Shown here: in pieces, positions 1-64,000 of the stretch | How the letters are laid out: each line of letters opens with the position of its first letter | How positions within the stretch are numbered: the first letter of the stretch is position 1 | Source: Sphaerotilus natans | Lineage (GTDB): Bacteria; Pseudomonadota; Gammaproteobacteria; Burkholderiales; Burkholderiaceae_C | Direction: 5' to 3' | Assembly: GCF_900156335.1 (NCBI RefSeq) | Contig: NZ_FTMZ01000009.1 | Location: 1 to 64,000, forward strand | Length of the DNA: 64,000 nucleotides | Notes under the pieces: generated by a model | Seen by the model: only the letters and a program-made list of their open reading frames with translations | Told to the model about the DNA's origin: nothing | Database searches by the model: none | Program-made: the position numbers and the translations under genes

Positions 1-208
1 CGCGAGGTCTTGCGATCCCCCGCTTTCACCCTCAGGTCGTATGCGGTATTAGCGTAGCTTTCGCTACGTTATCCCCCACGACTGGGCACGTTCCGATGTA
101 TTACTCACCCGTTCGCCACTCTCAAGGGTTGCCCCTCTACCGTTCGACTTGCATGTGTAAGGCATACCGCCAGCGTTCAATCTGAGCCAGGATCAAACTC
201 TTCAGTTC
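1..208 (-). rRNA. rrs: 16S ribosomal RNA, 5' part (gene cut by window edge)
   Basis: Read on the minus strand the segment begins with the universal 16S start (AGAGTTTGATCCTGGCTCAG, about 183-202) and continues through helices up to about base 205 of the molecule, including the conserved stretch that ends in a cluster of GTGAGTAATACATCGGAACG. The mature 5' end is placed near 207-208 by comparison with the E. coli start. The rest of the gene lies outside the window to the left. The sequence type is Burkholderiales, Sphaerotilus/Leptothrix/Rubrivivax-like, which is the best taxonomic clue here. Confidence 0.97.
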
Positions 209-330
209 GATCTTGTTGCTTGCTCAAGGAATTGAAGTGAACTTCACTTCTCTATCCATGAGCGTTTAAGGTCACAAGGACCCGGACCCGAAGATCCGAG
301 ACACTCGCCTCAAACGCCCACGCTTATCGG

Positions 331-352
331 CTGTTGATTTTTTAAAGAACTG
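331..352 (-). promoter_or_regulatory. boxA-like antitermination site in the rRNA leader
   Basis: On the minus strand the leader contains AGTTCTTTAAAAAATCAACA, close to the boxA core (TGCTCTTTAA) found in proteobacterial pre-16S leaders. It lies about 50 nt downstream of the predicted transcription start and about 125 nt before the 16S 5' end, the usual place for Nus-factor loading. Assignment rests on position and motif likeness only. Confidence 0.6.
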
Positions 353-402
353 CTTCGCTTTGTTTGCCGCGTTTCGTTTGTTCTGCAGCAGCGAAGAACG
401 CT

Positions 403-455
403 ATTCTAGTACGAACTTTTCGGGTCGTGCAAGCACTTTCCCAAAAAATTTTTCA
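403..455 (-). promoter_or_regulatory. rRNA operon promoter with UP element
   Basis: On the minus strand there is a -35 box TTGCAC (427-432), an 18-nt spacer and a -10 box TAGAAT (403-408). An A/T block, AAAAATTTTTT (about 443-453), sits immediately upstream at the position of an alpha-subunit UP element. The start would be near 396, giving a leader of about 190 nt before 16S. The region from 209 to 507 holds only this promoter, the leader and the upstream terminator. Confidence 0.75.
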
Positions 456-456
456 G

Positions 457-493
457 GGTCGTGTCACCCGCCTTTCAGCACCGTGACACGACC
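457..493 (-). terminator. terminator of the cyanophycin synthetase genes
   Basis: A perfect 11-bp inverted repeat (GGTCGTGTCAC at 457-467 and its complement at 483-493) with a 15-nt loop follows the cphA stop codon by 14 nt on the minus strand. After the stem come CTGAAAAA and then a run of six T. The T-run is 7-9 nt from the stem, so termination may be imperfect. The same A/T block serves as the UP element of the rRNA promoter. Confidence 0.6.
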
Positions 494-507
494 GATGCAG
501 CACGCGT

Positions 508-3087
508 TCAGGCGCCCGGGGCCGCGCCTCGGACACGCTGAGCCAGATAGGCCAGTGCCTCCTCGACCTGATCGACCAGGATCAGGCAGAGATCGCCCGA
601 CTGCAGGCGCTCGAGCGCCAGATCGATGGCGACGAACTCGCCGCGGATCTCGTCGATCTGCCTGGTGCGGGCCGCGCCCTGCAGGCCTTCGCGCAGCAGC
701 GCCACCACCTCGCCGTCAGCGCGGCCGCGCTGGCAGGCATCCTGATAGAGGATGACGTCGTCGAAGGCGGCGCCCAGGATCTGCGTCTGCTCGCGGATGT
801 CCTGATCACGGCGATCGCCCGCACCGCTGATGACCACCGAGCGGCGCTGCGCCGGCAGCGCATCGACTGCCGAGACCAGCGCACGCATTGCATCCGGGTT
901 GTGGCCGTAGTCGGCGATGACAGTGGCGCCGCGGTAGTCCATGACGTTGAAGCGGCCGGGAGCGTTGTCGGAGTCGCTGGCGAAGCTCGCCAGGCCGCGG
1001 CGAATCGAATCCCAGTCCAGCCCGGCGCCCCAGCCGGCAGCGACCGCGGCCATGACGTTCTCGACCTGGAAGCCGATCAGGCCGCCCCGGGTGATCGGGA
1101 TCTCGCGCAGCGGCAGCAGCTCGCGACGCGCGCCCTCGGCGGCGACCAGATGATCGCCTTCGACATAGACGCAGCGCCGCCCCTGGGCGCGGTGCGTGGC
1201 CATCACCGGGTGCTGACGGTCGGCGGCGAAGAAGATCACCTGACCGGGGCAGACCGAGGCCATGCCGGCCACGATCGGGTCGGCGGCGTTGAGCACCGCG
1301 TAGCCGGTGGCGGCCACGTTCTGCACGATCACCCGCTTGAGGACCGCCAGGTCCTCGACGGTGGTGATGTAGTTCAGGCCGAGGTGGTCGCCGGCGCCGA
1401 TGTTGGTGACCACCGCCACCTGGCAGCGGTCGAAGCCCAGGCCTTCGCGCAGCACGCCGCCGCGGGCGGTCTCGAACACCGCCGCGTCCACGTCCGGGTG
1501 CATCAGCACGTTGCGCGCGCTGCGCGGGCCGGAGCAGTCGCCGCTGTCGATCTGGCGACCGTTGACATAGACGCCGTCGGTGTTGGTCATGCCCACGCGC
1601 AGGCCGCTGCTGGCGAACAGGTGCGTGATCAGCCGCGCGGTGGTGGTCTTGCCGTTGGTGCCGGTGACGGCGACGACCGGGATGCGGCCGTCATCGCCGT
1701 GCGCGTACATGCTGTCGATGACCGCCTCGCCGACCGCGCGGCCCTTGCCGTAGGACGGCGACAGGTGCATGCGCAGGCCCGGCGCGGCGTTGACCTCGAC
1801 GATGCCGCCGTCCTGCTCCTCGAGCGGACGCAGCACGCTCTCGCAGACCACGTCGACGCCGCAGACATGCAGGCCGACCATCTGCGCCGCGGCCACCGCA
1901 CGCGCGGCGACTTCCGGGTGGACATCGTCGGTCACGTCGGTGGCGGTGCCGCCGGTGCTGAGGTTGGCGTTGTTGCGCAGGATGACGCGCCGGCCCTTCT
2001 CGGGCACCGACTCGGGCAGCAGATCCTGCAGCGCCAGCCGCGCGATGGCGATGTCGTCGAAGCGGATCTTCGTCAGTGAGGTCGCGTGGCCGGTGCCGCG
2101 GCGCGGGTCGGCGTTGACGATCTCGACCAGCTCACGCACGGTGTGCTCGCCGTCGCCGATGACATGGGGCGGATCGCGACGAGCCGCGGCCACCAGCCGG
2201 TCGCCGACGACCAGCAGGCGGAAATCGCTGCCGGGCAGGTACTTCTCGACCAGCACCTCGCCGATCTCGGCGGCGGTCGCGAAGGCACGGTCGAGCTGGG
2301 CGCGGTCGGCGATGTTGACCGTCACGCCCTTGCCCTGGTTGCCGTCCTGCGGCTTGAGCACGACCGGCAGGCCGATCTCCTCGGCCACCGCCCAGGCCTC
2401 GTCGGGCGTGGCGGCCGGGCGGCCGATCGGCACCGGCACGCCGGCGGCGTGCAGCAGCTTCTTGGTCAGGTCCTTGTCCTGCGCGATCGACTCGGACACC
2501 GCGCTGGTGGTGTCGACCTCGGCGGCCTGGATGCGGCGCTGGCGCGAGCCCCAGCCGAGCTGCACCAGACTGCCCTGCGTCAGGCGGCGGATCGGGATGC
2601 CGCGGGCCAGCGCGGCGTTGACGATCGAGCCGGTGCTCGGGCCCAGGCGCACGTCCTCGTCGAGATCGCGCAGCTCGGCGATCGCGGCGGCGACATCGAA
2701 CTCGCTGCCGTTCAGCGCCGCGCGCACCAGGGCCTCGGCATGGCGCAGCGCGAGGCGGCCGACGTCCTCCTCGGTGTACTCGACGACGACCTGATAGGTG
2801 CCGTCCTCGACCGTGACCGAGGTGCGGCTGAAGGTCACCGGGCAGCCGGCCTGGGCCTGCAGCGCCAGCGTCGCAGCCTCCAGCACATGCGCGAGCGACA
2901 CGTCGGCGCGCTGCGCGCCGACCGGCACCGGCCCGATCGCCGGGAACAGCGCGCGCAGACGGGCCTCGAAGCCCGGCAGGTGGACCAGGGAGCGCTCGGC
3001 CGGCTCGCACGAGACGATCGCCTCGACAGCGGTGTGGCGGCTCCAGAGATTGGGGCCGCGCAGGGCCCGGATGCGGGAAACGTCCAT
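508..3087 (-). CDS. cphA: cyanophycin synthetase CphA
   Basis: ATP-dependent polymerase that builds cyanophycin (multi-L-arginyl-poly-L-aspartate), a cytoplasmic nitrogen store, adding Asp to the backbone and Arg to each side chain. The 859 residues fit the family. An N-terminal domain (1-160) precedes an ATP-grasp domain (about 200-460, with the nucleotide loop around 244-255) and a complete Mur-ligase-like half with an intact P-loop GTNGKTTT at 476-483 and a Mur C-terminal domain to the end. The ATG at 3087 has a purine-rich GAGAAGA upstream. It follows cphA' by 65 nt on the same strand, so the two are probably co-transcribed and end at the terminator at 457-493. Confidence 0.93.
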   Translation of the reverse strand: MDVSRIRALRGPNLWSRHTAVEAIVSCEPAERSLVHLPGFEARLRALFPAIGPVPVGAQRADVSLAHVLEAATLALQAQAGCPVTFSRTSVTVEDGTYQVVVEYTEEDVGRLALRHAEALVRAALNGSEFDVAAAIAELRDLDEDVRLGPSTGSIVNAALARGIPIRRLTQGSLVQLGWGSRQRRIQAAEVDTTSAVSESIAQDKDLTKKLLHAAGVPVPIGRPAATPDEAWAVAEEIGLPVVLKPQDGNQGKGVTVNIADRAQLDRAFATAAEIGEVLVEKYLPGSDFRLLVVGDRLVAAARRDPPHVIGDGEHTVRELVEIVNADPRRGTGHATSLTKIRFDDIAIARLALQDLLPESVPEKGRRVILRNNANLSTGGTATDVTDDVHPEVAARAVAAAQMVGLHVCGVDVVCESVLRPLEEQDGGIVEVNAAPGLRMHLSPSYGKGRAVGEAVIDSMYAHGDDGRIPVVAVTGTNGKTTTARLITHLFASSGLRVGMTNTDGVYVNGRQIDSGDCSGPRSARNVLMHPDVDAAVFETARGGVLREGLGFDRCQVAVVTNIGAGDHLGLNYITTVEDLAVLKRVIVQNVAATGYAVLNAADPIVAGMASVCPGQVIFFAADRQHPVMATHRAQGRRCVYVEGDHLVAAEGARRELLPLREIPITRGGLIGFQVENVMAAVAAGWGAGLDWDSIRRGLASFASDSDNAPGRFNVMDYRGATVIADYGHNPDAMRALVSAVDALPAQRRSVVISGAGDRRDQDIREQTQILGAAFDDVILYQDACQRGRADGEVVALLREGLQGAARTRQIDEIRGEFVAIDLALERLQSGDLCLILVDQVEEALAYLAQRVRGAAPGA

Positions 3088-3152
3088 CGGGTGTTCTTCT
3101 CTGATCGGGGTCGATCGGATCGATCGGGTTCTTCGTGCGGGGCGAGCGTGAC

Positions 3153-5303
3153 TCAGGCGGCAGCGCGCGAGCCGAAGGTCTCCAGGCCGGCGGCCATCAG
3201 CTCCGGGTTGATGCCCATCGCCCAGGCGGTGGCCAGCGCCGGCAGCGCGACCTCGGGCGCGATCGCGATGCGACGGCGCGCCAGATCGACGCAGACCGCC
3301 TCGCTCGCGCCGGTGGCCAGCACGATGCGGCCGTCGCGCAGCAGCACGGCGCGGCCGCCCTCGGCGCGGTGGTCGGCCAGCGGCTCGGGCCGGGTGGCGT
3401 AGAGGATGACCTCGCCGTCGGACAGGCGTGCCATGTCGGCGATGCGCTCGTCGTCGGCGTTGAGCACCGCCGCGCCCTCGGGCAGCACGACGTCGACCTG
3501 GGTGCGCATCACGCGCGGCATCTGCTCGGACTCGCGGATGTCGTGGCGCTCAAGGCGATCGAAGCCATCGAGATCGGTGACCACGCCGACGTGGCAGCGG
3601 TCGTAGGGCAGGCCGGTGTCGAGGATGACGCCGGCGTCGTTCTCGATCACCACCGCCTGGACCTCGCGGTTCATCAGCAGGCGGTGGCCGCTGTCCCAGT
3701 TCGCGCAGTCACCCCGGCCGACGCGCCGGCCGGCCAGGAACAGGCCGTCGCGGCAGGCCAGACCAACATGGCGGCCGCCCAGGTGCACCAGCCACGCGAC
3801 GATCTGCGCGATCTGCGAGGTGTGGCGCGAGCCGGCCACGCCGACGACCGGCACGCGGCCGCTGTCGTCCTCGGCGAACAGGTGGTCGACGATCGCCTGG
3901 CCGACCGGGCGCGGCATGCCCTGCGCCGGCTTGAGGTGCATCAGCAGGCCGGGGCCGGCGTTGACCTCGACGATGGCGCCGCCCGTCTCGTGCAGCGGGC
4001 GCGAGATGTCGGTGGTGACCAGGTCGATGCCGGCGATGTCCAGGCCGACGATGCGCGCGGCCAGGCCCACCTGGTAGGCGACGTCCGGGTGCACGTCGTC
4101 GGTGCAGTCGATGGCGACGTTGCCGTTGCGCTGGATCAGCACCTGGCGGCCGGCCTCGGGCACCGCCTCGGCGTCTAGGCCCTGGCGTTCGAGCAGCAGG
4201 CGGATCACCGGCTCGCGCTCCAGGCGGATCGTCTCGAGCGGGAATTCCTCGGCCTCGCCGCGGCGCGGGTCGGTGTTGAGCTGGGTGTCGATCAGCTGCT
4301 GCACGCTGGAGCGGCCGTCGCCGGTGACCCACAGCGTCTCGCCGCGCGCAGCGGCGACCACCTGGCCGGCGACGACCAGCACCCGGTGCTCGTCGCCGGG
4401 AATGTAGCGCTCGACGATGACCTCGCTGCCCTCGGCATCGGCCACATGCCAGGCGGCCATGACCTCCTCGCGGGTGCGCAGGTCCAGACTCACGCCGCGG
4501 CCGTGGTTGGCGTCGCTGGGCTTGACCACCACCGGCACGCCGATGTCCTCGGCCTCGTCCCAGGCGGCCTCGGGGCTGTCGGCCACCGCGCCGGCGGGCA
4601 CCGGCACGCCGCAGGACTTCAGCAGCGTCTTGGTCATGTCCTTGTCGCTGGCGATGCCCTCGGCGATCGCGCTGGTCAGGTCGGTCTCGGCAGTCCAGAT
4701 GCGACGCTGCGCCGCGCCGTAGCCGAGCTGCACCAGGTTGCCGTCGTTCAGCCGGATGTGCGGAATGCGGCGGTCGGTCGCAGCGCCGACGATGCTGGCG
4801 GTGCTCGGGCCCAGGTAGCAGTCGTCGATCTTCTCGCGCACCCGCTCGACCGCCGGCTCGACCTCGAAGGCCTCGTCGTTGATCGCGCTCATCAGCAGGC
4901 GGTGACCTTCGGCCAGCGCGGTGCGGGCGACCTGCTCGTCACGGGCGCGGAAGACCATGCGGTAGACGCCGCGCTGCGAGGTGCTGCGCGTCTGGCCGAA
5001 GCCGGTGGGCATGCCCGCCAGGTTCAGCAGCTCGATGACCACATGCTCGAGCACATGGCCCATCCAGGTGCCGCCCTCCAGGCGCTGCAGGAAGCCGCCG
5101 CGCTCGCCCACGCCGCAGTGGTGCTCGACCAGCGCGGGCAGCATCGCCGTCAGCCGGGCGTTGAAGCCGGGCAGCCGGTTCGACGGCCAGTCCTCGAGCT
5201 CGCCCAGGTCCAGCCAGACTTCGAGCGTCGGACGGTAAGTCCACACATTGGGGCCGCGCAGGTAGGTGATGCGCAGCAGCTTGATGTCGTCTTTCTTGCT
5301 CAT
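3153..5303 (-). CDS. cphA': cyanophycin synthetase paralogue CphA' (CphA2-like)
   Basis: Second cyanophycin synthetase, 716 residues. The N-terminal domain and ATP-grasp domain (about 205-460, including the VVKPSDANHGRGV loop near 259-271) are well kept. The Mur-like half is degenerate: the P-loop reads GSRHTSQI at 491-498 instead of GTNGKTTT, and the Mur ligase C-terminal domain is missing compared with cphA next door. This is the pattern of CphA2-type enzymes, which use only the ATP-grasp site to join beta-Asp-Arg dipeptides; that activity is inferred. The start at 5303 (MSKKDD) is chosen because the N-terminus aligns with cphA from there; longer in-frame extension to 5636 would run into the divergent transporter gene. 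Confidence 0.88.
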   Translation of the reverse strand: MSKKDDIKLLRITYLRGPNVWTYRPTLEVWLDLGELEDWPSNRLPGFNARLTAMLPALVEHHCGVGERGGFLQRLEGGTWMGHVLEHVVIELLNLAGMPTGFGQTRSTSQRGVYRMVFRARDEQVARTALAEGHRLLMSAINDEAFEVEPAVERVREKIDDCYLGPSTASIVGAATDRRIPHIRLNDGNLVQLGYGAAQRRIWTAETDLTSAIAEGIASDKDMTKTLLKSCGVPVPAGAVADSPEAAWDEAEDIGVPVVVKPSDANHGRGVSLDLRTREEVMAAWHVADAEGSEVIVERYIPGDEHRVLVVAGQVVAAARGETLWVTGDGRSSVQQLIDTQLNTDPRRGEAEEFPLETIRLEREPVIRLLLERQGLDAEAVPEAGRQVLIQRNGNVAIDCTDDVHPDVAYQVGLAARIVGLDIAGIDLVTTDISRPLHETGGAIVEVNAGPGLLMHLKPAQGMPRPVGQAIVDHLFAEDDSGRVPVVGVAGSRHTSQIAQIVAWLVHLGGRHVGLACRDGLFLAGRRVGRGDCANWDSGHRLLMNREVQAVVIENDAGVILDTGLPYDRCHVGVVTDLDGFDRLERHDIRESEQMPRVMRTQVDVVLPEGAAVLNADDERIADMARLSDGEVILYATRPEPLADHRAEGGRAVLLRDGRIVLATGASEAVCVDLARRRIAIAPEVALPALATAWAMGINPELMAAGLETFGSRAAA

Positions 5304-5493
5304 GTCGTGCCGAAGGTAGCCGCCGAAGGACCGATGGGAACGTGATTGTGCCGACTTCACCTTGCGCCAGGCTCCCGGACTGAACGCCAGGTCAGCGCGA
5401 TGCGCTGCCGCGACGTTGTACGAGACGTGTTCATCTGCGCCAAGGCCGCACGATCCGGCTGGGCCAGAATCGGCCACCCCGAGAAGAATCCCG

Positions 5494-7791
5494 ATGCAAG
5501 CCCACTCCGCCTCCGTTCGCGCCGACGCCGTCGAGTCCGCGACCCTCCCGCTCCTGCCGAACGAAAACGTCCTGACCACGCTGGAGGTTGACCTGGACGA
5601 GCGGCTGCACTTCGCGCGCGCCCGGCTGCAGCTCACCGAGCAGCGGCTGATCGACGCGCGCGGGGCCTGGCCGCTGCGGCCGGACTTGTCGCTGCGGCAC
5701 CACGATCACGCCGGCGTCGGCACGCTCGAGCTGCATGACGGCAGCGGGCGGCTGGCGCTGTGGCGCTTCACGCTGGCGCAGAACGTCCAGGCGCTGCGGC
5801 TGGTGCGCCTGTTCGAGCAGCGGATCGAGCAGCTCGCGCAGGCCGGCCACGCGCATCCGGACGAGGACGGCGCCGACCCGACCCGCTGCCCCACCTGCCA
5901 CGCGCCGCTGCCCCCCGACAGCGACGACTGCGAGATCTGCACCCGCGAGCTGACGACACCGCCCTCGACCTGGGTGCTGCTGCGGCTGTGGCGATTCGCG
6001 CGGCCCTACCGCTGGACGCTGCTGGCGGGCTTCCTGCTGACGCTGGCCTCCACCGCCGCCACGCTGGTGCCGCCCTACCTGACGATTCCGCTGATGGACG
6101 AGGTGCTGATCCCCTTCCAGAACGGCCAATCGATCGACACCCGTCAGGTCGGCATGCTGCTGGGCGGCCTGTTCGGCTCGGGCCTGCTGGCCTGGGGCCT
6201 GGGCTGGGCGCGCACCTGGCTGCTGGCGCTGGTGTCCGAGCGCATCGCCGCCGACCTGCGCACCACCGCCTTCGACCACCTGCTCGGCCTGTCGCTGGAC
6301 TATTTCGGCGCCAAGCGCACCGGCGACCTGATCGCGCGCATCGGCTCGGAGACCGATCGGCTCTCGGTCTTCCTGTCGCTGCATGCGCTGGACTTCGCCA
6401 CCGACGTGCTGATGCTGGGGATGACGGCGGTGATCCTGTTCTCGATCAACCCGTGGCTGGCGCTGGTGACGCTGCTGCCGCTGCCCTTCATCGCCTGGAT
6501 GATCCATCGGGTGCGAGACCGGCTGCGCACCGGCTTCGAGAAGATCGACCGCGTCTGGGGCGACGTGACCAACGTGCTGGCCGACACCATTCCGGGCATC
6601 CGCGTGGTCAAGGCCTTCGCCCAGGAATCGCGCGAGTCGAAGCGCTTCCACGAGGCCAACGACGCCAACCTGGCGGTCAACGACCGCATCAACAAGACCT
6701 GGAGCCTGTTCACGCCCACCGTGACGCTGCTGACCGACATCGGCCTGCTGGTGGTCTGGGGCTTCGGCATCTGGCAGGTCAGCCGCGGCGAGATCACGGT
6801 CGGCATCCTGACCGCCTTCCTGGCCTACATCGGCCGCTTCTACAGCCGGCTCGACTCGATGAGCCGCATCGTCTCGGTGACGCAGAAGGCCGCCGCCGGC
6901 GCCAAGCGCATCTTCGACATCCTCGACCATGTCTCGAACGTGCCCGAGCCGGCGCAGCCGGTGAAGATCACGCAGCTGCAGGGCGCGGTAAAGCTCGAGA
7001 ACATCGCCTTCCGCTACGGCAGCCGCTCGGTGATCCGCGGCATGAACCTCGACATCCGCCCCGGCGAGATGATCGGCCTGGTCGGCCACTCGGGCTCGGG
7101 CAAGAGCACGCTGGTCAACCTGATCTGCCGCTTCTACGACATCACCGACGGCTCGATCCAGGTCGATGGCGTCGACATCCGCCGCTACGCGGTGTCGGAC
7201 TACCGCCGCCACATCGGCCTGGTGCTGCAGGAGCCTTTCCTGTTCTTCGGCACCATCGCCGAGAACATCGCCTACGGCCGCCCGGACGCCACCCGCGCGC
7301 AGATCATCGCCGCCGCGCGCGCCGCGCACGCGCACGACTTCATCCTGCGACTGCCGCAGGGCTACGACTCGGTGGTGGGCGAGCGCGGCCAGGGCCTGTC
7401 GGGCGGCGAGCGCCAGCGCATCTCGATCGCGCGCGCGCTGCTGATCGACCCGCGCGTGCTCATCCTCGACGAGGCCACCGCCAGCGTCGACACCGAGACC
7501 GAGAAGGAAATCCAGAAGGCGCTCGACAACCTGGTGCAGGGCCGCACGACCATCGCCATCGCGCACCGGCTCTCGACGCTGCGCAAGGCCGACCGGCTGG
7601 TGGTGATGGACCGCGGCGTGGTGGTCGAGGTCGGCACGCATGACGAGCTGATGGCACGCGAGGGCCACTACTTCCGTCTCTACATGGCCCAGGCCCGCCG
7701 CACCGAGGGCGACGAGGACGGCGAGTCCGAGCACGACCAGGTGCTGCTGGCGCACCAGATCCCGCAGCCCTCGGCCCACGGCACGCACTGA
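5494..7791 (+). CDS. cyanophycin-associated ABC exporter (fused permease and ATPase)
   Basis: A 765-residue half-transporter of the ABC-B exporter class. It has an unusual cytoplasmic N-terminal region of about 180 residues carrying a zinc ribbon (Cys132, Cys135, Cys146, Cys149), then a six-helix membrane domain (about 170-480) and a nucleotide-binding domain with Walker A GHSGSGKS at 531-538, signature LSGGE at 635 and Walker B ILDE near 657-660. The start at 5494 has GAGAAGAA 6 nt upstream. It lies divergent to cphA' with 190 nt between, and the DUF1854 gene follows 14 nt later. The same pair accompanies cyanophycin genes in many betaproteobacteria, so a link to cyanophycin metabolism is known by context; the substrate is not. 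Confidence 0.85.
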
Positions 7792-7805
7792 ACGAGACCC
7801 CGACG

Positions 7806-8297
7806 ATGTCCCTCCCGACGACCTCCGCCGCCCTGCCCGCCTTCACGCTCGAGCGCCACGCCAGCGGCCGCCTGGTCTACACCGGCGCCGACGGCGTGCC
7901 GCGCCAAGGCGTCACGCCGGTGCGCGCATTCCCCGTCTCGGCGCCCGAGGCCGGCCTGTCGCTGGTCAGCGCCGAAGGCCACGAGCTGGTCTGGATCGAC
8001 CGCCCGGCCGACCTGCCGCCGCCGCTGCGCGCGCTGATCGACGAGGAACTCGCGCACCGCGAGTTCATGCCCGAGATCAGCCGCATCCGCGAGGTCTCGA
8101 CTTTCTCCACGCCCAGCACCTGGACGGTCGAGACCGACCGCGGCGAGACGACGCTGGTGCTCAAGGTCGAGGAAGACATCCGCCGCCTGCCCGGCCGGCG
8201 CCTGCTGATCACCAGCGGCCACGGCATCGTCTTCTCGGTGCGCGACATGGGCGCGCTGGACCGCGCGTCGCGGAAGTTCCTGGAGCGGTTTCTTTGA
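7806..8297 (+). CDS. DUF1854 protein, cyanophycin-associated
   Basis: A 163-residue soluble protein with no signal peptide or membrane segment. The central part (about 25-155) is a DUF1854 domain, rich in short beta strands, with the conserved LVWIDRPADLP and EFMPEI segments. It starts 14 nt after the ABC exporter stop and is surely in the same operon. Its N-terminal sequence pattern (LE.H.SGRL.., VRAFPVSAPE) recalls the extra N-terminal region of the exporter, so the two may interact. Function is unknown beyond the genomic link to cyanophycin. Confidence 0.85.
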   Translation: MSLPTTSAALPAFTLERHASGRLVYTGADGVPRQGVTPVRAFPVSAPEAGLSLVSAEGHELVWIDRPADLPPPLRALIDEELAHREFMPEISRIREVSTFSTPSTWTVETDRGETTLVLKVEEDIRRLPGRRLLITSGHGIVFSVRDMGALDRASRKFLERFL

Positions 8298-8315
8298 GGC
8301 GGTGAAGGGGGCGGC

Positions 8316-8726
8316 TCAGGCAGCCAGCATCTCCATCGGCACCGAGAACCGCGCCGCCAGCGCCCGCACCTGCCGCAGGTTGAGCCGTCGCTTGCCAGCG
8401 AGCACCTCGGAGACGACGCCCTGCGAGCCGATCTCGGGCAGGTCGGACTGCCGCAGTCCGTGCTCCTCCATCAGGCTGGCGAGCACGCTGGCCGGTGTGC
8501 TGGTGTCGGGCCACGGATGAATGCGACCTTCGTAGTCGCGGATGCGATTGGCCAGGATCTCCACCAGGCCGCCCAGCGGATGCGCCGGATCGGCGGCCAC
8601 GGCGTCGAAAAGCTGGTCCACGACCGCCAGCATCCGTTCGTAGTGCGCGTCATCGGCGATCGGCGCGCCCAGGCCGAGCGCCTCGTGCAGCGCGACCCAG
8701 TGCGTCGAGATGTCGGAGAGGTTCAT
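8316..8726 (-). CDS. HigA-like helix-turn-helix protein without a toxin partner
   Basis: 136 residues; the start MNLSD at 8726 has an AGGAG box 8 nt upstream. The C-terminal half (about 78-133) is an XRE-type helix-turn-helix with the HigA-like pattern LMEEHGLRQSDLPEIGSQGVVSEVLAGKR. The N-terminal half resembles the long form of HigA antitoxins that bind a HigB mRNA interferase. No HigB-size frame lies immediately before or after it: upstream is a decarboxylase-family gene, downstream the DUF1854 gene on the other strand. It is either an orphan antitoxin or a free-standing regulator. Confidence 0.75.
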   Translation of the reverse strand: MNLSDISTHWVALHEALGLGAPIADDAHYERMLAVVDQLFDAVAADPAHPLGGLVEILANRIRDYEGRIHPWPDTSTPASVLASLMEEHGLRQSDLPEIGSQGVVSEVLAGKRRLNLRQVRALAARFSVPMEMLAA

Positions 8727-8786
8727 TTCCAGGCTCCTTTGTCGTCCATGCTCTGTGCTGCGCGTGTTCACGAAGGCTGATCCCCC

Positions 8787-9230
8787 TCAGCTCGGATCCA
8801 GCCCATCCACCGACAGCCCGCTGTCGGCCAGCCATTCCTTGGCGGCGCGGAAGGCCTCGATCGCGGCCGGGGCGCCGGCGTAGGGGGCGACGTGCAGCAG
8901 CACCTCGCGGATCTCGGCCAGCGTGGCGCCGTTGTTCATCGCGCCGCGCAGGTGGCCCTTGAGCTCCTGGCTGCGGCCCAGCGCGGCCAGCATCGCCACG
9001 GTGCACAGGCTGCGCTGCTTGAGCTCCAGCCCCTCGCGCAGCCAGGTCGAGCCCCAGGCGTGCTCGTTGACGTAGGCCTGCAGCGGCCGGGAGAAGGCGT
9101 CCGCGGCGCCCAGCGCGCGATCGACGAAGGCGTCGCCCATGACCTGGCGGCGGCGCTGCTCGCCGGCGGACGGCGCGGGGGAGACGGCGGAATCGGGGCG
9201 GTCGGTGCTCGTGCTCATGTCGGTGCTCAT
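8787..9230 (-). CDS. carboxymuconolactone decarboxylase family protein
   Basis: 147 residues forming one CMD/AhpD-like all-helical domain with the PcaC-type signature GLELKQRSLCTVAMLAALGR, GHLRGAMNNGAT and LLHVAPYAGAPAA. PcaC decarboxylates 4-carboxymuconolactone in protocatechuate breakdown, but no other pca gene is present, so the substrate is open. There is no CxxC pair, so a peroxidase role like AhpD is unlikely. The start is uncertain between 9230 (MSTDMS) and 9218; neither has a strong ribosome site. It follows the AraC-type regulator by 50 nt on the same strand and is probably co-transcribed with it. Confidence 0.82.
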   Translation of the reverse strand: MSTDMSTSTDRPDSAVSPAPSAGEQRRRQVMGDAFVDRALGAADAFSRPLQAYVNEHAWGSTWLREGLELKQRSLCTVAMLAALGRSQELKGHLRGAMNNGATLAEIREVLLHVAPYAGAPAAIEAFRAAKEWLADSGLSVDGLDPS

Positions 9231-9280
9231 GTCGATGTTCGTGTCGAAGGGGAAAGAAGGTGGAGGCTGCCGGGGCGGCA

Positions 9281-10348
9281 TCAGGCGGCAGTATCGGGGC
9301 GGCCGTCGTCGGCCTCGTCGCCGGGCAGGCGTGCCCAGTGGCAGGGACGCTCGCGCGTGGGCACGAAGGGTCGCGCCTGCAAGAGCGGAGCCGGCACGGC
9401 GGCAGCGGTCGCGCTGGCGGGCCGGCTCGGCCGCGCCTGGCGCCAGACCGCCGGCGTCAGCCCGTGCCGCGCGCGGAAGGTGCGGATGAAGTAGCCCGAG
9501 GACGCGAAGCCGCAGGCCCAGGCCACTTCCTTGACCGCCAGCGCCGCCTCGTCGGCCAGCAGCCGCTCGGCGCGGTCGAGGCGCAGGCGCACGATGTGCG
9601 CGGCCAGCGTCTCGCCGGCGTGGCGGTGGAAGAGGTGCGAGAGGTAGTCGGCGCTGCAGCCGCAGTGCGCGGCCAGATCGCGCACGCTCAGCGTGTGATC
9701 GCCCAGGCGGTCGCGGATCAGCGAGCGCACCCGCGCGATCAGCGGCGGCTCGACGCTGACCTCGGCGGCCGCGCCGGCCTCGAGCACCCGGCGCACCCCG
9801 GCCAGCGCCGCGGCCACCAGCGCGCGGCGCTGCAGCGCCAGCGCCGCGTCGCCTTCGTCGCCCGGCAGCGCCGCGTCGGCCAGCCAGTCCTGGATGCGCG
9901 CGACCTGCGGGTGGCCGCGCACCTCCAGGTGCAGGATGCCGGGCCGGCCGGGCTGCACCTCGTGCGCCAGATGGCTGCACAGCGAGCCGGCATCGGCGTG
10001 GATGACCAGGTTCTGGAAGGCCTGCGCCGGCGCCGGTCCGGCCGCGCGCACATGCTCGTCATGCAGCAGCTTCGGCGGCACCAGCAGCATCTCGCCGGGC
10101 TGCAGCAGCCGCTCGGCGTGCGGGAAGACGAAGCGGGTCGTGCCCGAGACCTGCAGGAACAACTCGGCGGCCAGGTGGAAATGGCCCTGGCCACGACCGG
10201 GCCAGACCGCCGGATGCGGCGGCAGCCACAGCGGCGCACGCCCCTCGGCCGCCGCACGCGCAAAGCGCTCGACCAGCTGGCGCAGGCGCTGCGCCGGCTC
10301 GGTCGGCAGGTCGGCCGTCATTGCCGACGCATCCAGGTTTTCTGACAT
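9281..10348 (-). CDS. AraC-family transcriptional regulator
   Basis: 355 residues from the ATG at 10348 (MSENLD). The N-terminal part (about 50-130) is a cupin-like effector domain ([14 protein letters not shown], then [12 protein letters not shown]), and the C-terminal 100 residues before a short tail hold two helix-turn-helix motifs typical of AraC ([14 protein letters not shown] and the conserved [21 protein letters not shown] motif). It is divergent from the ThuA-domain gene with 65 nt between, so it may control both directions. The ligand cannot be read from sequence. Confidence 0.88.
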
Positions 10349-10413
10349 GGTTTGAGGTTTTGTGCTGTCGGCAGCCGTTGCCGCCCATCCGGGTAAAAAC
10401 CTATTCTGCCGAC

Positions 10414-11211
10414 ATGCAAAGCCCCGCCCCATTGCCCGCGCCACCAGCGCGGATTTCTGTCATCGTCTGGAACGAGTTCCGCCACGAGCGCACGCGGCCG
10501 GAGGTCGCCGCGATCTATCCGGACGGCATTCACGCCACGATCGCCGCCGCGCTGGCCGAACTGCCCGGCCTGGGGCCGACCGCCCGGGCACTCGACATCT
10601 CGACGGCCACGCTCGACGAGCCCGAGCAGGGCCTGTCGGAAGAACGTCTGGCCGGCTGCGACGTGCTGGTCTGGTGGGGCCACCGGGCGCATGCCGAGAT
10701 CGAGGATGAGGTCGTCGACCGCCTGCAGCGCCATGTGCTGGCCGGCATGGGCCTGATCGTGCTGCACTCGGGCCACTTCTCGCGCCTCTTCCGCCGGCTG
10801 ATGGGCACGCACTGCTCGCTGCAGTGGCGCGTCGCCGGCGAGCGCGAGCGACTGTGGGTGGTCGAGCCCGCGCACCCGATCGCCGCCGGCCTGGACGACT
10901 GCATCGAGCTCGCGCAGGAAGAGATGTACGGCGAGCGCTTCGACATTCCCGCGCCCGACAGCACCGTGTTCATCTCCTGGTTCGAGGGCGGCGAGGTCTT
11001 CCGCTCGGGCTGCTGCTGGCAGCGCGGCCACGGACGCATCTTCTATTTCCGGCCGGGCCACGAGACGTTCCCGACCTATCACCATCCGCAGATCCGGCGC
11101 GTGCTGGCCAACGCGGTGCAGTGGGCCGCGCCGAGCTCGGCACGCCGGCCCGACCGCTGCCCGAAGGTCGAGCCGCGCGAGCGCCTGCACACCCCGAAAG
11201 ATTGCACATGA
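10414..11211 (+). CDS. ThuA-domain protein
   Basis: 265 residues. A glutamine-amidotransferase-like fold of the ThuA family covers almost the whole protein, with [13 protein letters not shown] at the start, [11 protein letters not shown] in the middle and the conserved [14 protein letters not shown] segment. ThuA proteins are linked to trehalose and related disaccharide use, possibly as keto-sugar enzymes, but the reaction in this branch is not settled. The start at 10414 is the first ATG after the divergent promoter region. Its stop overlaps the start of the next gene (ATGA), so it is translationally coupled to the MFS transporter. Confidence 0.8.
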
Positions 11212-12407
11212 CAACGACCTTCCCTGCCTCGCTCGGCCAGACCGCGCCCGGCCCCTCGCCCTCGCGGCTGTCGCGGGCGCGCCGCTCCACTCGGGTGCTG
11301 TTCGCGGCGCTGGGGCTGGTCGGCGGCGCCTGGGGCGTGCACATCCCCTCGGTCAAGATGCACTACGGCCTGGACGAGGCGATGCTGTCGCTGGTGCTGC
11401 TGTCGGCCGCCGCCGGCGCGGTGGTGTCGCTGTTCACCGCCGGGCGCATCGTCGCGTGGCTGGGCGCGCGCGGCGCGGCGCGGGCCTGCGCGCTGGTGAT
11501 GGGCCTGATGCTGGCGCTGGTGCTGCACTGGCCCTCGCTGGCGCTGCTGCTGCCGGCGATGCTGGTCTTCGGCGCGGCGATGAGCCTCTACGACGTGGCG
11601 ATCAATGCCGAAGGCTCGGCGCTGGAGGTCCTGGGCGGGCGCGCCATTCTCAGCGGCCTGCACGGCATGTTCAGCCTGGGCGCGATGGGCGGCGCGGCGC
11701 TGGCCGCAGGCCTGCTGCGGCTGCAGGTCACGCCGGAGCATCAGCTCGCCGGCTTCGGCCTGCTGATGGCGCTGGCGGTGCTGGCGGCCGCCCGCGGCAT
11801 GCTCGACACCCATCCGGCGCCCGAGCCGCACGAGGGTCCGCAGGCGCAGTTCGCCTGGCCGCGCGGCCAGCTGCTGGTCATCGGCCTGCTGATCTTCGCC
11901 GGCATGAGCGCCGAAGGCGTGATGTACGACTGGTGCGTGCTCTACCTGAAGCAGGAGCTCGGCATGCCGCAGGCCCAGGCCGGCCTGGGCTACGCGGCCT
12001 TCGCAGGCGCGATGGCGCTGGCGCGCTTCGCCGGCGACCGGCTGCGCGCGCGCTATCCCGAAGACCAGCTGCTGGCCTTCAGCGCCGGGCTGTCGGCCTT
12101 CGCGATGGCGGTGGTGCTGATCAGCGGCGATCCGTGGGTCTCGCTGATCGGCTACGCGCTGGTCGGCGCCGGGCTGGCGCCGGTGGTGCCGATCCTCTAC
12201 AACGCCGCGACCCGGGTGCCGGGCACCAGCCGCGCCGCGGCGATCGCCTCGGTCTCGTCGATCGGCTACAGCGGCTTCCTGATCGGCCCGCCGCTGATCG
12301 GCGCGATCGCGCACGCGCTGACCCTGACCGCCGCGATGGGCGTGGTGGTGGTGGCCGCCAGCCTGCTGTCGATCTTCTCGCACCGGGTGCCGATGGCGAA
12401 GCGCTGA
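11208..12407 (+). CDS. MFS transporter (YbjJ-like)
   Basis: 399 residues with about 12 membrane helices, first one at about 29-45. The conserved N-terminal [12 protein letters not shown] and the central [19 protein letters not shown] loop are typical of the YbjJ/fucose-permease-like branch of the major facilitator superfamily. It overlaps the ThuA gene by 4 nt and is likely to carry the compound that ThuA acts on, probably a sugar; that is inference from pairing only. It converges with the chromate transporter gene 22 nt further on. Confidence 0.82.
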
Positions 12408-12429
12408 GCACGGCTCGGCACGGCTCAGA

Positions 12430-13014
12430 TTAGAGCTGGCCCGACGCGCCCAGCAGCGCGCCGGCAGCCAGCATCCACGGCAGCGCCAGCCGGGTGCGCC
12501 ACACCAGCAGCGCCACGCCGGCAGCCAGCAGCAGCGGCCGCGCCGGTGGCCAGCCGCCATGCTCGCCCTGCAGCAGCAGCGTGGCGGTCGACAGCAGCAC
12601 GCCGATCACCACCGGCGCCAGCCCGAGGCGGAAGGCCTGCACCGCCAGATGCTGCTGATGGCGGCCGATCCAGCGGGTCACGCCCAGCGCCAGCAGGCTG
12701 CTGGGCAGCAGCACCGCCACCAGGCTCAGCAACGCGCCGAACAGGCCGGACGCCAGCGCGGTGCCGCTGGCCGGCGCCGCGCCGCTGCCGCCCACCCCGA
12801 CCTGCCAGCCCAGCAGCGCGATGAAGAGCACGTTCGGCCCCGGCGCGGCCTGCGCCAGCACCAGCGCCTGGGTGAACTGCATCGGGCTCAGCCAGGCCAG
12901 CTCGCGCACCAGATGCAGATGCAGCGCCGGCGCCAGCGTGACCGCGCCGCCGACGGCCAGCAGCGACAGGCTCAGGTGCAGGCCGGCCAGCGTCATCCAG
13001 TCCGCCAGGCTCAT
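12430..13014 (-). CDS. chromate transporter, short-chain subunit (second gene of pair)
   Basis: 194 residues, one CHR domain with about 5-6 membrane helices. The motif AQAAPGPNVLFIALLGWQVG matches the PGPN element of the chromate ion transporter family, and AVGGAVTLAPALH near the N-terminus corresponds to the FGG..A helix. Short CHR proteins work as two-gene pairs, and the partner ends at this start codon (ATGA overlap at 13014). Chromate export is the known role of characterised members, but not all homologues confer resistance. Confidence 0.8.
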   Translation of the reverse strand: MSLADWMTLAGLHLSLSLLAVGGAVTLAPALHLHLVRELAWLSPMQFTQALVLAQAAPGPNVLFIALLGWQVGVGGSGAAPASGTALASGLFGALLSLVAVLLPSSLLALGVTRWIGRHQQHLAVQAFRLGLAPVVIGVLLSTATLLLQGEHGGWPPARPLLLAAGVALLVWRTRLALPWMLAAGALLGASGQL

Positions 13015-13622
13015 CACCGCCCCTTCTTCATGACGAGGGCGGTGACCAGCGCGCCGCACAGGCCCAGGCCCGGCACCACCCAGGTCAGCGGCCAGCCCGC
13101 CAGCGCCAGCGCCCCCCAGGCCAGCACCACCACCGCCAGCGCCGGCAGGAAACCCAGCGGATGCGAACGCAGCGCGGCCACCAGCCGCAGGCAGGTGCCG
13201 GCGATCAGCCCGGCCGCGACCACGCCCATGCCCTCGAGCGCCCCGGAGAAGACCCGCTGCGTGTCCGGATGCGCCGCCAGACCGCCGATCCCGCCCGCCA
13301 GCAGCAGCGCCAGCGCCAACGGCAGCAGCAGCAGGCCGGCCAGTGCGGCGGCGGCCCCGCGCCAGCCATGCGTGCGGTCGCCCAGCATCAGCGCCAGATT
13401 GCAGACGTTCGGCCCGGGCAGCACCTGGGCCACCGCCCAGTCCTGCAGGAAGGACTCGGGCGTGTACCAGCGCTCGCGCTCGACCAGCTCGCGCTGCACC
13501 ACCGCCAGCACGCCCCCGAAGCCCTGCAGCGAGGTGCGGGTGAAGACGAGGAACAGCTGTGCCGGACCGCTCGGCCGGCGCAGGTCCGCCGCCTCGGGTC
13601 GCGCGGCCGGCGTCGTGCTCAT
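13014..13622 (-). CDS. chromate transporter, short-chain subunit (first gene of pair)
   Basis: 202 residues, one CHR domain with about 5 membrane helices. It carries the family motifs SLQGFGGVLAVVQRELVER (substrate-binding helix near residues 32-50) and VAQVLPGPNVCNLALMLG (around 66-85). It is translationally coupled to the second short CHR gene by a 4-nt overlap, which is the standard layout of heterodimeric short-chain chromate transporters. It follows the binding-protein gene by 17 nt in the same direction. Confidence 0.82.
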   Translation of the reverse strand: MSTTPAARPEAADLRRPSGPAQLFLVFTRTSLQGFGGVLAVVQRELVERERWYTPESFLQDWAVAQVLPGPNVCNLALMLGDRTHGWRGAAAALAGLLLLPLALALLLAGGIGGLAAHPDTQRVFSGALEGMGVVAAGLIAGTCLRLVAALRSHPLGFLPALAVVVLAWGALALAGWPLTWVVPGLGLCGALVTALVMKKGR

Positions 13623-13639
13623 CGCGGAGGCCTCGCCGC

Positions 13640-14458
13640 TCAGCGGGCCGGCGCCTCGGCCACCGGATCCAGCCCGGTGGCGCGCACGATCGGCGCCACC
13701 GCCGCCGAGCGCAGGAAGCGCGCCAGATGCCGCGCCGCCTCCTGCTGCGACGAGCCCTGCACCAGCCCGGCCGAGAAGAACAGCGACTGCTGCACCTCCG
13801 GCGGCAGCGTGCCGATGAAGTCCAGCTCCTTGAAATAGATCAGCTCGCTGACCTGCTGGAAGCCCAGCTCGGCGTCACCGCGCGCCACCACCGCCCCGAC
13901 CCGCTCGCTGAGGATGCGCTTGCCGGTCTGGCGCAGCCGCTCCTCGACGCCCAGCTTCGGGAACAGCACGGTCGACAGATAGGCGCCGCTGGCGCTGGCC
14001 GAATAGGCCACCGAGCCGGCCTCGAGCAGGGTGCGGCGCAGCGCCTCGACGGTCGAGATGTCCGGCCGCGGCGCGCCCTTGCGCACCGCCGCACCGATGT
14101 GAGAGCGTGCCAGGTCCAGGCGCGAGCCCGGCACCAGGCGGCCGTCCTTCTCGAGCGCCTCCAGACCGGTCTCCGACAGGATCACCAGGTCGAACTTCTC
14201 GCCCCGGGCGAAGCGGCTGGGAATCGAGTCCGGCGCATTGCCGACCGAGGCACCGAAGGAGCTCCTGACCGTGTGGCCGCTGGCGGCCTCGTAGATCGGG
14301 ATGAGCTGCTTGTAGGCCTCGGTGAAAGCGCCGGAAGTGATGACGTGCAGTTCAGCAGCCACGGCCGCGCCGCTGGCCAGCAGGCTGCTGGCGCCCAGCA
14401 CCAGGGTGGCGCCCAGCCGCAGCCAGGTGCGTCGGGCGAGCATCGCTTGTCTCTTCAT
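13640..14458 (-). CDS. periplasmic solute-binding protein (ModA-like fold)
   Basis: 272 residues with a clear signal peptide (RRTWLRLGATLVLGASSLLASGAAVAA, cleavage near residue 35). The mature part begins ELHVITSGAFTEAYKQLIP, the hallmark of type II binding proteins related to the molybdate protein ModA. There are no adjacent ABC permease or ATPase genes, so it is an orphan as far as this window shows. It sits between the Bug protein and the chromate transporter pair on the same strand, suggesting an oxyanion or organic acid ligand, but the ligand cannot be fixed. Confidence 0.75.
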   Translation of the reverse strand: MKRQAMLARRTWLRLGATLVLGASSLLASGAAVAAELHVITSGAFTEAYKQLIPIYEAASGHTVRSSFGASVGNAPDSIPSRFARGEKFDLVILSETGLEALEKDGRLVPGSRLDLARSHIGAAVRKGAPRPDISTVEALRRTLLEAGSVAYSASASGAYLSTVLFPKLGVEERLRQTGKRILSERVGAVVARGDAELGFQQVSELIYFKELDFIGTLPPEVQQSLFFSAGLVQGSSQQEAARHLARFLRSAAVAPIVRATGLDPVAEAPAR

Positions 14459-14486
14459 GATCAGTCTCTTTCGTGTGATGGGGGGC

Positions 14487-15542
14487 TCATTCCATGACGA
14501 TCTTGCGATCGCGGATCACGCGGCCCCAGTAGGCGGACTCGCGCTCGATCTCGCGGCCCAGCTCCTCGCGGGTGCCCGGCGCCGGCGGCATGCCGTGGCG
14601 GTTCAGCTCGGCGACCACCTCGGGCGACTTCAGCACCTTCACCAGCTCGGTGTTCCAGCGCTCCAGCACCGGCCTGGGCACCTTGGACGCGGCCACGAAG
14701 GCATACCAGTTGGTGGCGTTGTAGCCGGGGTAGCCGGACTCGGCGACCGTCGGCACGTTGGGCAGCTGCGGCAGCCGCTTCGGCCCGGTGATGGCCAGCG
14801 GCACCAGCTTGCCGGCGTCGATGTGCTGCTGCGCGGTCGAATAGGTCGAGTAATAGGCGGTGACCCGGCCGCCCAGCAGGTCCTGCAGCGCCGGCGCGCC
14901 GCCCTTGTACGGGATGTGCACGGTGTCGATGCGCGCCATGTCGTCGAGCAGTTCGCCAGCCAGGTGCGAGGCCGAGCCAGGCCCGGTCGAGGCGTAGTCG
15001 AGCCGGCCGGGCGTCTTCTTCGCCGCGGCGATGAAGTCGGCGAAGCTGCGGATGCCGGCGCCTGCATGCACCACCAGCACGTTCGGGAAGTTCACCCCCA
15101 TCGTGATCGGCGCCAGGTCGCGGATCGGGTCGTAGCTGACCTTCATCAGGTGCGGCGCGATGGCCAGCGGCCCGACCGAGCCGAAGAGCAGCACGCTGCC
15201 GTCGGTCGGTCCCTGGGCGACGTACTGGTGCGCCAGGTTGCCGCCGGCGCCGGCCTTGTTCTCGATCACCACCGTGGCGCCGAGGTTGTCGCCCAGCTTC
15301 TTGCCGATGACCCGTGCGGCCATGTCGGCCGCGCCGCCGGCGGCGAAGCCCACGATGATGGTGACGGTCTTCTTCGGCGGGAAGTCGGCGCTCTGCGCCT
15401 GCACCGGCGCGGCGGCCAGCGCCAGCAGGCTCAGCGCACCGAGCAGCCCGGCGCGGCGCCGGATCGATCCGACCGCCGGGGCCGGCGCCGACGCATCGGC
15501 ATCACAGGGAAGGGAACAGCCTGAAGGCTCGGTCGAGGACAT
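14487..15542 (-). CDS. Bug/TctC-family tripartite tricarboxylate binding protein
   Basis: 351 residues from the ATG at 15542, which has AGGAGA 5 nt upstream. An unusually long N-terminus leads into a signal segment (RRAGLLGALSLLALAAAPVQAQ), then the Bug fold starting DFPPKKTVTIIVGFAAGGAADM, with the conserved STGPGSASHLAGEL and YKGGAPALQDLLGGR segments. Bug proteins capture carboxylates and amides in the periplasm. Its place 125 nt behind tcuB suggests that it binds tricarballylate or citrate; no TctA/TctB membrane genes are in the window. Confidence 0.85.
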   Translation of the reverse strand: MSSTEPSGCSLPCDADASAPAPAVGSIRRRAGLLGALSLLALAAAPVQAQSADFPPKKTVTIIVGFAAGGAADMAARVIGKKLGDNLGATVVIENKAGAGGNLAHQYVAQGPTDGSVLLFGSVGPLAIAPHLMKVSYDPIRDLAPITMGVNFPNVLVVHAGAGIRSFADFIAAAKKTPGRLDYASTGPGSASHLAGELLDDMARIDTVHIPYKGGAPALQDLLGGRVTAYYSTYSTAQQHIDAGKLVPLAITGPKRLPQLPNVPTVAESGYPGYNATNWYAFVAASKVPRPVLERWNTELVKVLKSPEVVAELNRHGMPPAPGTREELGREIERESAYWGRVIRDRKIVME

Positions 15543-15667
15543 GCTTGTCTCCTGGAAATGTTCGTGGGGCGGGAAGCGGCGCGCAGGCGCACGCCGGCGG
15601 CCACCGCCCGCGGCGGCCGCATCGGGAACATCGACAACGAGAGAGGGGGCGAGGGCGCCGCGGGAAA

Positions 15668-16849
15668 TCAGTCGGCGCCGAGGCCGACGGGACTGGGCAG
15701 GCGCCGCTCGACGTTGTGGCGCAGCAGGGCCGCCACCCGGAAGATGCCGTGGGCGAACTTGCCGTAGGGCAGCGTCAGGAACAGCGCCATCACCGCGCCC
15801 AGGTGCAGGCACAGCAGCAGCGGCATCGCAGGCAGGCCACGCGCCAGCCACAGCGCCAGACCGCTGGCGCTGGTCAGCGCCAGCAGCGTGATGAAGGCCA
15901 TGTCCATCGGCCGCTGGGCGACGTCGCCGTGCAGCGGATGGCGCTGCATGCGCAGCCAGCCCAGGCCCAGCGATCCGGCCAGCAGGCTCACGCCGCCCGG
16001 CACGCCCAGCAGCTTGGGCAGGCTGGGCAGGTCATAGGGTGCTGGCTGGCCGCCCAGGTAGTGCATCAGCGTGGCCACGCCGGTGGCCGCGAAGCACAGG
16101 CCGAAGCCGTAGAAGGTAAGGTGGTGAAAGCGCCGCCGCCACAGGGTGTAGGCCTCGTCCGCCTCGTGGCAGCCGTCGCCGTGGCCGCCGTCCAGGTACT
16201 TCAGCGTCAGCACCTCCTGCGTGGCCGAGGCCGCCGCCTCGCCGCTCACCGGCCGAGCCCCCGTCACCGGGGTGATGCCGCGCCAGAAGCGCCGCACGCC
16301 CAGGCCCAGCGCCAGCACCGCCCACAGGAACACCGGCGCGAACATCAGCACCAGGGTGTTGTGCGGGAAGATCGCATAGAAGCCGCCCGGCCCCGGCGAG
16401 CCCCACAGCGCGCCGTTCCAGGCCGCCGCCAGCGCCAGGAACAGGCCCAGCGCCAGGCTCAGCAGCAGCGCCACCACCTGGCCGTTGCGCTGGTAGAGCC
16501 GGCCAAGAGGGGCGGGCCAGGCATGGTCGGTGTAGGTCTGGCCGCGCACCCGGGCCATCGCCTGCGGCACATTGACCGCGAAGGCATGCGGCGGCGCGTA
16601 CTGGCAGGCATGCAGGCAGGCACCGCAGTTGTGGCAGAGGTTGGCCAGGTAGTGCACGTCGGCGGCCGGGAAGTCCAGGCGGCGCGTCATCGCCGGAAAG
16701 ACCGCGCAGAAGCCCTCGCAGTAGCGGCAGGCGTTGCAGATCTGCAGCTGGCGCGCCACCTCCTCGACCGGATCGCCCTGCGCCAGCGCGGTGGCCTGGC
16801 GCACCAGCGTCTGCAGCGTGTCGGTGCCGGTCATGTTCCCGGTGCTCAT
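15668..16849 (-). CDS. tcuB: tricarballylate utilization protein TcuB
   Basis: 393 residues. The N-terminal part has two 4Fe-4S motifs (Cys38, 41, 44, 48 and Cys72, 75, 78, 82), followed by a membrane domain with about six helices and several histidines that may hold haem. TcuB re-oxidises the FADH2 of TcuA and passes electrons to the quinone pool, as shown in Salmonella. Its start overlaps the tcuA stop by 4 nt (ATGA), so the two subunits are translationally coupled. Confidence 0.9.
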
Positions 16850-18252
16850 GCGTTCTCCTTGCGTGCGCGGTGCGCGGCCGAGGCGGCGCCCGCGCCGGCG
16901 ATGCGCCCGAAGGCGGTGCCGATCGACATGCCCACGCCGGCGGTGTAGCCCTGGCCCAGCACATTGCCGGCCATCATCTCGCCGGCAACGAACAGGTTGT
17001 CGCTGGGCCGGTCGCCGAAGCGCACGGCCGCCGTCTCGTCGGTCTTCAGGCCCAGATAGGTGAAGGTCACGCCCGGGCGCAGCGCATAGGCGGTGTAGGG
17101 CGGCGTGTCGAGGGGCCGCGCCCAGTGGGTCTTGGGCGGCTGCAGCCCGGCGGTGTGGCAGTCGTCCAGCGTGGTGTGGTCGAAGTGGCCGGCCTGGCAG
17201 GCGCGGTTGTAGTCGTCCACGGTGCGCATGAAGGTCGCCTCGTCCAGGCCGAGCCGGCGCGCCAGCTCCGGCAGGCTCTGCGCCACCTCGCCGGGAAAGA
17301 CCGGCGGCATGAAGCGGCCGGCCGCCTTGGCGTCGATCACGCTCCAGGCGATCTGCCCGGGCTGGCCGGCCACCAGGCGCCCCCAGATGGCGTAGCGCTT
17401 GGGCCAGAAGTCCTCGCCCTCGTCATAGAAGCGCAGCGCCTCGCGGTTGACGACGATGCCCAGCGACACGCAGTCGATGCGGGTGCAGATGCCGCCGTCG
17501 TACAGCGGCGCGCGCGCGTCGATGGCCACCATGTGCGCCTGCGTCGGGTCGCCGATCGCGTCGGCGCGGTGCGCCTCGAGCAGGTGGCGCAGCAGCACGC
17601 CCTGGTTGAAGCGCGTGCCGCGGATCAGGAACTGCTCGGCCGGACGCTCGCCGCGCGCGTTGGTGCCCCAGGCCTCGCTCAGCCATTCGCGGTTCGACTC
17701 GAAGCCGCCGGCGGCCAGCACGCAGGCGTCGGCGGTGATGCGCTCGTCGCCGGCGTGGGCGGCCACGAAGCGGCCCGCCTCGATCTCCAGGCGCTGCACC
17801 GGCGTCTCATAGCGCACCTGCACGCCCAGGCGCTCGGCGCTGCGGTAATAGGCGTTCACCAGCGCCTTGCCGCCACCCATGAAGAAGGCGTTGGTGCGCG
17901 CCACATGCAGCGCGCCCGACAGCGGCGGCTGGAAGCGCACGCCGTGGCGGCGCATCCAGTCCCGGCAGGTCGACGAGGCGCGGATGGTCAGCCGCGCCAG
18001 CGGCTCGCTGGTGCGCCCGCCGGTGACCTTCAGCAGGTCCTGCCAGAACTCCTCCTCGGGATAGGCATCGACCAGCACGTCCTGCGGCGCGTCATGCATG
18101 CAGCGCAGGTTGCGGGTGTGGGCGGAATTGCCGCCACGCAGCAGGCGCGGCGCGGCCTCCAGCAGCAGCACGCGCGCGCCCGCCTCGGCCGCGGTGAGCG
18201 CGGCGCACAGGGCGGCGTTGCCGCCACCGATGACCAGCACGTCGGTGTGCAT
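16846..18252 (-). CDS. tcuA: FAD-dependent tricarballylate dehydrogenase TcuA
   Basis: 468 residues of the succinate dehydrogenase/fumarate reductase flavoprotein family. An FAD-binding GGGNAAL motif lies at residues 9-15, with the flavin-contact segment GGNSAHTRN at about 40-48 and the C-terminal [19 protein letters not shown] motif. TcuA oxidises tricarballylate to cis-aconitate, which feeds the TCA cycle and prevents aconitase inhibition. The order LysR gene, tcuA, tcuB matches the known tcu locus, with the transporter tcuC replaced by a Bug binding protein. Confidence 0.9.
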
Positions 18253-18334
18253 CGTGAATCCGTTCGAAAGTTCGAGAGTCCGTGGGATGACGGCGCCGAT
18301 TCTTCCGTGGCCGGATTGATGCGTGAAATGAAAC

Positions 18335-19249
18335 TCAGGTGCTCACTGATGCCTGCCACGCATCAGCGTCCGATGACGCCATCAGGTCGACGAAGGCGCG
18401 CGCCGCCGGCGACAGGTCGGCATGGCGACGGCGCAGCAGCTGCACCTTGCGACGCACCACCGGATGGGTGATGGCCAGACGGCGCACGCCCGGGCGGTCG
18501 CCCTCGCGGAAGGTGGAGGCGGGCAGGATGGCGCAGCCCACGCCGGCGGCCACCAGATTGAGCGCGGTCGCATGGTGCTGGACCTCGTAGCGTGCGGTCA
18601 GCGTGATGCCGCGCCGGGCGAGCTGGTAGTCCATCTGGATGCGCGTGGCCATGAAGCTGCCGACGCCGACCAGGTCCAGGCCGCGCATGTCCTCCCAGCG
18701 CAGGCTGGCGCGGCTGGCCAGCGCATGGCCGTCGCGGCAGATGAAGACCAGCGGATCGTCGAACAGCGCCGTCTCGGCCAGCTCGGCGTGGCGCTCGCCG
18801 GCCAGCGCGATGCCCAGCTCGGCCTGGCCGCCCAGCACCGCCTGGCGCACCTCGGTGGATGCACCGTCGAGCAGCCGGATGTGATTGCCCGGATGGCGCT
18901 GCGCATAGCGCCCGATCAGCCCGGGCAGCACATGCGAGGTCATCGAGGGAATGCAGGCCAGCGTGAACTGGCCGTGGCCGTGCTGGGCCATGTCGCGCAG
19001 ACGGCTCATCGCGCCACTGACGTCCTGCACCATCGCGCGGGCCTGGGGCAGGAAGTCGCGGCCGACCGCGGTCAGCGCCACGCGCCGGGTGCTGCGCTCG
19101 ACCAGCTTCAGCCCGAGCCAGCCCTCGAGCTTCTGCAGCCGGCGGGTCAGCGCGGTCTGAGTCAGATGCAGGCTCTCGGCCGCCTTGCCGAAGCCGCCCA
19201 GATCGGCGATGGCCACGAAGGCCTGGAGTCCGTCGAAGTCGATCTTCAT
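18335..19249 (-). CDS. tcuR: LysR-type regulator of the tcu genes
   Basis: 304 residues. The N-terminal winged helix-turn-helix (3-62, with GGFGKAAESLHLTQTALTRRLQKLE) is followed by a LysR substrate-binding domain from about 90. It lies directly upstream of tcuA on the same strand with an 82-nt gap, the arrangement of tcuR in enterobacteria. Tricarballylate as inducer is inferred from this context. The gap contains a short inverted repeat, TCGAA-AG-TTCGA (about 18264-18275), that could be part of an operator. Confidence 0.85.
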   Translation of the reverse strand: MKIDFDGLQAFVAIADLGGFGKAAESLHLTQTALTRRLQKLEGWLGLKLVERSTRRVALTAVGRDFLPQARAMVQDVSGAMSRLRDMAQHGHGQFTLACIPSMTSHVLPGLIGRYAQRHPGNHIRLLDGASTEVRQAVLGGQAELGIALAGERHAELAETALFDDPLVFICRDGHALASRASLRWEDMRGLDLVGVGSFMATRIQMDYQLARRGITLTARYEVQHHATALNLVAAGVGCAILPASTFREGDRPGVRRLAITHPVVRRKVQLLRRRHADLSPAARAFVDLMASSDADAWQASVST

Positions 19250-19334
19250 GCGGCAAAGTGTCGCGCAAGCCTTGAAATCCCGGCCCGCCCCCCGCAGATC
19301 GGCAGATCAGGACCCACCGCCGCAGGAGCCGACC

Positions 19335-19667
19335 ATGCCGATCATGCCGACCCGTCCCGAACGACTTCACCACGATCTCGGTGCCGTGCTGGCGCTGGCG
19401 CGGCTGCTGGAGCGGCTCGACCCCGGCGCCTCGGAGCGCGCGGCGGCGCAGTACCGCCAGGTCGCCTCGACGCTGGGCGCGCTGCTCGACGCGGCCGAAC
19501 CCGGCCCGGCGCTGGATGCGCTGCTCGACGCGCATCCGGCCGCCGCCGAGCTCTACGAGAACCTGCATTACGCGCAGGCCGGACTGTGCCGGCATGCGCT
19601 GGGCGCCTCGCTCGGCAGCGAGATCGCCGCGGTCGACCTGATCCGCCGCGCCCGCACCCGGCGCTGA
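19335..19667 (+). CDS. conserved small protein of unknown function
   Basis: 110 residues from the ATG at 19335, which has AGGAG 6 nt upstream. The protein is mostly helical, Ala/Leu/Arg-rich and ends RRARTRR; no signal peptide, membrane helix or metal site is visible. The middle segment (about 44-90) looks like a small helical bundle. It is alone between the divergent LysR gene and the convergent alaC. I do not recognise a family. Confidence 0.65.
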   Translation: MPIMPTRPERLHHDLGAVLALARLLERLDPGASERAAAQYRQVASTLGALLDAAEPGPALDALLDAHPAAAELYENLHYAQAGLCRHALGASLGSEIAAVDLIRRARTRR

Positions 19668-19680
19668 CGCAGCGCCGCGC

Positions 19681-20892
19681 TCAGGCCGAGATGCCGTCGG
19701 CCTTGAGCATCGCGCGGATGCCACGCACCGCCTGGCGGATGCGGCTTTCGTTCTCGATCAGCGCGAAGCGCACATGGTCGTCGCCGTGGTCGCCGAAGCC
19801 GATGCCGGGGCTGACGCAGACCTTGGCGCGCGCCATCAGCTGCCTGGCGAACTCCAGCGAGCCCAGCGCCGCGTACTTCTCGGGGATCTTCGCCCAGATG
19901 TACATCGACGCCTTCGGGCAATCCACGTTCCAGCCGGCCTCGCGCAGGCCCTTGACCAGCACGTCGCGGCGCTTCTGGTAGGTCGCAGCGATGTCACCCA
20001 CGCAAGTCTGATCGCCCTCCAGCGCCGCGATCGCCGCCACCTGCAGCGGCGTGAAGGTGCCGTAGTCGTGGTAGCTCTTGATGCGCGCCAGGGCGGCCAC
20101 CAGATCGGGATTGCCGACCATGAAGCCGATGCGCCAGCCGGCCATGTTGTAGCTCTTGCTGAGCGTGAAGAACTCGACCGCGATGTCCTTGGCGCCGGGC
20201 ACCTGCATGATCGACGGCGCCTTCCAGCCGTCGAAGACGATGTCGGCGTAGGCCAGGTCGTGCACGACGAAGATGTCGTGCTTCTTCGCCAGCGCGATGA
20301 CGCGCTCGAAGAAGTCGAGCTCGACACACTGCGCGGTCGGGTTGCTGGGGAAGCCGAGGATCATCATCTTCGGCTTGGGGTAGCTGCCGCGGATGGTCTT
20401 CTCCAGCTCGGCGAAGAAGTCCACGCCGGGCACCAGCGGCACCGAGCGGATGTCGGCGCCAGCGATGACCGCGCCGTAGATGTGGATCGGATAGCTCGGG
20501 TCCGGCACCAGCACGGTGTCGCCGCGGTCGAGCGTGGCCAGCATCAGGTGCGCCAGGCCCTCCTTCGAGCCGATGGTGACGATGGCCTCGCTGTCGGGGT
20601 CGATGTCGACGGCGTAGCGGTCCTTGTACCAGTGCGAGATCGCGCGGCGCAGGCGCGGAATGCCCTTGCTGGCCGAGTAGCCGTGGGTGTCGGGGCGCTG
20701 CGCGACCTCGGTGAGCTTGGCGACGATGTGCGCCGGCGTGGCCCCGTCGGGGTTGCCCATGCTGAGGTCGATGATGTCCTCGCCCCGGCGGCGCGCGGCG
20801 AGCTTGAGCTCGGCCGTGATGTTGAAGACGTAGGGGGGAAGACGGTCGATGCGGGCGAAGCGGCGCTTGCCCGAAGAGCTGGAAGACGACAT
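19681..20892 (-). CDS. alaC: alanine transaminase AlaC (PLP-dependent)
   Basis: 403 residues, fold-type I aminotransferase. The N-terminus [30 protein letters not shown] is the AlaC/YfdZ signature. PLP contacts include Asn and Tyr in FPSNPTAQ and HDLAYAD, and the Schiff-base lysine is Lys246 in [12 protein letters not shown]. It makes alanine from pyruvate and glutamate. In relatives it often precedes a homoserine dehydrogenase gene; here the neighbour downstream is unrelated and on the other strand. Confidence 0.9.
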
Positions 20893-21001
20893 TGGCAGAG
20901 ATGAACGTGAGCGCCCGGAACCGTCCGAGCGACGTCGGGCCGCGCGAAGCGGCCCGAGGGCATCCTAGGCCTTGCAGCGCCAGCGTGCAAGTCTTCGGTC
21001 T

Positions 21002-21532
21002 TCAGCCATCCACCGGCTCGGCCGGGGTGTCGAGCAGCAACTGGTACAGGGCCAGATCGAGCCAGCGCCCGAACTTGAAGCCCACCTGCGGCAAGGTGCC
21101 GACACGGCTGAAGCCCAGACGCCGATGAAGAGCGATGCTGCCCTGGTTGTCGGCGTCGATGGCCCCGATCATCGCGTGCACCTGCCGCTGCCGGGCCGCA
21201 TCGATCAGTGCGTGCATCACCTGCAGACCCAGCCCATGACCGCGGTGGTCCTGATGGACATAGACCGAGTGCTCGACCGAATACTTGTAGGCCGGCCAGG
21301 CCCGGAAGGTGCCGAAGCTGCCGAAGGCGACAAGCTGCCCCGCCTCGTCCTCGATGCCGATGACGGGAAATCCCCCCGCCTGCTTGGTCGCGAACCAGGT
21401 CTCCATGCTCGCCAGCGAGCGCGGCTGGTAGTCGTAGAGCGCGGTCGAGTTCGCGATGGCCTCGTTGAAGATGTCGAGGATGGCGCGGGCATGGCGGTCA
21501 TGCGTGCACGGCACGATGCGGCGAATCGTCAT
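21002..21532 (-). CDS. GNAT acetyltransferase (phosphinothricin acetyltransferase-like)
   Basis: 176 residues, a single GNAT domain. The acetyl-CoA loop is DHRGHGLGLQVMHALI (about 96-111), and the N-terminal IFNEAIANSTALYDYQPRS and C-terminal RLGFSRVGTLPQVGFKFGRWLDLALYQ are typical of the PAT/MddA branch, which acetylates phosphinothricin or methionine sulfoximine and sulfone. The start has no strong ribosome site and lies 13 nt behind the XRE-cupin regulator, so the two genes are probably one transcript and the regulator may control it. Confidence 0.85.
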   Translation of the reverse strand: MTIRRIVPCTHDRHARAILDIFNEAIANSTALYDYQPRSLASMETWFATKQAGGFPVIGIEDEAGQLVAFGSFGTFRAWPAYKYSVEHSVYVHQDHRGHGLGLQVMHALIDAARQRQVHAMIGAIDADNQGSIALHRRLGFSRVGTLPQVGFKFGRWLDLALYQLLLDTPAEPVDG

Positions 21533-21545
21533 GGAAGGGCGAGCC

Positions 21546-22121
21546 TCAGGCAGGGAGCGGCGCGAGAGCCAGGGCCAGCAGATAGCGGGCCGGCTGCGAG
21601 CCGGGGTTGTGGAAAGTGATGCGCGGACCCGGCTGCATGGCCATGCAGTCGCCGCGCTGCAGGCGCCAGGCCCCGTGCTCGAGCGTGATGTCCATCTCGC
21701 CCTCGAGGAGCCAGATCTGATGGCTCGGACGGGCCTGCCCGGCGGGACGCTCGAAGACCACCGTCTCGCCCGCCGGAAAGCTCACCTCCACCAGTTCGAT
21801 CGGCGAGACGGTGCCCGTGGGCGAGAGGTGCCGGCGCACATAGCCCGAAGCGGGGTCGGTCCAGACCGGCTGCTGCGTGTGGCGCGACACCGGATCCGGC
21901 TCCGCCTGCGGCACGGCTGCGGCAAAGAAGGCGGGCAGGGACAGCCCGAAGGCCGCAGCCAGCCTGTCGAGCACCGCGGCGGTCGGACTGGTCTCGCGCC
22001 GCTCGATCAGCGAGATCATCGAGCGGCTCACGCCGCTGTGCTGGGCCAGCTGATCCAGCGTGAAGCCACGGGCGCGGCGCAGCTCCCTGATCCGGTCGGC
22101 CAGAAAGGTGTCGATCTCCAT
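21546..22121 (-). CDS. XRE-family regulator with C-terminal cupin domain
   Basis: 191 residues. The helix-turn-helix (about 8-63, FTLDQLAQHSGVSRSMISLIERRET) is followed by a cupin_2 domain (about 105-185). This architecture is common in regulators of amine and acetyltransferase genes. A perfect 8-bp inverted repeat lies 10 nt upstream of its start and is the likely autoregulatory operator. It leads a two-gene unit with the GNAT gene. Confidence 0.88.
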   Translation of the reverse strand: MEIDTFLADRIRELRRARGFTLDQLAQHSGVSRSMISLIERRETSPTAAVLDRLAAAFGLSLPAFFAAAVPQAEPDPVSRHTQQPVWTDPASGYVRRHLSPTGTVSPIELVEVSFPAGETVVFERPAGQARPSHQIWLLEGEMDITLEHGAWRLQRGDCMAMQPGPRITFHNPGSQPARYLLALALAPLPA

Positions 22122-22131
22122 GTATCCATCA

Positions 22132-22151
22132 TATTGGATAAAAATCCAATA
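22132..22151. promoter_or_regulatory. palindromic operator before the XRE-cupin gene
   Basis: TATTGGAT (22132-22139), four A, then ATCCAATA (22144-22151): a perfect inverted repeat in an unusually A/T-rich patch that must contain the minus-strand promoter of the regulator gene. Autorepression is inferred from position. Confidence 0.55.
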
Positions 22152-22176
22152 AACAAGAATGGAGTCTGTCGGGCCG

Positions 22177-23991
22177 TCAGCGCCGGTGGTGGCTCGGCGC
22201 CGGCTTGTGCACCGGCGTCGCCAGTCCCTCCATGCGTGCCTTGAGCTGCAGCGCCAAGTACTGCGAGTAGCAGCGCGACTGGTGCAGGTTGCCGCCGTGG
22301 ATCCACAGGTTCTCGACCGGCGTGGGCTTCCACATGTTGCGCAGCTCGCCCTCCCACGGCCCGGGATCCTTGGTGGTGGCCGAGCCCAGGCCCCAGCACT
22401 TGCCGACCTGGTCGGCGACCTCGGGCGAGATCAGGTCGGCCAGCCAGCTGTTCATCGAGCCATAGCCGGTCGCGTAGACCAGCAGGTCGCAGGGCAGCTC
22501 GGTGCCGTCGCTCAGCGTGACCGAGCGCGGGTTGATGCGCTCGATGTTGACGCGGCTCTTCAGGTGGATGCGGCCGTCGGCCACCAGCTCGGAGGCGCCG
22601 ACGTCGATGTAGTAGCCCGAGCCGCGGCGCAGGTACTTCATGAACAGGCCCGAGCCGTCCTCGCCGAAGTCGAGCAGGAAGCCGGCCTTCTCCAGCCGCG
22701 CGTACAGGTCGGCGTCGCGGCGCTTCATCTCCTCGTACACCGGGATGTGGAAGGTGTGCATGATCCGGTACGGCACCGAGGCAAACAGCAGGTCGGCCTT
22801 CTCGGTGCTGACGCCGTTCTCCAGCGCCTGCTCCGAGTAGAGCCCGCCCAGCGCCAGCTCCATCAGCGAGTCCGACGGCGCGATGTGCGTCGAGCTGCGC
22901 TGGATCATCGTCACGTCGGCGCCGTGCTCCCAGAGGTCGGCGCAGATGTCGTGCGCGGAGTTGTTCGAGCCCAGCACCACCGCCTTCCTGCCCGCCCAGG
23001 CCGCGCCGCCGGGGTGGCGGCTGGAATGGTGCTGCGTGCCCTCGAAGCTCTCGGCGCCGGCGATCTTCGGCACGTTGGCATAGCCCGACACGCCCAGCGC
23101 GAACACCAGCTGGCGCGGCCGCAGCGTCACCGGCCGGCCCTCGCGCACCACCCGCACCTCCCAGCGGCCGCTGGCCTCGTCCCAGCGGCACTTCTCGGCG
23201 ACGGTGGAGCTCCAGTAGTTCAGCTCCATCACCTTGACGTACATCTCCAGCCAGTCGCCGACCTTGTCCTTCGGGCAGAACACCGGCCAGTCGTCCGGGA
23301 AGGGCAGATAGGGCATGTGGTCGTACCAGACCGGGTCGTGCAGGCACAGGCTCTTGTAGCGGTTGCGCCAGGAATCGCCGGCGCGCGCGTTCTTCTCGAT
23401 GATGATCGTCGGCACGCCCAGCCGGCGCAGCCGCGCGCCCAGTCCGATGCCGCCCTGGCCGCCGCCGATGATGACCACCTCGGGCTGCTCGGTGTCGCCC
23501 AGCGCGGCCAGCTCCTGCTGGCGGCGCTCGAGCCAGCTGACGCGCCCGCCGGCCTGCGCACCGTGCTCGGCACCCTTGATGCGGCGCCGGCCCTTCTTCT
23601 CCTCGAAGCCCTTGAGCTCGCTCATCGTCGTCAGCAGCGTCCAGGCCCGATCGCCCTTCAGGCGCAGGTGACCGGTGCCGCGCGCCTGCGCGGTCTCGAA
23701 GTCGAACCAGGCCTCGGTGACGCCGCCGGCCTCGCTGGCCTCGCCCTGCAGGCGGAAGCCGGACGGCGCCACGGTGCCGAGCTGCGCGTCGAGCATCTCG
23801 CGGATCGCGTCGCGGCCCTCCTCGGTGCGCAGGTTCCAGGTGAAGCTGACCAGGTCGCGCCAGTAGCACTCGTCGTCGAACAGCGCGGCGGCGGCCGTGC
23901 TGTCGCGCGCGGCCAGCGCGGCCTCGAGACGGGCCAGCCAGGCGGCGGCGCGGGCGGTCGGGGTGACCGGGGCGGTCAGGGTCTCGCTCAT
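22177..23991 (-). CDS. FAD-dependent monooxygenase with N-terminal NTF2-like domain
   Basis: 604 residues from the ATG at 23991, chosen because GGAG then stands 8 nt upstream; the ATG at 23997 is too close to it. The N-terminal 120 residues form an NTF2/SnoaL-like domain, followed by a flavin monooxygenase with GGGQGG at 176-181, GDSWRNRY at about 205 and a second dinucleotide fold at 338-350 (GSNNSAHD). Related enzymes oxidise ketones or heteroatoms with NADPH and O2; the substrate here is unknown. The gene has a near-perfect sigma-54 promoter and enhancer palindromes and lies behind an AcoR-type activator. Confidence 0.85.
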   Translation of the reverse strand: MSETLTAPVTPTARAAAWLARLEAALAARDSTAAAALFDDECYWRDLVSFTWNLRTEEGRDAIREMLDAQLGTVAPSGFRLQGEASEAGGVTEAWFDFETAQARGTGHLRLKGDRAWTLLTTMSELKGFEEKKGRRRIKGAEHGAQAGGRVSWLERRQQELAALGDTEQPEVVIIGGGQGGIGLGARLRRLGVPTIIIEKNARAGDSWRNRYKSLCLHDPVWYDHMPYLPFPDDWPVFCPKDKVGDWLEMYVKVMELNYWSSTVAEKCRWDEASGRWEVRVVREGRPVTLRPRQLVFALGVSGYANVPKIAGAESFEGTQHHSSRHPGGAAWAGRKAVVLGSNNSAHDICADLWEHGADVTMIQRSSTHIAPSDSLMELALGGLYSEQALENGVSTEKADLLFASVPYRIMHTFHIPVYEEMKRRDADLYARLEKAGFLLDFGEDGSGLFMKYLRRGSGYYIDVGASELVADGRIHLKSRVNIERINPRSVTLSDGTELPCDLLVYATGYGSMNSWLADLISPEVADQVGKCWGLGSATTKDPGPWEGELRNMWKPTPVENLWIHGGNLHQSRCYSQYLALQLKARMEGLATPVHKPAPSHHRR

Positions 23992-24064
23992 CGTCATGTC
24001 TCCTTCATGGTGGATGCGGATGCGGCCGGCCTCTGCGCTGCCGTGCCGCCGCCCCCCAGACAGC

Positions 24065-24078
24065 GCAAGCCGCGTGCC
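24065..24078 (-). promoter_or_regulatory. sigma-54 (-24/-12) promoter of the monooxygenase gene
   Basis: On the minus strand: GGCACG, four bases CGGC, then TTGC. This matches the RpoN consensus (TGGCACG-N4-TTGC) with exact spacing between the GG at -24 and the GC at -12. The start would be near 24053, about 60 nt before the monooxygenase ATG. Confidence 0.8.
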
Positions 24079-24084
24079 GCGCCC

Positions 24085-24106
24085 GATCACGCCATGATCA
24101 CGCCAT
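24085..24106. repeat. perfect 11-bp tandem repeat in the monooxygenase promoter region
   Basis: GATCACGCCAT occurs twice head to tail (24085-24095 and 24096-24106), 7 bp upstream of the -24 element. Its role is unknown; it could be a protein site between the enhancer palindromes and the promoter. Confidence 0.7.
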
Positions 24107-24170
24107 AAAGCGATGACAAGTCCTTGATTTCATTGACCCTCTCCGTGCCGCCCGGCGCCCGGCCGCCACG

Positions 24171-24216
24171 GTGACAGCTGTCACACCGAGACAGCTGTCA
24201 CCGGTCACCGCGTGAC
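24171..24216. promoter_or_regulatory. palindromic enhancer sites for a sigma-54 activator
   Basis: A perfect palindrome GTGACAGCTGTCAC (24171-24184), a second copy of its core, GACAGCTGTC (24190-24199), with centres 17 bp apart, and a third weaker one GTCAC-CGC-GTGAC (24204-24216) that overlaps the end of the activator gene. They lie roughly 95-150 bp upstream of the -12 element, the usual distance for enhancer-binding proteins. Confidence 0.7.
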
Positions 24217-26244
24217 AGGTGACTCGACCGGAAGCTCGGCCGGAAGCTCGGCCGCATCCAGCGGCGAGACGATGCCGAAGCGGCGCATGCGCCGGTACAG
24301 CGTCATGCGCGCCACACCCATCTCGCGCGCGACGGCCGAGACGTTCCAGCGTGCGGCCGTCAGGCGCTCGCGCAGCTGCCGGGCCGCGTCGTCCTCCACC
24401 GCGCCCGTCGTCGGCTGAGGGAGGGCCGCAGGCGGCGCGCTCCGGCGATCGGCCCACCGACCCTGCAGCCGCTCGGGCAGATCGGCCAGGCGGATCACGC
24501 CGCCGAGGCAGACGCTGCGCGCGTAGTCGACGACATTGCGCAGCTCGCGCAGGTTGCCGGGCCAGTCGTGCGCCCGCAGTGCCGCGCGCGCCTCGTCGGC
24601 CAGCACCGTGCCGGCGCCGTCGTCGGCCAGCAGCCGCCCGATCAGCACGTCCAGGTCGCGGCGCTCGCGCAGCGGCGGCAGCGCGAAATGCGCGCCGTTG
24701 ATCCGGTAGTAGAGATCGTCGCGGAAGCGCCCCTCGCGCACCAGGGTCTCGAGCGGGCAGTGCGTCGCGGCGATCACCCGCAGGCGCACCGGCTGCGGCC
24801 GGGTCGCGCCGATCGGCAGCACCTCGCGCTCGGCCAGCACGCGCAGCAGCCGCGCCTGCAGCGCACGCGGCATGTCGCCGATCTCGTCGAGGAAGAGCGT
24901 GCCGCCGTCGGCCTCCTGGATCAGGCCGCGCTTGCCCTTCGGCCCGGCGCCGGAGAAGCTGCCGGGCAGGTGGCCGAACAGCTCGCTCTCGATCAGCGTC
25001 TCGGGAATGGCGGCGCAGTTGACCGCGACGAAGGGCCCGTCGCGGCGCGCGCTGCTGCGGTGCAGCGCCTTGGCGAGAAACTCCTTGCCGCTGCCGGTCT
25101 CGCCGGTGATCAGCAGGCTGACCGGGCTGTCGACCAGCCGCGCGGCGCGCTCGACCAGCCGGTCCAGCGCCGGATCGCCCCCCGAGATCGCGGCCAGCGG
25201 CGCCGGCAGCGCGGCGCTGCGCGGCGTCTCGGCCGGACGCCGGGACAGCGGCGCGGCCGGCGGCGCGCTCACCCGCAGGAACAGCAGGTCCGGCCGCCCG
25301 GTGCAGCGCACCGCGCCGGCCTCGCCGCCCTGCCCGGCCAGATGGCGCGGCAGCTCCGCCGGCGACAGCTCCAGCAGCGCCTGCAGCGGCTGGCCGATCA
25401 GCGTCGAGGCGGCCGTGGCCGCGGTGCCCGGCGGCGCGAAGAGCTGCTGCGCGCGGCGGTTGTGGCCGGTGATGCGGCCGGCCGCGTCCAGCGCCAGCAG
25501 GTAGTCGGCGCGCAGGTCGAGAAAGGCCGGCGCGTCGCCCAGGCGCAGGATCCAGTCGCGCCGGTGGCGCTGCAGGAAGGCCGCGTCCTCGATGCGCGCG
25601 GCCGCGTCGCGCACCAGCTGCAGCGCCAGATGCTGGCTGGACTTGGGCTCGGCGCTGCTGAGCTGCGAGATGTCGAGCACCGCCTCCAGCCGCCCGCCGG
25701 GGCCGAACACCGGCGCCGAGGTGCAGGTCAGCGGGATGTGGGTCGCGTCGAAATGGTCGTCCAGATGCACCGTCAGCGCCTGGCCGGTGCTGATGCAGGT
25801 GCCCACGCCGCAGGTGCCGGCCTGCGCCTCGCTCCAGTCGGCGCCCAGATAGAGGCCCGCGCGGCGCAGCCGGCCCTCGATCTGCAGGTCGCCGAGAAAG
25901 TCGACCGTCACGCCGCGCGCGTCGGTCAGCAGCACCACATAGCCCAGGCCCGCGACCTGGCGATAGAGCTGCTCCAGCCCGTGGCGGGCGATCTGCAGGA
26001 AGTCGTCCATCTGGTCCTGGTGCTCGCGCAGCCGCGCCTGCGGCAGGATGACGGCCTCCTGCATGCGCGTCGGGTCGAGGCGGTGGTCGTGCACGCAGCG
26101 CTGCCAGCTCGCGCGGATGATCGCGTCGTGCGCGGCGGCGGCCGGCGCCGTCAGGCCGCGGTCGGCAACCTCGATGACGGTGGCGATGTGCGCGCGCCGG
26201 GCTGCGGACAGCGAAGGCAGCGGGGACGGCATGGCGGTCGGCAT
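24205..26244 (-). CDS. AcoR-type sigma-54 dependent activator
   Basis: 679 residues; the ATG at 26244 has GGAG 8 nt upstream. A GAF-like sensor (about 70-215) and a PAS-like segment (about 240-300) precede the AAA+ domain with Walker A GETGSGKE at 381-388 and Walker B GGTLFLDE at 447-454, and a Fis-type helix-turn-helix (about 635-665). The sigma-54 contact loop reads GSFSGA (428-433) where GAFTGA is standard. AcoR relatives respond to acetoin, alcohols or ketones. The sigma-54 promoter directly downstream makes the monooxygenase its evident target. Confidence 0.87.
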   Translation of the reverse strand: MPTAMPSPLPSLSAARRAHIATVIEVADRGLTAPAAAAHDAIIRASWQRCVHDHRLDPTRMQEAVILPQARLREHQDQMDDFLQIARHGLEQLYRQVAGLGYVVLLTDARGVTVDFLGDLQIEGRLRRAGLYLGADWSEAQAGTCGVGTCISTGQALTVHLDDHFDATHIPLTCTSAPVFGPGGRLEAVLDISQLSSAEPKSSQHLALQLVRDAAARIEDAAFLQRHRRDWILRLGDAPAFLDLRADYLLALDAAGRITGHNRRAQQLFAPPGTAATAASTLIGQPLQALLELSPAELPRHLAGQGGEAGAVRCTGRPDLLFLRVSAPPAAPLSRRPAETPRSAALPAPLAAISGGDPALDRLVERAARLVDSPVSLLITGETGSGKEFLAKALHRSSARRDGPFVAVNCAAIPETLIESELFGHLPGSFSGAGPKGKRGLIQEADGGTLFLDEIGDMPRALQARLLRVLAEREVLPIGATRPQPVRLRVIAATHCPLETLVREGRFRDDLYYRINGAHFALPPLRERRDLDVLIGRLLADDGAGTVLADEARAALRAHDWPGNLRELRNVVDYARSVCLGGVIRLADLPERLQGRWADRRSAPPAALPQPTTGAVEDDAARQLRERLTAARWNVSAVAREMGVARMTLYRRMRRFGIVSPLDAAELPAELPVESPVTR

Positions 26245-26356
26245 GGGCGGATCTCCGGACGGCTGGCCGGCCACTGTGCCGCAGCCCGCCCGGCACGCAC
26301 AGGCGTGAACACCCGCACATCGCCCCCGGACAGCCCACCCGGCGCCGGCACGCTTC

Positions 26357-27025
26357 ATGCACATTCCGGTCATGGCATCCGATTCCGCTGTCCCCACGCT
26401 CCCCGCCCCGCCCGCCGCCGAGGCCGAGCGCGTGCGCCGCCACACCCTGTTCGAGGACGCGCAGGCGCTGTTCACCGGCACGCTGTTCGTGTCGCTGGCG
26501 CTGATCATGTTCCGTCAGGCCGGGCTGATGACCGGCGGCACCGCCGGCGCGGCCTTCCTGCTGCACTACGCCACCGGACTGAGCTTCGGGCCGCTGTTCT
26601 TCGTGCTGAACCTGCCCTTCTACGGCTTCGCCTGGAAGCGCATGGGGCTGGAGTTCACGATCAAGACCTTCCTGTCGGTGGGCCTGCTGTCGCTGATGAC
26701 CTCCTGGTCTCCGGCGCTGTTCGCCATCGAGCGGCTGCATCCGGCCTACGCGGCGGTGCTGGGCGGGCTGCTGCTGGGCTCGGGCTGCCTGTTCCTGGCG
26801 CGGCATCACGCCAGCCTGGGCGGCGCCACCATCGTCTCGCTCTATCTGCAGCGCGCGCGCCACTGGCGCGCCGGCCATGTGCAGATGGCGATCGACGGCA
26901 CGATCCTGGCGCTGTCCTTCGCGCTGATCGAGCCGCAGAAGGCGCTCTACTCCATCCTTGCCGCGGTGACGATGAACCTCTTCATCGCGATCAACCACCG
27001 ACCGGGGCGCTACGCGGTGCTCTGA
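26357..27025 (+). CDS. YitT-family (DUF161) membrane protein
   Basis: 222 residues with about five or six membrane helices. The helix 2-3 region has [23 protein letters not shown] and [21 protein letters not shown], typical of YitT proteins. The start may be 26357 or 26372; neither has a clear ribosome site. It is divergent to the sigma-54 activator and ends 13 nt before sdaA, so it probably leads the sdaA transcript. The transported compound is unknown; a link to serine is suggested only by the neighbour. Confidence 0.8.
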
Positions 27026-27038
27026 GGAGACAGACAAC

Positions 27039-28427
27039 ATGGCCGTCAGCGTCTTCGACCTGTTCAAGATCGGCATCGGGCCGTCGAGCTCGCACACCGT
27101 GGGGCCGATGCGCGCCGCCCGGCTCTTCGTCGAGCGCCTGATCGCCGAGGGCCGGCTGGACGCGGTGGCGCGGGTGCGCGTCGAGCTGCACGGCTCGCTG
27201 GGCGCCACCGGGCGCGGCCACGGCTCGGACAAGGCGGTGCTGCTCGGCCTGGCCGGGCACGACCCGGAGACGGTCGACGTCGACGCGGTGCCGGCGCTGC
27301 TGGCGGCGATGCGCGCCGAGCGGCGCATCGTGCTGGCCGGCCGCCACCCGGTGACCTTCGTCGAGCGCGACGATCTGGCGATGCTGCGCCGCCCGCTGCC
27401 CTTCCACGCCAACGGCATGCGCTGTCTGGCCTTCGACGTCGACGGCCGCGAACTCGACAGCCGCACCTACTACTCGGTCGGCGGCGGCTTCGTCGTCAGC
27501 GATCAGGTCGCCGCCGACGGCCAGCGCCAGCGCGTGATCGCGCCCGACGCCTCGGTGCTGCCGCACCCGTTCCGCAGCGGCGCCGAGCTGCTGGCACTGA
27601 CGCGCACGCTGGGCACCTCGATCGCCGGCGTGATGCGCGCCAACGAGCGCCACTGGCGCAGCGACGCCGAGATCGACGCCGGCCTGCTGCGCATCTGGCA
27701 GGTGATGCAGGACTGCGTGGCGCGCGGCTGCCGCACCGAGGGCGTGCTGCCCGGCGGCTTCAAGGTGCGCCGACGCGCCGCGGCGCTGCACGCGCAGCTG
27801 CTCGCCCACCCCGAGGCCGCGCTGCGCGACCCGCTGCAGACGCTGGACTGGATCAACCTCTACGCGCTGGCGGTCAACGAGGAGAACGCCGCCGGCGGCC
27901 GCGTCGTCACCGCACCCACCAACGGCGCGGCCGGCATCGTGCCGGCGGTGCTGCATTACTACGCGCGCTTCCATCCGGGCGCCACGTCGGCTGGCGTCGT
28001 CGACTTCCTGCTCACCGCCGCCGCCATCGGCCTGCTCTACAAGGAAAACGCCTCGATCTCCGGCGCCGAGGTCGGCTGCCAGGGCGAGGTTGGCGTGGCC
28101 TGCTCGATGGCGGCCGGTGCGCTGTGCGCCGTCATGGGCGGCAGCCCCGAGCAGGTGGAGAACGCCGCCGAGATCGGCATGGAGCACCACCTCGGGCTGA
28201 CCTGCGATCCGGTCGGCGGGCTGGTGCAGATCCCCTGCATCGAGCGCAACGCCATCGCCTCGGTCAAGGCGGTGAACGCCGCGCGCATGGCGCTGCGCGG
28301 CGACGGCTCGCACCATGTCAGCCTCGACAAGGTCATCAAGACCATGCGCGAGACCGGCGCGGACATGCTGACGAAATACAAGGAAACCGCCCGCGGCGGA
28401 CTGGCGGTCAACATCGTCGAGTGCTGA
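27039..28427 (+). CDS. sdaA: L-serine dehydratase (single-chain, 4Fe-4S)
   Basis: 462 residues. It starts with the family signature [21 protein letters not shown] in the N-terminal beta domain, and the C-terminal alpha domain has [20 protein letters not shown] and [16 protein letters not shown], whose cysteines ligate the 4Fe-4S cluster. It converts L-serine to pyruvate and ammonia. A good ribosome site (GAGGAGA) stands 9 nt upstream. It is complete and of normal length. Confidence 0.95.
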
Positions 28428-28470
28428 AGCGTGAAGCCACGCCTGAGCGCTGGGGTGAGCTTCACCAATT

Positions 28471-28490
28471 GACGTTTACGTAAACGTCAT
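28471..28490. promoter_or_regulatory. 20-bp perfect palindrome, LiuR-like operator
   Basis: TGACGTTTAC followed by its exact reverse complement. A preceding T makes a TTGACG -35-like box at 28470-28475, so the palindrome would lie in the spacer of the can promoter, the mode of MerR-family regulators. The sequence resembles sites described for LiuR, the MerR-type regulator of branched-chain amino acid and fatty acid breakdown. The next five plus-strand genes are a plausible regulon. Confidence 0.6.
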
Positions 28491-28597
28491 CAACAATCGC
28501 CGCGCTGTCGCATCCGGACCGCAGCCCGTCGGGCCGTACCCGCTTCGTGCCCGGATGTCAGCCACGGACAGGCCCCCAGCCGCAACAATCGCTGTCC

Positions 28598-29284
28598 ATG
28601 AGCACAGAACTGAACGAACTCTTCGAACGCAATCGCCAGTGGGCGGCCGACACCGAGACCCGCGAGCCGGGTTTCTTCTCGCGCCTGTTGAAGCAGCAGA
28701 CGCCGCAGTACCTGTGGATCGGCTGTGCCGACAGCCGCGTGCCGGCCAACGAGCTGGTCGACCTGCTGCCGGGCGAACTCTTCGTGCACCGCAACATCGC
28801 CAATGTGATCGTGCCCAGCGACCTCAACGCGCTGTCGGTCATCCAGTACGCGGTCGACGCGCTGCGGGTCACGCATGTGATCGTCGTCGGCCACTCCAAC
28901 TGCGGCGGTGTCAAGGCGGCGCTGAACAATCTGCGCGTCGGTCTGGTCGACATCTGGCTGCGTCATGTGCAGGACGTGCGCAACCAGCACCGGGCCTTTC
29001 TCGACCGGCTGACGCCGGAGCGCCAGGTCGACGCGCTGGTCGAGCTCAACGTGCTGGAGCAGGCGCGCAACGTCTGCCGCACCACCATCGTCGAGGACGC
29101 TTGGCAGCGCGGCCAGGAGGTCGTGATTCACGGCTGGGTCTACGGCCTGCACAACGGCCTGCTGGAGGACCTGCGCATCACGGTGTCGAAGCCGCAGGAC
29201 ATCGAGCCCGCCTACGAGCGCGCGCTGGCGGCGCTGAAGCAGCGCTTTGTCCCGGCCGAGACGGCTGAGACGGCCGCCGACTGA
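28598..29284 (+). CDS. can: beta-carbonic anhydrase
   Basis: 228 residues. Zinc ligands are Cys43 (in CADSR, with Asp45 and Arg47 as the catalytic dyad), His99 and Cys102 (in HSNCGG). It interconverts CO2 and bicarbonate in the cytoplasm. The start MSTEL at 28598 fits the family N-terminus. It is the first gene after the 20-bp palindrome and precedes aceK by 22 nt, so it is probably in the same transcript, supplying bicarbonate to biotin carboxylases of acyl-CoA breakdown. Confidence 0.95.
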
Positions 29285-29306
29285 TCCGGACGCAGCGAGA
29301 AGGCCG

Positions 29307-31130
29307 ATGTTCCCGCAGCAGCTCGACGACACCCGCGCCTTCGACATCGCCCGCACGATGCTCGACGGCTTCAACCGCCACTATCAGCTGCTGCGCGAGG
29401 CCAGCGCCGGTGCCAAGGCCCGCTTCGAGCTGGCCGACTGGCACGGCCAGCAGCGCGCGCAGCGCGAACGCATCGAGTTCTATCCGCGCCGGGTCGAAGA
29501 GACCGTCGAGCGGCTGCGCGGCGAGTTCGCCGCCGGTGCGCTGCCACGCGCGGTCTGGCAGCAGGTCAAGCTGCACTACATCGGCCTGCTGACCGGCCAC
29601 CACCAGCCCGAACTGGCCGAGAGCTTCTTCAACTCGGTCACGACCAAGATCCTGCTTCGGGACTACTTCCACAACGACTTCATCTTCGTGCGTCCGGCCG
29701 TCTCGACCGAATACATCGAGAGCGACGAGCCCGGCGCGCGTCCGACCTTCCGCGCCTGGTACCCGAGCCGCGAGACGCTGCGCGAGGCCTTGGCGCAGCT
29801 GGTCGACAGCTTCGCGCTGGAGGGAGACTGGGCCGATCTGCAGCGCGACCTCGACGCGGTGCTGGCCGCGACCGAGGTCGCGATCGGCCCGGGCCGGCTG
29901 CGCACCAACTTCCAGATCCAAGCGCTGAGCTCGCTGTTCTTCCGCAACAAAGGCGCCTATGTGGTCGGGCGCATCATCAACGGCTACCACGACCTGCCCT
30001 TCGCGCTGCCGATCCTGCACGACGAGGCCGGCCGGCTGACGATCGACGCGGCGCTGTTCGGCGAAGACGACCTGCAGCGGCTGTTCAGCTTCGCGCGCGC
30101 CTATTTCATGGTCGACATGGAGGTGCCCTCGGCCTATGTGCAGTTCCTGCGCGCGCTGATGCCGCGCAAGCCGCGCAGCGAGCTCTACAGCGCGCTGGGC
30201 CTGCACAAGCAGGGCAAGACGCTGTTCTACCGCGACTTCCAGTCCCACCTGCGCCACTCGAGCGACCATTTCCGCATCGCGCCGGGCATCAAGGGCATGG
30301 TGATGCTGGTGTTCGACCTGCCGAGCTACCCCTACGTCTTCAAGGTCATCAAGGACCGCTTCCCGGCGCAGAAGGACACCACGCGCGAGCAGGTCAAGGG
30401 CAAGTACCTGCTGGTCAAGCAGCACGACCGGGTCGGGCGCATGGCCGACACGCTGGAGTTCAGCAACGTCGCCTTCCCGCGCGCGCGCTTTTCCGAGGCG
30501 CTGATCGAGGAGATCCGCCGCGAGGCGCCCAGCCAGCTCGAGATCTCCGACCGCGACGGCGACGGCCAGGAAGAGGTGATCCTGAAGCACGTCTACATCG
30601 AGCGCCGCATGGTGCCGCTGAACATCTACCTGCAGGAGGCCACGCCCGAGCAGCTCGAGCATGCGGTCATCGAGTACGGCCAGGCGATCAAGGAGCTGGT
30701 GGCGGCCAACATCTTTCCCGGCGACATGCTGTGGAAGAACTTCGGCGTGGTGCGCAACAACAAGGTCGTCTTCTACGACTACGACGAGATCGAGTACATC
30801 ACCGACTGCCACTTCCGTCGCGTGCCCGCGCCGCGCAACGAGGAAGACGAGATGTCGGGCGAGATCTGGTATTCGGTCGGCCCGAAGGATGTCTTCCCGG
30901 AGACCTTCGGCCCCTTCCTGCTCGGCCACCGCGGCGTGCGCGAGGTGTTCATGCGCCATCACGCCGACCTGCTCGACCCGGCCTTCTGGCAGGCGCACCA
31001 GGCGCGCATTCGCGCCGGCCATGTGCACGACGTCTTTCCCTACGACCCGGAGCGCCGCTTCCCGCATCACCGGCGCCCGGTCGAACCCACGGTTCCCACC
31101 GTTCCCACCGTTCCCGTTCCCACCGACTGA
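29307..31130 (+). CDS. aceK: isocitrate dehydrogenase kinase/phosphatase
   Basis: 607 residues, normal for AceK. It phosphorylates isocitrate dehydrogenase to divert isocitrate into the glyoxylate shunt on acetate or fatty acids, and reverses this. The kinase-like core includes the nucleotide-binding segment [24 protein letters not shown] and the DMLWKNFGV and [10 protein letters not shown] motifs. The start at 29307 has GAGAAGG 5 nt upstream. The C-terminus carries a short tandem repeat of Val-Pro-Thr encoded by GTTCCCACC units (31092-31124), a low-complexity tail not needed for the fold. Confidence 0.95.
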
Positions 31131-31149
31131 ATCCCGAAGGAGCGCCTCC

Positions 31150-32349
31150 ATGAGCGTCAGCATCAGCCGCAGCCACGACCCCGTCGTCATCGTCTCCGCC
31201 GCCCGCACGCCGATCGGCGGCCTGCTGGGCGACTTCGCCGCGCTGCCGGCCGCCGAGCTCGGCGGCGTGGCGATCCGCGCCGCCATCGAGCGCGCCGGCC
31301 TGCCCGGCGACGTGGTCGACGAGGTGCTGATGGGCAACTGCCTGATGGCCGGCCAGGGCCAGGCGCCGGCGCGCCAGGCCGCGCTGGCCGCCGGCCTGCC
31401 GATCTCGGCCGGCGCGGTGACGCTGTCGAAGATGTGCGGCTCCGGCATGCGCGCGATGATGTTCGCGCACGACATGCTCGCCGCCGGCTCGGCCGACGTG
31501 ATGATCGCCGGCGGCATGGAGAGCATGACCAACGCACCGCACCTGAGCTTCGTGCGCAAGGGCGTGAAGTACGGTGCCGCGCAGCTCTTCGACCACATGG
31601 CGATGGACGGCCTGGAGGACGCCTACGAGCGCGGCCGGGCGATGGGCGTCTTCGCCGAGGCCTGCGTCGAGAAATACGGCTTCACCCGCGAGGCGCAGGA
31701 TGCCTACGCCATCGCCTCCACCACCCGCGCGAAGACCGCCAACGAGGACGGCTCCTTCGACTGGGAGATCGCACCGGTGACGCTCAAGGGCCGCGGCGGC
31801 GACACGGTGATCCGCCACGACGAGCAGCCCTTCAAGGCGCGTCTGGACAAGATCGCCGGGCTGAAGCCGGCGTTCAAGAAGGACGGCACGATCACGGCCG
31901 CCAACGCCAGCAGCATTTCCGACGGCGCCGCCGCGCTGGTGCTGATGCGCGAGTCAACCGCCACCGCGCATGGCCTGCAGCCGGTCGCGCGCATCGTCGC
32001 GCATGCGGTGCATGCGCAGGAACCGGCCTGGTTCTCGACCGCGCCGGTCGGCTCGATCCGCAAGGTGCTCGCGCGGGCGGGCTGGCAGGCTGGCGACGTC
32101 GACCTGTGGGAGGTCAACGAGGCCTTTGCGGCGGTGACGATGGCGGCCATGCATGAGTTCTCGCTGCCGCACGAGATCGTCAACGTGCACGGCGGCGCCT
32201 GCGCGCTGGGCCACCCGATCGGCGCCTCGGGCGCGCGCATCGTCGTGACGCTGCTGGGCGCGCTGAAGAAGCGAGGCCTGCGGCGCGGCGTCGCCAGCCT
32301 GTGCATCGGCGGCGGCGAGGCCACCGCGCTGGCCGTCGAGATGGCATGA
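31150..32349 (+). CDS. acetyl-CoA acetyltransferase (thiolase)
   Basis: 399 residues. Catalytic residues are the nucleophile Cys96 in SKMCGSGMRA, the His in NVHGGACALGHPIGASGAR near the C-terminus, and the second Cys in SLCIGGGEATAL. It condenses or cleaves acetoacetyl-CoA. The ATG at 31150 has GAAGGAG 10 nt upstream. It stands between aceK and an SDR gene in a five-gene unit of acyl-CoA metabolism; biosynthetic (PHA) or degradative use cannot be separated by sequence. Confidence 0.92.
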   Translation: MSVSISRSHDPVVIVSAARTPIGGLLGDFAALPAAELGGVAIRAAIERAGLPGDVVDEVLMGNCLMAGQGQAPARQAALAAGLPISAGAVTLSKMCGSGMRAMMFAHDMLAAGSADVMIAGGMESMTNAPHLSFVRKGVKYGAAQLFDHMAMDGLEDAYERGRAMGVFAEACVEKYGFTREAQDAYAIASTTRAKTANEDGSFDWEIAPVTLKGRGGDTVIRHDEQPFKARLDKIAGLKPAFKKDGTITAANASSISDGAAALVLMRESTATAHGLQPVARIVAHAVHAQEPAWFSTAPVGSIRKVLARAGWQAGDVDLWEVNEAFAAVTMAAMHEFSLPHEIVNVHGGACALGHPIGASGARIVVTLLGALKKRGLRRGVASLCIGGGEATALAVEMA

Positions 32350-33014
32350 AGTCGGTCCTCGTCATCGGGGCCTCGCGCGGCATCGGCCTGGAACTGGTTC
32401 GCCAGTACCGCACCGAGGGCACGCGCGTCGTCGCCACCGCGCGCGACGATGCGGGCCTGCAGGCGTTGTCGGCGCTCGGCGCCAAGCCGCTGCGCATCGA
32501 CGTGGCGAAGGCGGCCAGCGTGGCCGGCCTGGCCTGGCAGATCGACGGCGAGGCCTTCGATCTGGCGGTGATCAACGCCGGCGTCTACGGCCCGCGCCTG
32601 CGCACGCTCGACTCGCCGTCGACCACCGACTTCGATGCGGTCATGCACACCAATGTGCTCGGCCCGATGCAGGTGGCGCCGCAGCTGCTCGACGCGCTGG
32701 CGCCAGGCGCGCGGCTGGTGGTCGTGTCGTCGATCATGGCGTCGATCGGCAGCCGCACGCAGACGCTGGGCTGGCTCTACGCCGCATCGAAGGCGGCGCT
32801 GAACTCGGTGCTGAAGGACGTGTCGCTGGCGCTGGCCGGCCGCGCGACCTGCATCGCCGTGCACCCGGGCTGGGTGCAGACGGCGATGGGCGGCCCGCAG
32901 GCGCCGCTGTCGGTGGCCGAGAGCGCCAGCACCCTGCGCACCACCTTTGCCCGCCTGACCCCAGCCGACAACGGTCGTTTCCTGAACCACGACGGCACGC
33001 CGCTCGACTGGTAA
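32346..33014 (+). CDS. short-chain dehydrogenase (SDR family)
   Basis: 222 residues. The nucleotide-binding motif is GASRGIG near residues 8-14, the catalytic Ser is in VVVSSIMASIGS and the Tyr/Lys pair is in YAASKAALN. It starts inside the thiolase stop (ATGA overlap), so translation is coupled. Substrate is likely an acyl-CoA or related alcohol by context, but classical SDRs cannot be assigned finely from sequence. Confidence 0.87.
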   Translation: MKSVLVIGASRGIGLELVRQYRTEGTRVVATARDDAGLQALSALGAKPLRIDVAKAASVAGLAWQIDGEAFDLAVINAGVYGPRLRTLDSPSTTDFDAVMHTNVLGPMQVAPQLLDALAPGARLVVVSSIMASIGSRTQTLGWLYAASKAALNSVLKDVSLALAGRATCIAVHPGWVQTAMGGPQAPLSVAESASTLRTTFARLTPADNGRFLNHDGTPLDW

Positions 33015-33024
33015 GCCCTCCCGG

Positions 33025-33086
33025 CCCGTCACGCCCACCTCCCCCGTCACGCCCGCCCCCCACCCGTCACGCCCGCGCAGGCGGGC
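33025..33086. repeat. triplicated intergenic motif with REP-like hairpin
   Basis: CCCGTCACGCCC occurs three times (33025, 33043, 33063), and the last copy runs into a hairpin GCCCGC-GCAG-GCGGGC (33071-33086). This looks like a small palindromic repeat of the kind scattered between genes in proteobacteria. It fills the gap between the SDR and acyl-CoA dehydrogenase genes. Confidence 0.5.
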
Positions 33087-33114
33087 GCCCACGCAGAACC
33101 AGCGAGCCCACCCC

Positions 33115-34260
33115 ATGCTGCTCTCCGACGACCACCGCGCCATCCAGGATGCCATCCGCACCTATGTCCAGGACCAGATCGCCCCGCACGCGGCGCGCTG
33201 GGACAAGGAACACCACTTTCCCGCCGAGCAGCTCCAGGGCCTGGCCGCGCTGGGCTGCTACGGCGTGGCCGTGCCGACCGAGCACGACGGCGCCGGCCTC
33301 GACTACCTGGCGCTGGCCCTCATCCTCGAGGAGATCGCCGCGGGCGACGGCGGCACCTCCACCGTCATCAGTGTCAACAACTGCCCGGTCTGCTCGATCC
33401 TGATGGGCTTCGCCAACGAGGACCAGAAGCGGCGCTTCCTCAAGCCGCTGGCGCGCGGCGAGATGCTCGGCGCCTTCTGCCTGACCGAGCCGCACGTCGG
33501 CTCGGAGGCCGGCGGGCTGAAGACCACCGCCGTCCGGGTCCAGGATGGCGACGGCGACGCCTACGTGCTCAACGGCGTCAAGCAGTTCATCACCAGCGGC
33601 AAGAACGGCGACGTCGCCATCGTCATGGCGGTGACCGACCGGGCCGCGGGCAAGAAGGGCATCAGCGCCTTCATCGTCCCGACCGCCACGCCTGGCTACA
33701 CGGTGGCGCGCATCGAGGACAAGATGGGCCAGCACAGCTCCGACACCGCGCAGATCCTGTTCGAGAACTGCCGCGTGCCGGCGGCCAACCGCATCGGCGA
33801 CGAGGGCCAGGGCCTGAAGATCGCGCTGGCCGGGCTGGAGGGCGGGCGCATCGGCATCGCCTCGCAGTGCGTCGGCATGGCGCGCGCGGCCTTCGAGGCG
33901 GCGCTGCGCTACAGCAAGGAGCGCGTGGCCTTCGGCGTGCCGATCTTCGAGCACCAGGCGGTGCAGTTCCGCCTGGCCGAGATGGCCACGCAGATCGAGG
34001 CCGCGCGCCAGCTCATCTGGCACGCCGCGTCGATGAAGGACGCCGGCATCCCGTGCCTGAAGGAGGCCGCGATGGCCAAGCTCTTCGCCAGCGAGATGGC
34101 CGAGCGCGTCTGCTCGATGGCGATCCAGACCTTCGGCGGCTACGGCTATGTCAGCGACTTCCCCGTCGAGCGCATCTACCGCGACGTGCGCGTCTGCCAG
34201 ATCTACGAGGGCACCAGCGACGTGCAGAAGATCCTGATCGGGCGCGCGCTGGCGGGCTGA
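33115..34260 (+). CDS. acyl-CoA dehydrogenase
   Basis: 381 residues in the classic three-domain arrangement: helical N-terminus, central beta domain with the FAD-binding signature [16 protein letters not shown], and helical C-terminus with the catalytic base in [11 protein letters not shown] and the dimer motif IQTFGGYGY. It oxidises an acyl-CoA to the enoyl-CoA and passes electrons to ETF. Together with thiolase, SDR, aceK and the LiuR-like site it suggests branched-chain or short acyl-CoA breakdown; chain specificity is not visible. Confidence 0.92.
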
Positions 34261-34270
34261 CGCCGCCCGG

Positions 34271-34312
34271 TCACGCCACGATCACGCCGGCGTCATGCCC
34301 GCGGCCGACACT
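34271..34312 (+). promoter_or_regulatory. Pho-box-like promoter before lplT
   Basis: TCAC (34271), TCAC (34282), TCAT (34293) with an 11-bp period, then 10 nt, then a -10-like GACACT (34307-34312). The start codon follows 7 nt later. The same composite layout stands before the phosphoesterase gene and the PAP2 operon. Confidence 0.55.
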
Positions 34313-34319
34313 CGGCCGG

Positions 34320-35534
34320 GTGACGACGTCGCTGCCCCTGCCCGCCGCCCTGCGCGGCTTCCGACTGCTGATGTCGGCCCAGTTCGTGTCCGGGCTGGCC
34401 GACAACGCGCTGCTGCTGGTGGCGATCGGCCGCCTCGCGGCCGAGGGCGGGCCGGTCTGGCTGCCGCCGCTGCTCAAGCTGGCGTTCACGCTGGCCTATG
34501 TGCTGCTGGCGCCCTTCGTCGGGCCGCTGGCCGACCGCGCGCCAAAGGCCACGGTGATGAGCGCGGCCAATGCGCTCAAGGCCGGCGCCTGCGCCGCGAT
34601 GGCGCTGGGCGCGCCGGTGGGGCCGTGCTTCGCGCTGGCCGGCGCGGGTGCGGCGCTGTATTCGCCCGCCAAGTACGGCCTGGTGACCGAGCTGATGCCC
34701 GCGCACCGGCTGGTCGCCGCCAACGGCTGGATCGAGGTGGCCACCGTGCTCGCCATCCTGCTGGGCACGATGCTGGGCGGCGCGCTGCTGGCCTGGCTGG
34801 CGCCCGCCATCGCCTTCGCCGGCCTGCTGGCGCTCTACGGCCTGGCAGCGCTGCTGAATCTGGGCATTCCCGACAGCGGCGCGCGCTATCCGGCCGCGCC
34901 GCCACTGGCCTGCCAGCTCGGCGACTTCGCGCGCGCCAATGCGCGGCTGTGGCGTGATCCGCTCGGGCGCGTCTCGCTGGCCACCACCACGCTGTTCTGG
35001 GGCGTCGGCGCCACGCTGCAGTTCCTGGTGCTGCGCTGGGCGGAGGAAGACCTCGGCCTGACGCTGGCGCAGGCCGCCTGGCTGCAGGGCCTGTCGGCCA
35101 CCGGCGTGGTGATCGGCGCGCTGCTGGCCGGGCGGCTGGTGCCGCTGGCGCGTGCGCCGCAGGTGCTGTGGCTGGGCGTGCCGATGGGCCTGCTGCTGCT
35201 GCCGATGCCGCACATCGACCACTGGCTGCCGGCGCTGCCGCTGCTGGCCAGCGCCGGTCTGGTCGCCGGGCTGTTCGTCGTGCCGATGAACGCGCTGCTG
35301 CAGCACCGCGGCGCCACGCTGCTCAGCGCCGGCCGCTCGATCGCAGTGCAGAACTTCAACGAGAACGCCAGCGTGCTGCTGATGCTGGCCGGCTACGCCT
35401 GGTGCAGCCGGCAGGACCTGCCGCTCGATCTGCTGATCCGCGGCTTCGGTCTGGGCATCGCGCTGCTGATGGCGCTGATCGCGCTGCATCACCACTGCCT
35501 TCGCCACCGCCTTCGCCACAAGGAGATCGCCTGA
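34320..35534 (+). CDS. lplT: lysophospholipid transporter LplT
   Basis: 404 residues, 12 predicted helices, MFS fold. The sequence aligns with E. coli LplT: MSAQFVSGLADNALLLVA, the GAGAALYSPAKYGLVTELMP loop, and FFVVPMNALLQ-type motif (LFVVPMNALLQHRG). LplT flips lysophospholipids across the inner membrane for re-acylation. The start is a GTG at 34320, which gives the same N-terminal length as known LplT. No aas acyltransferase gene is adjacent. It overlaps the glycosyltransferase gene (TGATG) and is preceded by the repeat promoter. Confidence 0.88.
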   Translation: MTTSLPLPAALRGFRLLMSAQFVSGLADNALLLVAIGRLAAEGGPVWLPPLLKLAFTLAYVLLAPFVGPLADRAPKATVMSAANALKAGACAAMALGAPVGPCFALAGAGAALYSPAKYGLVTELMPAHRLVAANGWIEVATVLAILLGTMLGGALLAWLAPAIAFAGLLALYGLAALLNLGIPDSGARYPAAPPLACQLGDFARANARLWRDPLGRVSLATTTLFWGVGATLQFLVLRWAEEDLGLTLAQAAWLQGLSATGVVIGALLAGRLVPLARAPQVLWLGVPMGLLLLPMPHIDHWLPALPLLASAGLVAGLFVVPMNALLQHRGATLLSAGRSIAVQNFNENASVLLMLAGYAWCSRQDLPLDLLIRGFGLGIALLMALIALHHHCLRHRLRHKEIA

Positions 35535-36571
35535 TGAGGATCGTCATCGTCACCGACGCCTGGGAGCCGCAGGTCAACGGCGTGGTGCGCACGCTGAAGA
35601 TGACCACGCACGAGCTCGGCCTGCTCGGCCACGAGGTGCACATCGTCTCGCCGCAGGGCTGGCCGAGCCTGCCCTGCCCGACCTATCCGGACATCCGCCT
35701 CGCCGCGGTGACGCCGCGCGGCATGGCGCGCCGGCTCGACGCGCTGCAGCCCGACTGCCTGCACATCGCCACCGAGGGCCCGCTGGGCTGGGCGGCACGC
35801 GCGGTGGCACGCCGGCGCGGCTGGCCCTTCACCACCGCCTATCACAGCCGCTTTCCCGAATACCTGCAGCTGCGCACCGGCATCCCGGTGAACTGGAGCC
35901 ACGCGCTGCTGCGCCGCTTCCACAACAGCGGCGTGGCCACGCTGGTGCCCACGCCGCACATGGGCGAGGAGCTGCGCCGCCACGGCTACCGGCATCCGGT
36001 GCACTGGAGCCGCGGCGTCAACCTGGAGATGTTCAGCCCGCACGGGCCGGTGCTGGCGCGCCCGGCCGGCCGCGGCCCGGTCTTCCTGTACGTGGGCCGG
36101 CTGGCGGTCGAGAAGAACATCGACGCCTTCCTGCGGCTGGCGCTGCCGGGCGAGAAATGGGTCGCCGGCGCCGGGCCGGAGGCCGCGCGGCTGCGCCGCA
36201 CCTACGGCGACGCGGTGCGCTGGTTCGACGTGCTCTCCGGCCCGGACCTGGCGCAGCTCTACCGCAGCGCCGACGTGATGGTCTTCCCGAGCGAGACCGA
36301 CACCTTCGGCCTGGTGCTGATCGAGTCGATGGCCTGCGGCACGCCGGTGGCGGCGCTGCCGGCGACCGGCCCGATCGACGTGGTCGGCCCCAGCGGCGAG
36401 GGCGGCGTGATCGACACCGACCTGAAGGCAGCCTGCCTGGCCGCGCTGCGCTGCGACCGCACGCGGGTGCGGGCCTTCGCCGAGCGCTACACCTGGGCGG
36501 CGGCGACACGCCAGTTCGAGCAGGCGCTGCGACCGATCCCGCGGCCGGCCGCGCTGCTCGCGGCGACCTGA
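35534..36571 (+). CDS. GT4 glycosyltransferase, probable diacylglycerol glycosyltransferase
   Basis: 345 residues, GT-B fold of family GT4. The N-terminus VTDAWEPQVNGVVRTL and the C-terminal donor site FPSETDTFGLVLIESMACGTPV (about 255-276) are typical of the MgtA/Agt group that puts glucose, glucuronic acid or mannose on diacylglycerol. In phosphate-starved bacteria this enzyme works with the phospholipase PlcP to replace phospholipids by glycolipids, and a PlcP-like gene lies 28 nt downstream on the other strand. It is translationally coupled to lplT. The sugar donor is unknown. Confidence 0.82.
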   Translation: MRIVIVTDAWEPQVNGVVRTLKMTTHELGLLGHEVHIVSPQGWPSLPCPTYPDIRLAAVTPRGMARRLDALQPDCLHIATEGPLGWAARAVARRRGWPFTTAYHSRFPEYLQLRTGIPVNWSHALLRRFHNSGVATLVPTPHMGEELRRHGYRHPVHWSRGVNLEMFSPHGPVLARPAGRGPVFLYVGRLAVEKNIDAFLRLALPGEKWVAGAGPEAARLRRTYGDAVRWFDVLSGPDLAQLYRSADVMVFPSETDTFGLVLIESMACGTPVAALPATGPIDVVGPSGEGGVIDTDLKAACLAALRCDRTRVRAFAERYTWAAATRQFEQALRPIPRPAALLAAT

Positions 36572-36599
36572 GCCCGGGCGAAGCCGGAGCCGTGCCGGC

Positions 36600-37442
36600 T
36601 CAGGCCGGCTGCGGCAGCGCCGCCATCGGCGCACGACGGGCACGCTGGCGCATCACCGCGGCCCAGTCGATGATCTCGAGCCGGCCGTCGGCATGCTCGA
36701 CCAGCGCGGTCAGGCTCTCGACCCAGTCGCCGTCGTTGGCATAGGTCAGGCCGTCGACCACGCGCAGCTCGGCATGGTGGATGTGGCCGCAGACCACGCC
36801 GTCGACGCCACGCCGGCGCGCCTCGCGGATCACCGCCAGCTCGAAGTCGTTGATGAAGCTGACCGCGCGCTTGACCTTGAGCTTCAGGTAGCGCGAGAGC
36901 GACCAGTAGGGCAGGCCAAGACGCGCACGCGCCGAGTTCAGCATCCGGTTGAGTCGCAGCGCCAGCTGGTAGAGACCGTCGCCGACATGCGCCAGCCAGC
37001 GCGCGCACTGGATCACGCCGTCGAACAGGTCGCCGTGCATCACCCAGAGCCGGCGGCCGTCGGCGGTCTGGTGGATGCAGTCCTCCACCACCTCGATGCC
37101 GCCGAAGGCGTGGCCGGCGTAGCGGCGCGCGAACTCGTCATGGTTGCCCGGCACGAAGATCACCCGGGTGCCCTTGCGCGCCTTGCGCAGCACCTTCTGC
37201 ACCACGTCGTTGTGCGCCTGCGGCCAGAACCAGCGCCGCCGCAGCTGCCAGCCGTCGACGATGTCGCCGACCAGATACAGCGTCTCGCACTCGACCGCGC
37301 GCAGGAAGTCGAGCAGCGCCTCGGCCTGGCAGCCGGACGTGCCCAGGTGCACGTCGGAGATGAACACGGTGCGGACCGACAGCGTCTCCGGCGGGAAGGC
37401 ACTGTCCGGCGCCGCGGCGGCGGGGGCGGTGATGGCGTTCAT
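36600..37442 (-). CDS. PlcP/LpxH-like metallophosphoesterase
   Basis: 280 residues with the calcineurin-type metal motifs: Asp30-x-His32, GDIVDGW at 59-65, GNHDE at 99-103, a later HGD and GHIHHAE. General annotation is UDP-2,3-diacylglucosamine diphosphatase. The full-length pattern (WPQAHNDVVQKVLRKARKGTR, GLPYWSLSRYLKLKVKRAVSFI) is that of PlcP, the phospholipase C-like enzyme that releases diacylglycerol from phospholipids during phosphate limitation. Its convergence with the GT4 gene and the Pho-box-like promoter favour PlcP. I call the product PlcP-like by inference. Confidence 0.85.
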   Translation of the reverse strand: MNAITAPAAAAPDSAFPPETLSVRTVFISDVHLGTSGCQAEALLDFLRAVECETLYLVGDIVDGWQLRRRWFWPQAHNDVVQKVLRKARKGTRVIFVPGNHDEFARRYAGHAFGGIEVVEDCIHQTADGRRLWVMHGDLFDGVIQCARWLAHVGDGLYQLALRLNRMLNSARARLGLPYWSLSRYLKLKVKRAVSFINDFELAVIREARRRGVDGVVCGHIHHAELRVVDGLTYANDGDWVESLTALVEHADGRLEIIDWAAVMRQRARRAPMAALPQPA

Positions 37443-37448
37443 GGAGCC

Positions 37449-37490
37449 ATCGTCGGCACCCGGGATGACCGCCCGGTGAAGCGCGGGTGA
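37449..37490 (-). promoter_or_regulatory. Pho-box-like promoter before the PlcP-like gene
   Basis: On the minus strand: TCAC (37490-37487), TCAC (37479-37476), TCAT (37468-37465), period 11 bp; then 10 nt and a -10-like GACGAT (37454-37449). The ATG follows 6 nt later. The first repeat is CTGTCAC, a full Pho-box half. Confidence 0.6.
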
Positions 37491-37590
37491 CAGCGGCACG
37501 ACGCGGTATCGGCACGACAAGCCCCTGTCATCGAGCCCCCGGACACTGGCAGGCAGGACGCACGACGCCCACCCGAAGGAGCCCTCCGCG

Positions 37591-38127
37591 ATGATGCCGA
37601 ACCCCGCCGACACCCCTGACGCCGACGATCTGCGCGCCGCACGCCTGCTGCAGCAGGCCCTGGCCCGTCCAGGCGAGATTCTCGAGATCGAGCCCTCCGG
37701 CCCGCCACAGCCTGCCCGGCCCTTCGTGCGCCAGGGCACCGGCCGGCTGTCGCCGGCGATGAAGACGGTGCTGCAGGCCCTGTCCGGTCATGCCGCGCCG
37801 CTGCGGCTGGCGCTGACCACCGCCGCCGAGGTCGACCCGGCGGTGTGGCGGACGCCGGCCGGCACGCCGGCGATGCTGCTGATCGAGGTGCCGGCGCTGC
37901 GCGATGGCCGCGGCGCCGAGCGCGCCCGCGACGACGAGGACCCGGACCTCACGCCCTGCCTGTGCATCGACGGCACCCGTCACCTCAGCGTGGCCGGCAT
38001 CGCGCGCCATTTCTGGCGGCGTCGGCCCGAGGCCGATCCGGCCGACCCGGGCGTCGATCTGGTGCTGTGCAGCGATCGCCGGCTGGTGGCGATCGGCCGG
38101 CAGTCGCGGGTCTGGCTCTGCAGCTGA
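37591..38127 (+). CDS. hypothetical protein
   Basis: 178 residues; GAAGGAG stands 10 nt before the ATG at 37591. No signal peptide or membrane segment. Two parts are visible: a proline-rich N-terminal half (to about 55) and a C-terminal half with VLQALSGHAAPLRLALTTAAEVD and a short DPDLTPCLCIDGTRHLSVAGIARHFW segment. It lies divergent to the PlcP-like gene, with 148 nt between them. I do not recognise a family. Confidence 0.6.
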   Translation: MMPNPADTPDADDLRAARLLQQALARPGEILEIEPSGPPQPARPFVRQGTGRLSPAMKTVLQALSGHAAPLRLALTTAAEVDPAVWRTPAGTPAMLLIEVPALRDGRGAERARDDEDPDLTPCLCIDGTRHLSVAGIARHFWRRRPEADPADPGVDLVLCSDRRLVAIGRQSRVWLCS

Positions 38128-38136
38128 GGCCGCGGC

Positions 38137-39171
38137 TCAGGCCGCCGCGGCCAGCGCCAGCCGCAGCGAGGCGCCGCGTGCATTCCAGCCCTCGAGCCAT
38201 CGCACGAAGCCGGCCAGGCCCTCGGCCAGCGGCGTGGCCCGCCACGGACCGATCGCCTCGATCAGCCGCGACGGATCGGCGCTGGTGTCGGGCACGTCGC
38301 CGGCCTGCATCGGCGCGAACTCGATGTGCGCCGGGCAGCCGGTGGCGCGCTCGAGCAGCCGCACGAAGTCGATCACCCGCACCGGCTGGCGGTGGCCGAT
38401 GTTGAACAGCTCGGCCGGCACGCCGTCCTCGCGCTGCCGGCCGGCCGGCGCGCCGCGCGCGACCAGCCGCAGCAGCGCGTCCACCACGTCGTCGACATGG
38501 GTGAAGTCGCGGCGCAGCTCGCCCTGGCCGTAGAGCTGCAGCGTCTCGCCGCGGCGCAGCCGCTCGGCGAAGCCCCAGTAGGCCATGTCCGGCCGACCCC
38601 ACGGCCCGTAGACGGTGAAGAAGCGCAGGCCGGTGACCGGCAGGCGGTGCACCGCGGCGGTGGCGTGCGCCATCGCCTCGTTGGCCTGCTTGGTCGCGGC
38701 GTAGAAGGAGGCCGGCGCGTCGATGCGATCGCTCTCGCGGAAACCACCCGGCGCGGCATCGCCGTCGCGCCGGCCGTAGACGCTCGACGAGCTGGCATAG
38801 AGCAGATGGCCCACGCCCTGCAGCCGGCAGGCCTCCAGCACCGAGGCAAAGCCGAGCAGATTGGCCTGCACATAGTCGAGCGGCGCGCTGACCGAGTGGC
38901 GCACGCCCGCCTGCGCGGCCAGGTGCAGCACGGTGTCGATGCGGTGCAGGCGCATCAGCGCCTGCAGCGCGGCGCCGTCGCACAGGTCCAGCCGCTCGAC
39001 CGGCACGCCGGCGGGCTGCAGCAGCGCCGCGACCCGTGCGTGCTTGAGCTCGACCGGGTAGTAGGCGTTGAAGCTGTCGCAGCCGACGACGCGGTGGCCG
39101 GCTTGCGCCAGCGCCGCGGCGGCATGCGCGCCGATGAAGCCGGCCGCGCCGGTGACGAGGATCTGGGCCAT
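38137..39171 (-). CDS. NAD-dependent epimerase, UDP-glucuronate 4-epimerase type
   Basis: 344 residues of the extended SDR family. GAAGFIG at 8-14 binds NAD, SSSSVYG is the serine region and YAATK the catalytic Tyr/Lys pair. The NAYYPVELKHARVAALL segment and DFTHVDDVVDALLR are characteristic of CapI-type UDP-glucuronate/galacturonate 4-epimerases. It could provide the sugar nucleotide for the neighbouring glycosyltransferases. The start at 39171 (MAQILVTG) fits the fold; longer extensions do not. Confidence 0.85.
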   Translation of the reverse strand: MAQILVTGAAGFIGAHAAAALAQAGHRVVGCDSFNAYYPVELKHARVAALLQPAGVPVERLDLCDGAALQALMRLHRIDTVLHLAAQAGVRHSVSAPLDYVQANLLGFASVLEACRLQGVGHLLYASSSSVYGRRDGDAAPGGFRESDRIDAPASFYAATKQANEAMAHATAAVHRLPVTGLRFFTVYGPWGRPDMAYWGFAERLRRGETLQLYGQGELRRDFTHVDDVVDALLRLVARGAPAGRQREDGVPAELFNIGHRQPVRVIDFVRLLERATGCPAHIEFAPMQAGDVPDTSADPSRLIEAIGPWRATPLAEGLAGFVRWLEGWNARGASLRLALAAAA

Positions 39172-39241
39172 GGTGCCCCGGATGCTGGCGCGACGGCATG
39201 ACGGTACCGTGTCGTGCGCGTGGCGTCGCCGCGAGGCCACG

Positions 39242-39294
39242 TCACCGGGTTTTCACGGACGCTTCAAGGCCGCGTCATGCGATCCCGCCACGAT
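39242..39294 (+). promoter_or_regulatory. Pho-box-like promoter of the PAP2/glycosyltransferase operon
   Basis: Four repeats with an 11-bp period: TCAC (39242), TCAC (39253), TCAA (39264), TCAT (39275). Ten nt after the last one comes a -10-like CACGAT (39289-39294), and the ATG of the first gene follows 9 nt later. The layout equals that before lplT and the PlcP-like gene. Confidence 0.6.
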
Positions 39295-39303
39295 GACGGC
39301 GCC

Positions 39304-40131
39304 ATGAATGCCCTCACCACGCTGCTGACCTCGCCGCCGCAGGCCCGCACCGAACACCGCCCGCTGCGCATCGCCCCGAGACCGATGCGCTGGCTCGCGG
39401 CCGCCGGCCTGCTGCTGATCGTCGGCCTGATGCTGCACCAGCACGACCTGACGCTGTTCCTCGCGCTCAATGCGCTGGGTCTGCATCTGCCGGAGCTGTG
39501 GGCGATGCTCAGCGTCGCCGGACTGGGCCTGAGCGCCTTCATCGTGCTGGCGGCGCTGCATCCGGGCGCGGCGCCGACGGCGATGCAGCCGCTGGCGGCG
39601 CTGCTGTGGTGCTTTCCGATCGGTGGCGCGCTGACGCATCTGGGCAAGCGCCTGATCGATCACGGCCGGCCCGCGGCGCTGCTGCCGCCCGACACGCTGG
39701 TCATCATCGGCGAGCCGCTGACACGCGGCGCGATGCCCTCCGGCCATGCCGCGACGACGCTGGCCTTCGTCGCGCTGCTGATCCTGTCGCGCCACCGGCC
39801 GGTCTGGCAGCAGGCGCTGATCACGCTGATCGCGCTGCCGCTGCTGCTGGCGCGCATCGCGGTCGGGGCGCACTGGCCGGCCGATCTGTGCGCCGGTGCC
39901 GGCGTCGGCCTGGTCAGCGCGCTGCTGGCCTGGCATCTGGCCAGCAGCGGCCGCCTGGCCGCCTGGCTGTGCAGCACGCCGGGCCAGTGGGCGCTCGGGC
40001 TGCTGCAGATCGGCTGCGGCCTGGCCATCGCGCGGCTCGAGACCGGCTACCCGCTGGCGCTGCCGCTGCAGGCGCTGCTGGCGGTCGTGTCGATCGCCAC
40101 GGGGCTGCAGCGGCTGGGCGCACGACGATGA
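39304..40131 (+). CDS. PAP2-family membrane phosphatase (first of the operon)
   Basis: 275 residues with about six helices. The three PAP2 motifs are complete: Lys115-x6-Arg122-Pro123, PSGH with His148, and Arg184-x5-His190-x3-Asp194. Such enzymes remove phosphate from lipids (phosphatidic acid, undecaprenyl diphosphate, or lipid A as LpxE/LpxF do) on the periplasmic side. The ATG at 39304 is 9 nt from the predicted -10. First gene of a six-gene coupled operon. Confidence 0.85.
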   Translation: MNALTTLLTSPPQARTEHRPLRIAPRPMRWLAAAGLLLIVGLMLHQHDLTLFLALNALGLHLPELWAMLSVAGLGLSAFIVLAALHPGAAPTAMQPLAALLWCFPIGGALTHLGKRLIDHGRPAALLPPDTLVIIGEPLTRGAMPSGHAATTLAFVALLILSRHRPVWQQALITLIALPLLLARIAVGAHWPADLCAGAGVGLVSALLAWHLASSGRLAAWLCSTPGQWALGLLQIGCGLAIARLETGYPLALPLQALLAVVSIATGLQRLGARR

Positions 40132-40991
40132 GCCCGGCCGAGACGATCGACACGCTGCTGCTGCGGGCCGGCCTGCTGCCGGCCGCGGCCTGGAGCGGCG
40201 CGGCCGCCGCCCTGCTGGCGAGCTATCTGCTGCGGGCCGCACGGCTGCAGGCCGAGTGGCAGCCGCGCACCGGCGCGAGCCTGCGCGACTGCCTGCGTCT
40301 GTTCCTGCTGCACAACATCGCCGTCGTCTGGCTGCCGATGCGCAGCGGCGAGGCCGGCTATCCGCTGTGGCTGCAGCGGCGCTGGCAGGTGCCGCTGCAG
40401 GAATCCCTGCCCAGCCTGCTGTGGCTGCGGCTGCAGGACGCGCTGGTGCTGGCGCTGCTGGGCGCGCTGGCCCTGGCGCTGACGACGCTCGCCGCCCTGC
40501 CGGCGCTGGCCGCGCTGGGCGTGGGTGCCGCACTGATGCTGGCGCTGGCCGGCCCGGTGGAGCAGGCGCTGGAGCGACAGCTGCGGCGCCGGCCGCAGCC
40601 CGCGGCCGAGACACGCTGGAGCCGCTGGCACGCGGCGCTGCGGGCGCGGCGCGGCGGGCGCCGGGCCTGGCGGCTGTGCATCGGCAACTGGGCGATCAAG
40701 CTGGCGACGCTGGCCCTGCTGCTCGAGGCGCTGGGCGGCGCGGGCACAGGCGGCAGCGCCGCCGCGCTGCGCGGCGTGCTGGCCGGTGAATGGGCCGGCG
40801 TGCTGCCGCTGCAGGCGCCGGGCGGCCTGGGCAGCTACGAGGCCGCGGTCTGGGCCGGCGCCGGCGCGCCGCAGCCGGCCGCGCTGGCGCTGGGCGCGGT
40901 GCTGCAGCTGCACGCGCTGTCGCTGGCGCTGGCCACGCTCGGCGGCGCGCTCGCCGCCATCGACACAGGAATGACAGGATCGACGACATGA
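40128..40991 (+). CDS. flippase-like membrane protein (UPF0104/LPG-synthase TM type)
   Basis: 287 residues, very Leu/Ala-rich, about seven helices. The pattern LFLLHNIAVVWLPMRSGEAGYPLWLQR near residues 58-84 and PLQAPGGLGSYEAAVWAG near 226-243 match the lysylphosphatidylglycerol synthase TM-region/flippase-like family (UPF0104). These proteins are found with polyprenyl-phosphate glycosyltransferases, perhaps to move the lipid-linked sugar. It overlaps the PAP2 gene before and the GT2 gene after by 4 nt each. Confidence 0.75.
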   Translation: MSPAETIDTLLLRAGLLPAAAWSGAAAALLASYLLRAARLQAEWQPRTGASLRDCLRLFLLHNIAVVWLPMRSGEAGYPLWLQRRWQVPLQESLPSLLWLRLQDALVLALLGALALALTTLAALPALAALGVGAALMLALAGPVEQALERQLRRRPQPAAETRWSRWHAALRARRGGRRAWRLCIGNWAIKLATLALLLEALGGAGTGGSAAALRGVLAGEWAGVLPLQAPGGLGSYEAAVWAGAGAPQPAALALGAVLQLHALSLALATLGGALAAIDTGMTGSTT

Positions 40992-42121
40992 CTGCGGCAG
41001 ACGCGACGACGGCATGGCAGCCGCAGGCCCAGGCGGACAGGCAACGGGGGTCCGGTGACAAGGCGTGGAGTGGCGCCATGGGGGTCACCGGGGTGAAAGT
41101 GGCGGCGGCAGGCGCAAGCCTGCCGTCGCCGGCACACCTGTCCCTGCCGGCGCACCATCTGTCGATCGTCGTGCCGATGTACAACGAGGTCGACAACGCC
41201 GCGGCGCTGATCGACGCGGTGCGCACCGCGCTGGCGGCCTACCCGCAGCCCTGGGAGCTGATCGTCGTCGACGACGGCAGCCGCGATGCCACCGCCGCGG
41301 CGCTGCGCCGCCACGCCCGCGCCACCGGCGCGCCGGTGCGGGTGATCTCGCTGGCGCGCAACTTCCGCCAGACCGCCGCGATGCAGGCCGGCATCGACGC
41401 CGCGCAGGGCGACGTCATCGTGACGATGGACGGCGACCTGCAGAACGACCCGCGCGACATCCCGCGCCTGGTGCAGCGCCTGCTGGCTGAGGATCTGGAC
41501 ATCGTCGCGGGCTGGCGGGTGCAGCGCCAGGACGGCTTCTGGCTGCGCCGCCTGCCGTCCCAGCTGGCCAACCGGCTGATCCGGCGCATCACCGGGCTGC
41601 CCTTTCACGATCTGGGCTGCAGCCTGAAGGCCTTCCGCGCCAGCGTGCTGCGCGAGGTGCGGCTCTACGGCGAGATGCACCGCTTCATCCCGGCCTGGCT
41701 GTCGACGGTGACCTCGCCGGCGCGCATGGCCGAGGAGCCGGTCGACCACCACCCGCGCCTGCACGGCACGTCGAAATACGGCCTGTCGCGCACGCTGCGG
41801 GTGCTGGTGGACCTGCTGGCGGTCACCTTCTTCCAGCGCTTCGCGGCGCGGCCCGGGCATTTCTTCGGCGTGATCGGGCTGGCGGTGCTGGGCGCCGGCC
41901 TGGCGATGCTGGCCTATCTGGGCGGACTGAAGCTGCTGCTGGGCGAGGACATCGGCGGGCGGCCGCTGCTGTCGCTGGGCTTCTTCTGCTGCATCGGCGG
42001 GCTGCAGTTCCTGACCACCGGCGTGCTGGCCGAGCTGCTGATCCGCATCTACTACGGCGCGCGCCACGGCCAGCCCTACGTGGTGCGCCAGGACGACGGC
42101 CGCGATGCACCGCACGCCTGA
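40988..42121 (+). CDS. GT2 polyprenyl-phosphate glycosyltransferase (GtrB/DPM1-like)
   Basis: 377 residues. After a low-complexity N-terminus of about 55 residues comes a GT-A domain with LSIVVPMYNE, DDGSRDAT and the metal-binding TMDGDLQNDP, and two C-terminal membrane helices (about 290-355). This is the architecture of DPM1/GtrB/ArnC enzymes that make polyprenyl-phosphate sugars on the cytoplasmic face as donors for GT-C transferases, two of which follow. Starts inside the previous stop (ATGA). Confidence 0.88.
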   Translation: MTAADATTAWQPQAQADRQRGSGDKAWSGAMGVTGVKVAAAGASLPSPAHLSLPAHHLSIVVPMYNEVDNAAALIDAVRTALAAYPQPWELIVVDDGSRDATAAALRRHARATGAPVRVISLARNFRQTAAMQAGIDAAQGDVIVTMDGDLQNDPRDIPRLVQRLLAEDLDIVAGWRVQRQDGFWLRRLPSQLANRLIRRITGLPFHDLGCSLKAFRASVLREVRLYGEMHRFIPAWLSTVTSPARMAEEPVDHHPRLHGTSKYGLSRTLRVLVDLLAVTFFQRFAARPGHFFGVIGLAVLGAGLAMLAYLGGLKLLLGEDIGGRPLLSLGFFCCIGGLQFLTTGVLAELLIRIYYGARHGQPYVVRQDDGRDAPHA

Positions 42122-43766
42122 ACCGCTGGCGCCGCGCTGGCTCGTCTGGGCGCTGCTGCTGCTCGGCGCGATGCTGCTGCGGCTGGGCGCCGCGCCGCTG
42201 CTCGACGTCGACGAGGGCGCCTTCGGCGAGGCCTCGCGCGAGATGCTCGCCGGCGGCGACTGGAGCCGCACCACGCTCAACGGCGAGCCGCGCTGGGACA
42301 AGCCGATCCTGATCTACTGGCTGCAGGCCGGCGCGATGGCGCTGCTGGGCCAGCAGGAGTTCGCGCTGCGCCTGCCCTCGGTGCTGGCGGCCTGGGGCTG
42401 GGTGCTGGCGACCGTGATGTTCGCGCGGCCGCGCTGGGGCGATGCGGCGGCGCTGGGCGCCGGCGCGGTGCTGGCCAGCGGGCTGGGCGTGGCGCTGATC
42501 GGGCGCGCCGCCACCGCCGATGCGCTGCTCAACCTGTGGCTGGCGCTGGCCGGGCTGGACCTGTGGCGCCATCTGGAGGCCGCGCCCGGCAGCGCCGCGG
42601 CGCGTCAGGCGCTGCGCCGCACTGCGCTGTGGATCGGCCTGGGCCTGCTGACCAAGGGGCCGATCGCGCTGATCGTGCCGGGCGCGGCCGCGCTGGTCTT
42701 CGTCGCCCTGCACCGCGGCCCGGTGCCGACCGGCACGCGGCTGCGCGGCCTGCTGGGTGACGGGGCGGCCTGGGCGCTGATGCTGGCGGTGGCCCTGCCC
42801 TGGTATGCGCTGATGCTCGTCCAGCATGGCCAGGCCTTCATCGACGGCTTCCTGGTGCGGCACAACCTGTCGCGCTACCAGGGCACGCTCGAAGGCCACG
42901 GCGGCAGCCTCGGCTACTACCTGCTGGTGCTGCCGCTGCTGATGCTGCCGTGGGCGCCGCTGCTGGTGCAGCTGCTGCGCCGCGCGCGCGCGCTGTGGCG
43001 CGAGCCGCTGGCGGGCTATCTGCTGGGCTGGGCCGGCTTCGTGATCGTCTTCTTCAGCCTGTCGGGCACGAAGCTGCCGCACTACGCGCTGTACGGCCTG
43101 ACGCCGCTGGCGCTGCTGACCGGGCGGCTGCTGGCCGCCGAGGCACCGGGCGAGGCGCTGCCCGGCGCGCTGCTGCGGCTGCAGCAGGCGCTGCTGATGC
43201 TGCTGGCGCCGCTGCTGGCCGGCGCCACGCTGGCGCTGCAGGCGCGCGCCGAGCACATCGCCGACCCGCTGTACCGCACCCTGCTGGCCGCGCCGACGCC
43301 AGAGCCCGGCCCGCTGGCGGCCGGCGCGCTGCTGGCGGCAGCCGCGGCCGCGCTGTGCCTGACCGGCGCCCGCGGCCGCCTGAGCGAGACCGCCCGGCTG
43401 AGCGCCGCTGCGCTGTGCGGCCTGCTGTGGATTCACGGCCAGCTCTCGCCCTGGTGGAGCGAGCGCCTGCAGGGGCCGGTGCGCGACCTGGCCCGGCAGG
43501 CCCAGCTGCAGCCGGGCGCGCCCGCGGCCGTGCAGTGGGGCCTGCATCTGCCCAGCTTTGCCTTTCATCTGGACCGGCAAGCCCCGCGGCGCGCGCCCCG
43601 CCCAGGCGAGCTGGCGCTGGTGCGCGCCGACCAGCTGGCGCGACTGACCGAGGAAGCCGGTCTGGCCGCGCCGGTGCGGCTGGCCGAACGCAACGGTCTG
43701 GTGCTGGTGCTGGTGCTGGTGCTGGTGCAGGTGCGGATGCCGACCGAAGGCGACGCGCCGCGATGA
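42105..43766 (+). CDS. ArnT-like GT-C glycosyltransferase (first copy)
   Basis: 553 residues with about 12 helices. The first periplasmic loop has the catalytic DVDEGAF motif (34-40), followed by EPRWDKPILIYW, both typical of ArnT, which adds aminoarabinose to lipid A phosphates from undecaprenyl phosphate. No arn genes for that sugar are present, so another sugar is likely. It overlaps the GT2 gene by 17 nt. The C-terminus carries a Val-Leu repeat from a hexanucleotide array. Confidence 0.85.
   Translation: MHRTPEPLAPRWLVWALLLLGAMLLRLGAAPLLDVDEGAFGEASREMLAGGDWSRTTLNGEPRWDKPILIYWLQAGAMALLGQQEFALRLPSVLAAWGWVLATVMFARPRWGDAAALGAGAVLASGLGVALIGRAATADALLNLWLALAGLDLWRHLEAAPGSAAARQALRRTALWIGLGLLTKGPIALIVPGAAALVFVALHRGPVPTGTRLRGLLGDGAAWALMLAVALPWYALMLVQHGQAFIDGFLVRHNLSRYQGTLEGHGGSLGYYLLVLPLLMLPWAPLLVQLLRRARALWREPLAGYLLGWAGFVIVFFSLSGTKLPHYALYGLTPLALLTGRLLAAEAPGEALPGALLRLQQALLMLLAPLLAGATLALQARAEHIADPLYRTLLAAPTPEPGPLAAGALLAAAAAALCLTGARGRLSETARLSAAALCGLLWIHGQLSPWWSERLQGPVRDLARQAQLQPGAPAAVQWGLHLPSFAFHLDRQAPRRAPRPGELALVRADQLARLTEEAGLAAPVRLAERNGLVLVLVLVLVQVRMPTEGDAPR
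43701..43724 (+). repeat. hexanucleotide microsatellite in the GT-C gene
   Basis: Four perfect GTGCTG units plus degenerate copies on both sides, coding alternating Val-Leu at the C-terminus of the transferase. Changes in copy number stay in frame. Confidence 0.75.
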
Positions 43767-45349
43767 GCACGCGCCTGCTGCTGCGTCTGCTGGGCTTCGG
43801 CGCGCTGGCCCTGCTGCTGCGGCTGGCCTTGCTGGCCGGCGTGCTCGACGACCCCACGATCGGCCTGCAGGTGGACGAGGCGCAGTACTGGGGCTGGTCG
43901 CGCGAGCTGGCCTGGGGCTACTACTCGAAGCCGCCCGGCATCGCCGCGCTGATCGCCGCCTCCACCGCGATCGGTGGGGACGGGGTGATCGGCGTGCGCT
44001 GGCTGGCGATGGCGGTGCAGGTCGCCGCCGGTGTCGCACTCGGCCTGCTGGCGCATGACCTGGCGCAGGCCGCCTGGCCCGAGCAGGCCGACCGCGCCCG
44101 GCGCGCCGCCGTCTGGGCGACGCTGATCGCGCTGAGCAATCCGGTCGCCGGGCTGCTCGGGCTGGCGGCGACCACCGACGCGCCGCTGCTGCTGTGCTGG
44201 ACGCTGGCGGCGCGGGCGCTGTGGCGGCTGCGCCGCTCGGGCCGTCTCGCCGACGGCCGGGGGCTCGGGCTGTGGCTGGGCCTGGGGCTGCTGTCGAAAT
44301 ACACGATGGCGGCGCTGCTGCCCGGTCTGCTGGGGTGGCTGTGGCGGCGCCGCCATGACGGTGGGCCGGATCCCCGGCCCGCGCTGGCCCTGGCCTGCGC
44401 GCTGGCCGCGCTGCTGCTGCTGCCGCATCTGCTCTGGAATGCCCAGGCCGGCTGGCCGACGCTGCACCACACCGCCGAGATCACGGTGCAGGCCGGCCCG
44501 CCCGGCGCGCGCACCGCGCTGGCCATGCTGGGCTCGCTGGCCGGCTGGCTGGGCGGCCAGTGGCTGATGAGCGGGCCGCTGTGGCTGCCGCTGTGGCTGC
44601 GCTGGCGGCGGCGCCTGCCCGCCGGTGCCGCGCTGCCACCGGCGGTGCGCGAGCTGCTGCTGGCGCTGACCGTGCCGCTGCTGCTCATCGGCGCGGCCCA
44701 GGCGCTGAACGCCAAGGCGCAGATCAACTGGACCGCCCCGGCCATGCAGGGCCTGGTGCTGGCGCTGGCGCTGTGGCTGGCGCCGGCGGGGCGGCGGCCG
44801 CTGCGCCGGGCCGCCGGCGTCGTCGTCGCGCTGCACCTGCTGCTGGTCAGCACGCTGCCGCTGATCGGTGGCGCGACGCGCTGGATCCACGGCGAAGGCG
44901 CCGTGCCGCCGCGCTCGCTCGACCTGTGGGCGCGCATGCGCGGCTGGGAGCCGGCGCTGCAGGCCCTGGCCCCGGCCGCGCGCGACCCGCTGGCCGCCGG
45001 CGCGGTGCTGATCGGCGCCGACCGCACGCTGATCTCGCACGGCCGCCATGCCTGGCGCGATCTGCCCGGCGCCGACTGGCATGCCTGGCGGCCGGACCGC
45101 CGGCGCCCGCCAGCCGATCACTACCAGCTGGTGGCCGGCTGGCCGGGCACCGCCTCGGCCGCCGATCGCCAGCGCCCGCTGCTGATCGTCAGTCACGGCG
45201 AGACGCTGCCACCCGACTGGCTGGCGTGGCTGGAGCCGCCGGTGCGGCTGGCCGGCAGCCGCACCGCGCAGGGCGCCGAGCGCACGCTGGTGCTGACGCT
45301 GTGGCGGACGCGGCTGCGCGACACCCCTGCCCCGACGGAGCCCCGATGA
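43763..45349 (+). CDS. ArnT-like GT-C glycosyltransferase (second copy)
   Basis: 528 residues, about 11-12 helices, different from the first copy. The catalytic loop is QVDEAQYWGWS (36-46) followed by YYSKPPGIAALIA, closer to the GT39/GT83 dolichyl-phosphate-mannose-type proteins found with PAP2 phosphatases. Two GT-C enzymes after one GT2 suggest two acceptor positions or two sugars. It starts inside the stop of the first copy and ends in the start of the next gene. Confidence 0.85.
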   Translation: MSTRLLLRLLGFGALALLLRLALLAGVLDDPTIGLQVDEAQYWGWSRELAWGYYSKPPGIAALIAASTAIGGDGVIGVRWLAMAVQVAAGVALGLLAHDLAQAAWPEQADRARRAAVWATLIALSNPVAGLLGLAATTDAPLLLCWTLAARALWRLRRSGRLADGRGLGLWLGLGLLSKYTMAALLPGLLGWLWRRRHDGGPDPRPALALACALAALLLLPHLLWNAQAGWPTLHHTAEITVQAGPPGARTALAMLGSLAGWLGGQWLMSGPLWLPLWLRWRRRLPAGAALPPAVRELLLALTVPLLLIGAAQALNAKAQINWTAPAMQGLVLALALWLAPAGRRPLRRAAGVVVALHLLLVSTLPLIGGATRWIHGEGAVPPRSLDLWARMRGWEPALQALAPAARDPLAAGAVLIGADRTLISHGRHAWRDLPGADWHAWRPDRRRPPADHYQLVAGWPGTASAADRQRPLLIVSHGETLPPDWLAWLEPPVRLAGSRTAQGAERTLVLTLWRTRLRDTPAPTEPR

Positions 45350-46062
45350 TGAACCCGCGCTGGCGTCTGGCCTGGCTGCGCTGGCTGGCGGTGACCGCCG
45401 CCACGCTGCTGCTGTTCAACCTCTTCCCGCAGATCGATCTGGCGGTCAGCGCCGCGCTGCACGATGCGGCCGCCGCCGGACTGGAGCGCTTTCCGCTCGG
45501 GCAGGCGGCGCCGGTGCAGGCGCTCTATCACGCGGTGCCGTGGCTGGGCCGGCTGGCCCTGATCCTCGCCCTGGTGCTGGTGCTGCGCCGGGACACGCCG
45601 CCGCGGCCGCGCCGCCAGGCCACGGCCGTGCTGCTGATGCTGGTGCTGGGGCTGTGGCTGACGGTCAACGTCGGCCTGAAGGACCAGTGGGGCCGACCGC
45701 GTCCGGTGGAGATCTCGGCCTTCGGCGGCCTGCACGACTTCATGCCCGCCGGACAGCCGGGTGGCGGCTGCGAGCGCAACTGCTCCTTCGTCAGCGGCCA
45801 TGCGGCCACCGGCTTCGCGCTGGCAGCCGTCGGCCTGCTGGGCACGCCGGCGCGGCGTCGACGCTGGCAGCAGGCCGGCCTGGCCGCCGGGCTGCTCATC
45901 GGTGCGGGCCGCGTGCTGCAGGGCGGGCATTTCACCAGCGACATCGTCTGCGCCGGGCTGGCGATGCATCTGTGCGCGCTGCTGATCCGGCAAGGCTGGG
46001 TGCTGTGGCGCCGGTACCGTGCAGACCAGCATCGACACCGCACGGCCCAGATCGCCAAATGA
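45346..46062 (+). CDS. PAP2-family membrane phosphatase (last of the operon)
   Basis: 238 residues, about five helices. PAP2 motifs: Lys112-x4-Arg117-x-Arg119-Pro, SGH with His152, and Arg189-x5-His195-x3-Asp199. The large loop FMPAGQPGGGCERNCSFVSGHAATGF is typical of lipid A phosphatases of LpxE type and their relatives. It ends the coupled operon. Being the second PAP2 enzyme in the operon, it may act on a different phosphate from the first. Confidence 0.85.
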   Translation: MMNPRWRLAWLRWLAVTAATLLLFNLFPQIDLAVSAALHDAAAAGLERFPLGQAAPVQALYHAVPWLGRLALILALVLVLRRDTPPRPRRQATAVLLMLVLGLWLTVNVGLKDQWGRPRPVEISAFGGLHDFMPAGQPGGGCERNCSFVSGHAATGFALAAVGLLGTPARRRRWQQAGLAAGLLIGAGRVLQGGHFTSDIVCAGLAMHLCALLIRQGWVLWRRYRADQHRHRTAQIAK

Positions 46063-46185
46063 AATCGCGTGAAACAAGAGCGAACAAGCACGAGGGCCGG
46101 CACTGCGGCTACCATCGCGCCCCCCGGTGACAACCGGACGACATCCGTCTAAAACAACGAATTCCTTCACGCTCGAGGAATGCCC

Positions 46186-46467
46186 ATGACCCACAGGATC
46201 TTCCAGCGCACCGACCGGGGCCGTGCCGCCCTGCTCGAGGAGCATGAACTGCCCGCCGAGGCCCTGCGCCTGCTGATGCGCCTCAACGGCTACACCCCCC
46301 TGGACCAGCTGCTCGGTCCGGACGAGAACCGGGGGCAGGCGCTCGCTGCGCTGGCCCCGCTGCTGGAGGCCGGCCTGGCCGAGCCGGTCACGCTGAGCAC
46401 CCCGGCGCCGCGCCCCTCGGCCTGGAGCGACTGGTTCGCCGGCCAGCCGGTGGCGTTGCCCGCCTGA
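46186..46467 (+). CDS. small conserved hypothetical protein
   Basis: 93 residues from the ATG at 46186, with GAGG 8 nt upstream. The N-terminal two thirds (RTDRGRAALLEE..LPAEALRLLMRLNGYTPLDQLLG) look like a small winged-helix segment of the kind seen in short regulators; the C-terminal tail is proline-rich and probably disordered. It stands alone, 76 nt before trkA. No family is assigned. Confidence 0.65.
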   Translation: MTHRIFQRTDRGRAALLEEHELPAEALRLLMRLNGYTPLDQLLGPDENRGQALAALAPLLEAGLAEPVTLSTPAPRPSAWSDWFAGQPVALPA

Positions 46468-46542
46468 TGCCCGCCTGATCCCGGACAAGCCCGACGCGGC
46501 AGCGCGCGGCCCGGCGTCAGCGCCGCTGCCGATAATCGCGGC

Positions 46543-47922
46543 ATGAACATCCTGATCATCGGCGCCGGCCGGGTCGGCACCAGTGTGGCAGAGCACCTGG
46601 TGTCGGAGCGCAACGACATCACCGTCATCGACACCGACCCGCAGCGGCTGCGCGACCTGCAGGAGCGCCTGGACCTGCGTGGCGTCTGCGGCAACGCGAT
46701 CCAGCCCTCGGTGCTGCGCGAGGCCGGCGCCGAGGACTGCGACCTGCTGGTGGCCTGCGCGCCGCAGGACGAGACCAACCTGACGGTCTGCAAGGTCGCG
46801 CACGACCTGTTCAATGTCACCACCTCCATCGCGCGGCTGCGCTCGCCCGAGTTCGTCGAGGGCGCGCCGCTGCTGGCGCGCGAGGGCGGCTTCGCGGTCG
46901 ACCATGTGATCTGCCCGGAGCAGTCGGTCACCACCTACATCCGCAAGCTCGTCGAGTACCCGGAGGCGCTGCGCGTCATCGAGTTCGCCGGCGGCCGAGT
47001 CACGCTGGCGGGCGTGCGCGCGGGTGCCGGCAGCCGGCTGGTCGGTCATCGGCTCGACGAGATTCCGACGCTGGTGCCCAACCTGGACATGCGCGTCGTC
47101 GGCCTGTTCCGGCGCGACCAGCCGCTGAAGGCCGACGGCAGCACCCGCATCGAGGCCGGCGACGAGGCCTTCGTGCTGACCCGCACTGCCGCGGTCACCG
47201 AGGTGCTGTGCGCGCTGCGCGAGCGCGACCGGCCGGTGCGCCGCGTCCTGATCGCCGGCGGCGGCAAGGTCGGCCTGCGCCTGGCACGCGAGCTGCGCGG
47301 CCGCTGCGAGATCCGCCTGATCGAGTTCGACCGCCAGCGCTGCGAGTACCTTGCCGCCGAGCTGGGCTCGGAGGTGCTGGTGCTGCACGGCGACGCCACC
47401 GACGAGGACCTGATGACCGACGCCAATGTCGGCGAGACCGATGTCTTCATCGCGCTGTCGAGCGACGACGAGGACAACATCCTGTCGGGCCTGCTGTCCA
47501 AGCGCCTGGGCGCGCGCCGCGCCATCGTGCTGATCAACCGCCGCGCCTACACCGAGCTGGTGCAGGGCACGCAGATCGACGTGGCGATCTCGCCGCAGCA
47601 TGCGGTCATCGGCGAGCTGCTGGCCTATGTGCGCCGTGGCGACATCGAGGCGGTGCACAGCATGCGCCAGGGCGCGGCCGAATCGCTGGAGATCATCGCG
47701 CGCGGCGACCGGCGCAGCTCCAAGGTGGTGAGCCGGCGCATCGAGCAGATCGACCTGCCCGAGGGCGTGCAGATCGGCGCGATCGTGCGTGGCGACGAGG
47801 TCATCATGGCCCACCACGACACCGTCATCCAGACCGACGACCACGTCATCGTCTTCCTGCCGAGCAAGCGCCAGGTGCGTGCGGTCGAGAAGCTGTTCCA
47901 GGTCGGCGCGACCTTCTTCTGA
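46543..47922 (+). CDS. trkA: Trk potassium uptake regulatory subunit TrkA
   Basis: 459 residues in the usual double RCK arrangement: two Rossmann NAD-binding domains, the first starting ILIIGAGRVGTSVAEHL and the second VLIAGGGKVGLRLARELRG at about 230, each followed by a TrkA-C domain. It gates the TrkH channel in response to nucleotides. trkH follows 18 nt later. Complete and of normal length. Confidence 0.95.
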   Translation: MNILIIGAGRVGTSVAEHLVSERNDITVIDTDPQRLRDLQERLDLRGVCGNAIQPSVLREAGAEDCDLLVACAPQDETNLTVCKVAHDLFNVTTSIARLRSPEFVEGAPLLAREGGFAVDHVICPEQSVTTYIRKLVEYPEALRVIEFAGGRVTLAGVRAGAGSRLVGHRLDEIPTLVPNLDMRVVGLFRRDQPLKADGSTRIEAGDEAFVLTRTAAVTEVLCALRERDRPVRRVLIAGGGKVGLRLARELRGRCEIRLIEFDRQRCEYLAAELGSEVLVLHGDATDEDLMTDANVGETDVFIALSSDDEDNILSGLLSKRLGARRAIVLINRRAYTELVQGTQIDVAISPQHAVIGELLAYVRRGDIEAVHSMRQGAAESLEIIARGDRRSSKVVSRRIEQIDLPEGVQIGAIVRGDEVIMAHHDTVIQTDDHVIVFLPSKRQVRAVEKLFQVGATFF

Positions 47923-47940
47923 CACCGGCCGGCCGATCCG

Positions 47941-49398
47941 ATGCGCTACTACTACCCGGTCTTCAAGGTCCTCGGCGGCGTGCTGATGCTGTTCGGGCTG
48001 ACGATGGCGGTGCCGCTGGGCTTCTCGCATTTCCTGCATGACGGCATCGAGGAGGGCTTCGCGCTGTCGATGGCGATCACCATCGCGATCGGCGCCGGCC
48101 TGTTCCTGCACTGCCGCCACCTCGACCGCGAGCTGCAGCCGCATGACGGCTTCCTGCTGGCGACGCTGGTGTGGACGGTGCTGCCGGTGTTCGGCGCGAT
48201 CCCGCTGCTGCTGCACATTCCCGGCCTGAGCTTCACCGATGCCTACTTCGAGGCCGTCTCCGGCCTGACCACCACCGGCGCCACCGTGCTGACCGGGCTG
48301 GAGAAGCTGCCGGTGTCGATCAACATCTGGCGCTGCTTCATGGTGCTGATCGGCGGCATGGGCATCATCGTTCTGGCGGTGGCGATCCTGCCGCTGCTGG
48401 GCGTGGGCGGCAGCCAGGTCTTCAAGGCCGAGACGCCCGGTCCCATGAAGGACGACAAGCTCACCCCGCGCATCGCCGAGACCGCGCGCGGGCTGTGGAC
48501 CGTCTATTTCGCCATCGCCACCGCCTGCCTGCTGGGCTATCGCTGGGCGGGCATGAGCTGGCCGGACGCCTTCATGCACATGTGCTCGACGATGGGCCTG
48601 GGCGGGCTGGCGGGCTATGACGCCAGCTTCGCCGCCTTCGACTCGCTGAAGGTGGAGCTGGTGGCGATCGTGTTCATGCTGCTGTCCGGCGTGAACTTCG
48701 CGCTGTACTTCCGCATCTGGCAGCGGCGCTCGATGCGGCCGCTGTGGCGCGATCTGGAGGCACGGCTGTTCTTCGCGCTGATGGCAGCCAGCGTCGCGGT
48801 GGTCACGGTCTTCCTGGTCGCACATGGCGTCTATCCGGAGTGGACGACCGCGCTGCGCCACGCCGCGTTCAACGTCATCTCGGTGGCGACCACCACCGGC
48901 TTCGCGACCGTGGACTACGCGCAGTGGCCGATCTTCGCGCCGATCCTGATGCTGTTCCTGTGCGGCTTCGCGACCTGTGCTGGCTCGACCGGCGGCGGCA
49001 TCAAGCTCAGCCGCTCGCTCTTGCTGATGAAGCAGGTGCAGCGCGAGTTCACCCGGCTGCTGCACCCGCGCGCGGTGCGGCCGGTGACGCTGGGCGGCGC
49101 GGTGGTGGAGCCTCAGGTGCTGTTCTCGGTGCAGGCCTTCATGCTGGTCTACGGCGCGGTGCTGACCGCCGGCACGATGGCACTGCTGCTGACCGGGCTG
49201 GACATCATCAGCGCCTTCACCGCCGTGGTCGCCTGCATCAACAACACCGGCCCCGGCCTCGGTCAGGTCGGCCCGGCGAACAACTACCAGGGACTCACGG
49301 ACCTGCAGACCTGGATCTGCTCCATCGTGATGCTGCTCGGACGGCTGGAGCTGTTCGCGATGCTGATCCTGTTCACGCCGCAGTTCTGGCGGCGCTGA
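47941..49398 (+). CDS. trkH: Trk potassium uptake channel TrkH
   Basis: 485 residues with the fourfold membrane-pore-membrane repeat of K+ channels. The pore loops are visible as SGLTTTGATV, CSTMGLGGLAGYD, SVATTTGFATVDY and CINNTGPGLGQVG, each with the conserved glycine of the selectivity filter. It imports K+ together with TrkA. The next gene, chrA, starts 2 nt after the stop. Confidence 0.95.
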   Translation: MRYYYPVFKVLGGVLMLFGLTMAVPLGFSHFLHDGIEEGFALSMAITIAIGAGLFLHCRHLDRELQPHDGFLLATLVWTVLPVFGAIPLLLHIPGLSFTDAYFEAVSGLTTTGATVLTGLEKLPVSINIWRCFMVLIGGMGIIVLAVAILPLLGVGGSQVFKAETPGPMKDDKLTPRIAETARGLWTVYFAIATACLLGYRWAGMSWPDAFMHMCSTMGLGGLAGYDASFAAFDSLKVELVAIVFMLLSGVNFALYFRIWQRRSMRPLWRDLEARLFFALMAASVAVVTVFLVAHGVYPEWTTALRHAAFNVISVATTTGFATVDYAQWPIFAPILMLFLCGFATCAGSTGGGIKLSRSLLLMKQVQREFTRLLHPRAVRPVTLGGAVVEPQVLFSVQAFMLVYGAVLTAGTMALLLTGLDIISAFTAVVACINNTGPGLGQVGPANNYQGLTDLQTWICSIVMLLGRLELFAMLILFTPQFWRR

Positions 49399-49400
49399 GC

Positions 49401-50744
49401 ATGAATGCCCAGCCCCCCGCTCACCCGAGCTTCCGGGAAGCCCTCCTCTACTGGCTGCGGCTCGGCTTCATCAGCTTTGGCGGCCCGGCCGGCCAGATCG
49501 CGCTGATGCATGCCGAGCTGGTCGAGCGCCGGCGCTGGATCAGCGAGGGCCGCTTCCTGCACGCGCTGAACTACTGCATGGTGCTGCCCGGCCCGGAGGC
49601 GCAGCAGCTCGCCATCTACCTGGGCTGGCTGCTGCACCGGACCTGGGGCGGCATCGTCGCCGGCACGCTGTTCGTGCTGCCCTCGCTGCTGATCCTCGCC
49701 GCGCTGAGCTGGGTCTATCTGACCTTCGGCGATGTGCCGGCGGTCCAGGGCCTGTTCGACGGCATCAAGCCGGCGGTGGTCGCCATCGTCGCCTTCGCGG
49801 CCTGGCGAATCGGTGGGCGGGCGCTGAAGAACCGGGTGCTGCAGGCGATGGCCGCGCTGTCCTTCATCGCGCTGTTCGGCTTCGACGTGCCCTTCCCGGC
49901 CATCGTGCTGGCGGCCGGGCTGATCGGTGCGGTCGGCGGGCGGGTGGCGCCGCAGCATTTCCAGACCGGTGGCGGCGGCCACGGCACGGCCCGGGCCGGC
50001 CACGCGCCTGCGCTGATCGACGACGACACGCCAGCGCCGCCGCATGCGCGTTTTCGCTGGGGCCGCCTGCTGGCGCTGCTGGCGGTGGCGATCGCACTGT
50101 GGGCCGGGGCGATGGCGCTGCTGGCGGCCCAGGGCCAGCCGGTGCTGCACGACATGGGCGCGTTCTTCACGAAGGCCGCGCTGCTGACCTTCGGCGGCGC
50201 CTATGCGGTGCTGCCCTATGTCTACCAGGGCGGCGTCGAGACCTTCGGCTGGCTGAGCGGCCCGCAGATGATGGACGGCCTGGCGCTGGGCGAGACCACG
50301 CCGGGGCCGCTGATCATGGTGGTGGCGTTTGTCGGCTTCGTCGGCGCCTGGACAAAAGCGATCTTCGGCCCCGACGCCCTGGCGCTGGCCGGCATGGCGG
50401 GCGCGGGCGTGGCGACCTTCTTCACCTTCCTGCCGAGCTTCGTCTTCATCCTGGCCGGCGCGCCGCTGGTCGAGTCCACCCGCGGCAAGCTGCAGTTCAC
50501 CGCGCCGCTGACCGGCATCACCGCCGCGGTGGTCGGCGTGATCCTGAACCTGGCGCTGTTCTTCGGCTGGCATGTGGTGTGGCCGCGGGCCACGGCCGCC
50601 GCGCCCTTCTCGGGCGGGGTCGAGGTGTTCTCGGCGGCGGTGGCGGTGGTGGCCTTCGTGGCGCTGTGGCGCTATCAGCAGGACATCGTGAAGGTGCTGG
50701 CGGTGTGCGCCGGCATGGGGCTGCTCAGGAGCCTGATGGGCTGA
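49401..50744 (+). CDS. chrA: chromate transporter ChrA, long-chain
   Basis: 447 residues with two CHR halves. The first half has LGFISFGGPAGQIALMHAELVERRRW and MVLPGPEAQQLAIYLG, the second LLTFGGAYAVLPYVYQG and LALGETTPGPLIMVVAFVGFVG. A His/Gly-rich linker (about 190-215) separates the halves. Characterised long-chain members export chromate using the proton gradient. It is joined closely to trkH and converges, without a gap, with the DMT transporter gene. Confidence 0.9.
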   Translation: MNAQPPAHPSFREALLYWLRLGFISFGGPAGQIALMHAELVERRRWISEGRFLHALNYCMVLPGPEAQQLAIYLGWLLHRTWGGIVAGTLFVLPSLLILAALSWVYLTFGDVPAVQGLFDGIKPAVVAIVAFAAWRIGGRALKNRVLQAMAALSFIALFGFDVPFPAIVLAAGLIGAVGGRVAPQHFQTGGGGHGTARAGHAPALIDDDTPAPPHARFRWGRLLALLAVAIALWAGAMALLAAQGQPVLHDMGAFFTKAALLTFGGAYAVLPYVYQGGVETFGWLSGPQMMDGLALGETTPGPLIMVVAFVGFVGAWTKAIFGPDALALAGMAGAGVATFFTFLPSFVFILAGAPLVESTRGKLQFTAPLTGITAAVVGVILNLALFFGWHVVWPRATAAAPFSGGVEVFSAAVAVVAFVALWRYQQDIVKVLAVCAGMGLLRSLMG

Positions 50745-51782
50745 TCAGTGCGCGTGCGTGTGATGCACGTCGGGCGCGTGCGCGTGGGCGTGCCGGGTCG
50801 GCGCATGCACATGCCGGTGGCTGTGCTCGCCCTCGGGCATCGGATCGTGCACATGGTCGTGGTGCCCGTCGTCGTGACGGTGGGCATGCTCATGGTCCAG
50901 CGCCTCGTGCGTGTGCTCGTGGTCGTGCGCTTCGGCCAGGTGCAGCAGCACGCCCGCCAGCATCGCCACGCTGCCCGCCAGCAGGCCCGGGCCCCACTGC
51001 CGATCTCCGAGCGCGACGGCGGCCACCGCCCCCAGGAACGGCGCCAGCGCGAACACCGAGCCGGTGCGCGCCGCGCCGAAGGTGCGCTGCGCCAGGAGAT
51101 AGAAGCGCAGGCTCAGCCCGTAGCCGGACGCACCGACCGCCAGCAGCGCCAGACCCGCGCCCCAGGAGGGCAGCGGCTCGCCGGCCCCCCACGCCAGAAC
51201 GCACGAGGCCGAGGCGCCCAGCGCCGCCTTGACCATCACCACCTGCCCCGGATCGCGCTCGGCCAGCGCCCGCGAGACGGTGTTGTCCGCGCCCCAGGCG
51301 ATCGTGGCCACCAGCACCGCCAGCAGCCCGAACAGCCCGGACGCCGCCGCCGAGCCCGACGGCCACTGATCGAGCACCAGCAGCACGCCGCCGGCCAGGA
51401 TCAGCGCCATCGCGGCCCGCACGCGCCAGTCGAGCGATTCTCGGTAGAGCACCCGCGCCAGCACGGCGGTGAAGAGCGCCTCCAGCGTGAGCATCAGCGA
51501 GGCGCTGGCCCCGCTGGTGTGCTGCAGGCCCCAGGCCAGCGCCACCGGCCCGAGCACCGCGCCGAAGGCCGCCATCAGCAGCAGGCGCGGGGCATCGCCG
51601 CGCTGCAGCTGCGCCTCGCGCTCGATCGGCTGGCGCAGCAGCGCCCCCAGCAGTGCCGCGCCCGCGTACAGCAGGCCGGCGGTGGCGAAGGGGCCGAGAC
51701 CGCGGCCGAACTGCTGCACCAGCGGCGTGCTCAACCCGAACAGCGCCGAGGCCAGCAGCGCACCACGCCAGACCGGATTCAC
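50745..51782 (-). CDS. DMT/EamA transporter with histidine-rich C-terminal tail
   Basis: 345 residues from a GTG at 51782. Ten predicted helices (two EamA halves) cover about 1-280. The last 65 residues contain more than 20 histidines with Asp/Glu in HxH patterns, a strong candidate for binding Ni, Zn, Co or Cu on one side of the membrane. Such a tail is unusual in the EamA family. It starts 1 nt after the DUF6488 stop and is co-transcribed with it and HupE/UreJ. A metal transport role is inferred. Confidence 0.85.
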   Translation of the reverse strand: MNPVWRGALLASALFGLSTPLVQQFGRGLGPFATAGLLYAGAALLGALLRQPIEREAQLQRGDAPRLLLMAAFGAVLGPVALAWGLQHTSGASASLMLTLEALFTAVLARVLYRESLDWRVRAAMALILAGGVLLVLDQWPSGSAAASGLFGLLAVLVATIAWGADNTVSRALAERDPGQVVMVKAALGASASCVLAWGAGEPLPSWGAGLALLAVGASGYGLSLRFYLLAQRTFGAARTGSVFALAPFLGAVAAVALGDRQWGPGLLAGSVAMLAGVLLHLAEAHDHEHTHEALDHEHAHRHDDGHHDHVHDPMPEGEHSHRHVHAPTRHAHAHAPDVHHTHAH

Positions 51783-51783
51783 G

Positions 51784-52149
51784 TCACTGCCCGGTGTGGT
51801 TGGCGGCGATGAAATTGCCCGGCAGCGAATAGAACAGGTAGAGCGTGTCCTTCGCCTTGTCGGTGACGGCCGGGTTGCGGAAGGTAATACGCCATTCCTT
51901 GCCCTTCTTGCCCTCGATCTGCTCGACCTTCTCGGGCTTGGCGATGTCTTGCCAGGACTTGTCCACCTTGCTGCCGGCGACGAGCTGGTTCTTGTACTGC
52001 GTCGCGCAGCCGACGACGGTGGCCTCGGCGGCAGGCTTGCTGCCGTGGAAGTGGCAGCTGGCGTCGGCGCCGGCGTGGGCAGCCGGAGCGAACAGCAGGG
52101 CCGCGGCGCTCAGGGCGGAGGCAGCGAAGGCGGAAACGGTGATGTTCAT
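51784..52149 (-). CDS. DUF6488-type small secreted protein
   Basis: 121 residues; AGGAG stands 8 nt before the ATG at 52149. A signal peptide (MNITVSAFAASALSAAALLF, cleaved after AHA) precedes a mature domain of about 95 residues with a CHFHGSK motif at the start, one further Cys (VVGCATQYK) and a KEWRITFRNPA strand. The CHFH element could bind a metal. It is in one transcript with HupE/UreJ (upstream) and the His-tailed DMT carrier (downstream). The family name is from memory of similar proteins. Confidence 0.75.
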   Translation of the reverse strand: MNITVSAFAASALSAAALLFAPAAHAGADASCHFHGSKPAAEATVVGCATQYKNQLVAGSKVDKSWQDIAKPEKVEQIEGKKGKEWRITFRNPAVTDKAKDTLYLFYSLPGNFIAANHTGQ

Positions 52150-52181
52150 GGGATGACTCCTGGTGAGAGGAAGGGGCAAAT

Positions 52182-52991
52182 TCAAAGGCTGTTGCGGTTC
52201 GGATCGACCGTCTTCTCGACATCCATGTCCTCGTGGATGTGGCGGTGCTCCTGCTCGGGGAAGCGGAAGCTGTCCGGGTCGCTGTCGTGCAGATAGCCGT
52301 GGAGCTGCATCAGCAGCAGCAGCGCGCCCACATGCATCAGCAGCTGGTTGGCGGCGAAGCTGAACCGGGCGAACGAAGGCCGCCGACGCCAGGCGGCCAG
52401 CACGGCCACCATGACCGTCAGCGCGGCGATCTGGCCGAACTCGACGCCCAGGTTGAAGCTCAGGATGCGCAGCAGCATCGCCGTGCCGTCATCGCCCAGC
52501 GGCAGCTGCTGCAGCCGGGTGGACAGCCCGAAGCCATGCAGCAGCCCGAAGCCGAAGACCATGCCGAGCAGGTTCGGCGAGGCCATGCCCAGGTGCTTCT
52601 GGAAGCCGCCGTTGTTGTCGAAGGCCTTGTACATCACGCTCAGCGCGATCACCGCGTCGATCAGGAAGTAGTTCCAGGTGATGCCGTAGAAGGTGGCGAA
52701 GATCAGCGTGATGCAATGCCCGAGCGTGAAGACGGTGACGAACTTGGCCACGTCCTTGAACGTGGTCAGGAAGAACACCACGCCGAACAGGAACAGCAGG
52801 TGGTCGTAGCCGGTCAGCATGTGCGTGGCACCGAGACCGATGTACTGCAGATAACCGCTGTCGAGCATGCGCTGGCGGTCCTCGGCGGAGATGCCGTGGG
52901 CCTGCGCCAGCAGCGGGGTCAGGCTGGCCAGCAGCAGGAACAGGGGCGCAGCACCACGCCGCCCCAGGAGAGAGGGAAAAGTCAAGATCAA
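52182..52991 (-). CDS. HupE/UreJ-family membrane protein
   Basis: 269 residues with a signal peptide ending AQAHG and about six helices. Conserved features are GATHMLTGYDHLLFLFG, FTLGHCITLI and GFGLLHGFGL, whose His and Asp residues form the metal path of HupE/UreJ nickel permeases. The C-terminal soluble tail is acidic with EHRHIHEDMD. The start is a non-ATG codon, TTG at 52991 or 52985; GAGG precedes the second by 6 nt. It is followed 32 nt later by the DUF6488 gene. Confidence 0.85.
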   Translation of the reverse strand: MILTFPSLLGRRGAAPLFLLLASLTPLLAQAHGISAEDRQRMLDSGYLQYIGLGATHMLTGYDHLLFLFGVVFFLTTFKDVAKFVTVFTLGHCITLIFATFYGITWNYFLIDAVIALSVMYKAFDNNGGFQKHLGMASPNLLGMVFGFGLLHGFGLSTRLQQLPLGDDGTAMLLRILSFNLGVEFGQIAALTVMVAVLAAWRRRPSFARFSFAANQLLMHVGALLLLMQLHGYLHDSDPDSFRFPEQEHRHIHEDMDVEKTVDPNRNSL

Positions 52992-53071
52992 CCTCGTGTC
53001 GGATGAATGCCGGGCGCGAGCGCCCGAGACGCGTCAGCCCAGGCCGGGCCGGCGCATTCGCAATACCGGAA

Positions 53072-53431
53072 TCAGCCGAGGGATCGGGGCGGGCGCAGCA
53101 GGCCGCCCGGCGCCGGGTCCGGCTCGAACGGGCGGAGGTAGGCGGGGCCGGCCGTGGAGGCCGGCAGACGGGGCGAGGTCGCCAGAGGAATCAGGATCGC
53201 CGGCTGGCTCTGCGCACTGGCGTCGTGGTGCGTGTGCACGCCCGCATCATCCGAGCGCTCGTCGAGATGCAGCGCGCTGTCGCTGTGGTGGTGATGCCCG
53301 ATGGCGTCGAGATGAATGCTCACATGCGCGAGCATCTCGGCCGTGCGCGTCGTCTGCGAAGGCAGCAAGGGCCACACCAGCTGCTGGAGGAGCAGGGCCA
53401 GCAGCAGCAGGACAGGCAAGGCACGGCGCAT
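53072..53431 (-). CDS. histidine-rich secreted or membrane-anchored small protein
   Basis: 119 residues. A hydrophobic N-terminus (RRALPVLLLLALLLQQLVWPLL) may be a signal peptide or anchor. The mature part has IGHHHHSDSALHLDE and GVHTHHDAS, likely metal-binding, and ends in a proline-rich tail. It lies 11 nt behind the acetyltransferase gene and 80 nt before HupE/UreJ on the same strand. It resembles small proteins that precede metal transporter genes, but no family is certain. Confidence 0.7.
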   Translation of the reverse strand: MRRALPVLLLLALLLQQLVWPLLPSQTTRTAEMLAHVSIHLDAIGHHHHSDSALHLDERSDDAGVHTHHDASAQSQPAILIPLATSPRLPASTAGPAYLRPFEPDPAPGGLLRPPRSLG

Positions 53432-53442
53432 GGCGAGCGATT

Positions 53443-54030
53443 TTAGCGTGCGATCGGAGCGGCAGAACGCAACTCACCCAGTGACGAAGTACGCCCGATC
53501 GTCAGGTTGTAACGTAGCCGCCGCAGCCGCCCCGCCCAGATCGACGGCGCCGCGCCGAAGGCCGCGGCCGCGGTGCCGGGCGGCACCTCGCGCACATGGC
53601 GCACAAAATCCTGGCCGATCTCCGGATCGTGATGCTGCTCGCCGCGCAGGAAGCCGGCCCGCGCGTAGAAGGCCAGCCCCTGCGGATTGCCGACGTGGCA
53701 CTGCAGCGCCAGCCGCGTCAGGCCCTGGCCGACGGCCAGCGCCTCGCAGTGCGCCAGCAGCCGCGCGGCCACGCCGCCCCGGCGCGCCTCGGCATGCACC
53801 GCGATCAGGTTCAGCCACAGCTCGCCGGCCGCCGGCCGAGGCTGGACATGAATGAAGCCGACCGGCCGCCCGCCCAGCTCGGCGACAAAGACGCGGTGCG
53901 ACTCATGGCAGAGCCAGTGGCACAGCGCCGATTCGGCCACCAGGCCGGTGAAATGCTGCGCGACCAGCGCATGAATGAACGCCCAGTCCTGCGGACCGGC
54001 CACGCGGATCGACACCGGAGAGGGATTCAT
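53443..54030 (-). CDS. GNAT N-acetyltransferase
   Basis: 195 residues from the ATG at 54030. A GNAT domain covers about 8-150 with the acetyl-CoA loop EARRGGVAARLLAHCEALA and the C-terminal NPQGLAFYARAGFLRGEQHH. The C-terminal 45 residues are an extension without clear fold. It may be the first gene of the metal-type cluster that follows, since only 11 nt separate it from the His-rich gene. Substrate unknown. Confidence 0.82.
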   Translation of the reverse strand: MNPSPVSIRVAGPQDWAFIHALVAQHFTGLVAESALCHWLCHESHRVFVAELGGRPVGFIHVQPRPAAGELWLNLIAVHAEARRGGVAARLLAHCEALAVGQGLTRLALQCHVGNPQGLAFYARAGFLRGEQHHDPEIGQDFVRHVREVPPGTAAAAFGAAPSIWAGRLRRLRYNLTIGRTSSLGELRSAAPIAR

Positions 54031-54102
54031 GTCTGCTCTGCTGCTGCTCTGTGTTGCTGCTCTGCCGGAAACCAGCGGGAGACCGGCCCCATGAAACATT
54101 TC

Positions 54103-54117
54103 GTGACAATACGTCAC
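54103..54117. promoter_or_regulatory. inverted repeat before the acetyltransferase/metal cluster
   Basis: GTGAC-AATAC-GTCAC, a 5-bp perfect inverted repeat with 5-nt spacer, directly after the ybaL stop codon and 73 nt before the acetyltransferase start. It could be an operator for the cluster. No known family consensus is recognised. Confidence 0.35.
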
Positions 54118-55848
54118 TCAGGCTGAGCGCGGGCTGAACGCGGCACCCAGCGCTTCGATCACCCCCTGACCCAGGCCCCGAGCCAACTCCTTTTCGCAGG
54201 TCAGCACCGTGCCCAGACCCTCGCCGCGCAGCAGCTCGGCCTCGTCCTCGCTGGCGGCGCGCAGCAGCACGCGGATGGCGGGGTTGAGGGTGCGGGCGGT
54301 CTCGACCATGCGCCGCAGCGCCAGCGCGTCGCTCGCGGTCACCACCAGCATCGCTGCCTGGGCGACATGGGCCTGCACCAGCACCTCCGGCTCGGCCGCG
54401 TCGCCGCAGACCGCCGCCAGCCCCTCGGCGCGCAGGCGGTCGACCCGCTCGCGGCCGAGGTCGACCACCACCAGCGGCACCTGCCGCTCCTGCAGCGCCT
54501 GCACCAGCGGCCGGCCGACCCGGCCGTGGCCGACGACGATGACCTGATCGCGCAGCAGCGTCTCGTCGGTCGAGGTCGGCAGCGCCGACAGCGGCTCGGT
54601 GCGCGCCTCGAGCCGGCGCGCCAGGGCGGAGCGCGCCAGCAGCCAGCGCTCGAAGGGCGCGATCAGGGAGAACAGCGCCGGATTGACCGCGATCGACAGG
54701 ATCGCGCCGGCCAGCACCAGGCTCTGCGCCTCGGCCGGCATCAGGCCGAGCGTCACGCCCAGTCCGGCCAGGATGAAGGAGAACTCGCCGATCTGCGCCA
54801 GGCTGGCGCCGACCGTCAGCGCGGTGCCCAGCGAGTAGCGCAGCATCAGCACCAGCATGACCGCCGCGACCGTCTTGCCGACCAGGATGACCAGCACCAC
54901 CGACAGCACCCGCAGCGGCTCGGTCCACAGCACCGCCGGGTCGAACAGCATGCCTACCGACACGAAGAACAGCACCGCGAAGGCATCGCGCAGCGGCAGC
55001 GTCTCGTCGGCGGCGCGGTGGCTGAACTCCGACTCGCGCATCATCATCCCGGCGAAGAAGGCGCCGAGCGCAAAGGACACGTCGAAGAGCTTGGCCGCGC
55101 CGAAGGCCACGCCGATCGCGGTGGCGATCACGCCGAGCGTGAACAGCTCCTGCGAGCCGGTGCGCGCCACCCACCACAGCAGCCGTGGCAGCAGCCGCCG
55201 CCCGACCACCAGCATCAGCACGACAAAGGCCGCCACCTTGGCCAGCGTCAGGCCGATGGCGCTCCACAGCGCGCCGGAGCCGCCGGCCGCGGCCGCCTCG
55301 GTCGTGCCGGAGGCGGGCGCGCCCAGCAGGCCCGAGAGGGCCGGCAACAGCACCAGCACCAGCACCATCACCAGGTCCTCGACCACCAGCCAGCCGACCG
55401 CGATGCGGCCCTGCACCGACTTCAGCAGCCCGCGCGCCTCCAGCGCACGCAGCAGCACCACGGTGCTGGCCACCGACAGGCACAGCCCGAAGACGATGGC
55501 CGCGCCGCCGCTCCAGCCCCAGAGCATCGCCGCACCGGCCCCCAGCAGCGTGGCCACGACGATCTGCACGATCGCGCCGGGCATCGCGATGCGGCGCACC
55601 GCCATCAGATCGTCGAGCGAGAAATGCAGCCCGACGCCGAACATCAGCAGCATCACGCCGATCTCGGCGAGCTGGCTGGCCAGGCCCACGTCGGCCACAT
55701 AGCCCGGCGTGGCCGGGCTGACCACCACGCCCGCCAGCAGATAGCCCACCAGCGGCGGCAGCCTGAGCTTCATCGCCAGTAGGCCAAGGATCAGGGCCAG
55801 TCCGAAGGCGGCGGCGATGGTGGCGATCAGGCTGACGTCATGGGGCAT
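54118..55848 (-). CDS. ybaL: YbaL/KefC-type K+/H+ antiporter
   Basis: 576 residues, CPA2 family. About 12-13 membrane helices (1-400) with LRLPPLVGYLLAGVVVSP and LMLFGVGLHFSLDDLMAV-type motif, then a cytosolic RCK/TrkA-N domain from about 425 starting VIVVGHGRVGRPLVQALQ. The N-terminal sequence follows E. coli YbaL closely. It exports K+ in exchange for H+ under nucleotide control. GAGGGAG precedes the ATG. It stands alone, 132 nt behind the tartrate dehydrogenase gene. Confidence 0.9.
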   Translation of the reverse strand: MPHDVSLIATIAAAFGLALILGLLAMKLRLPPLVGYLLAGVVVSPATPGYVADVGLASQLAEIGVMLLMFGVGLHFSLDDLMAVRRIAMPGAIVQIVVATLLGAGAAMLWGWSGGAAIVFGLCLSVASTVVLLRALEARGLLKSVQGRIAVGWLVVEDLVMVLVLVLLPALSGLLGAPASGTTEAAAAGGSGALWSAIGLTLAKVAAFVVLMLVVGRRLLPRLLWWVARTGSQELFTLGVIATAIGVAFGAAKLFDVSFALGAFFAGMMMRESEFSHRAADETLPLRDAFAVLFFVSVGMLFDPAVLWTEPLRVLSVVLVILVGKTVAAVMLVLMLRYSLGTALTVGASLAQIGEFSFILAGLGVTLGLMPAEAQSLVLAGAILSIAVNPALFSLIAPFERWLLARSALARRLEARTEPLSALPTSTDETLLRDQVIVVGHGRVGRPLVQALQERQVPLVVVDLGRERVDRLRAEGLAAVCGDAAEPEVLVQAHVAQAAMLVVTASDALALRRMVETARTLNPAIRVLLRAASEDEAELLRGEGLGTVLTCEKELARGLGQGVIEALGAAFSPRSA

Positions 55849-55886
55849 GGACGGCGGAACTCCCTCGGCTGTCGGTGAATGGAAAC

Positions 55887-55910
55887 GAATCGGGCGATGG
55901 ATCCCGATTC
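55887..55910 (-). terminator. possible hairpin terminator of the tartrate dehydrogenase gene
   Basis: GAATCGGG (55887-55894) and CCCGATTC (55903-55910) form a perfect 8-bp stem with an 8-nt loop between ttuC and ybaL. On the minus strand it is followed by GTTTCC only, with no proper T-run, so it may be a pause or regulatory hairpin instead. Confidence 0.35.
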
Positions 55911-55980
55911 TTCCCGACAGTTCAGCCCCCGGGCTCAGCCATCGGCGGGAGACCCCAGGCCGCAGCCGCTCATCCCGCGC

Positions 55981-57096
55981 TCAGCCTGCGATCAGCCGCG
56001 CCGCGATCGCCGCACCCACCGCCGCCGTGTCGGCCTGGCCGCCCAGGTCGGGCGTGCGCGGGCCCTCGCGCAGCACCGCCTCGATCGCCTGGACGATGGC
56101 GTCGTGCGCGGCGCGGCCCGCGCCGGTGCCCGCCGTCAGGAAGTCCAGCAGCATCGCCGCCGACCAGATCATCGCGATCGGGTTGGCGATGCCCTGGCCG
56201 CTGATGTCCGGCGCCGAGCCGTGCACCGGCTCGAACAGGCTGGGGAAGCGCCGCTCCGGGTTCAGGTTGGCCGAGGGCGCGATGCCGATCGTGCCGGTGC
56301 AGGCCGGGCCCAGGTCGCTGAGGATGTCGCCGAACAGGTTGGTCGCCACCACCACGTCGAAGCGCTGCGGCTGCAGCACGAAGCGCGCGGTCAGGATGTC
56401 GATGTGCTGCTTGTCCACCGCGATCTGCGGATAGCGCGCGTGCATCGCGTCGGCGCGCGCATCCCACCAGGGCATGGCCAGCGCGATGCCGTTGCTCTTG
56501 GTCGCCACCGTCAGGCGCTGGCGCGGGCGGCTGGCGGCCAGCTCGAAGGCGTACTGCAGCACCCGGTCGGCGCCGAAGCGGCTGAAGACCGATTCCTGGA
56601 TGACGATCTCGCGCTCGGTGCCGGCGAACATCGTGCCGCCGAGGTTGGTGTACTCGCCCTCGGTGTTCTCGCGCACGATCATCATGTCGATGTCGCCGGG
56701 CTTCCTGCCCGCCAGCGGGCAGGGCACGCCGTCGAACAGCCGCGCCGGGCGCAGGTTGATGTACTGGTCGAACTCGCGGCGGAACTTCAGCAGCGAACCC
56801 CACAGCGAGATGTGGTCCGGCACCGTCGCCGGCCAGCCGACCGCGCCGAACAGGATCGCGTCCATGCCACCCAGCTGCGCCTTCCAGTCGGGCGGCATCA
56901 TCTCGCCGTGCTCGACGTACCAGTCGCAGCTCGCCCACGGGAACTCGGTCGTCTCGATGTCGAGGCCAAAGCGCTCGGCGGCGGCGCGCAGCACGCGCAG
57001 GCCCTCGGGCATGACCTCCTTGCCGATGCCGTCGCCGGCGATGACGGCGACGCGAAAGGGACGGGAGGATTCGGTGGACGGCAGGCTCTGGGACAT
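55981..57096 (-). CDS. tartrate dehydrogenase/decarboxylase (D-malate dehydrogenase type)
   Basis: 371 residues of the isocitrate/isopropylmalate dehydrogenase family. FRVAVIAGDGIGKEVMPEG starts the fold; NLRPARLFDGVPCPL, the VRENTEGEY motif, the catalytic Lys in TVATKSNGI and LFGDILSDLGPACTGTIGIAPSANLNPE are the family sites. The EYTNLGG and LRPARL details point to tartrate/D-malate rather than isopropylmalate. It oxidises L-tartrate or D-malate with NAD. A LysR gene is divergent, as in ttu and dml loci. Confidence 0.9.
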   Translation of the reverse strand: MSQSLPSTESSRPFRVAVIAGDGIGKEVMPEGLRVLRAAAERFGLDIETTEFPWASCDWYVEHGEMMPPDWKAQLGGMDAILFGAVGWPATVPDHISLWGSLLKFRREFDQYINLRPARLFDGVPCPLAGRKPGDIDMMIVRENTEGEYTNLGGTMFAGTEREIVIQESVFSRFGADRVLQYAFELAASRPRQRLTVATKSNGIALAMPWWDARADAMHARYPQIAVDKQHIDILTARFVLQPQRFDVVVATNLFGDILSDLGPACTGTIGIAPSANLNPERRFPSLFEPVHGSAPDISGQGIANPIAMIWSAAMLLDFLTAGTGAGRAAHDAIVQAIEAVLREGPRTPDLGGQADTAAVGAAIAARLIAG

Positions 57097-57133
57097 CGGT
57101 GACTCCGGAAAGGGTCGAAGAAGGAATGCAGCG

Positions 57134-57161
57134 ATGCTAGGCCCGTGCTCACGGTTTCCAA
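57134..57161 (-). promoter_or_regulatory. sigma-70 promoter of the tartrate dehydrogenase gene
   Basis: On the minus strand: -35 TTGGAA (57161-57156), 16-nt spacer, -10 TAGCAT (57139-57134). Start near 57127, about 30 nt before the ATG. It lies in the 114-nt region shared with the divergent LysR gene, where the LysR operator is expected. Confidence 0.45.
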
Positions 57162-57210
57162 TGCCCCGAATCGTTCACCCATCTTCCACGATCGGTTGAC
57201 AATTCGGAGG

Positions 57211-58134
57211 ATGACGATCTCTCCGGCCACGCCCCACCCCGACGACCTGCGCCTGTTCCTGACGGTGGTGCGCCGCGGCGGCTTCTCGGCGGCCGCGGCC
57301 GAGCTGGGGCTGTCCACCGCCGGCGTGAGCAAGCGGGTGCGGCTGCTGGAGGCGCAGCTGGGCGCGCCGCTGCTGCACCGCACCACCCGCCGCATCGGCC
57401 TGACGGCGCAGGGCGAGCAGCTGTGCCTGCGCGCGCAGCCGCTGCTCGACGCGATGGACGATCTGGTCAGTCAGGTCTCGGCGGTGCGCGCCGAGCCGCG
57501 CGGGGCGCTCAAGGTGTGCAGCAGCTTCGGCTTCGGGCGGCGCCATGTGGCGCCGGCGCTGGCGGCGCTGGCGCGGGCGTATCCGCGGCTGACGGTGCGC
57601 TTCGAGGTGCTCGACCGGCTGGTGGACATCGCCGCCGAGGGCTATGACCTCGACATCCGCGTCGGCGACGAGATCGCGCCGCAGTGGGTGGCGCACCGGC
57701 TGGCGGCCAATCACCGGGTGCTGTGCGCCGCGCCCGACTACCTCGCGCGGCGCGAGCCCCCGCGCAGCCCGGCCGAGCTGGCCGGCCACGACTGCCTGGT
57801 GGTGCGCGAGCGCGATCATCCCTTCGGCGTCTGGCGACTGCAGCACGCGCAGCAGTCTGAGCGCGACGAGACGGTGCGCGTGACCGGCCCGCTGTCGACC
57901 AACCACGGCGAGATCGCGGTCGACTGGGCGCTGCAGGGCCACGGCATCGTGCTGCGCTCGCTGTGGGACGTGGCCGCGCCGCTGGCTCAGGGGCGGCTGG
58001 TGCAGCTGCTGCCCGACTGGCGCCAGAGCGCCAGCATCTGGGCGGTGCACGCCGGCCGGGCCGACGGCTCGGCGCGGCTGCGGGTGGCGCTCGACTTCCT
58101 GGCGGACTGGTTCGCGCGCCGCACCCCCGGCTGA
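57211..58134 (+). CDS. LysR-type regulator, probable TtuA/DmlR
   Basis: 307 residues. The winged helix-turn-helix (about 10-70, GGFSAAAAELGLSTAGVSKRVRLLE) is followed by a LysR effector domain of the DmlR branch (GFGRRHVAPALAALARAYP). It is divergent from the tartrate dehydrogenase gene and is its likely activator. The ATG at 57211 directly abuts a GGAGG sequence, which is too close to be an ordinary ribosome site; no better start is seen. Confidence 0.87.
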   Translation: MTISPATPHPDDLRLFLTVVRRGGFSAAAAELGLSTAGVSKRVRLLEAQLGAPLLHRTTRRIGLTAQGEQLCLRAQPLLDAMDDLVSQVSAVRAEPRGALKVCSSFGFGRRHVAPALAALARAYPRLTVRFEVLDRLVDIAAEGYDLDIRVGDEIAPQWVAHRLAANHRVLCAAPDYLARREPPRSPAELAGHDCLVVRERDHPFGVWRLQHAQQSERDETVRVTGPLSTNHGEIAVDWALQGHGIVLRSLWDVAAPLAQGRLVQLLPDWRQSASIWAVHAGRADGSARLRVALDFLADWFARRTPG

Positions 58135-58142
58135 GACCGGCG

Positions 58143-58577
58143 TCAGCTATGGATGTAGCTTTCGAGCTGGGCGATCATGAACTGCTGCTCGGAGATGATC
58201 TCCTTGACCAGGTCACCGATCGAGACCATGCCGACGACCTGCCCGGCGTCGAGCACCGGCAGGTGGCGCAGGCGCTTGTCGGTCATCAGCGCCATGCATT
58301 CCTGCGTGGTGGTGGCCGGACTGACGTGCAGCACGTCGGGCGTCATCACCTCGGCCAGCCGCGTGGTGGCCGAGGCACGCCCGCGCACCTCGATCTTGCG
58401 GGCGTAGTCGCGCTCGGTGAAGATGCCGACGATGCGCTCGCCCTCGGCGACCAGCAGCGCGCCGATGCGCTGCTCGGCCATCAGCTCGATGGCCTCGCGC
58501 ACGGTGGCATCCGGCGGCAGCGTGCGCACCGGCTGATTGACGGGCTTGGACTTCAGGATCTGGGCAACGGTGCTCAT
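58143..58577 (-). CDS. CBS-domain pair protein
   Basis: 144 residues made of two CBS repeats (about 10-65 and 78-130: TVREAIELMAEQRIGALLV and TTTQECMALMTDKRLRHLPV), a Bateman module that binds adenine nucleotides. A good AAGGAG box stands 6 nt before the ATG. Proteins of this kind act as stress or energy sensors; no partner gene is adjacent. Its 3' end lies 8 nt from the convergent LysR gene. Confidence 0.88.
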   Translation of the reverse strand: MSTVAQILKSKPVNQPVRTLPPDATVREAIELMAEQRIGALLVAEGERIVGIFTERDYARKIEVRGRASATTRLAEVMTPDVLHVSPATTTQECMALMTDKRLRHLPVLDAGQVVGMVSIGDLVKEIISEQQFMIAQLESYIHS

Positions 58578-58777
58578 GAAGACTCCTTGGCGGCGATCAG
58601 CGGATCAATGGCCCATCTTCGCGTAATCGCGGCTCCGGCGGGCTGATGGTCTTTCCGGATGTGTGCCGGAAATGAAACCTCAACCACCGGGCGATCCTCG
58701 GGATTCAGGAAACGCGACACGGGCGCCGATCTCATGCAAGGATCGCGCCCCTCAACCTCGAACCGACACGTCTCCCG

Positions 58778-60688
58778 ATGGCCCAGTTTCCCCAGGGCTT
58801 GCGCCAGATCGAATCCCGCTGCAACGCCGGCGAGCGCCGCGTGCTCGACCAGCTGCGCCAGTGCCTCGACGACCAGCACCTCGTCTGGCATGACCTGCCG
58901 GTCGGCGAGACCGCGCGCCAGCCCGACTTCATCGTGCTTGGCCCCGGCCTGGGGCTGCTGCTGCTCGAGGTCAAGGACTGGAAGCTCGCGACGATCCGCC
59001 AGGCCACGCCCGACCGGGTCGAGCTGGCCACCGCCAGCGGCCCGGTGATGACCGCGCATCCGCTGCGCCAGGTGCGCGACCACGCGATGGCGCTGGCCGA
59101 CGCGCTGCAGCGCGATCCGGCGCTGGTGCACGACGAGGGCCCGCACCGCGGCCGGCTGGCGCTGCGCTACGGCTGGGGCGCGGTGATGTCGAACCTGCGC
59201 CGCGCCGAGGTCGCCGCGCTGCCCGGCTTCGACGCGGTCTTCCCGCCCGCCCGCACGCTGCTGCGCGACGACCTCGACGACAGCGTCGACCCGGAGGCCT
59301 TCGTGCAGCGCCTCTCCGGCCTGTTCACCGTCGACATGGCGCAGCGGCTGACGCCGGCGCAGCGCGAGCGCATCCGCTGGCACCTGTTCCCCGAGCTGCG
59401 GCTGGGCGCACCGGCGCCCGTGCCGCCGGCCCAGGACAAGGCCGAACGGCCGGACCCGCGGCCCGACGAGGTGCCCGACCTGCTGCAGGTGATGGATCTG
59501 CAGCAGGAGCAGGTCGCGCGCACGCTGGGCGAGGGCCACCGGGTCATCCACGGCGTGGCCGGCTCGGGCAAGACGATGATCCTGGTGCACCGCGCCCGGC
59601 TGCTCGCGCACGAGGCCGAGCCGGCGCGCCCGGTGCTGGTGCTCTGCTACAACCGCGCGCTGGCCGACCGCATCGAGGCGCTGATCGCCCCCGACGAGGC
59701 CCTGCGCCCGCGGCTGCAGGTGCGCACCTTTCACGGCTGGTGCGCCGAGCTGGCGCGGCGCCACCGCATCGCGGTGCCCCCCGCGCCCGAAGGCCAGGAC
59801 GACACGGACGCGCCGGCGCGGCTGGCCCGGGCGGTGATCGCCGCGGCCGATGCCGGCCGGGTGCCGCTGGGCGGCCACCACGCGGTGCTGATCGACGAGG
59901 CGCACGACTTCGAGGACGGCTGGCTGCGCCTGGCCGCAGCGATGAGCGATCCGGCCGCGCGCCGGCTGCTGGTGCTCTACGACGATGCGCAGTCGATCTA
60001 CCAGCGCCTGCGCCAGCGCTTCAGCTTCGCCAGCGTCGGCATCCAGGCGCGCGGCCGCACCAGCGTGCTGCGGCTGAACTACCGCAACACCGCCGAGGTG
60101 CTCGGACTGGCGCTGCGCTTCGCGCGCGGCCTGCTGCCCGAGCGCGGCCGCGACCGCGAGGCCGGCCGTGGCGACGAGGACGGCGTCGCCGGCGTGGCGC
60201 CGAGCAGCTCCGGCCGGCGCGGCCCGCGCCCGGTGCTGATCCGCGCTCGCAGCGAGCATGAGGAAGCCGAGCTGCTGGCCGCGCGCATCGCCGACGCGGT
60301 GGCTGCCGGCACCGCGGCCGGCGAGATCGCGGTGCTGTGCCGCACCCGGGCGCAGATGGCGCCGATCGCCGAGGCGCTGGCGCGGCGCGGCCTGCCGCTG
60401 CAGTCGATGGGCAGCACCGGCTTCCAGCATTTCGACTGGAGCCAGGCCGGCATCCGGCTGGTCACGCTGCACAGCGCCAAGGGGCTGGAATTCGCGCATG
60501 TGCATGTCGCCGGCCTGCAGCGTCTGCCCTGGCGCGACGAGACGCTGGAGGACGCGGTGCGGCTGGTCTATGTGGCGATGACCCGCGCGACGCAGTCGCT
60601 GGTGCTGTCGTGCTGCGGCAGCTCGCCGGTGGTGGAGCGGCTGCAGGCGGCGCTGCAGGAGCAGGGACTAGAGCCTGCGCTCCAATGA
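58778..60688 (+). CDS. NERD-domain UvrD-like helicase
   Basis: 636 residues. The N-terminal NERD nuclease-like domain has Asp50, Glu64 and Lys66 in the D-x13-E-x-K pattern (QPDFIVL...[10 protein letters not shown]). A linker leads to a superfamily 1 helicase: Walker A GVAGSGKT at 259-266, RTFHGWC, Walker [11 protein letters not shown] at 371-380, DDAQSIYQ, and the late motifs [10 protein letters not shown] and VYVAMTRA. It probably processes DNA; both nuclease and helicase sites look intact. No other repair or defence gene is next to it. Confidence 0.88.
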
Positions 60689-60689
60689 T

Positions 60690-60704
60690 TGCTGCAGTGC
60701 AGCA
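60690..60704. promoter_or_regulatory. PhaR operator, upstream copy
   Basis: TGCTGCAGTGCAGCA, a perfect inverted repeat (TGCTGC-AGT-GCAGCA) containing the CTGC-N3-GCAG core known for PhaR/PhbF repressors. It lies 7 nt upstream of the -35 box of phaP. Confidence 0.8.
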
Positions 60705-60710
60705 AAACCC

Positions 60711-60740
60711 TTGCACCCCGGACCGGGACGTCTCTATACT
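60711..60740 (+). promoter_or_regulatory. phaP promoter
   Basis: -35 TTGCAC (60711-60716), 18-nt spacer, -10 TATACT (60735-60740). The start would be near 60747, inside or next to the second PhaR operator, and 52 nt before the phasin ATG. Confidence 0.75.
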
Positions 60741-60747
60741 GAAGCCA

Positions 60748-60762
60748 TGCTGCAGTGCAGCA
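60748..60762. promoter_or_regulatory. PhaR operator, downstream copy over the start site
   Basis: The same 15-bp sequence TGCTGCAGTGCAGCA as at 60690, placed over the predicted transcription start of phaP. Two identical sites 58 bp apart bracket the promoter. Confidence 0.8.
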
Positions 60763-60798
60763 AAACTTCTTCAGTTCTCATCCTCGCGGAGCCCGACC

Positions 60799-61332
60799 AT
60801 GTCCCTGACGCCCGAACAAATCGCCGCTGCCAACAAGGCCAACCTCGAAGCGCTGGTGTCGCTGACCCACAAGGCCTTCGAGAGCATCGAGAAGCTGGTC
60901 GAGCTGAACATGCAGGCCGCGCGCAGCACGCTGGAAGAGAACGCCGCGCACGCCAAGGCGGTGCTGTCGGCCAAGGGCCCGCAGGAGCTGGCCGCTCTGC
61001 AGACCGAATACGTCAAGCCGGCCCAGGAAAAGGCGCTGGCCTATGGCCGCCAGGTCTATGACATCGCCGCCTCGACCCAGGCCGAAGTGAGCAAGATGGC
61101 CGAGGCCCAGCTGGCCACCGCCAAGGAAAAGTTCACCGAGCTGGTCGACCAGGCCGCCGAGAAGGCTCCGAAGGGCAGCGAGAGCGCCGTCGCCGCCGTC
61201 AAGACCGCGATGGCCAACGCCGACGCCGCCTTCGAGAGCGTGCAGAAGGCCGCCCGCCAGGCCGTCTCGCTGGCCGAGACCAATCTGAAGACCCTGAGCG
61301 AGACCGCTGCCAAGGCCACTGGCCGCCGCTGA
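60799..61332 (+). CDS. phaP: phasin, polyhydroxyalkanoate granule protein
   Basis: 177 residues, almost entirely helical and Ala/Lys/Glu-rich, with the Phasin_2-type N-terminus [36 protein letters not shown]. Phasins coat PHA granules and control their size and number. The ATG at 60799 has CGGAG 7 nt upstream. The promoter is flanked by two PhaR operators, so expression should rise when PhaR binds to nascent granules. A strong terminator follows. Confidence 0.95.
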
Positions 61333-61384
61333 TCCGCGCTCCGTACCGCTTGTCTCCTCGGTACCTTTCTCGGTACCGTTCCAT

Positions 61385-61414
61385 GCCCGACCCGATGACG
61401 GTCGGGCTTTTTTT
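61385..61414 (+). terminator. rho-independent terminator of phaP
   Basis: GCCCGACC (61385-61392) pairs with GGTCGGGC (61400-61407) around a 7-nt loop, followed by seven T (61408-61414). A second small inverted repeat, CGGTACC...GGTACCG (61360-61379), precedes it. Classic intrinsic terminator. Confidence 0.92.
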
Positions 61415-61429
61415 CAAGGAGACAAGCCG

Positions 61430-62479
61430 ATGACCCCCGCCTGGCAGGCCGCCCCCGGCCGCTACGAGACGATGCCCTACCGGCGCTGCGGCGCCAGCGG
61501 CCTGAAGCTGCCCGCGCTCTCGCTCGGGCTGTGGCACAACTTCGGCGACACCACGCCGCTGAGCGTGCAGCGCGAGATGGCGACCACCGCCTTCGACCTC
61601 GGCATCACGCACTTCGATCTGGCCAACAACTACGGCCCGCCCTACGGCAGCGCCGAGATCAACTTCGGCCGCCTGCTGCGCGAGGACTTCAAGCCCTACC
61701 GCGACGAGATGATCATCTCGACCAAGGCCGGCTGGGACATGTGGCCCGGCCCCTACGGCCAGGGCGGCGGCTCGCGCAAGCATGTGCTGGCGAGCCTGGA
61801 CCAGAGCCTGAAGCGCCTGGGCCTCGACCACGTCGACATCTTCTACTCGCACCGCTTCGACCGGGACACGCCGCTGGCCGAGACCGCCGGCGCGCTGGCG
61901 CACGCGGTGCGATCGGGCAAGGCGCTGTACGTCGGCATCTCGTCGTACTCGCCGGGCAAGACGGCCGAGATGGCGGCGCTGCTGAAGGCCGAGGGCGTGC
62001 CGCTGCTGATCCACCAGCCGAGCTACAACCTGCTGAACCGCTGGATCGAGCGCGGCCTGCTCGACACGCTGGCGGCCGAGGGCGCCGGCTGCATCGCCTT
62101 CACCGCGCTGGCGCAGGGACTGCTGTCGGACAAGTATCTGAACGGCATTCCCGCGGACGCGCGCATCAACCGCCCCGGCGGCGGCTCGCTGATGCGCGAG
62201 CACCTGAGCGAGGCCAACCTGGCGCGGGTGCGCGCGCTCGACGCGATCGCGCGGCGGCGCGGCCAGTCGCTGGCCCAGATGGCGCTGGCCTGGGTGCTGC
62301 GCGACCCGCGGGTGACGACCACGCTGATCGGCGCCAGCAGCGCCGCGCAGATCCGCGAGAACGTCGCCGCGCTGCAGAACCTGCACTTCAGCGCCGAGGA
62401 GCTGGCCGAGATCGACGCGCATGCGCAGGACGGCGGCGTCGACCTGTGGCGGGCGCCGAACACCGACTGGGCGGACTGA
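61430..62479 (+). CDS. aldo-keto reductase, L-glyceraldehyde 3-phosphate reductase type
   Basis: 349 residues, (beta/alpha)8 barrel of the AKR14/YghZ branch. The catalytic Tyr is in FDLANNYGPPYGSAEINFG, Lys in ISTKAGW and His in YSHRFD; the NADPH motif near the C-terminus is TTLIGASSAAQIRENV. YghZ reduces L-glyceraldehyde 3-phosphate and methylglyoxal. AAGGAGA stands 8 nt before the ATG. It is expressed separately from phaP because of the terminator between them. Confidence 0.92.
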   Translation: MTPAWQAAPGRYETMPYRRCGASGLKLPALSLGLWHNFGDTTPLSVQREMATTAFDLGITHFDLANNYGPPYGSAEINFGRLLREDFKPYRDEMIISTKAGWDMWPGPYGQGGGSRKHVLASLDQSLKRLGLDHVDIFYSHRFDRDTPLAETAGALAHAVRSGKALYVGISSYSPGKTAEMAALLKAEGVPLLIHQPSYNLLNRWIERGLLDTLAAEGAGCIAFTALAQGLLSDKYLNGIPADARINRPGGGSLMREHLSEANLARVRALDAIARRRGQSLAQMALAWVLRDPRVTTTLIGASSAAQIRENVAALQNLHFSAEELAEIDAHAQDGGVDLWRAPNTDWAD

Positions 62480-62503
62480 TCGGCATTCACGTCGAAGCGC
62501 GGT

Positions 62504-63895
62504 TCAACGCTCTCCGGCGCGATGTGGCCCCAGCCCGAGCCGCGCCAGCTTGTCGTAGAGGGTCTTGCGCGGCAGCTGCAGCCGCTCGGCCGCCCGGCTG
62601 ACCTGGCCCTCGCAGACCGCCAGCGCCTCCTCGATGAGCAGCCGCTCGACCTGATCGAGCGTGTGCACCAGCCCCCCCGGCTCGGACAAGGTCTCTCCAG
62701 GCTCATCCAGCCCCAGGCAGAGACGATGAGCCACGTTCTTCAGCTCACGCACATTACCGGGCCAGTCGTGCGCCAGCCAGCGAGCCAGCTGCGCAGGCGA
62801 CAGGACCGGTGCCTGGCGGCGGTAGCGTGCAGCCGCCTCGGCCAGGAAATGGGCCAGCAGCAGGGGCACATCCTCGCGGCGCTGGCGCAGCGGCGGCACC
62901 TGCAGCGGCGCCACATGCAGACGGTAGTAGAGGTCGGCACGGAAGGCGCCCGTCTCCGACAGCGCCAGCAGATCGACCTTGGTCGCGGCCAGGAGTCGAC
63001 AGTCCACGGCGATGATCTGGTTGCTGCCGAGCCGCTCCAGCGTGCCCTGCTGCAGCACCCGCAGCAGCTTGACCTGCAGCGAGAGCGGCATGCTCTCGAT
63101 CTCGTCCAGGAACAGCGTGCCCCCCTGCGCATGCTCGATGCGGCCGATGCGGCGCCGTCCTGCACCGGTGAAGGCCCCGCTCTCGTGGCCGAAGACCTCG
63201 CTCTCGAAGACCGATTCGGGAAGCGCGGCGCAGTTCAGCGCGACGAACTCGCCGCGCCGACCGCTGGCTTCGTGCAGTGCGCGGGCCACCTCCTCCTTGC
63301 CGCTGCCAGTTTCACCCTGGATCAACACCTCCACATCGAGGGGCGCCAGCGCCTCGATGTGGCGGCGCAGCGTGCGCATCGCCGGGGCGTCGCCGAGCAG
63401 CCTGCCACTGCCCTGTCCCCCGGCCGCCAGGCGCTCCAGCCGCGCGCGCAGGTCCTGGTTCTCCAGCGACAGCCGCTGGCGATCAAGCGCCCGGCGCACG
63501 CTCTCGACCAGACGATCGCCACCGAACGGCTTCTCGATGAAGTCGTAGGCCCCGTCGCGCATGGCCTCGACCGCCATCGCGATGTCGCCGTGGCCCGTCA
63601 CCAGGATCACCGGCAGCGACAGGCCCTGCCGAGGCAGCCGCTGCAGCAAGACCCGTCCGTCCAGGCCAGGCAGGCACACATCGGAGACGACCGCCCCCCA
63701 GGCCAGTCCGTCGGGCAGCGGCGCGGCCAGCCGCGCCAGGCCCTCCTCGGCGCTGCCCACGGCCACGACCGGCAGATCGGCCAGATCCAGCGCCTGGACA
63801 CAGACACGCCGCAGCACCGCGTCATCCTCGATGAGCAGCACCTGCAGCGAGCCTCCCGCGGTCGACGACAGAGGAGGCAAGGACATCGGATTCAT
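62504..63895 (-). CDS. dctD: DctD-type sigma-54 response regulator
   Basis: 463 residues. The receiver domain (15-135) has the phosphoacceptor Asp72 in SDVCLPGLDG and Lys122; the AAA+ domain (about 165-395) has Walker A GETGSGKE, an intact GAFTGA loop and GGTLFLDE; a Fis-type helix-turn-helix closes the protein. DctD activates C4-dicarboxylate transporter genes. It starts inside the stop of the sensor gene. The transporter itself is not in the window. Confidence 0.88.
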   Translation of the reverse strand: MNPMSLPPLSSTAGGSLQVLLIEDDAVLRRVCVQALDLADLPVVAVGSAEEGLARLAAPLPDGLAWGAVVSDVCLPGLDGRVLLQRLPRQGLSLPVILVTGHGDIAMAVEAMRDGAYDFIEKPFGGDRLVESVRRALDRQRLSLENQDLRARLERLAAGGQGSGRLLGDAPAMRTLRRHIEALAPLDVEVLIQGETGSGKEEVARALHEASGRRGEFVALNCAALPESVFESEVFGHESGAFTGAGRRRIGRIEHAQGGTLFLDEIESMPLSLQVKLLRVLQQGTLERLGSNQIIAVDCRLLAATKVDLLALSETGAFRADLYYRLHVAPLQVPPLRQRREDVPLLLAHFLAEAAARYRRQAPVLSPAQLARWLAHDWPGNVRELKNVAHRLCLGLDEPGETLSEPGGLVHTLDQVERLLIEEALAVCEGQVSRAAERLQLPRKTLYDKLARLGLGPHRAGER

Positions 63896-64000
63896 GCAGA
63901 GGACTCCGGAGAAGACGGAGAAGGAGCAGGCAGCACCAGCGTGAAGATCGCCCCGGATCCGGCCTCGGGGGCGACATTGCCGCCCGACAGCTCGCCGCCC
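63892..64000 (-). CDS. dctB: DctB-type sensor histidine kinase, C-terminal end only
   Basis: Only the last 35 codons are inside the window. They read through the G2 region of a HATPase domain (GGELSGGNVAPEAGSGAIFTLVLP) and a short Ser/Pro-rich tail. The TGA overlaps the dctD ATG (ATGA), so kinase and regulator are translationally coupled. The gene continues past the right edge. Name by pairing with dctD. Confidence 0.8.
   Translation of the reverse strand, partial: GGELSGGNVAPEAGSGAIFTLVLPAPSPSSPESSA

Follow-up and report, generated by a model that had tools for sequence, protein, structure and literature searches.

The DNA analysed here, referred to as the window, is a stretch of 64,000 nucleotides from Sphaerotilus natans. 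On its forward strand, the gene of an LplT-like lysophospholipid transporter of the MFS type (34320..35534; NCBIfam NF008397, 445.7 bits against a cut-off of 297) is followed by that of a GT4 glycosyltransferase (35534..36571, +; Pfam Glyco_transf_4 / Glycos_transf_1), whose ATG overlaps the lplT stop. From its family and gene context the GT4 may be called Agt-like, and homologues 42-50% identical to it stand immediately after plcP in 16 of 80 relatives' loci. A PlcP-like metallophosphoesterase is encoded on the opposite strand (36600..37442, -; Metallophos). The calcineurin-type phosphoesterase, a Pho-type site and an agt-like neighbour are all present here, and a phospholipase C activity is predicted. 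LpxH was also considered for this gene and rejected, with only 41.5 bits to the LpxH model and only weak matches to LpxH structures; a better LpxH candidate lies at C38:101733 (165.8 bits, where the cut-off is 190). The gene at 37591..38127 (+) encodes a short protein whose C-terminal stretch is PhnH-like (PhnH at 30.2 bits against a Pfam cut-off of 25; TIGR03292 29.1 bits, below its cut-off of 91.5), and the one at 38137..39171 (-) a UDP-glucuronate 4-epimerase-like enzyme. The FTVYGPWGRPDMA stretch of the latter was aligned to 6zl6 and MoeE5 (6kv9), which we take to be UDP-GlcA 4-epimerases. These two outscore every GalE among the 60 best matches, with the RPDMA stretch conserved, and the top match, 5u4q, carries a dehydratase label.

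A run of forward-strand genes then begins with a PAP2 phosphatase (39304..40131; Pfam PAP2). Its best sequence match among solved structures is LpxE (6ebu), a weak one at E 1.1e-5, and its nearest NCBIfam models are undecaprenyl-diphosphatases, far below cut-off; the predicted structure was poor (mean pLDDT 48.9) and was left out of the argument. The PAP2 gene is followed by genes for a flippase-like LPG_synthase_TM membrane protein (40128..40991; PF03706, 63.2 bits), an ArnC-like GT2 polyprenyl-phosphate glycosyltransferase (40988..42121; ArnC structures 8vxh/9bhc at E about 1e-45; NF007986 182.9 bits, below the cut-off of 529), a PMT/ArnT-like glycosyltransferase (42105..43766; PMT; ArnT 5ezm at E 1.4e-19, the only solved match at E<=1), a second PMT-family glycosyltransferase (43763..45349; PMT_2, 61.4 bits) and, as the last of the run, a second PAP2-family protein (45349..46062; Pfam PAP2, 66.9 bits), which has a homologue (62%) at the same place in G058, a genome of the same genus.

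What do the promoters of these genes have in common? An earlier note on this DNA had described one layout before lplT, plcP and pap2, and every letter and distance of it was confirmed. The lplT operator/promoter (34271..34312, +) has three 11-bp units, TCAC at 34271, TCAC at 34282 and TCAT at 34293, then 10 nt and the -10-like GACACT (34307-34312); the start codon GTG at 34320 comes 7 nt later. On the minus strand, the plcP site (37449..37490) has TCAC at 37490, TCAC at 37479 and TCAT at 37468, again 10 nt, the -10-like GACGAT (37454-37449), and the ATG at 37442 after 6 nt. The site of the pap2 operon (39242..39294, +) has four units, TCAC at 39242, TCAC at 39253, TCAA at 39264 and TCAT at 39275, then 10 nt, CACGAT (39289-39294) as the -10-like hexamer, and the ATG at 39304 after 9 nt. 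All of them are intergenic with respect to the predicted genes, and all three are tandem direct repeats with an exact 11-bp period. TCA(C/T) is found in nine of their ten units and the leading TG is mostly missing; the first unit of the plcP site reads TGTCAC, and the full CTGTCAC, also pointed out in the note, occurs once. The 10 nt from last unit to -10 hold in all window sites and agree with the spacing found de novo in pstS promoters. The -10 hexamers are poor ones: in the motif's placement all 29 pstS hexamers open with TA, those of the window with GA or CA.

Could chance alone give such a likeness, with TCA words being short and the intergenic DNA GC-rich? Across the 4.63 Mb of the genome, TCAY-N7-TCAY-N7-TCAY occurs 13 times, with four occurrences overlapping in one array, and never when read backwards, while TCAY-N7-TCAY-N10-NANNNT occurs 19 times against once for the reversed pattern. 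When inter-unit gaps of 2-12 were allowed, a gap of 7 accounted for 19 of 87 matches and each of the other ten gaps for 3-13 (mean 6.8; Poisson p 9e-5). Outside the window, 8 of 17 places precede pstS, phoB, phoX (two), ppk, 5'-nucleotidase, phytase-like and GDPD (glycerophosphodiesterase) genes. Another four of the 19 places genome-wide lie beside histidine phosphatase, choice-of-anchor lipoprotein, nuclease-like and fasciclin genes and are not clearly phosphate-linked, and five resemble chance occurrences, namely those with rpsG, rpsJ and ZrgA as neighbours and those at L054 and L061 (the rpsG, rpsJ and nuclease neighbours were named by reading). Note that pstS of the same genome has TCAC-N7-TCAC-N10-TAGCAT upstream, and one PhoB-family regulator gene has TCAC-N7-TCAT-N10-TACAGT, two such regulators being above the family cut-off in the genome. 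The earlier note had made its reading depend on sites of this kind before pst/phoBR, and they are present at pstS and at a phoB gene.

These places also bear on whether the repeats bind another OmpR-family envelope-stress regulator, one of the PmrA/ColR type that governs lipid A modification as well. PmrA/ColR targets resemble the gene set of PAP2, ArnC-like and ArnT-like proteins, so that the content of the operon would fit. Moreover, the same contig has at C35:74-79 kb an OmpR-type regulator and a histidine kinase divergent from EptA-like and PAP2 genes. However, in the 400 bases around the C35 divergent promoter, which is PmrAB-type by gene content only, there is no TCAN pair with period 11, whereas a period-11 pair is present at pstS, phoB, phoX and ppk. 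With the repeats absent at the one PmrAB-type promoter region scanned, this regulator was rejected as quite improbable.

To return to chance, a motif was trained on 29 pstS promoters of other genomes, the window being left out, and was scored as three units plus the -10. Among 127,914 window positions, the plcP site ranks first (23.2), lplT second (18.4) and pap2 third (17.0); the top score in 40 Markov windows has a mean of 5.6 and a 95% point of 9.6. Three positions with no known target, 488 - (12.6), 46154 - (11.9) and 462 + (10.3), also exceed this point. Taken as boxes of two units, the window sites are weak in comparison with pstS. With two units plus the -10 they rank 5, 6 and 8, below the 95% point of the null, and the list is headed by 46143 -. 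In its 31-bp form the two-unit pstS matrix gives ranks 6, 9, 11, 14, 21, 34, 73, 165 and 171, all near the null or under it, and in its 22-bp form ranks 12-396 (epimerase 68 and 151), inside the null range. The three-unit scoring was picked after the two-unit result was known, and it follows from the three units described in the earlier note. The weakness of single sites in the two-unit scans and the untargeted positions above the three-unit null would fit a chance origin. The three-unit ranks, the excess over the reversed pattern and the conservation before plcP (0 of 79 when the sequence is reversed) stand against it, and a chance origin was rejected as very improbable. The note's view that the agreement of the sites is hard to get by chance was borne out, the controls with the reversed pattern and, for three units, with Markov windows both being passed.

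Two more sites, one likely and one doubtful, had escaped the earlier note. The likely fourth site (39182..39212, -) reads ACAC-N7-TCAT-N10-CAGCAT, with the epimerase ATG 10 nt on, and ranks 5 of 127,914 (14.3) when scored as three units plus the -10. The doubtful fifth (37517..37547, +) reads ACAA-N7-TCAT-N10-GACACT and lies 43 nt upstream of the gene at 37591; it is not above chance, with 12.9 against a null 95% point of 13.1 for two units and 9.4 against 9.6 for three.

Are the sites kept in relatives? Before plcP, upstreams scoring at least 12 were found at 36 of 79 Burkholderiales loci, against 0 in reversed sequence and 3 on the complementary strand, and before lplT at 6 of 11, against 0 and 1; the other 43 and 5 are under the threshold. 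For the epimerase only one of three distinct upstreams reaches 12, and for pap2 only 4 of 29 distinct loci (5 of 32 if L178-L180, which duplicate L149-L151, are kept); by letter pattern pap2 has 3 of 29 other loci, one of which, L155, fell outside the narrower stretch used for scoring. Within the genus, G058 keeps the lplT site (TCAC-N7-TCAC-N10-GACACT), the pap2 site in its four-unit layout including the TCAA third unit, and the epimerase site (ACAC-N7-TCAC-N10-GAGGAT). G170 has the pap2 operon with no site, and G248 has no pap2 match among the same-genus genomes shown; such a match is found in 57 of 250 family genomes. Among named organisms, Caldimonas manganoxidans has the closest plcP (79%). 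Ideonella benzenivorans (L111) has the gene order plcP, ppk, histidine-phosphatase (SixA-like), PstS-like, pap2, flippase, GT2 and PMT, and both plcP and ppk carry Pho-type sites there. The distance from -10 to start codon is 7-8 nt in 19 of 37 plcP relatives.

We therefore regard it as highly likely that lplT, plcP and pap2 are under Pho control, a confidence that concerns the regulation and excludes the enzymology. The sites at phosphate genes and the conservation before plcP and lplT support the earlier proposal that one activator of the OmpR/PhoB class may govern the island. Three, perhaps four, promoters of the window carry the element of the phosphate-uptake genes, which suggests that the membrane, and perhaps the surface, is rebuilt with sugars standing in for phosphate when phosphate is scarce; the epimerase gene probably belongs to the same Pho-controlled set. 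Phospho-PhoB would bind the tandem 11-bp half-sites, three or four here, with the last one, 10 nt ahead of the -10, serving in place of a -35 element. Low phosphate would then turn on lplT-GT4, plcP and the PAP2/flippase/GT2/PMT operon, probably along with the epimerase gene. PlcP would remove phospholipid head groups, the GT4 would put a sugar onto the diacylglycerol left by PlcP, and LplT would bring lysophospholipids back to the inner leaflet. Using UDP-galacturonate supplied by the epimerase, the PAP2 operon may modify lipid A or another envelope glycan.

Then what is the target of the PAP2/GT2/PMT operon? There is about an even chance that the Pho boxes are real and that the operon has a target that is not lipid A, for instance in the recycling of undecaprenyl diphosphate combined with glycosylation of a polysaccharide or protein; this is compatible with Pho control of the island and changes the target only. 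PMT-fold enzymes have many acceptors, and the PAP2 protein is weakly nearest to undecaprenyl-diphosphatases in NCBIfam. LpxE enzymes, too, are described as acting on undecaprenyl diphosphate (PMC6581854). On the other hand, LpxE and ArnT, a lipid A enzyme, are the best matches among structures, and the epimerase suggests a uronic acid.

A wider scenario of a PhoB switch on two fronts is put forward tentatively, as one possibility with the odds against it. Glycosyl-diacylglycerols would replace phospholipids through PlcP and the GT4, with LplT recycling lysolipids, and an LpxE-like PAP2 would strip lipid A phosphates, with galacturonic acid put there instead; the epimerase would make this acid, the GT2 would load it and the PMT enzymes would transfer it. 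Since the start codons come only 6-10 nt after the -10, there is also a hint of leaderless mRNAs, in which the start codon would stand at the transcription start. If this scenario is right, phosphate is saved both in phospholipids and on the surface of the outer membrane, the surface charge is altered too, and the mass of lipid A should shift with phosphate supply. The 7-8 nt spacing in plcP relatives makes leaderless translation under phosphate stress open to testing.

How do these sites and genes compare with known systems? That phosphate shortage leads to an exchange of phospholipids for sugar lipids is known, and control of PlcP and a GT4 by Pho is of a known kind; among the top open-access literature matches, no description of Pho-box control of LplT or of a lipid-A-type modification operon was found. 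The PHO box is described as 11-nt direct repeats, variable in number, with a 7-nt core that resembles CTGTCAT in E. coli and, in high-GC Streptomyces, GTTCACC (PMC4415409), and as overlapping the -35 region (PMC3616915). The window sites share the 11-nt repeats and this overlap. They differ from PhoB operators in their three or four GC-rich degenerate units, their poor -10 and a start codon 6-10 nt past it. In the plcP-agt remodelling system, type 2 has a Pho box at plcP and an agt-like glycosyltransferase close by (PMC4796936; the word betaproteobacteria is absent from its main text), and plcP here likewise has a Pho-type site and a nearby agt-like glycosyltransferase. Unlike in that system, plcP and the GT4 here converge, the GT4 gene and lplT overlap, and similar sites stand before an epimerase gene and a lipid-A-type operon. 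For Burkholderia, Pho boxes are predicted upstream of ornithine-lipid genes (PMC7814305), so that there too, in Burkholderiales, the making of lipids free of phosphorus is predicted to be under Pho control; as that source presents it, the lipid (OlsB pathway) and the genes are other ones. Finally, the LpxE, ArnC and ArnT enzymes of lipid A modification are sequence relatives among solved structures, while the present operon differs from that system in having Pho-type sites, in the weak likeness of its PAP2 to LpxE, and in a sugar and acceptor that are only putative.

Three intergenic sites with a common layout lie in the island (about 34271-46062), before lplT, before plcP (encoding a PlcP-like metallophosphoesterase) and before pap2, the first PAP2 phosphatase gene of its operon. 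By inspection, lplT and plcP are each preceded by three units (TCAC, TCAC, TCAT) and pap2 by four (TCAC, TCAC, TCAA, TCAT), with an 11-bp period throughout and TCAT as the last unit in all of them. The last unit is followed by 10 nt and a NANNNT hexamer (GACACT for lplT, GACGAT for plcP, CACGAT for pap2), here called the -10, and the start codon lies 7, 6 and 9 nt beyond it, respectively. The layout described in the earlier note agrees exactly with the sequence in letters, 11-bp spacing, -10 and start distances.

Could such a layout arise by chance? The earlier note found this hard to credit, and the scan of the genome holding the window (4.63 Mb, 57 contigs) bears it out. Three TCAY units with period 11 gave 13 matches, 4 of them overlapping within one tandem array, versus 0 for the backwards pattern; two units with a correctly spaced -10 gave 19, versus 1 for the reversed pattern. 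When the gap between units was varied from 2 to 12, gap 7 took 19 of the 87 matches, and the other ten gaps 3-13 each (mean 6.8). Two of the 19 are the lplT and plcP sites; the pap2 site is missing because its third unit is TCAA. Among the 17 sites outside the window, 8 precede phosphate-type genes, namely those for PstS, a PhoB-family regulator, two PhoX phosphatases, polyphosphate kinase, a 5'-nucleotidase, a phytase-like protein and a glycerophosphodiesterase (binomial p near 1.5e-12, assuming a background of 40 phosphate genes in 4,200). Similar sites before pst/phoBR, which the earlier note expected in this genome, are therefore present at pstS and a PhoB-family regulator gene. Four others are near genes of doubtful link, encoding a SixA-like histidine phosphatase, a choice-of-anchor lipoprotein, a nuclease-like protein (without Pfam match, labelled from reading of the sequence) and a fasciclin protein, and the remaining five (L049, L054, L059, L061, L065) look like chance matches.

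Several further features of the genome were seen. The fasciclin-domain gene, which lies divergent from pstS, is preceded by a separate Pho-like site, TCAT-N7-TCAC-N10-GACACT (locus L045, 1456-1486, minus strand), with a -10 identical to that of lplT. Two PhoB-family regulators exceed the family cut-off (contig positions C12:325267 and C47:37745); one is behind the pst genes, and the other is elsewhere with a Pho-type site upstream. An exact 11-bp tandem array of six TCAC units (L006 1501-1559; C23:344256-344314) lies between an acyl-CoA-ligase-like gene, so named by reading, and a convergent gene, with no obvious Pho target.

As circularity was to be avoided, a motif was learned de novo from the 250 bases upstream of pstS in 29 other members of the family: pstS matched in 53 of 60 genomes, and of the 30 loci taken from these the window genome's own was dropped. 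It reads TGTCACgnnnnTGTCAcA, then TA ten bases past the second unit. The plain two-unit matrix in its 31-bp form did not single out the window sites (ranks 6-171 of 127,940). With two units and the -10, the epimerase, lplT, plcP and pap2 sites ranked 2, 5, 6 and 8, the epimerase site alone being just above the 95% point of the null (13.2 vs 13.1). With three units and the -10, plcP (23.2), lplT (18.4) and pap2 (17.0) took ranks 1, 2 and 3 of 127,914 positions, while the top score in 40 Markov-simulated windows had a mean of 5.6 and a 95% point of 9.6. Rank 4 falls on the pap2 site offset by a single unit, and rank 5 (14.3) reveals a new site, ACAC-N7-TCAT-N10-CAGCAT, on the minus strand 10 nt before the epimerase gene. 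Ranks 6, 7 and 9 fall at 488 - (12.6), 46154 - (11.9) and 462 + (10.3), positions with no recognised target; as they too exceed 9.6, the Markov null errs slightly on the permissive side. Another candidate, upstream of the gene at 37591, did not score above chance.

Two other places in the window carry such words. Positions 1-208 (-) are part of a 16S rRNA gene, inside which the window starts; upstream of it (451-499), TGTCAC-type words occur with period 11 on both strands, and the pstS-derived motif scores 13.9 with four units at 451 + and 12.6 with three at 488 -. The top of the two-unit plus -10 list (13.6) is TGTCGT-N5-TGTCAC, 10 nt and GATGGT at 46111-46143 (-), facing the 3' end of the second PAP2 gene, with no evident target.

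Are the sites kept in relatives? For plcP we took the best 80 of 574 loci in public genomes, nearly all Burkholderiales or Betaproteobacteria, 79 with upstream sequence. The strict 31-base pattern occurs in 20 of these 79 (0 reversed), two TCA(C/T/A) units in 45 (2 reversed), and a pstS-derived score of at least 12 in 36 (reversed 0, complementary strand 3); for lplT the last figure is 6 of 11 (reversed 0, complementary strand 1), none of these counts being independent because the loci are related. In a same-genus genome (G058) the island is kept: GACACT recurs at its lplT site, pap2 is preceded by four units with TCAA third, ACAC-N7-TCAC-N10-GAGGAT stands before the epimerase gene, and plcP comes directly after that gene. 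Both lplT and pap2 upstreams score in G177, which has lplT and GT4 (the glycosyltransferase gene behind lplT) within the same stretch. In same-genus G170 the pap2 upstream has no scoring site, and the 20 kb read showed no plcP, lplT or GT4. Since only 4 of 29 distinct pap2 loci reach the threshold, Pho control of this operon would, if real, be confined to particular lineages. The pap2-flippase-GT2-PMT run of Ideonella benzenivorans is preceded by plcP, ppk, a histidine phosphatase and a PstS-like gene.

Taken together, the phosphate-gene targets, the pstS-motif ranks 1-3 and the conservation at plcP and lplT lend good support to the single OmpR/PhoB-class activator proposed earlier. PhoB-type (Pho) control of lplT, plcP and pap2 is predicted with high confidence, for regulation alone; the untargeted positions that also pass the three-unit null lower this confidence slightly.

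The start codons stand close to these sites. A scoring site was found for 37 plcP relatives (within the best 80 of 574 loci); in 22 of them the first in-frame start is 6-10 nt past the -10, versus 3 of 30 for pstS by the same procedure (Fisher p 3e-5, optimistic since loci are related). Some of the 37 starts used are the earliest possible and may differ from the true start. A start at 7 or 8 nt recurs in 19 of the 37 (loci L069-L131), a hint of leaderless mRNA. Transcription generally starts about 7 nt downstream of a -10, and at that distance mRNAs made from such sites would have little or no leader. The GTG of lplT is the weak point of this idea, because leaderless mRNAs reportedly require AUG (excerpt of PMC3616915).

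What may the controlled genes do? The LplT-like protein exceeds its curated family cut-off, and lplT shares one base with the GT4 gene. The plcP product is a metallophosphoesterase distinct from the better LpxH candidate of the genome, and in 16 of the best 80 of 574 loci plcP is immediately followed by a GT4 relative. The gene at 37591-38127 stands alone, with plcP on one side and the epimerase gene on the other; its short product ends in a stretch resembling PhnH, suggesting either a phosphonate-enzyme remnant or a new role. The predicted products of the pap2 operon are a PAP2 phosphatase (best solved relative LpxE, E 1.1e-5), a flippase-like protein, an ArnC-like GT2, an ArnT-like PMT, a second PMT protein and a second PAP2 protein. 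For the divergent epimerase, the top alignment is to 5u4q, followed by MoeE5 and 6zl6, the latter two taken to be UDP-glucuronate 4-epimerases. From these genes we infer a putative phosphate-sparing uronic-acid modification of lipid A, both sugar and acceptor being part of the inference. About 28 kb past the last gene of the island (C35, about 74-79 kb; L047 10162-14752), genes for an OmpR-type regulator and a histidine kinase are divergent from EptA-like phosphoethanolamine transferase and PAP2 genes.

In published descriptions, a PHO box is a tandem array of 11-nt repeats in which 7 positions are conserved, reading GTTCACC in high-GC Streptomyces (PMC4415409), and boxes bound by PhoB share bases with the -35 region (PMC3616915); the window sites conform to this kind. 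Pho-box control has been predicted for Burkholderia ornithine-lipid genes (excerpt of PMC7814305). For lplT or an ArnC/ArnT-type operon, no report of Pho control was found among the top matches in the open-access literature. For plcP and agt such control is already established, and the loci with a GT4 relative behind plcP match the plcP-agt arrangement with Pho boxes of marine bacteria (PMC4796936). The boxes themselves are further examples of the known kind, and what seems new is the gene combination under their predicted control, with a likely epimerase site and close start codons.
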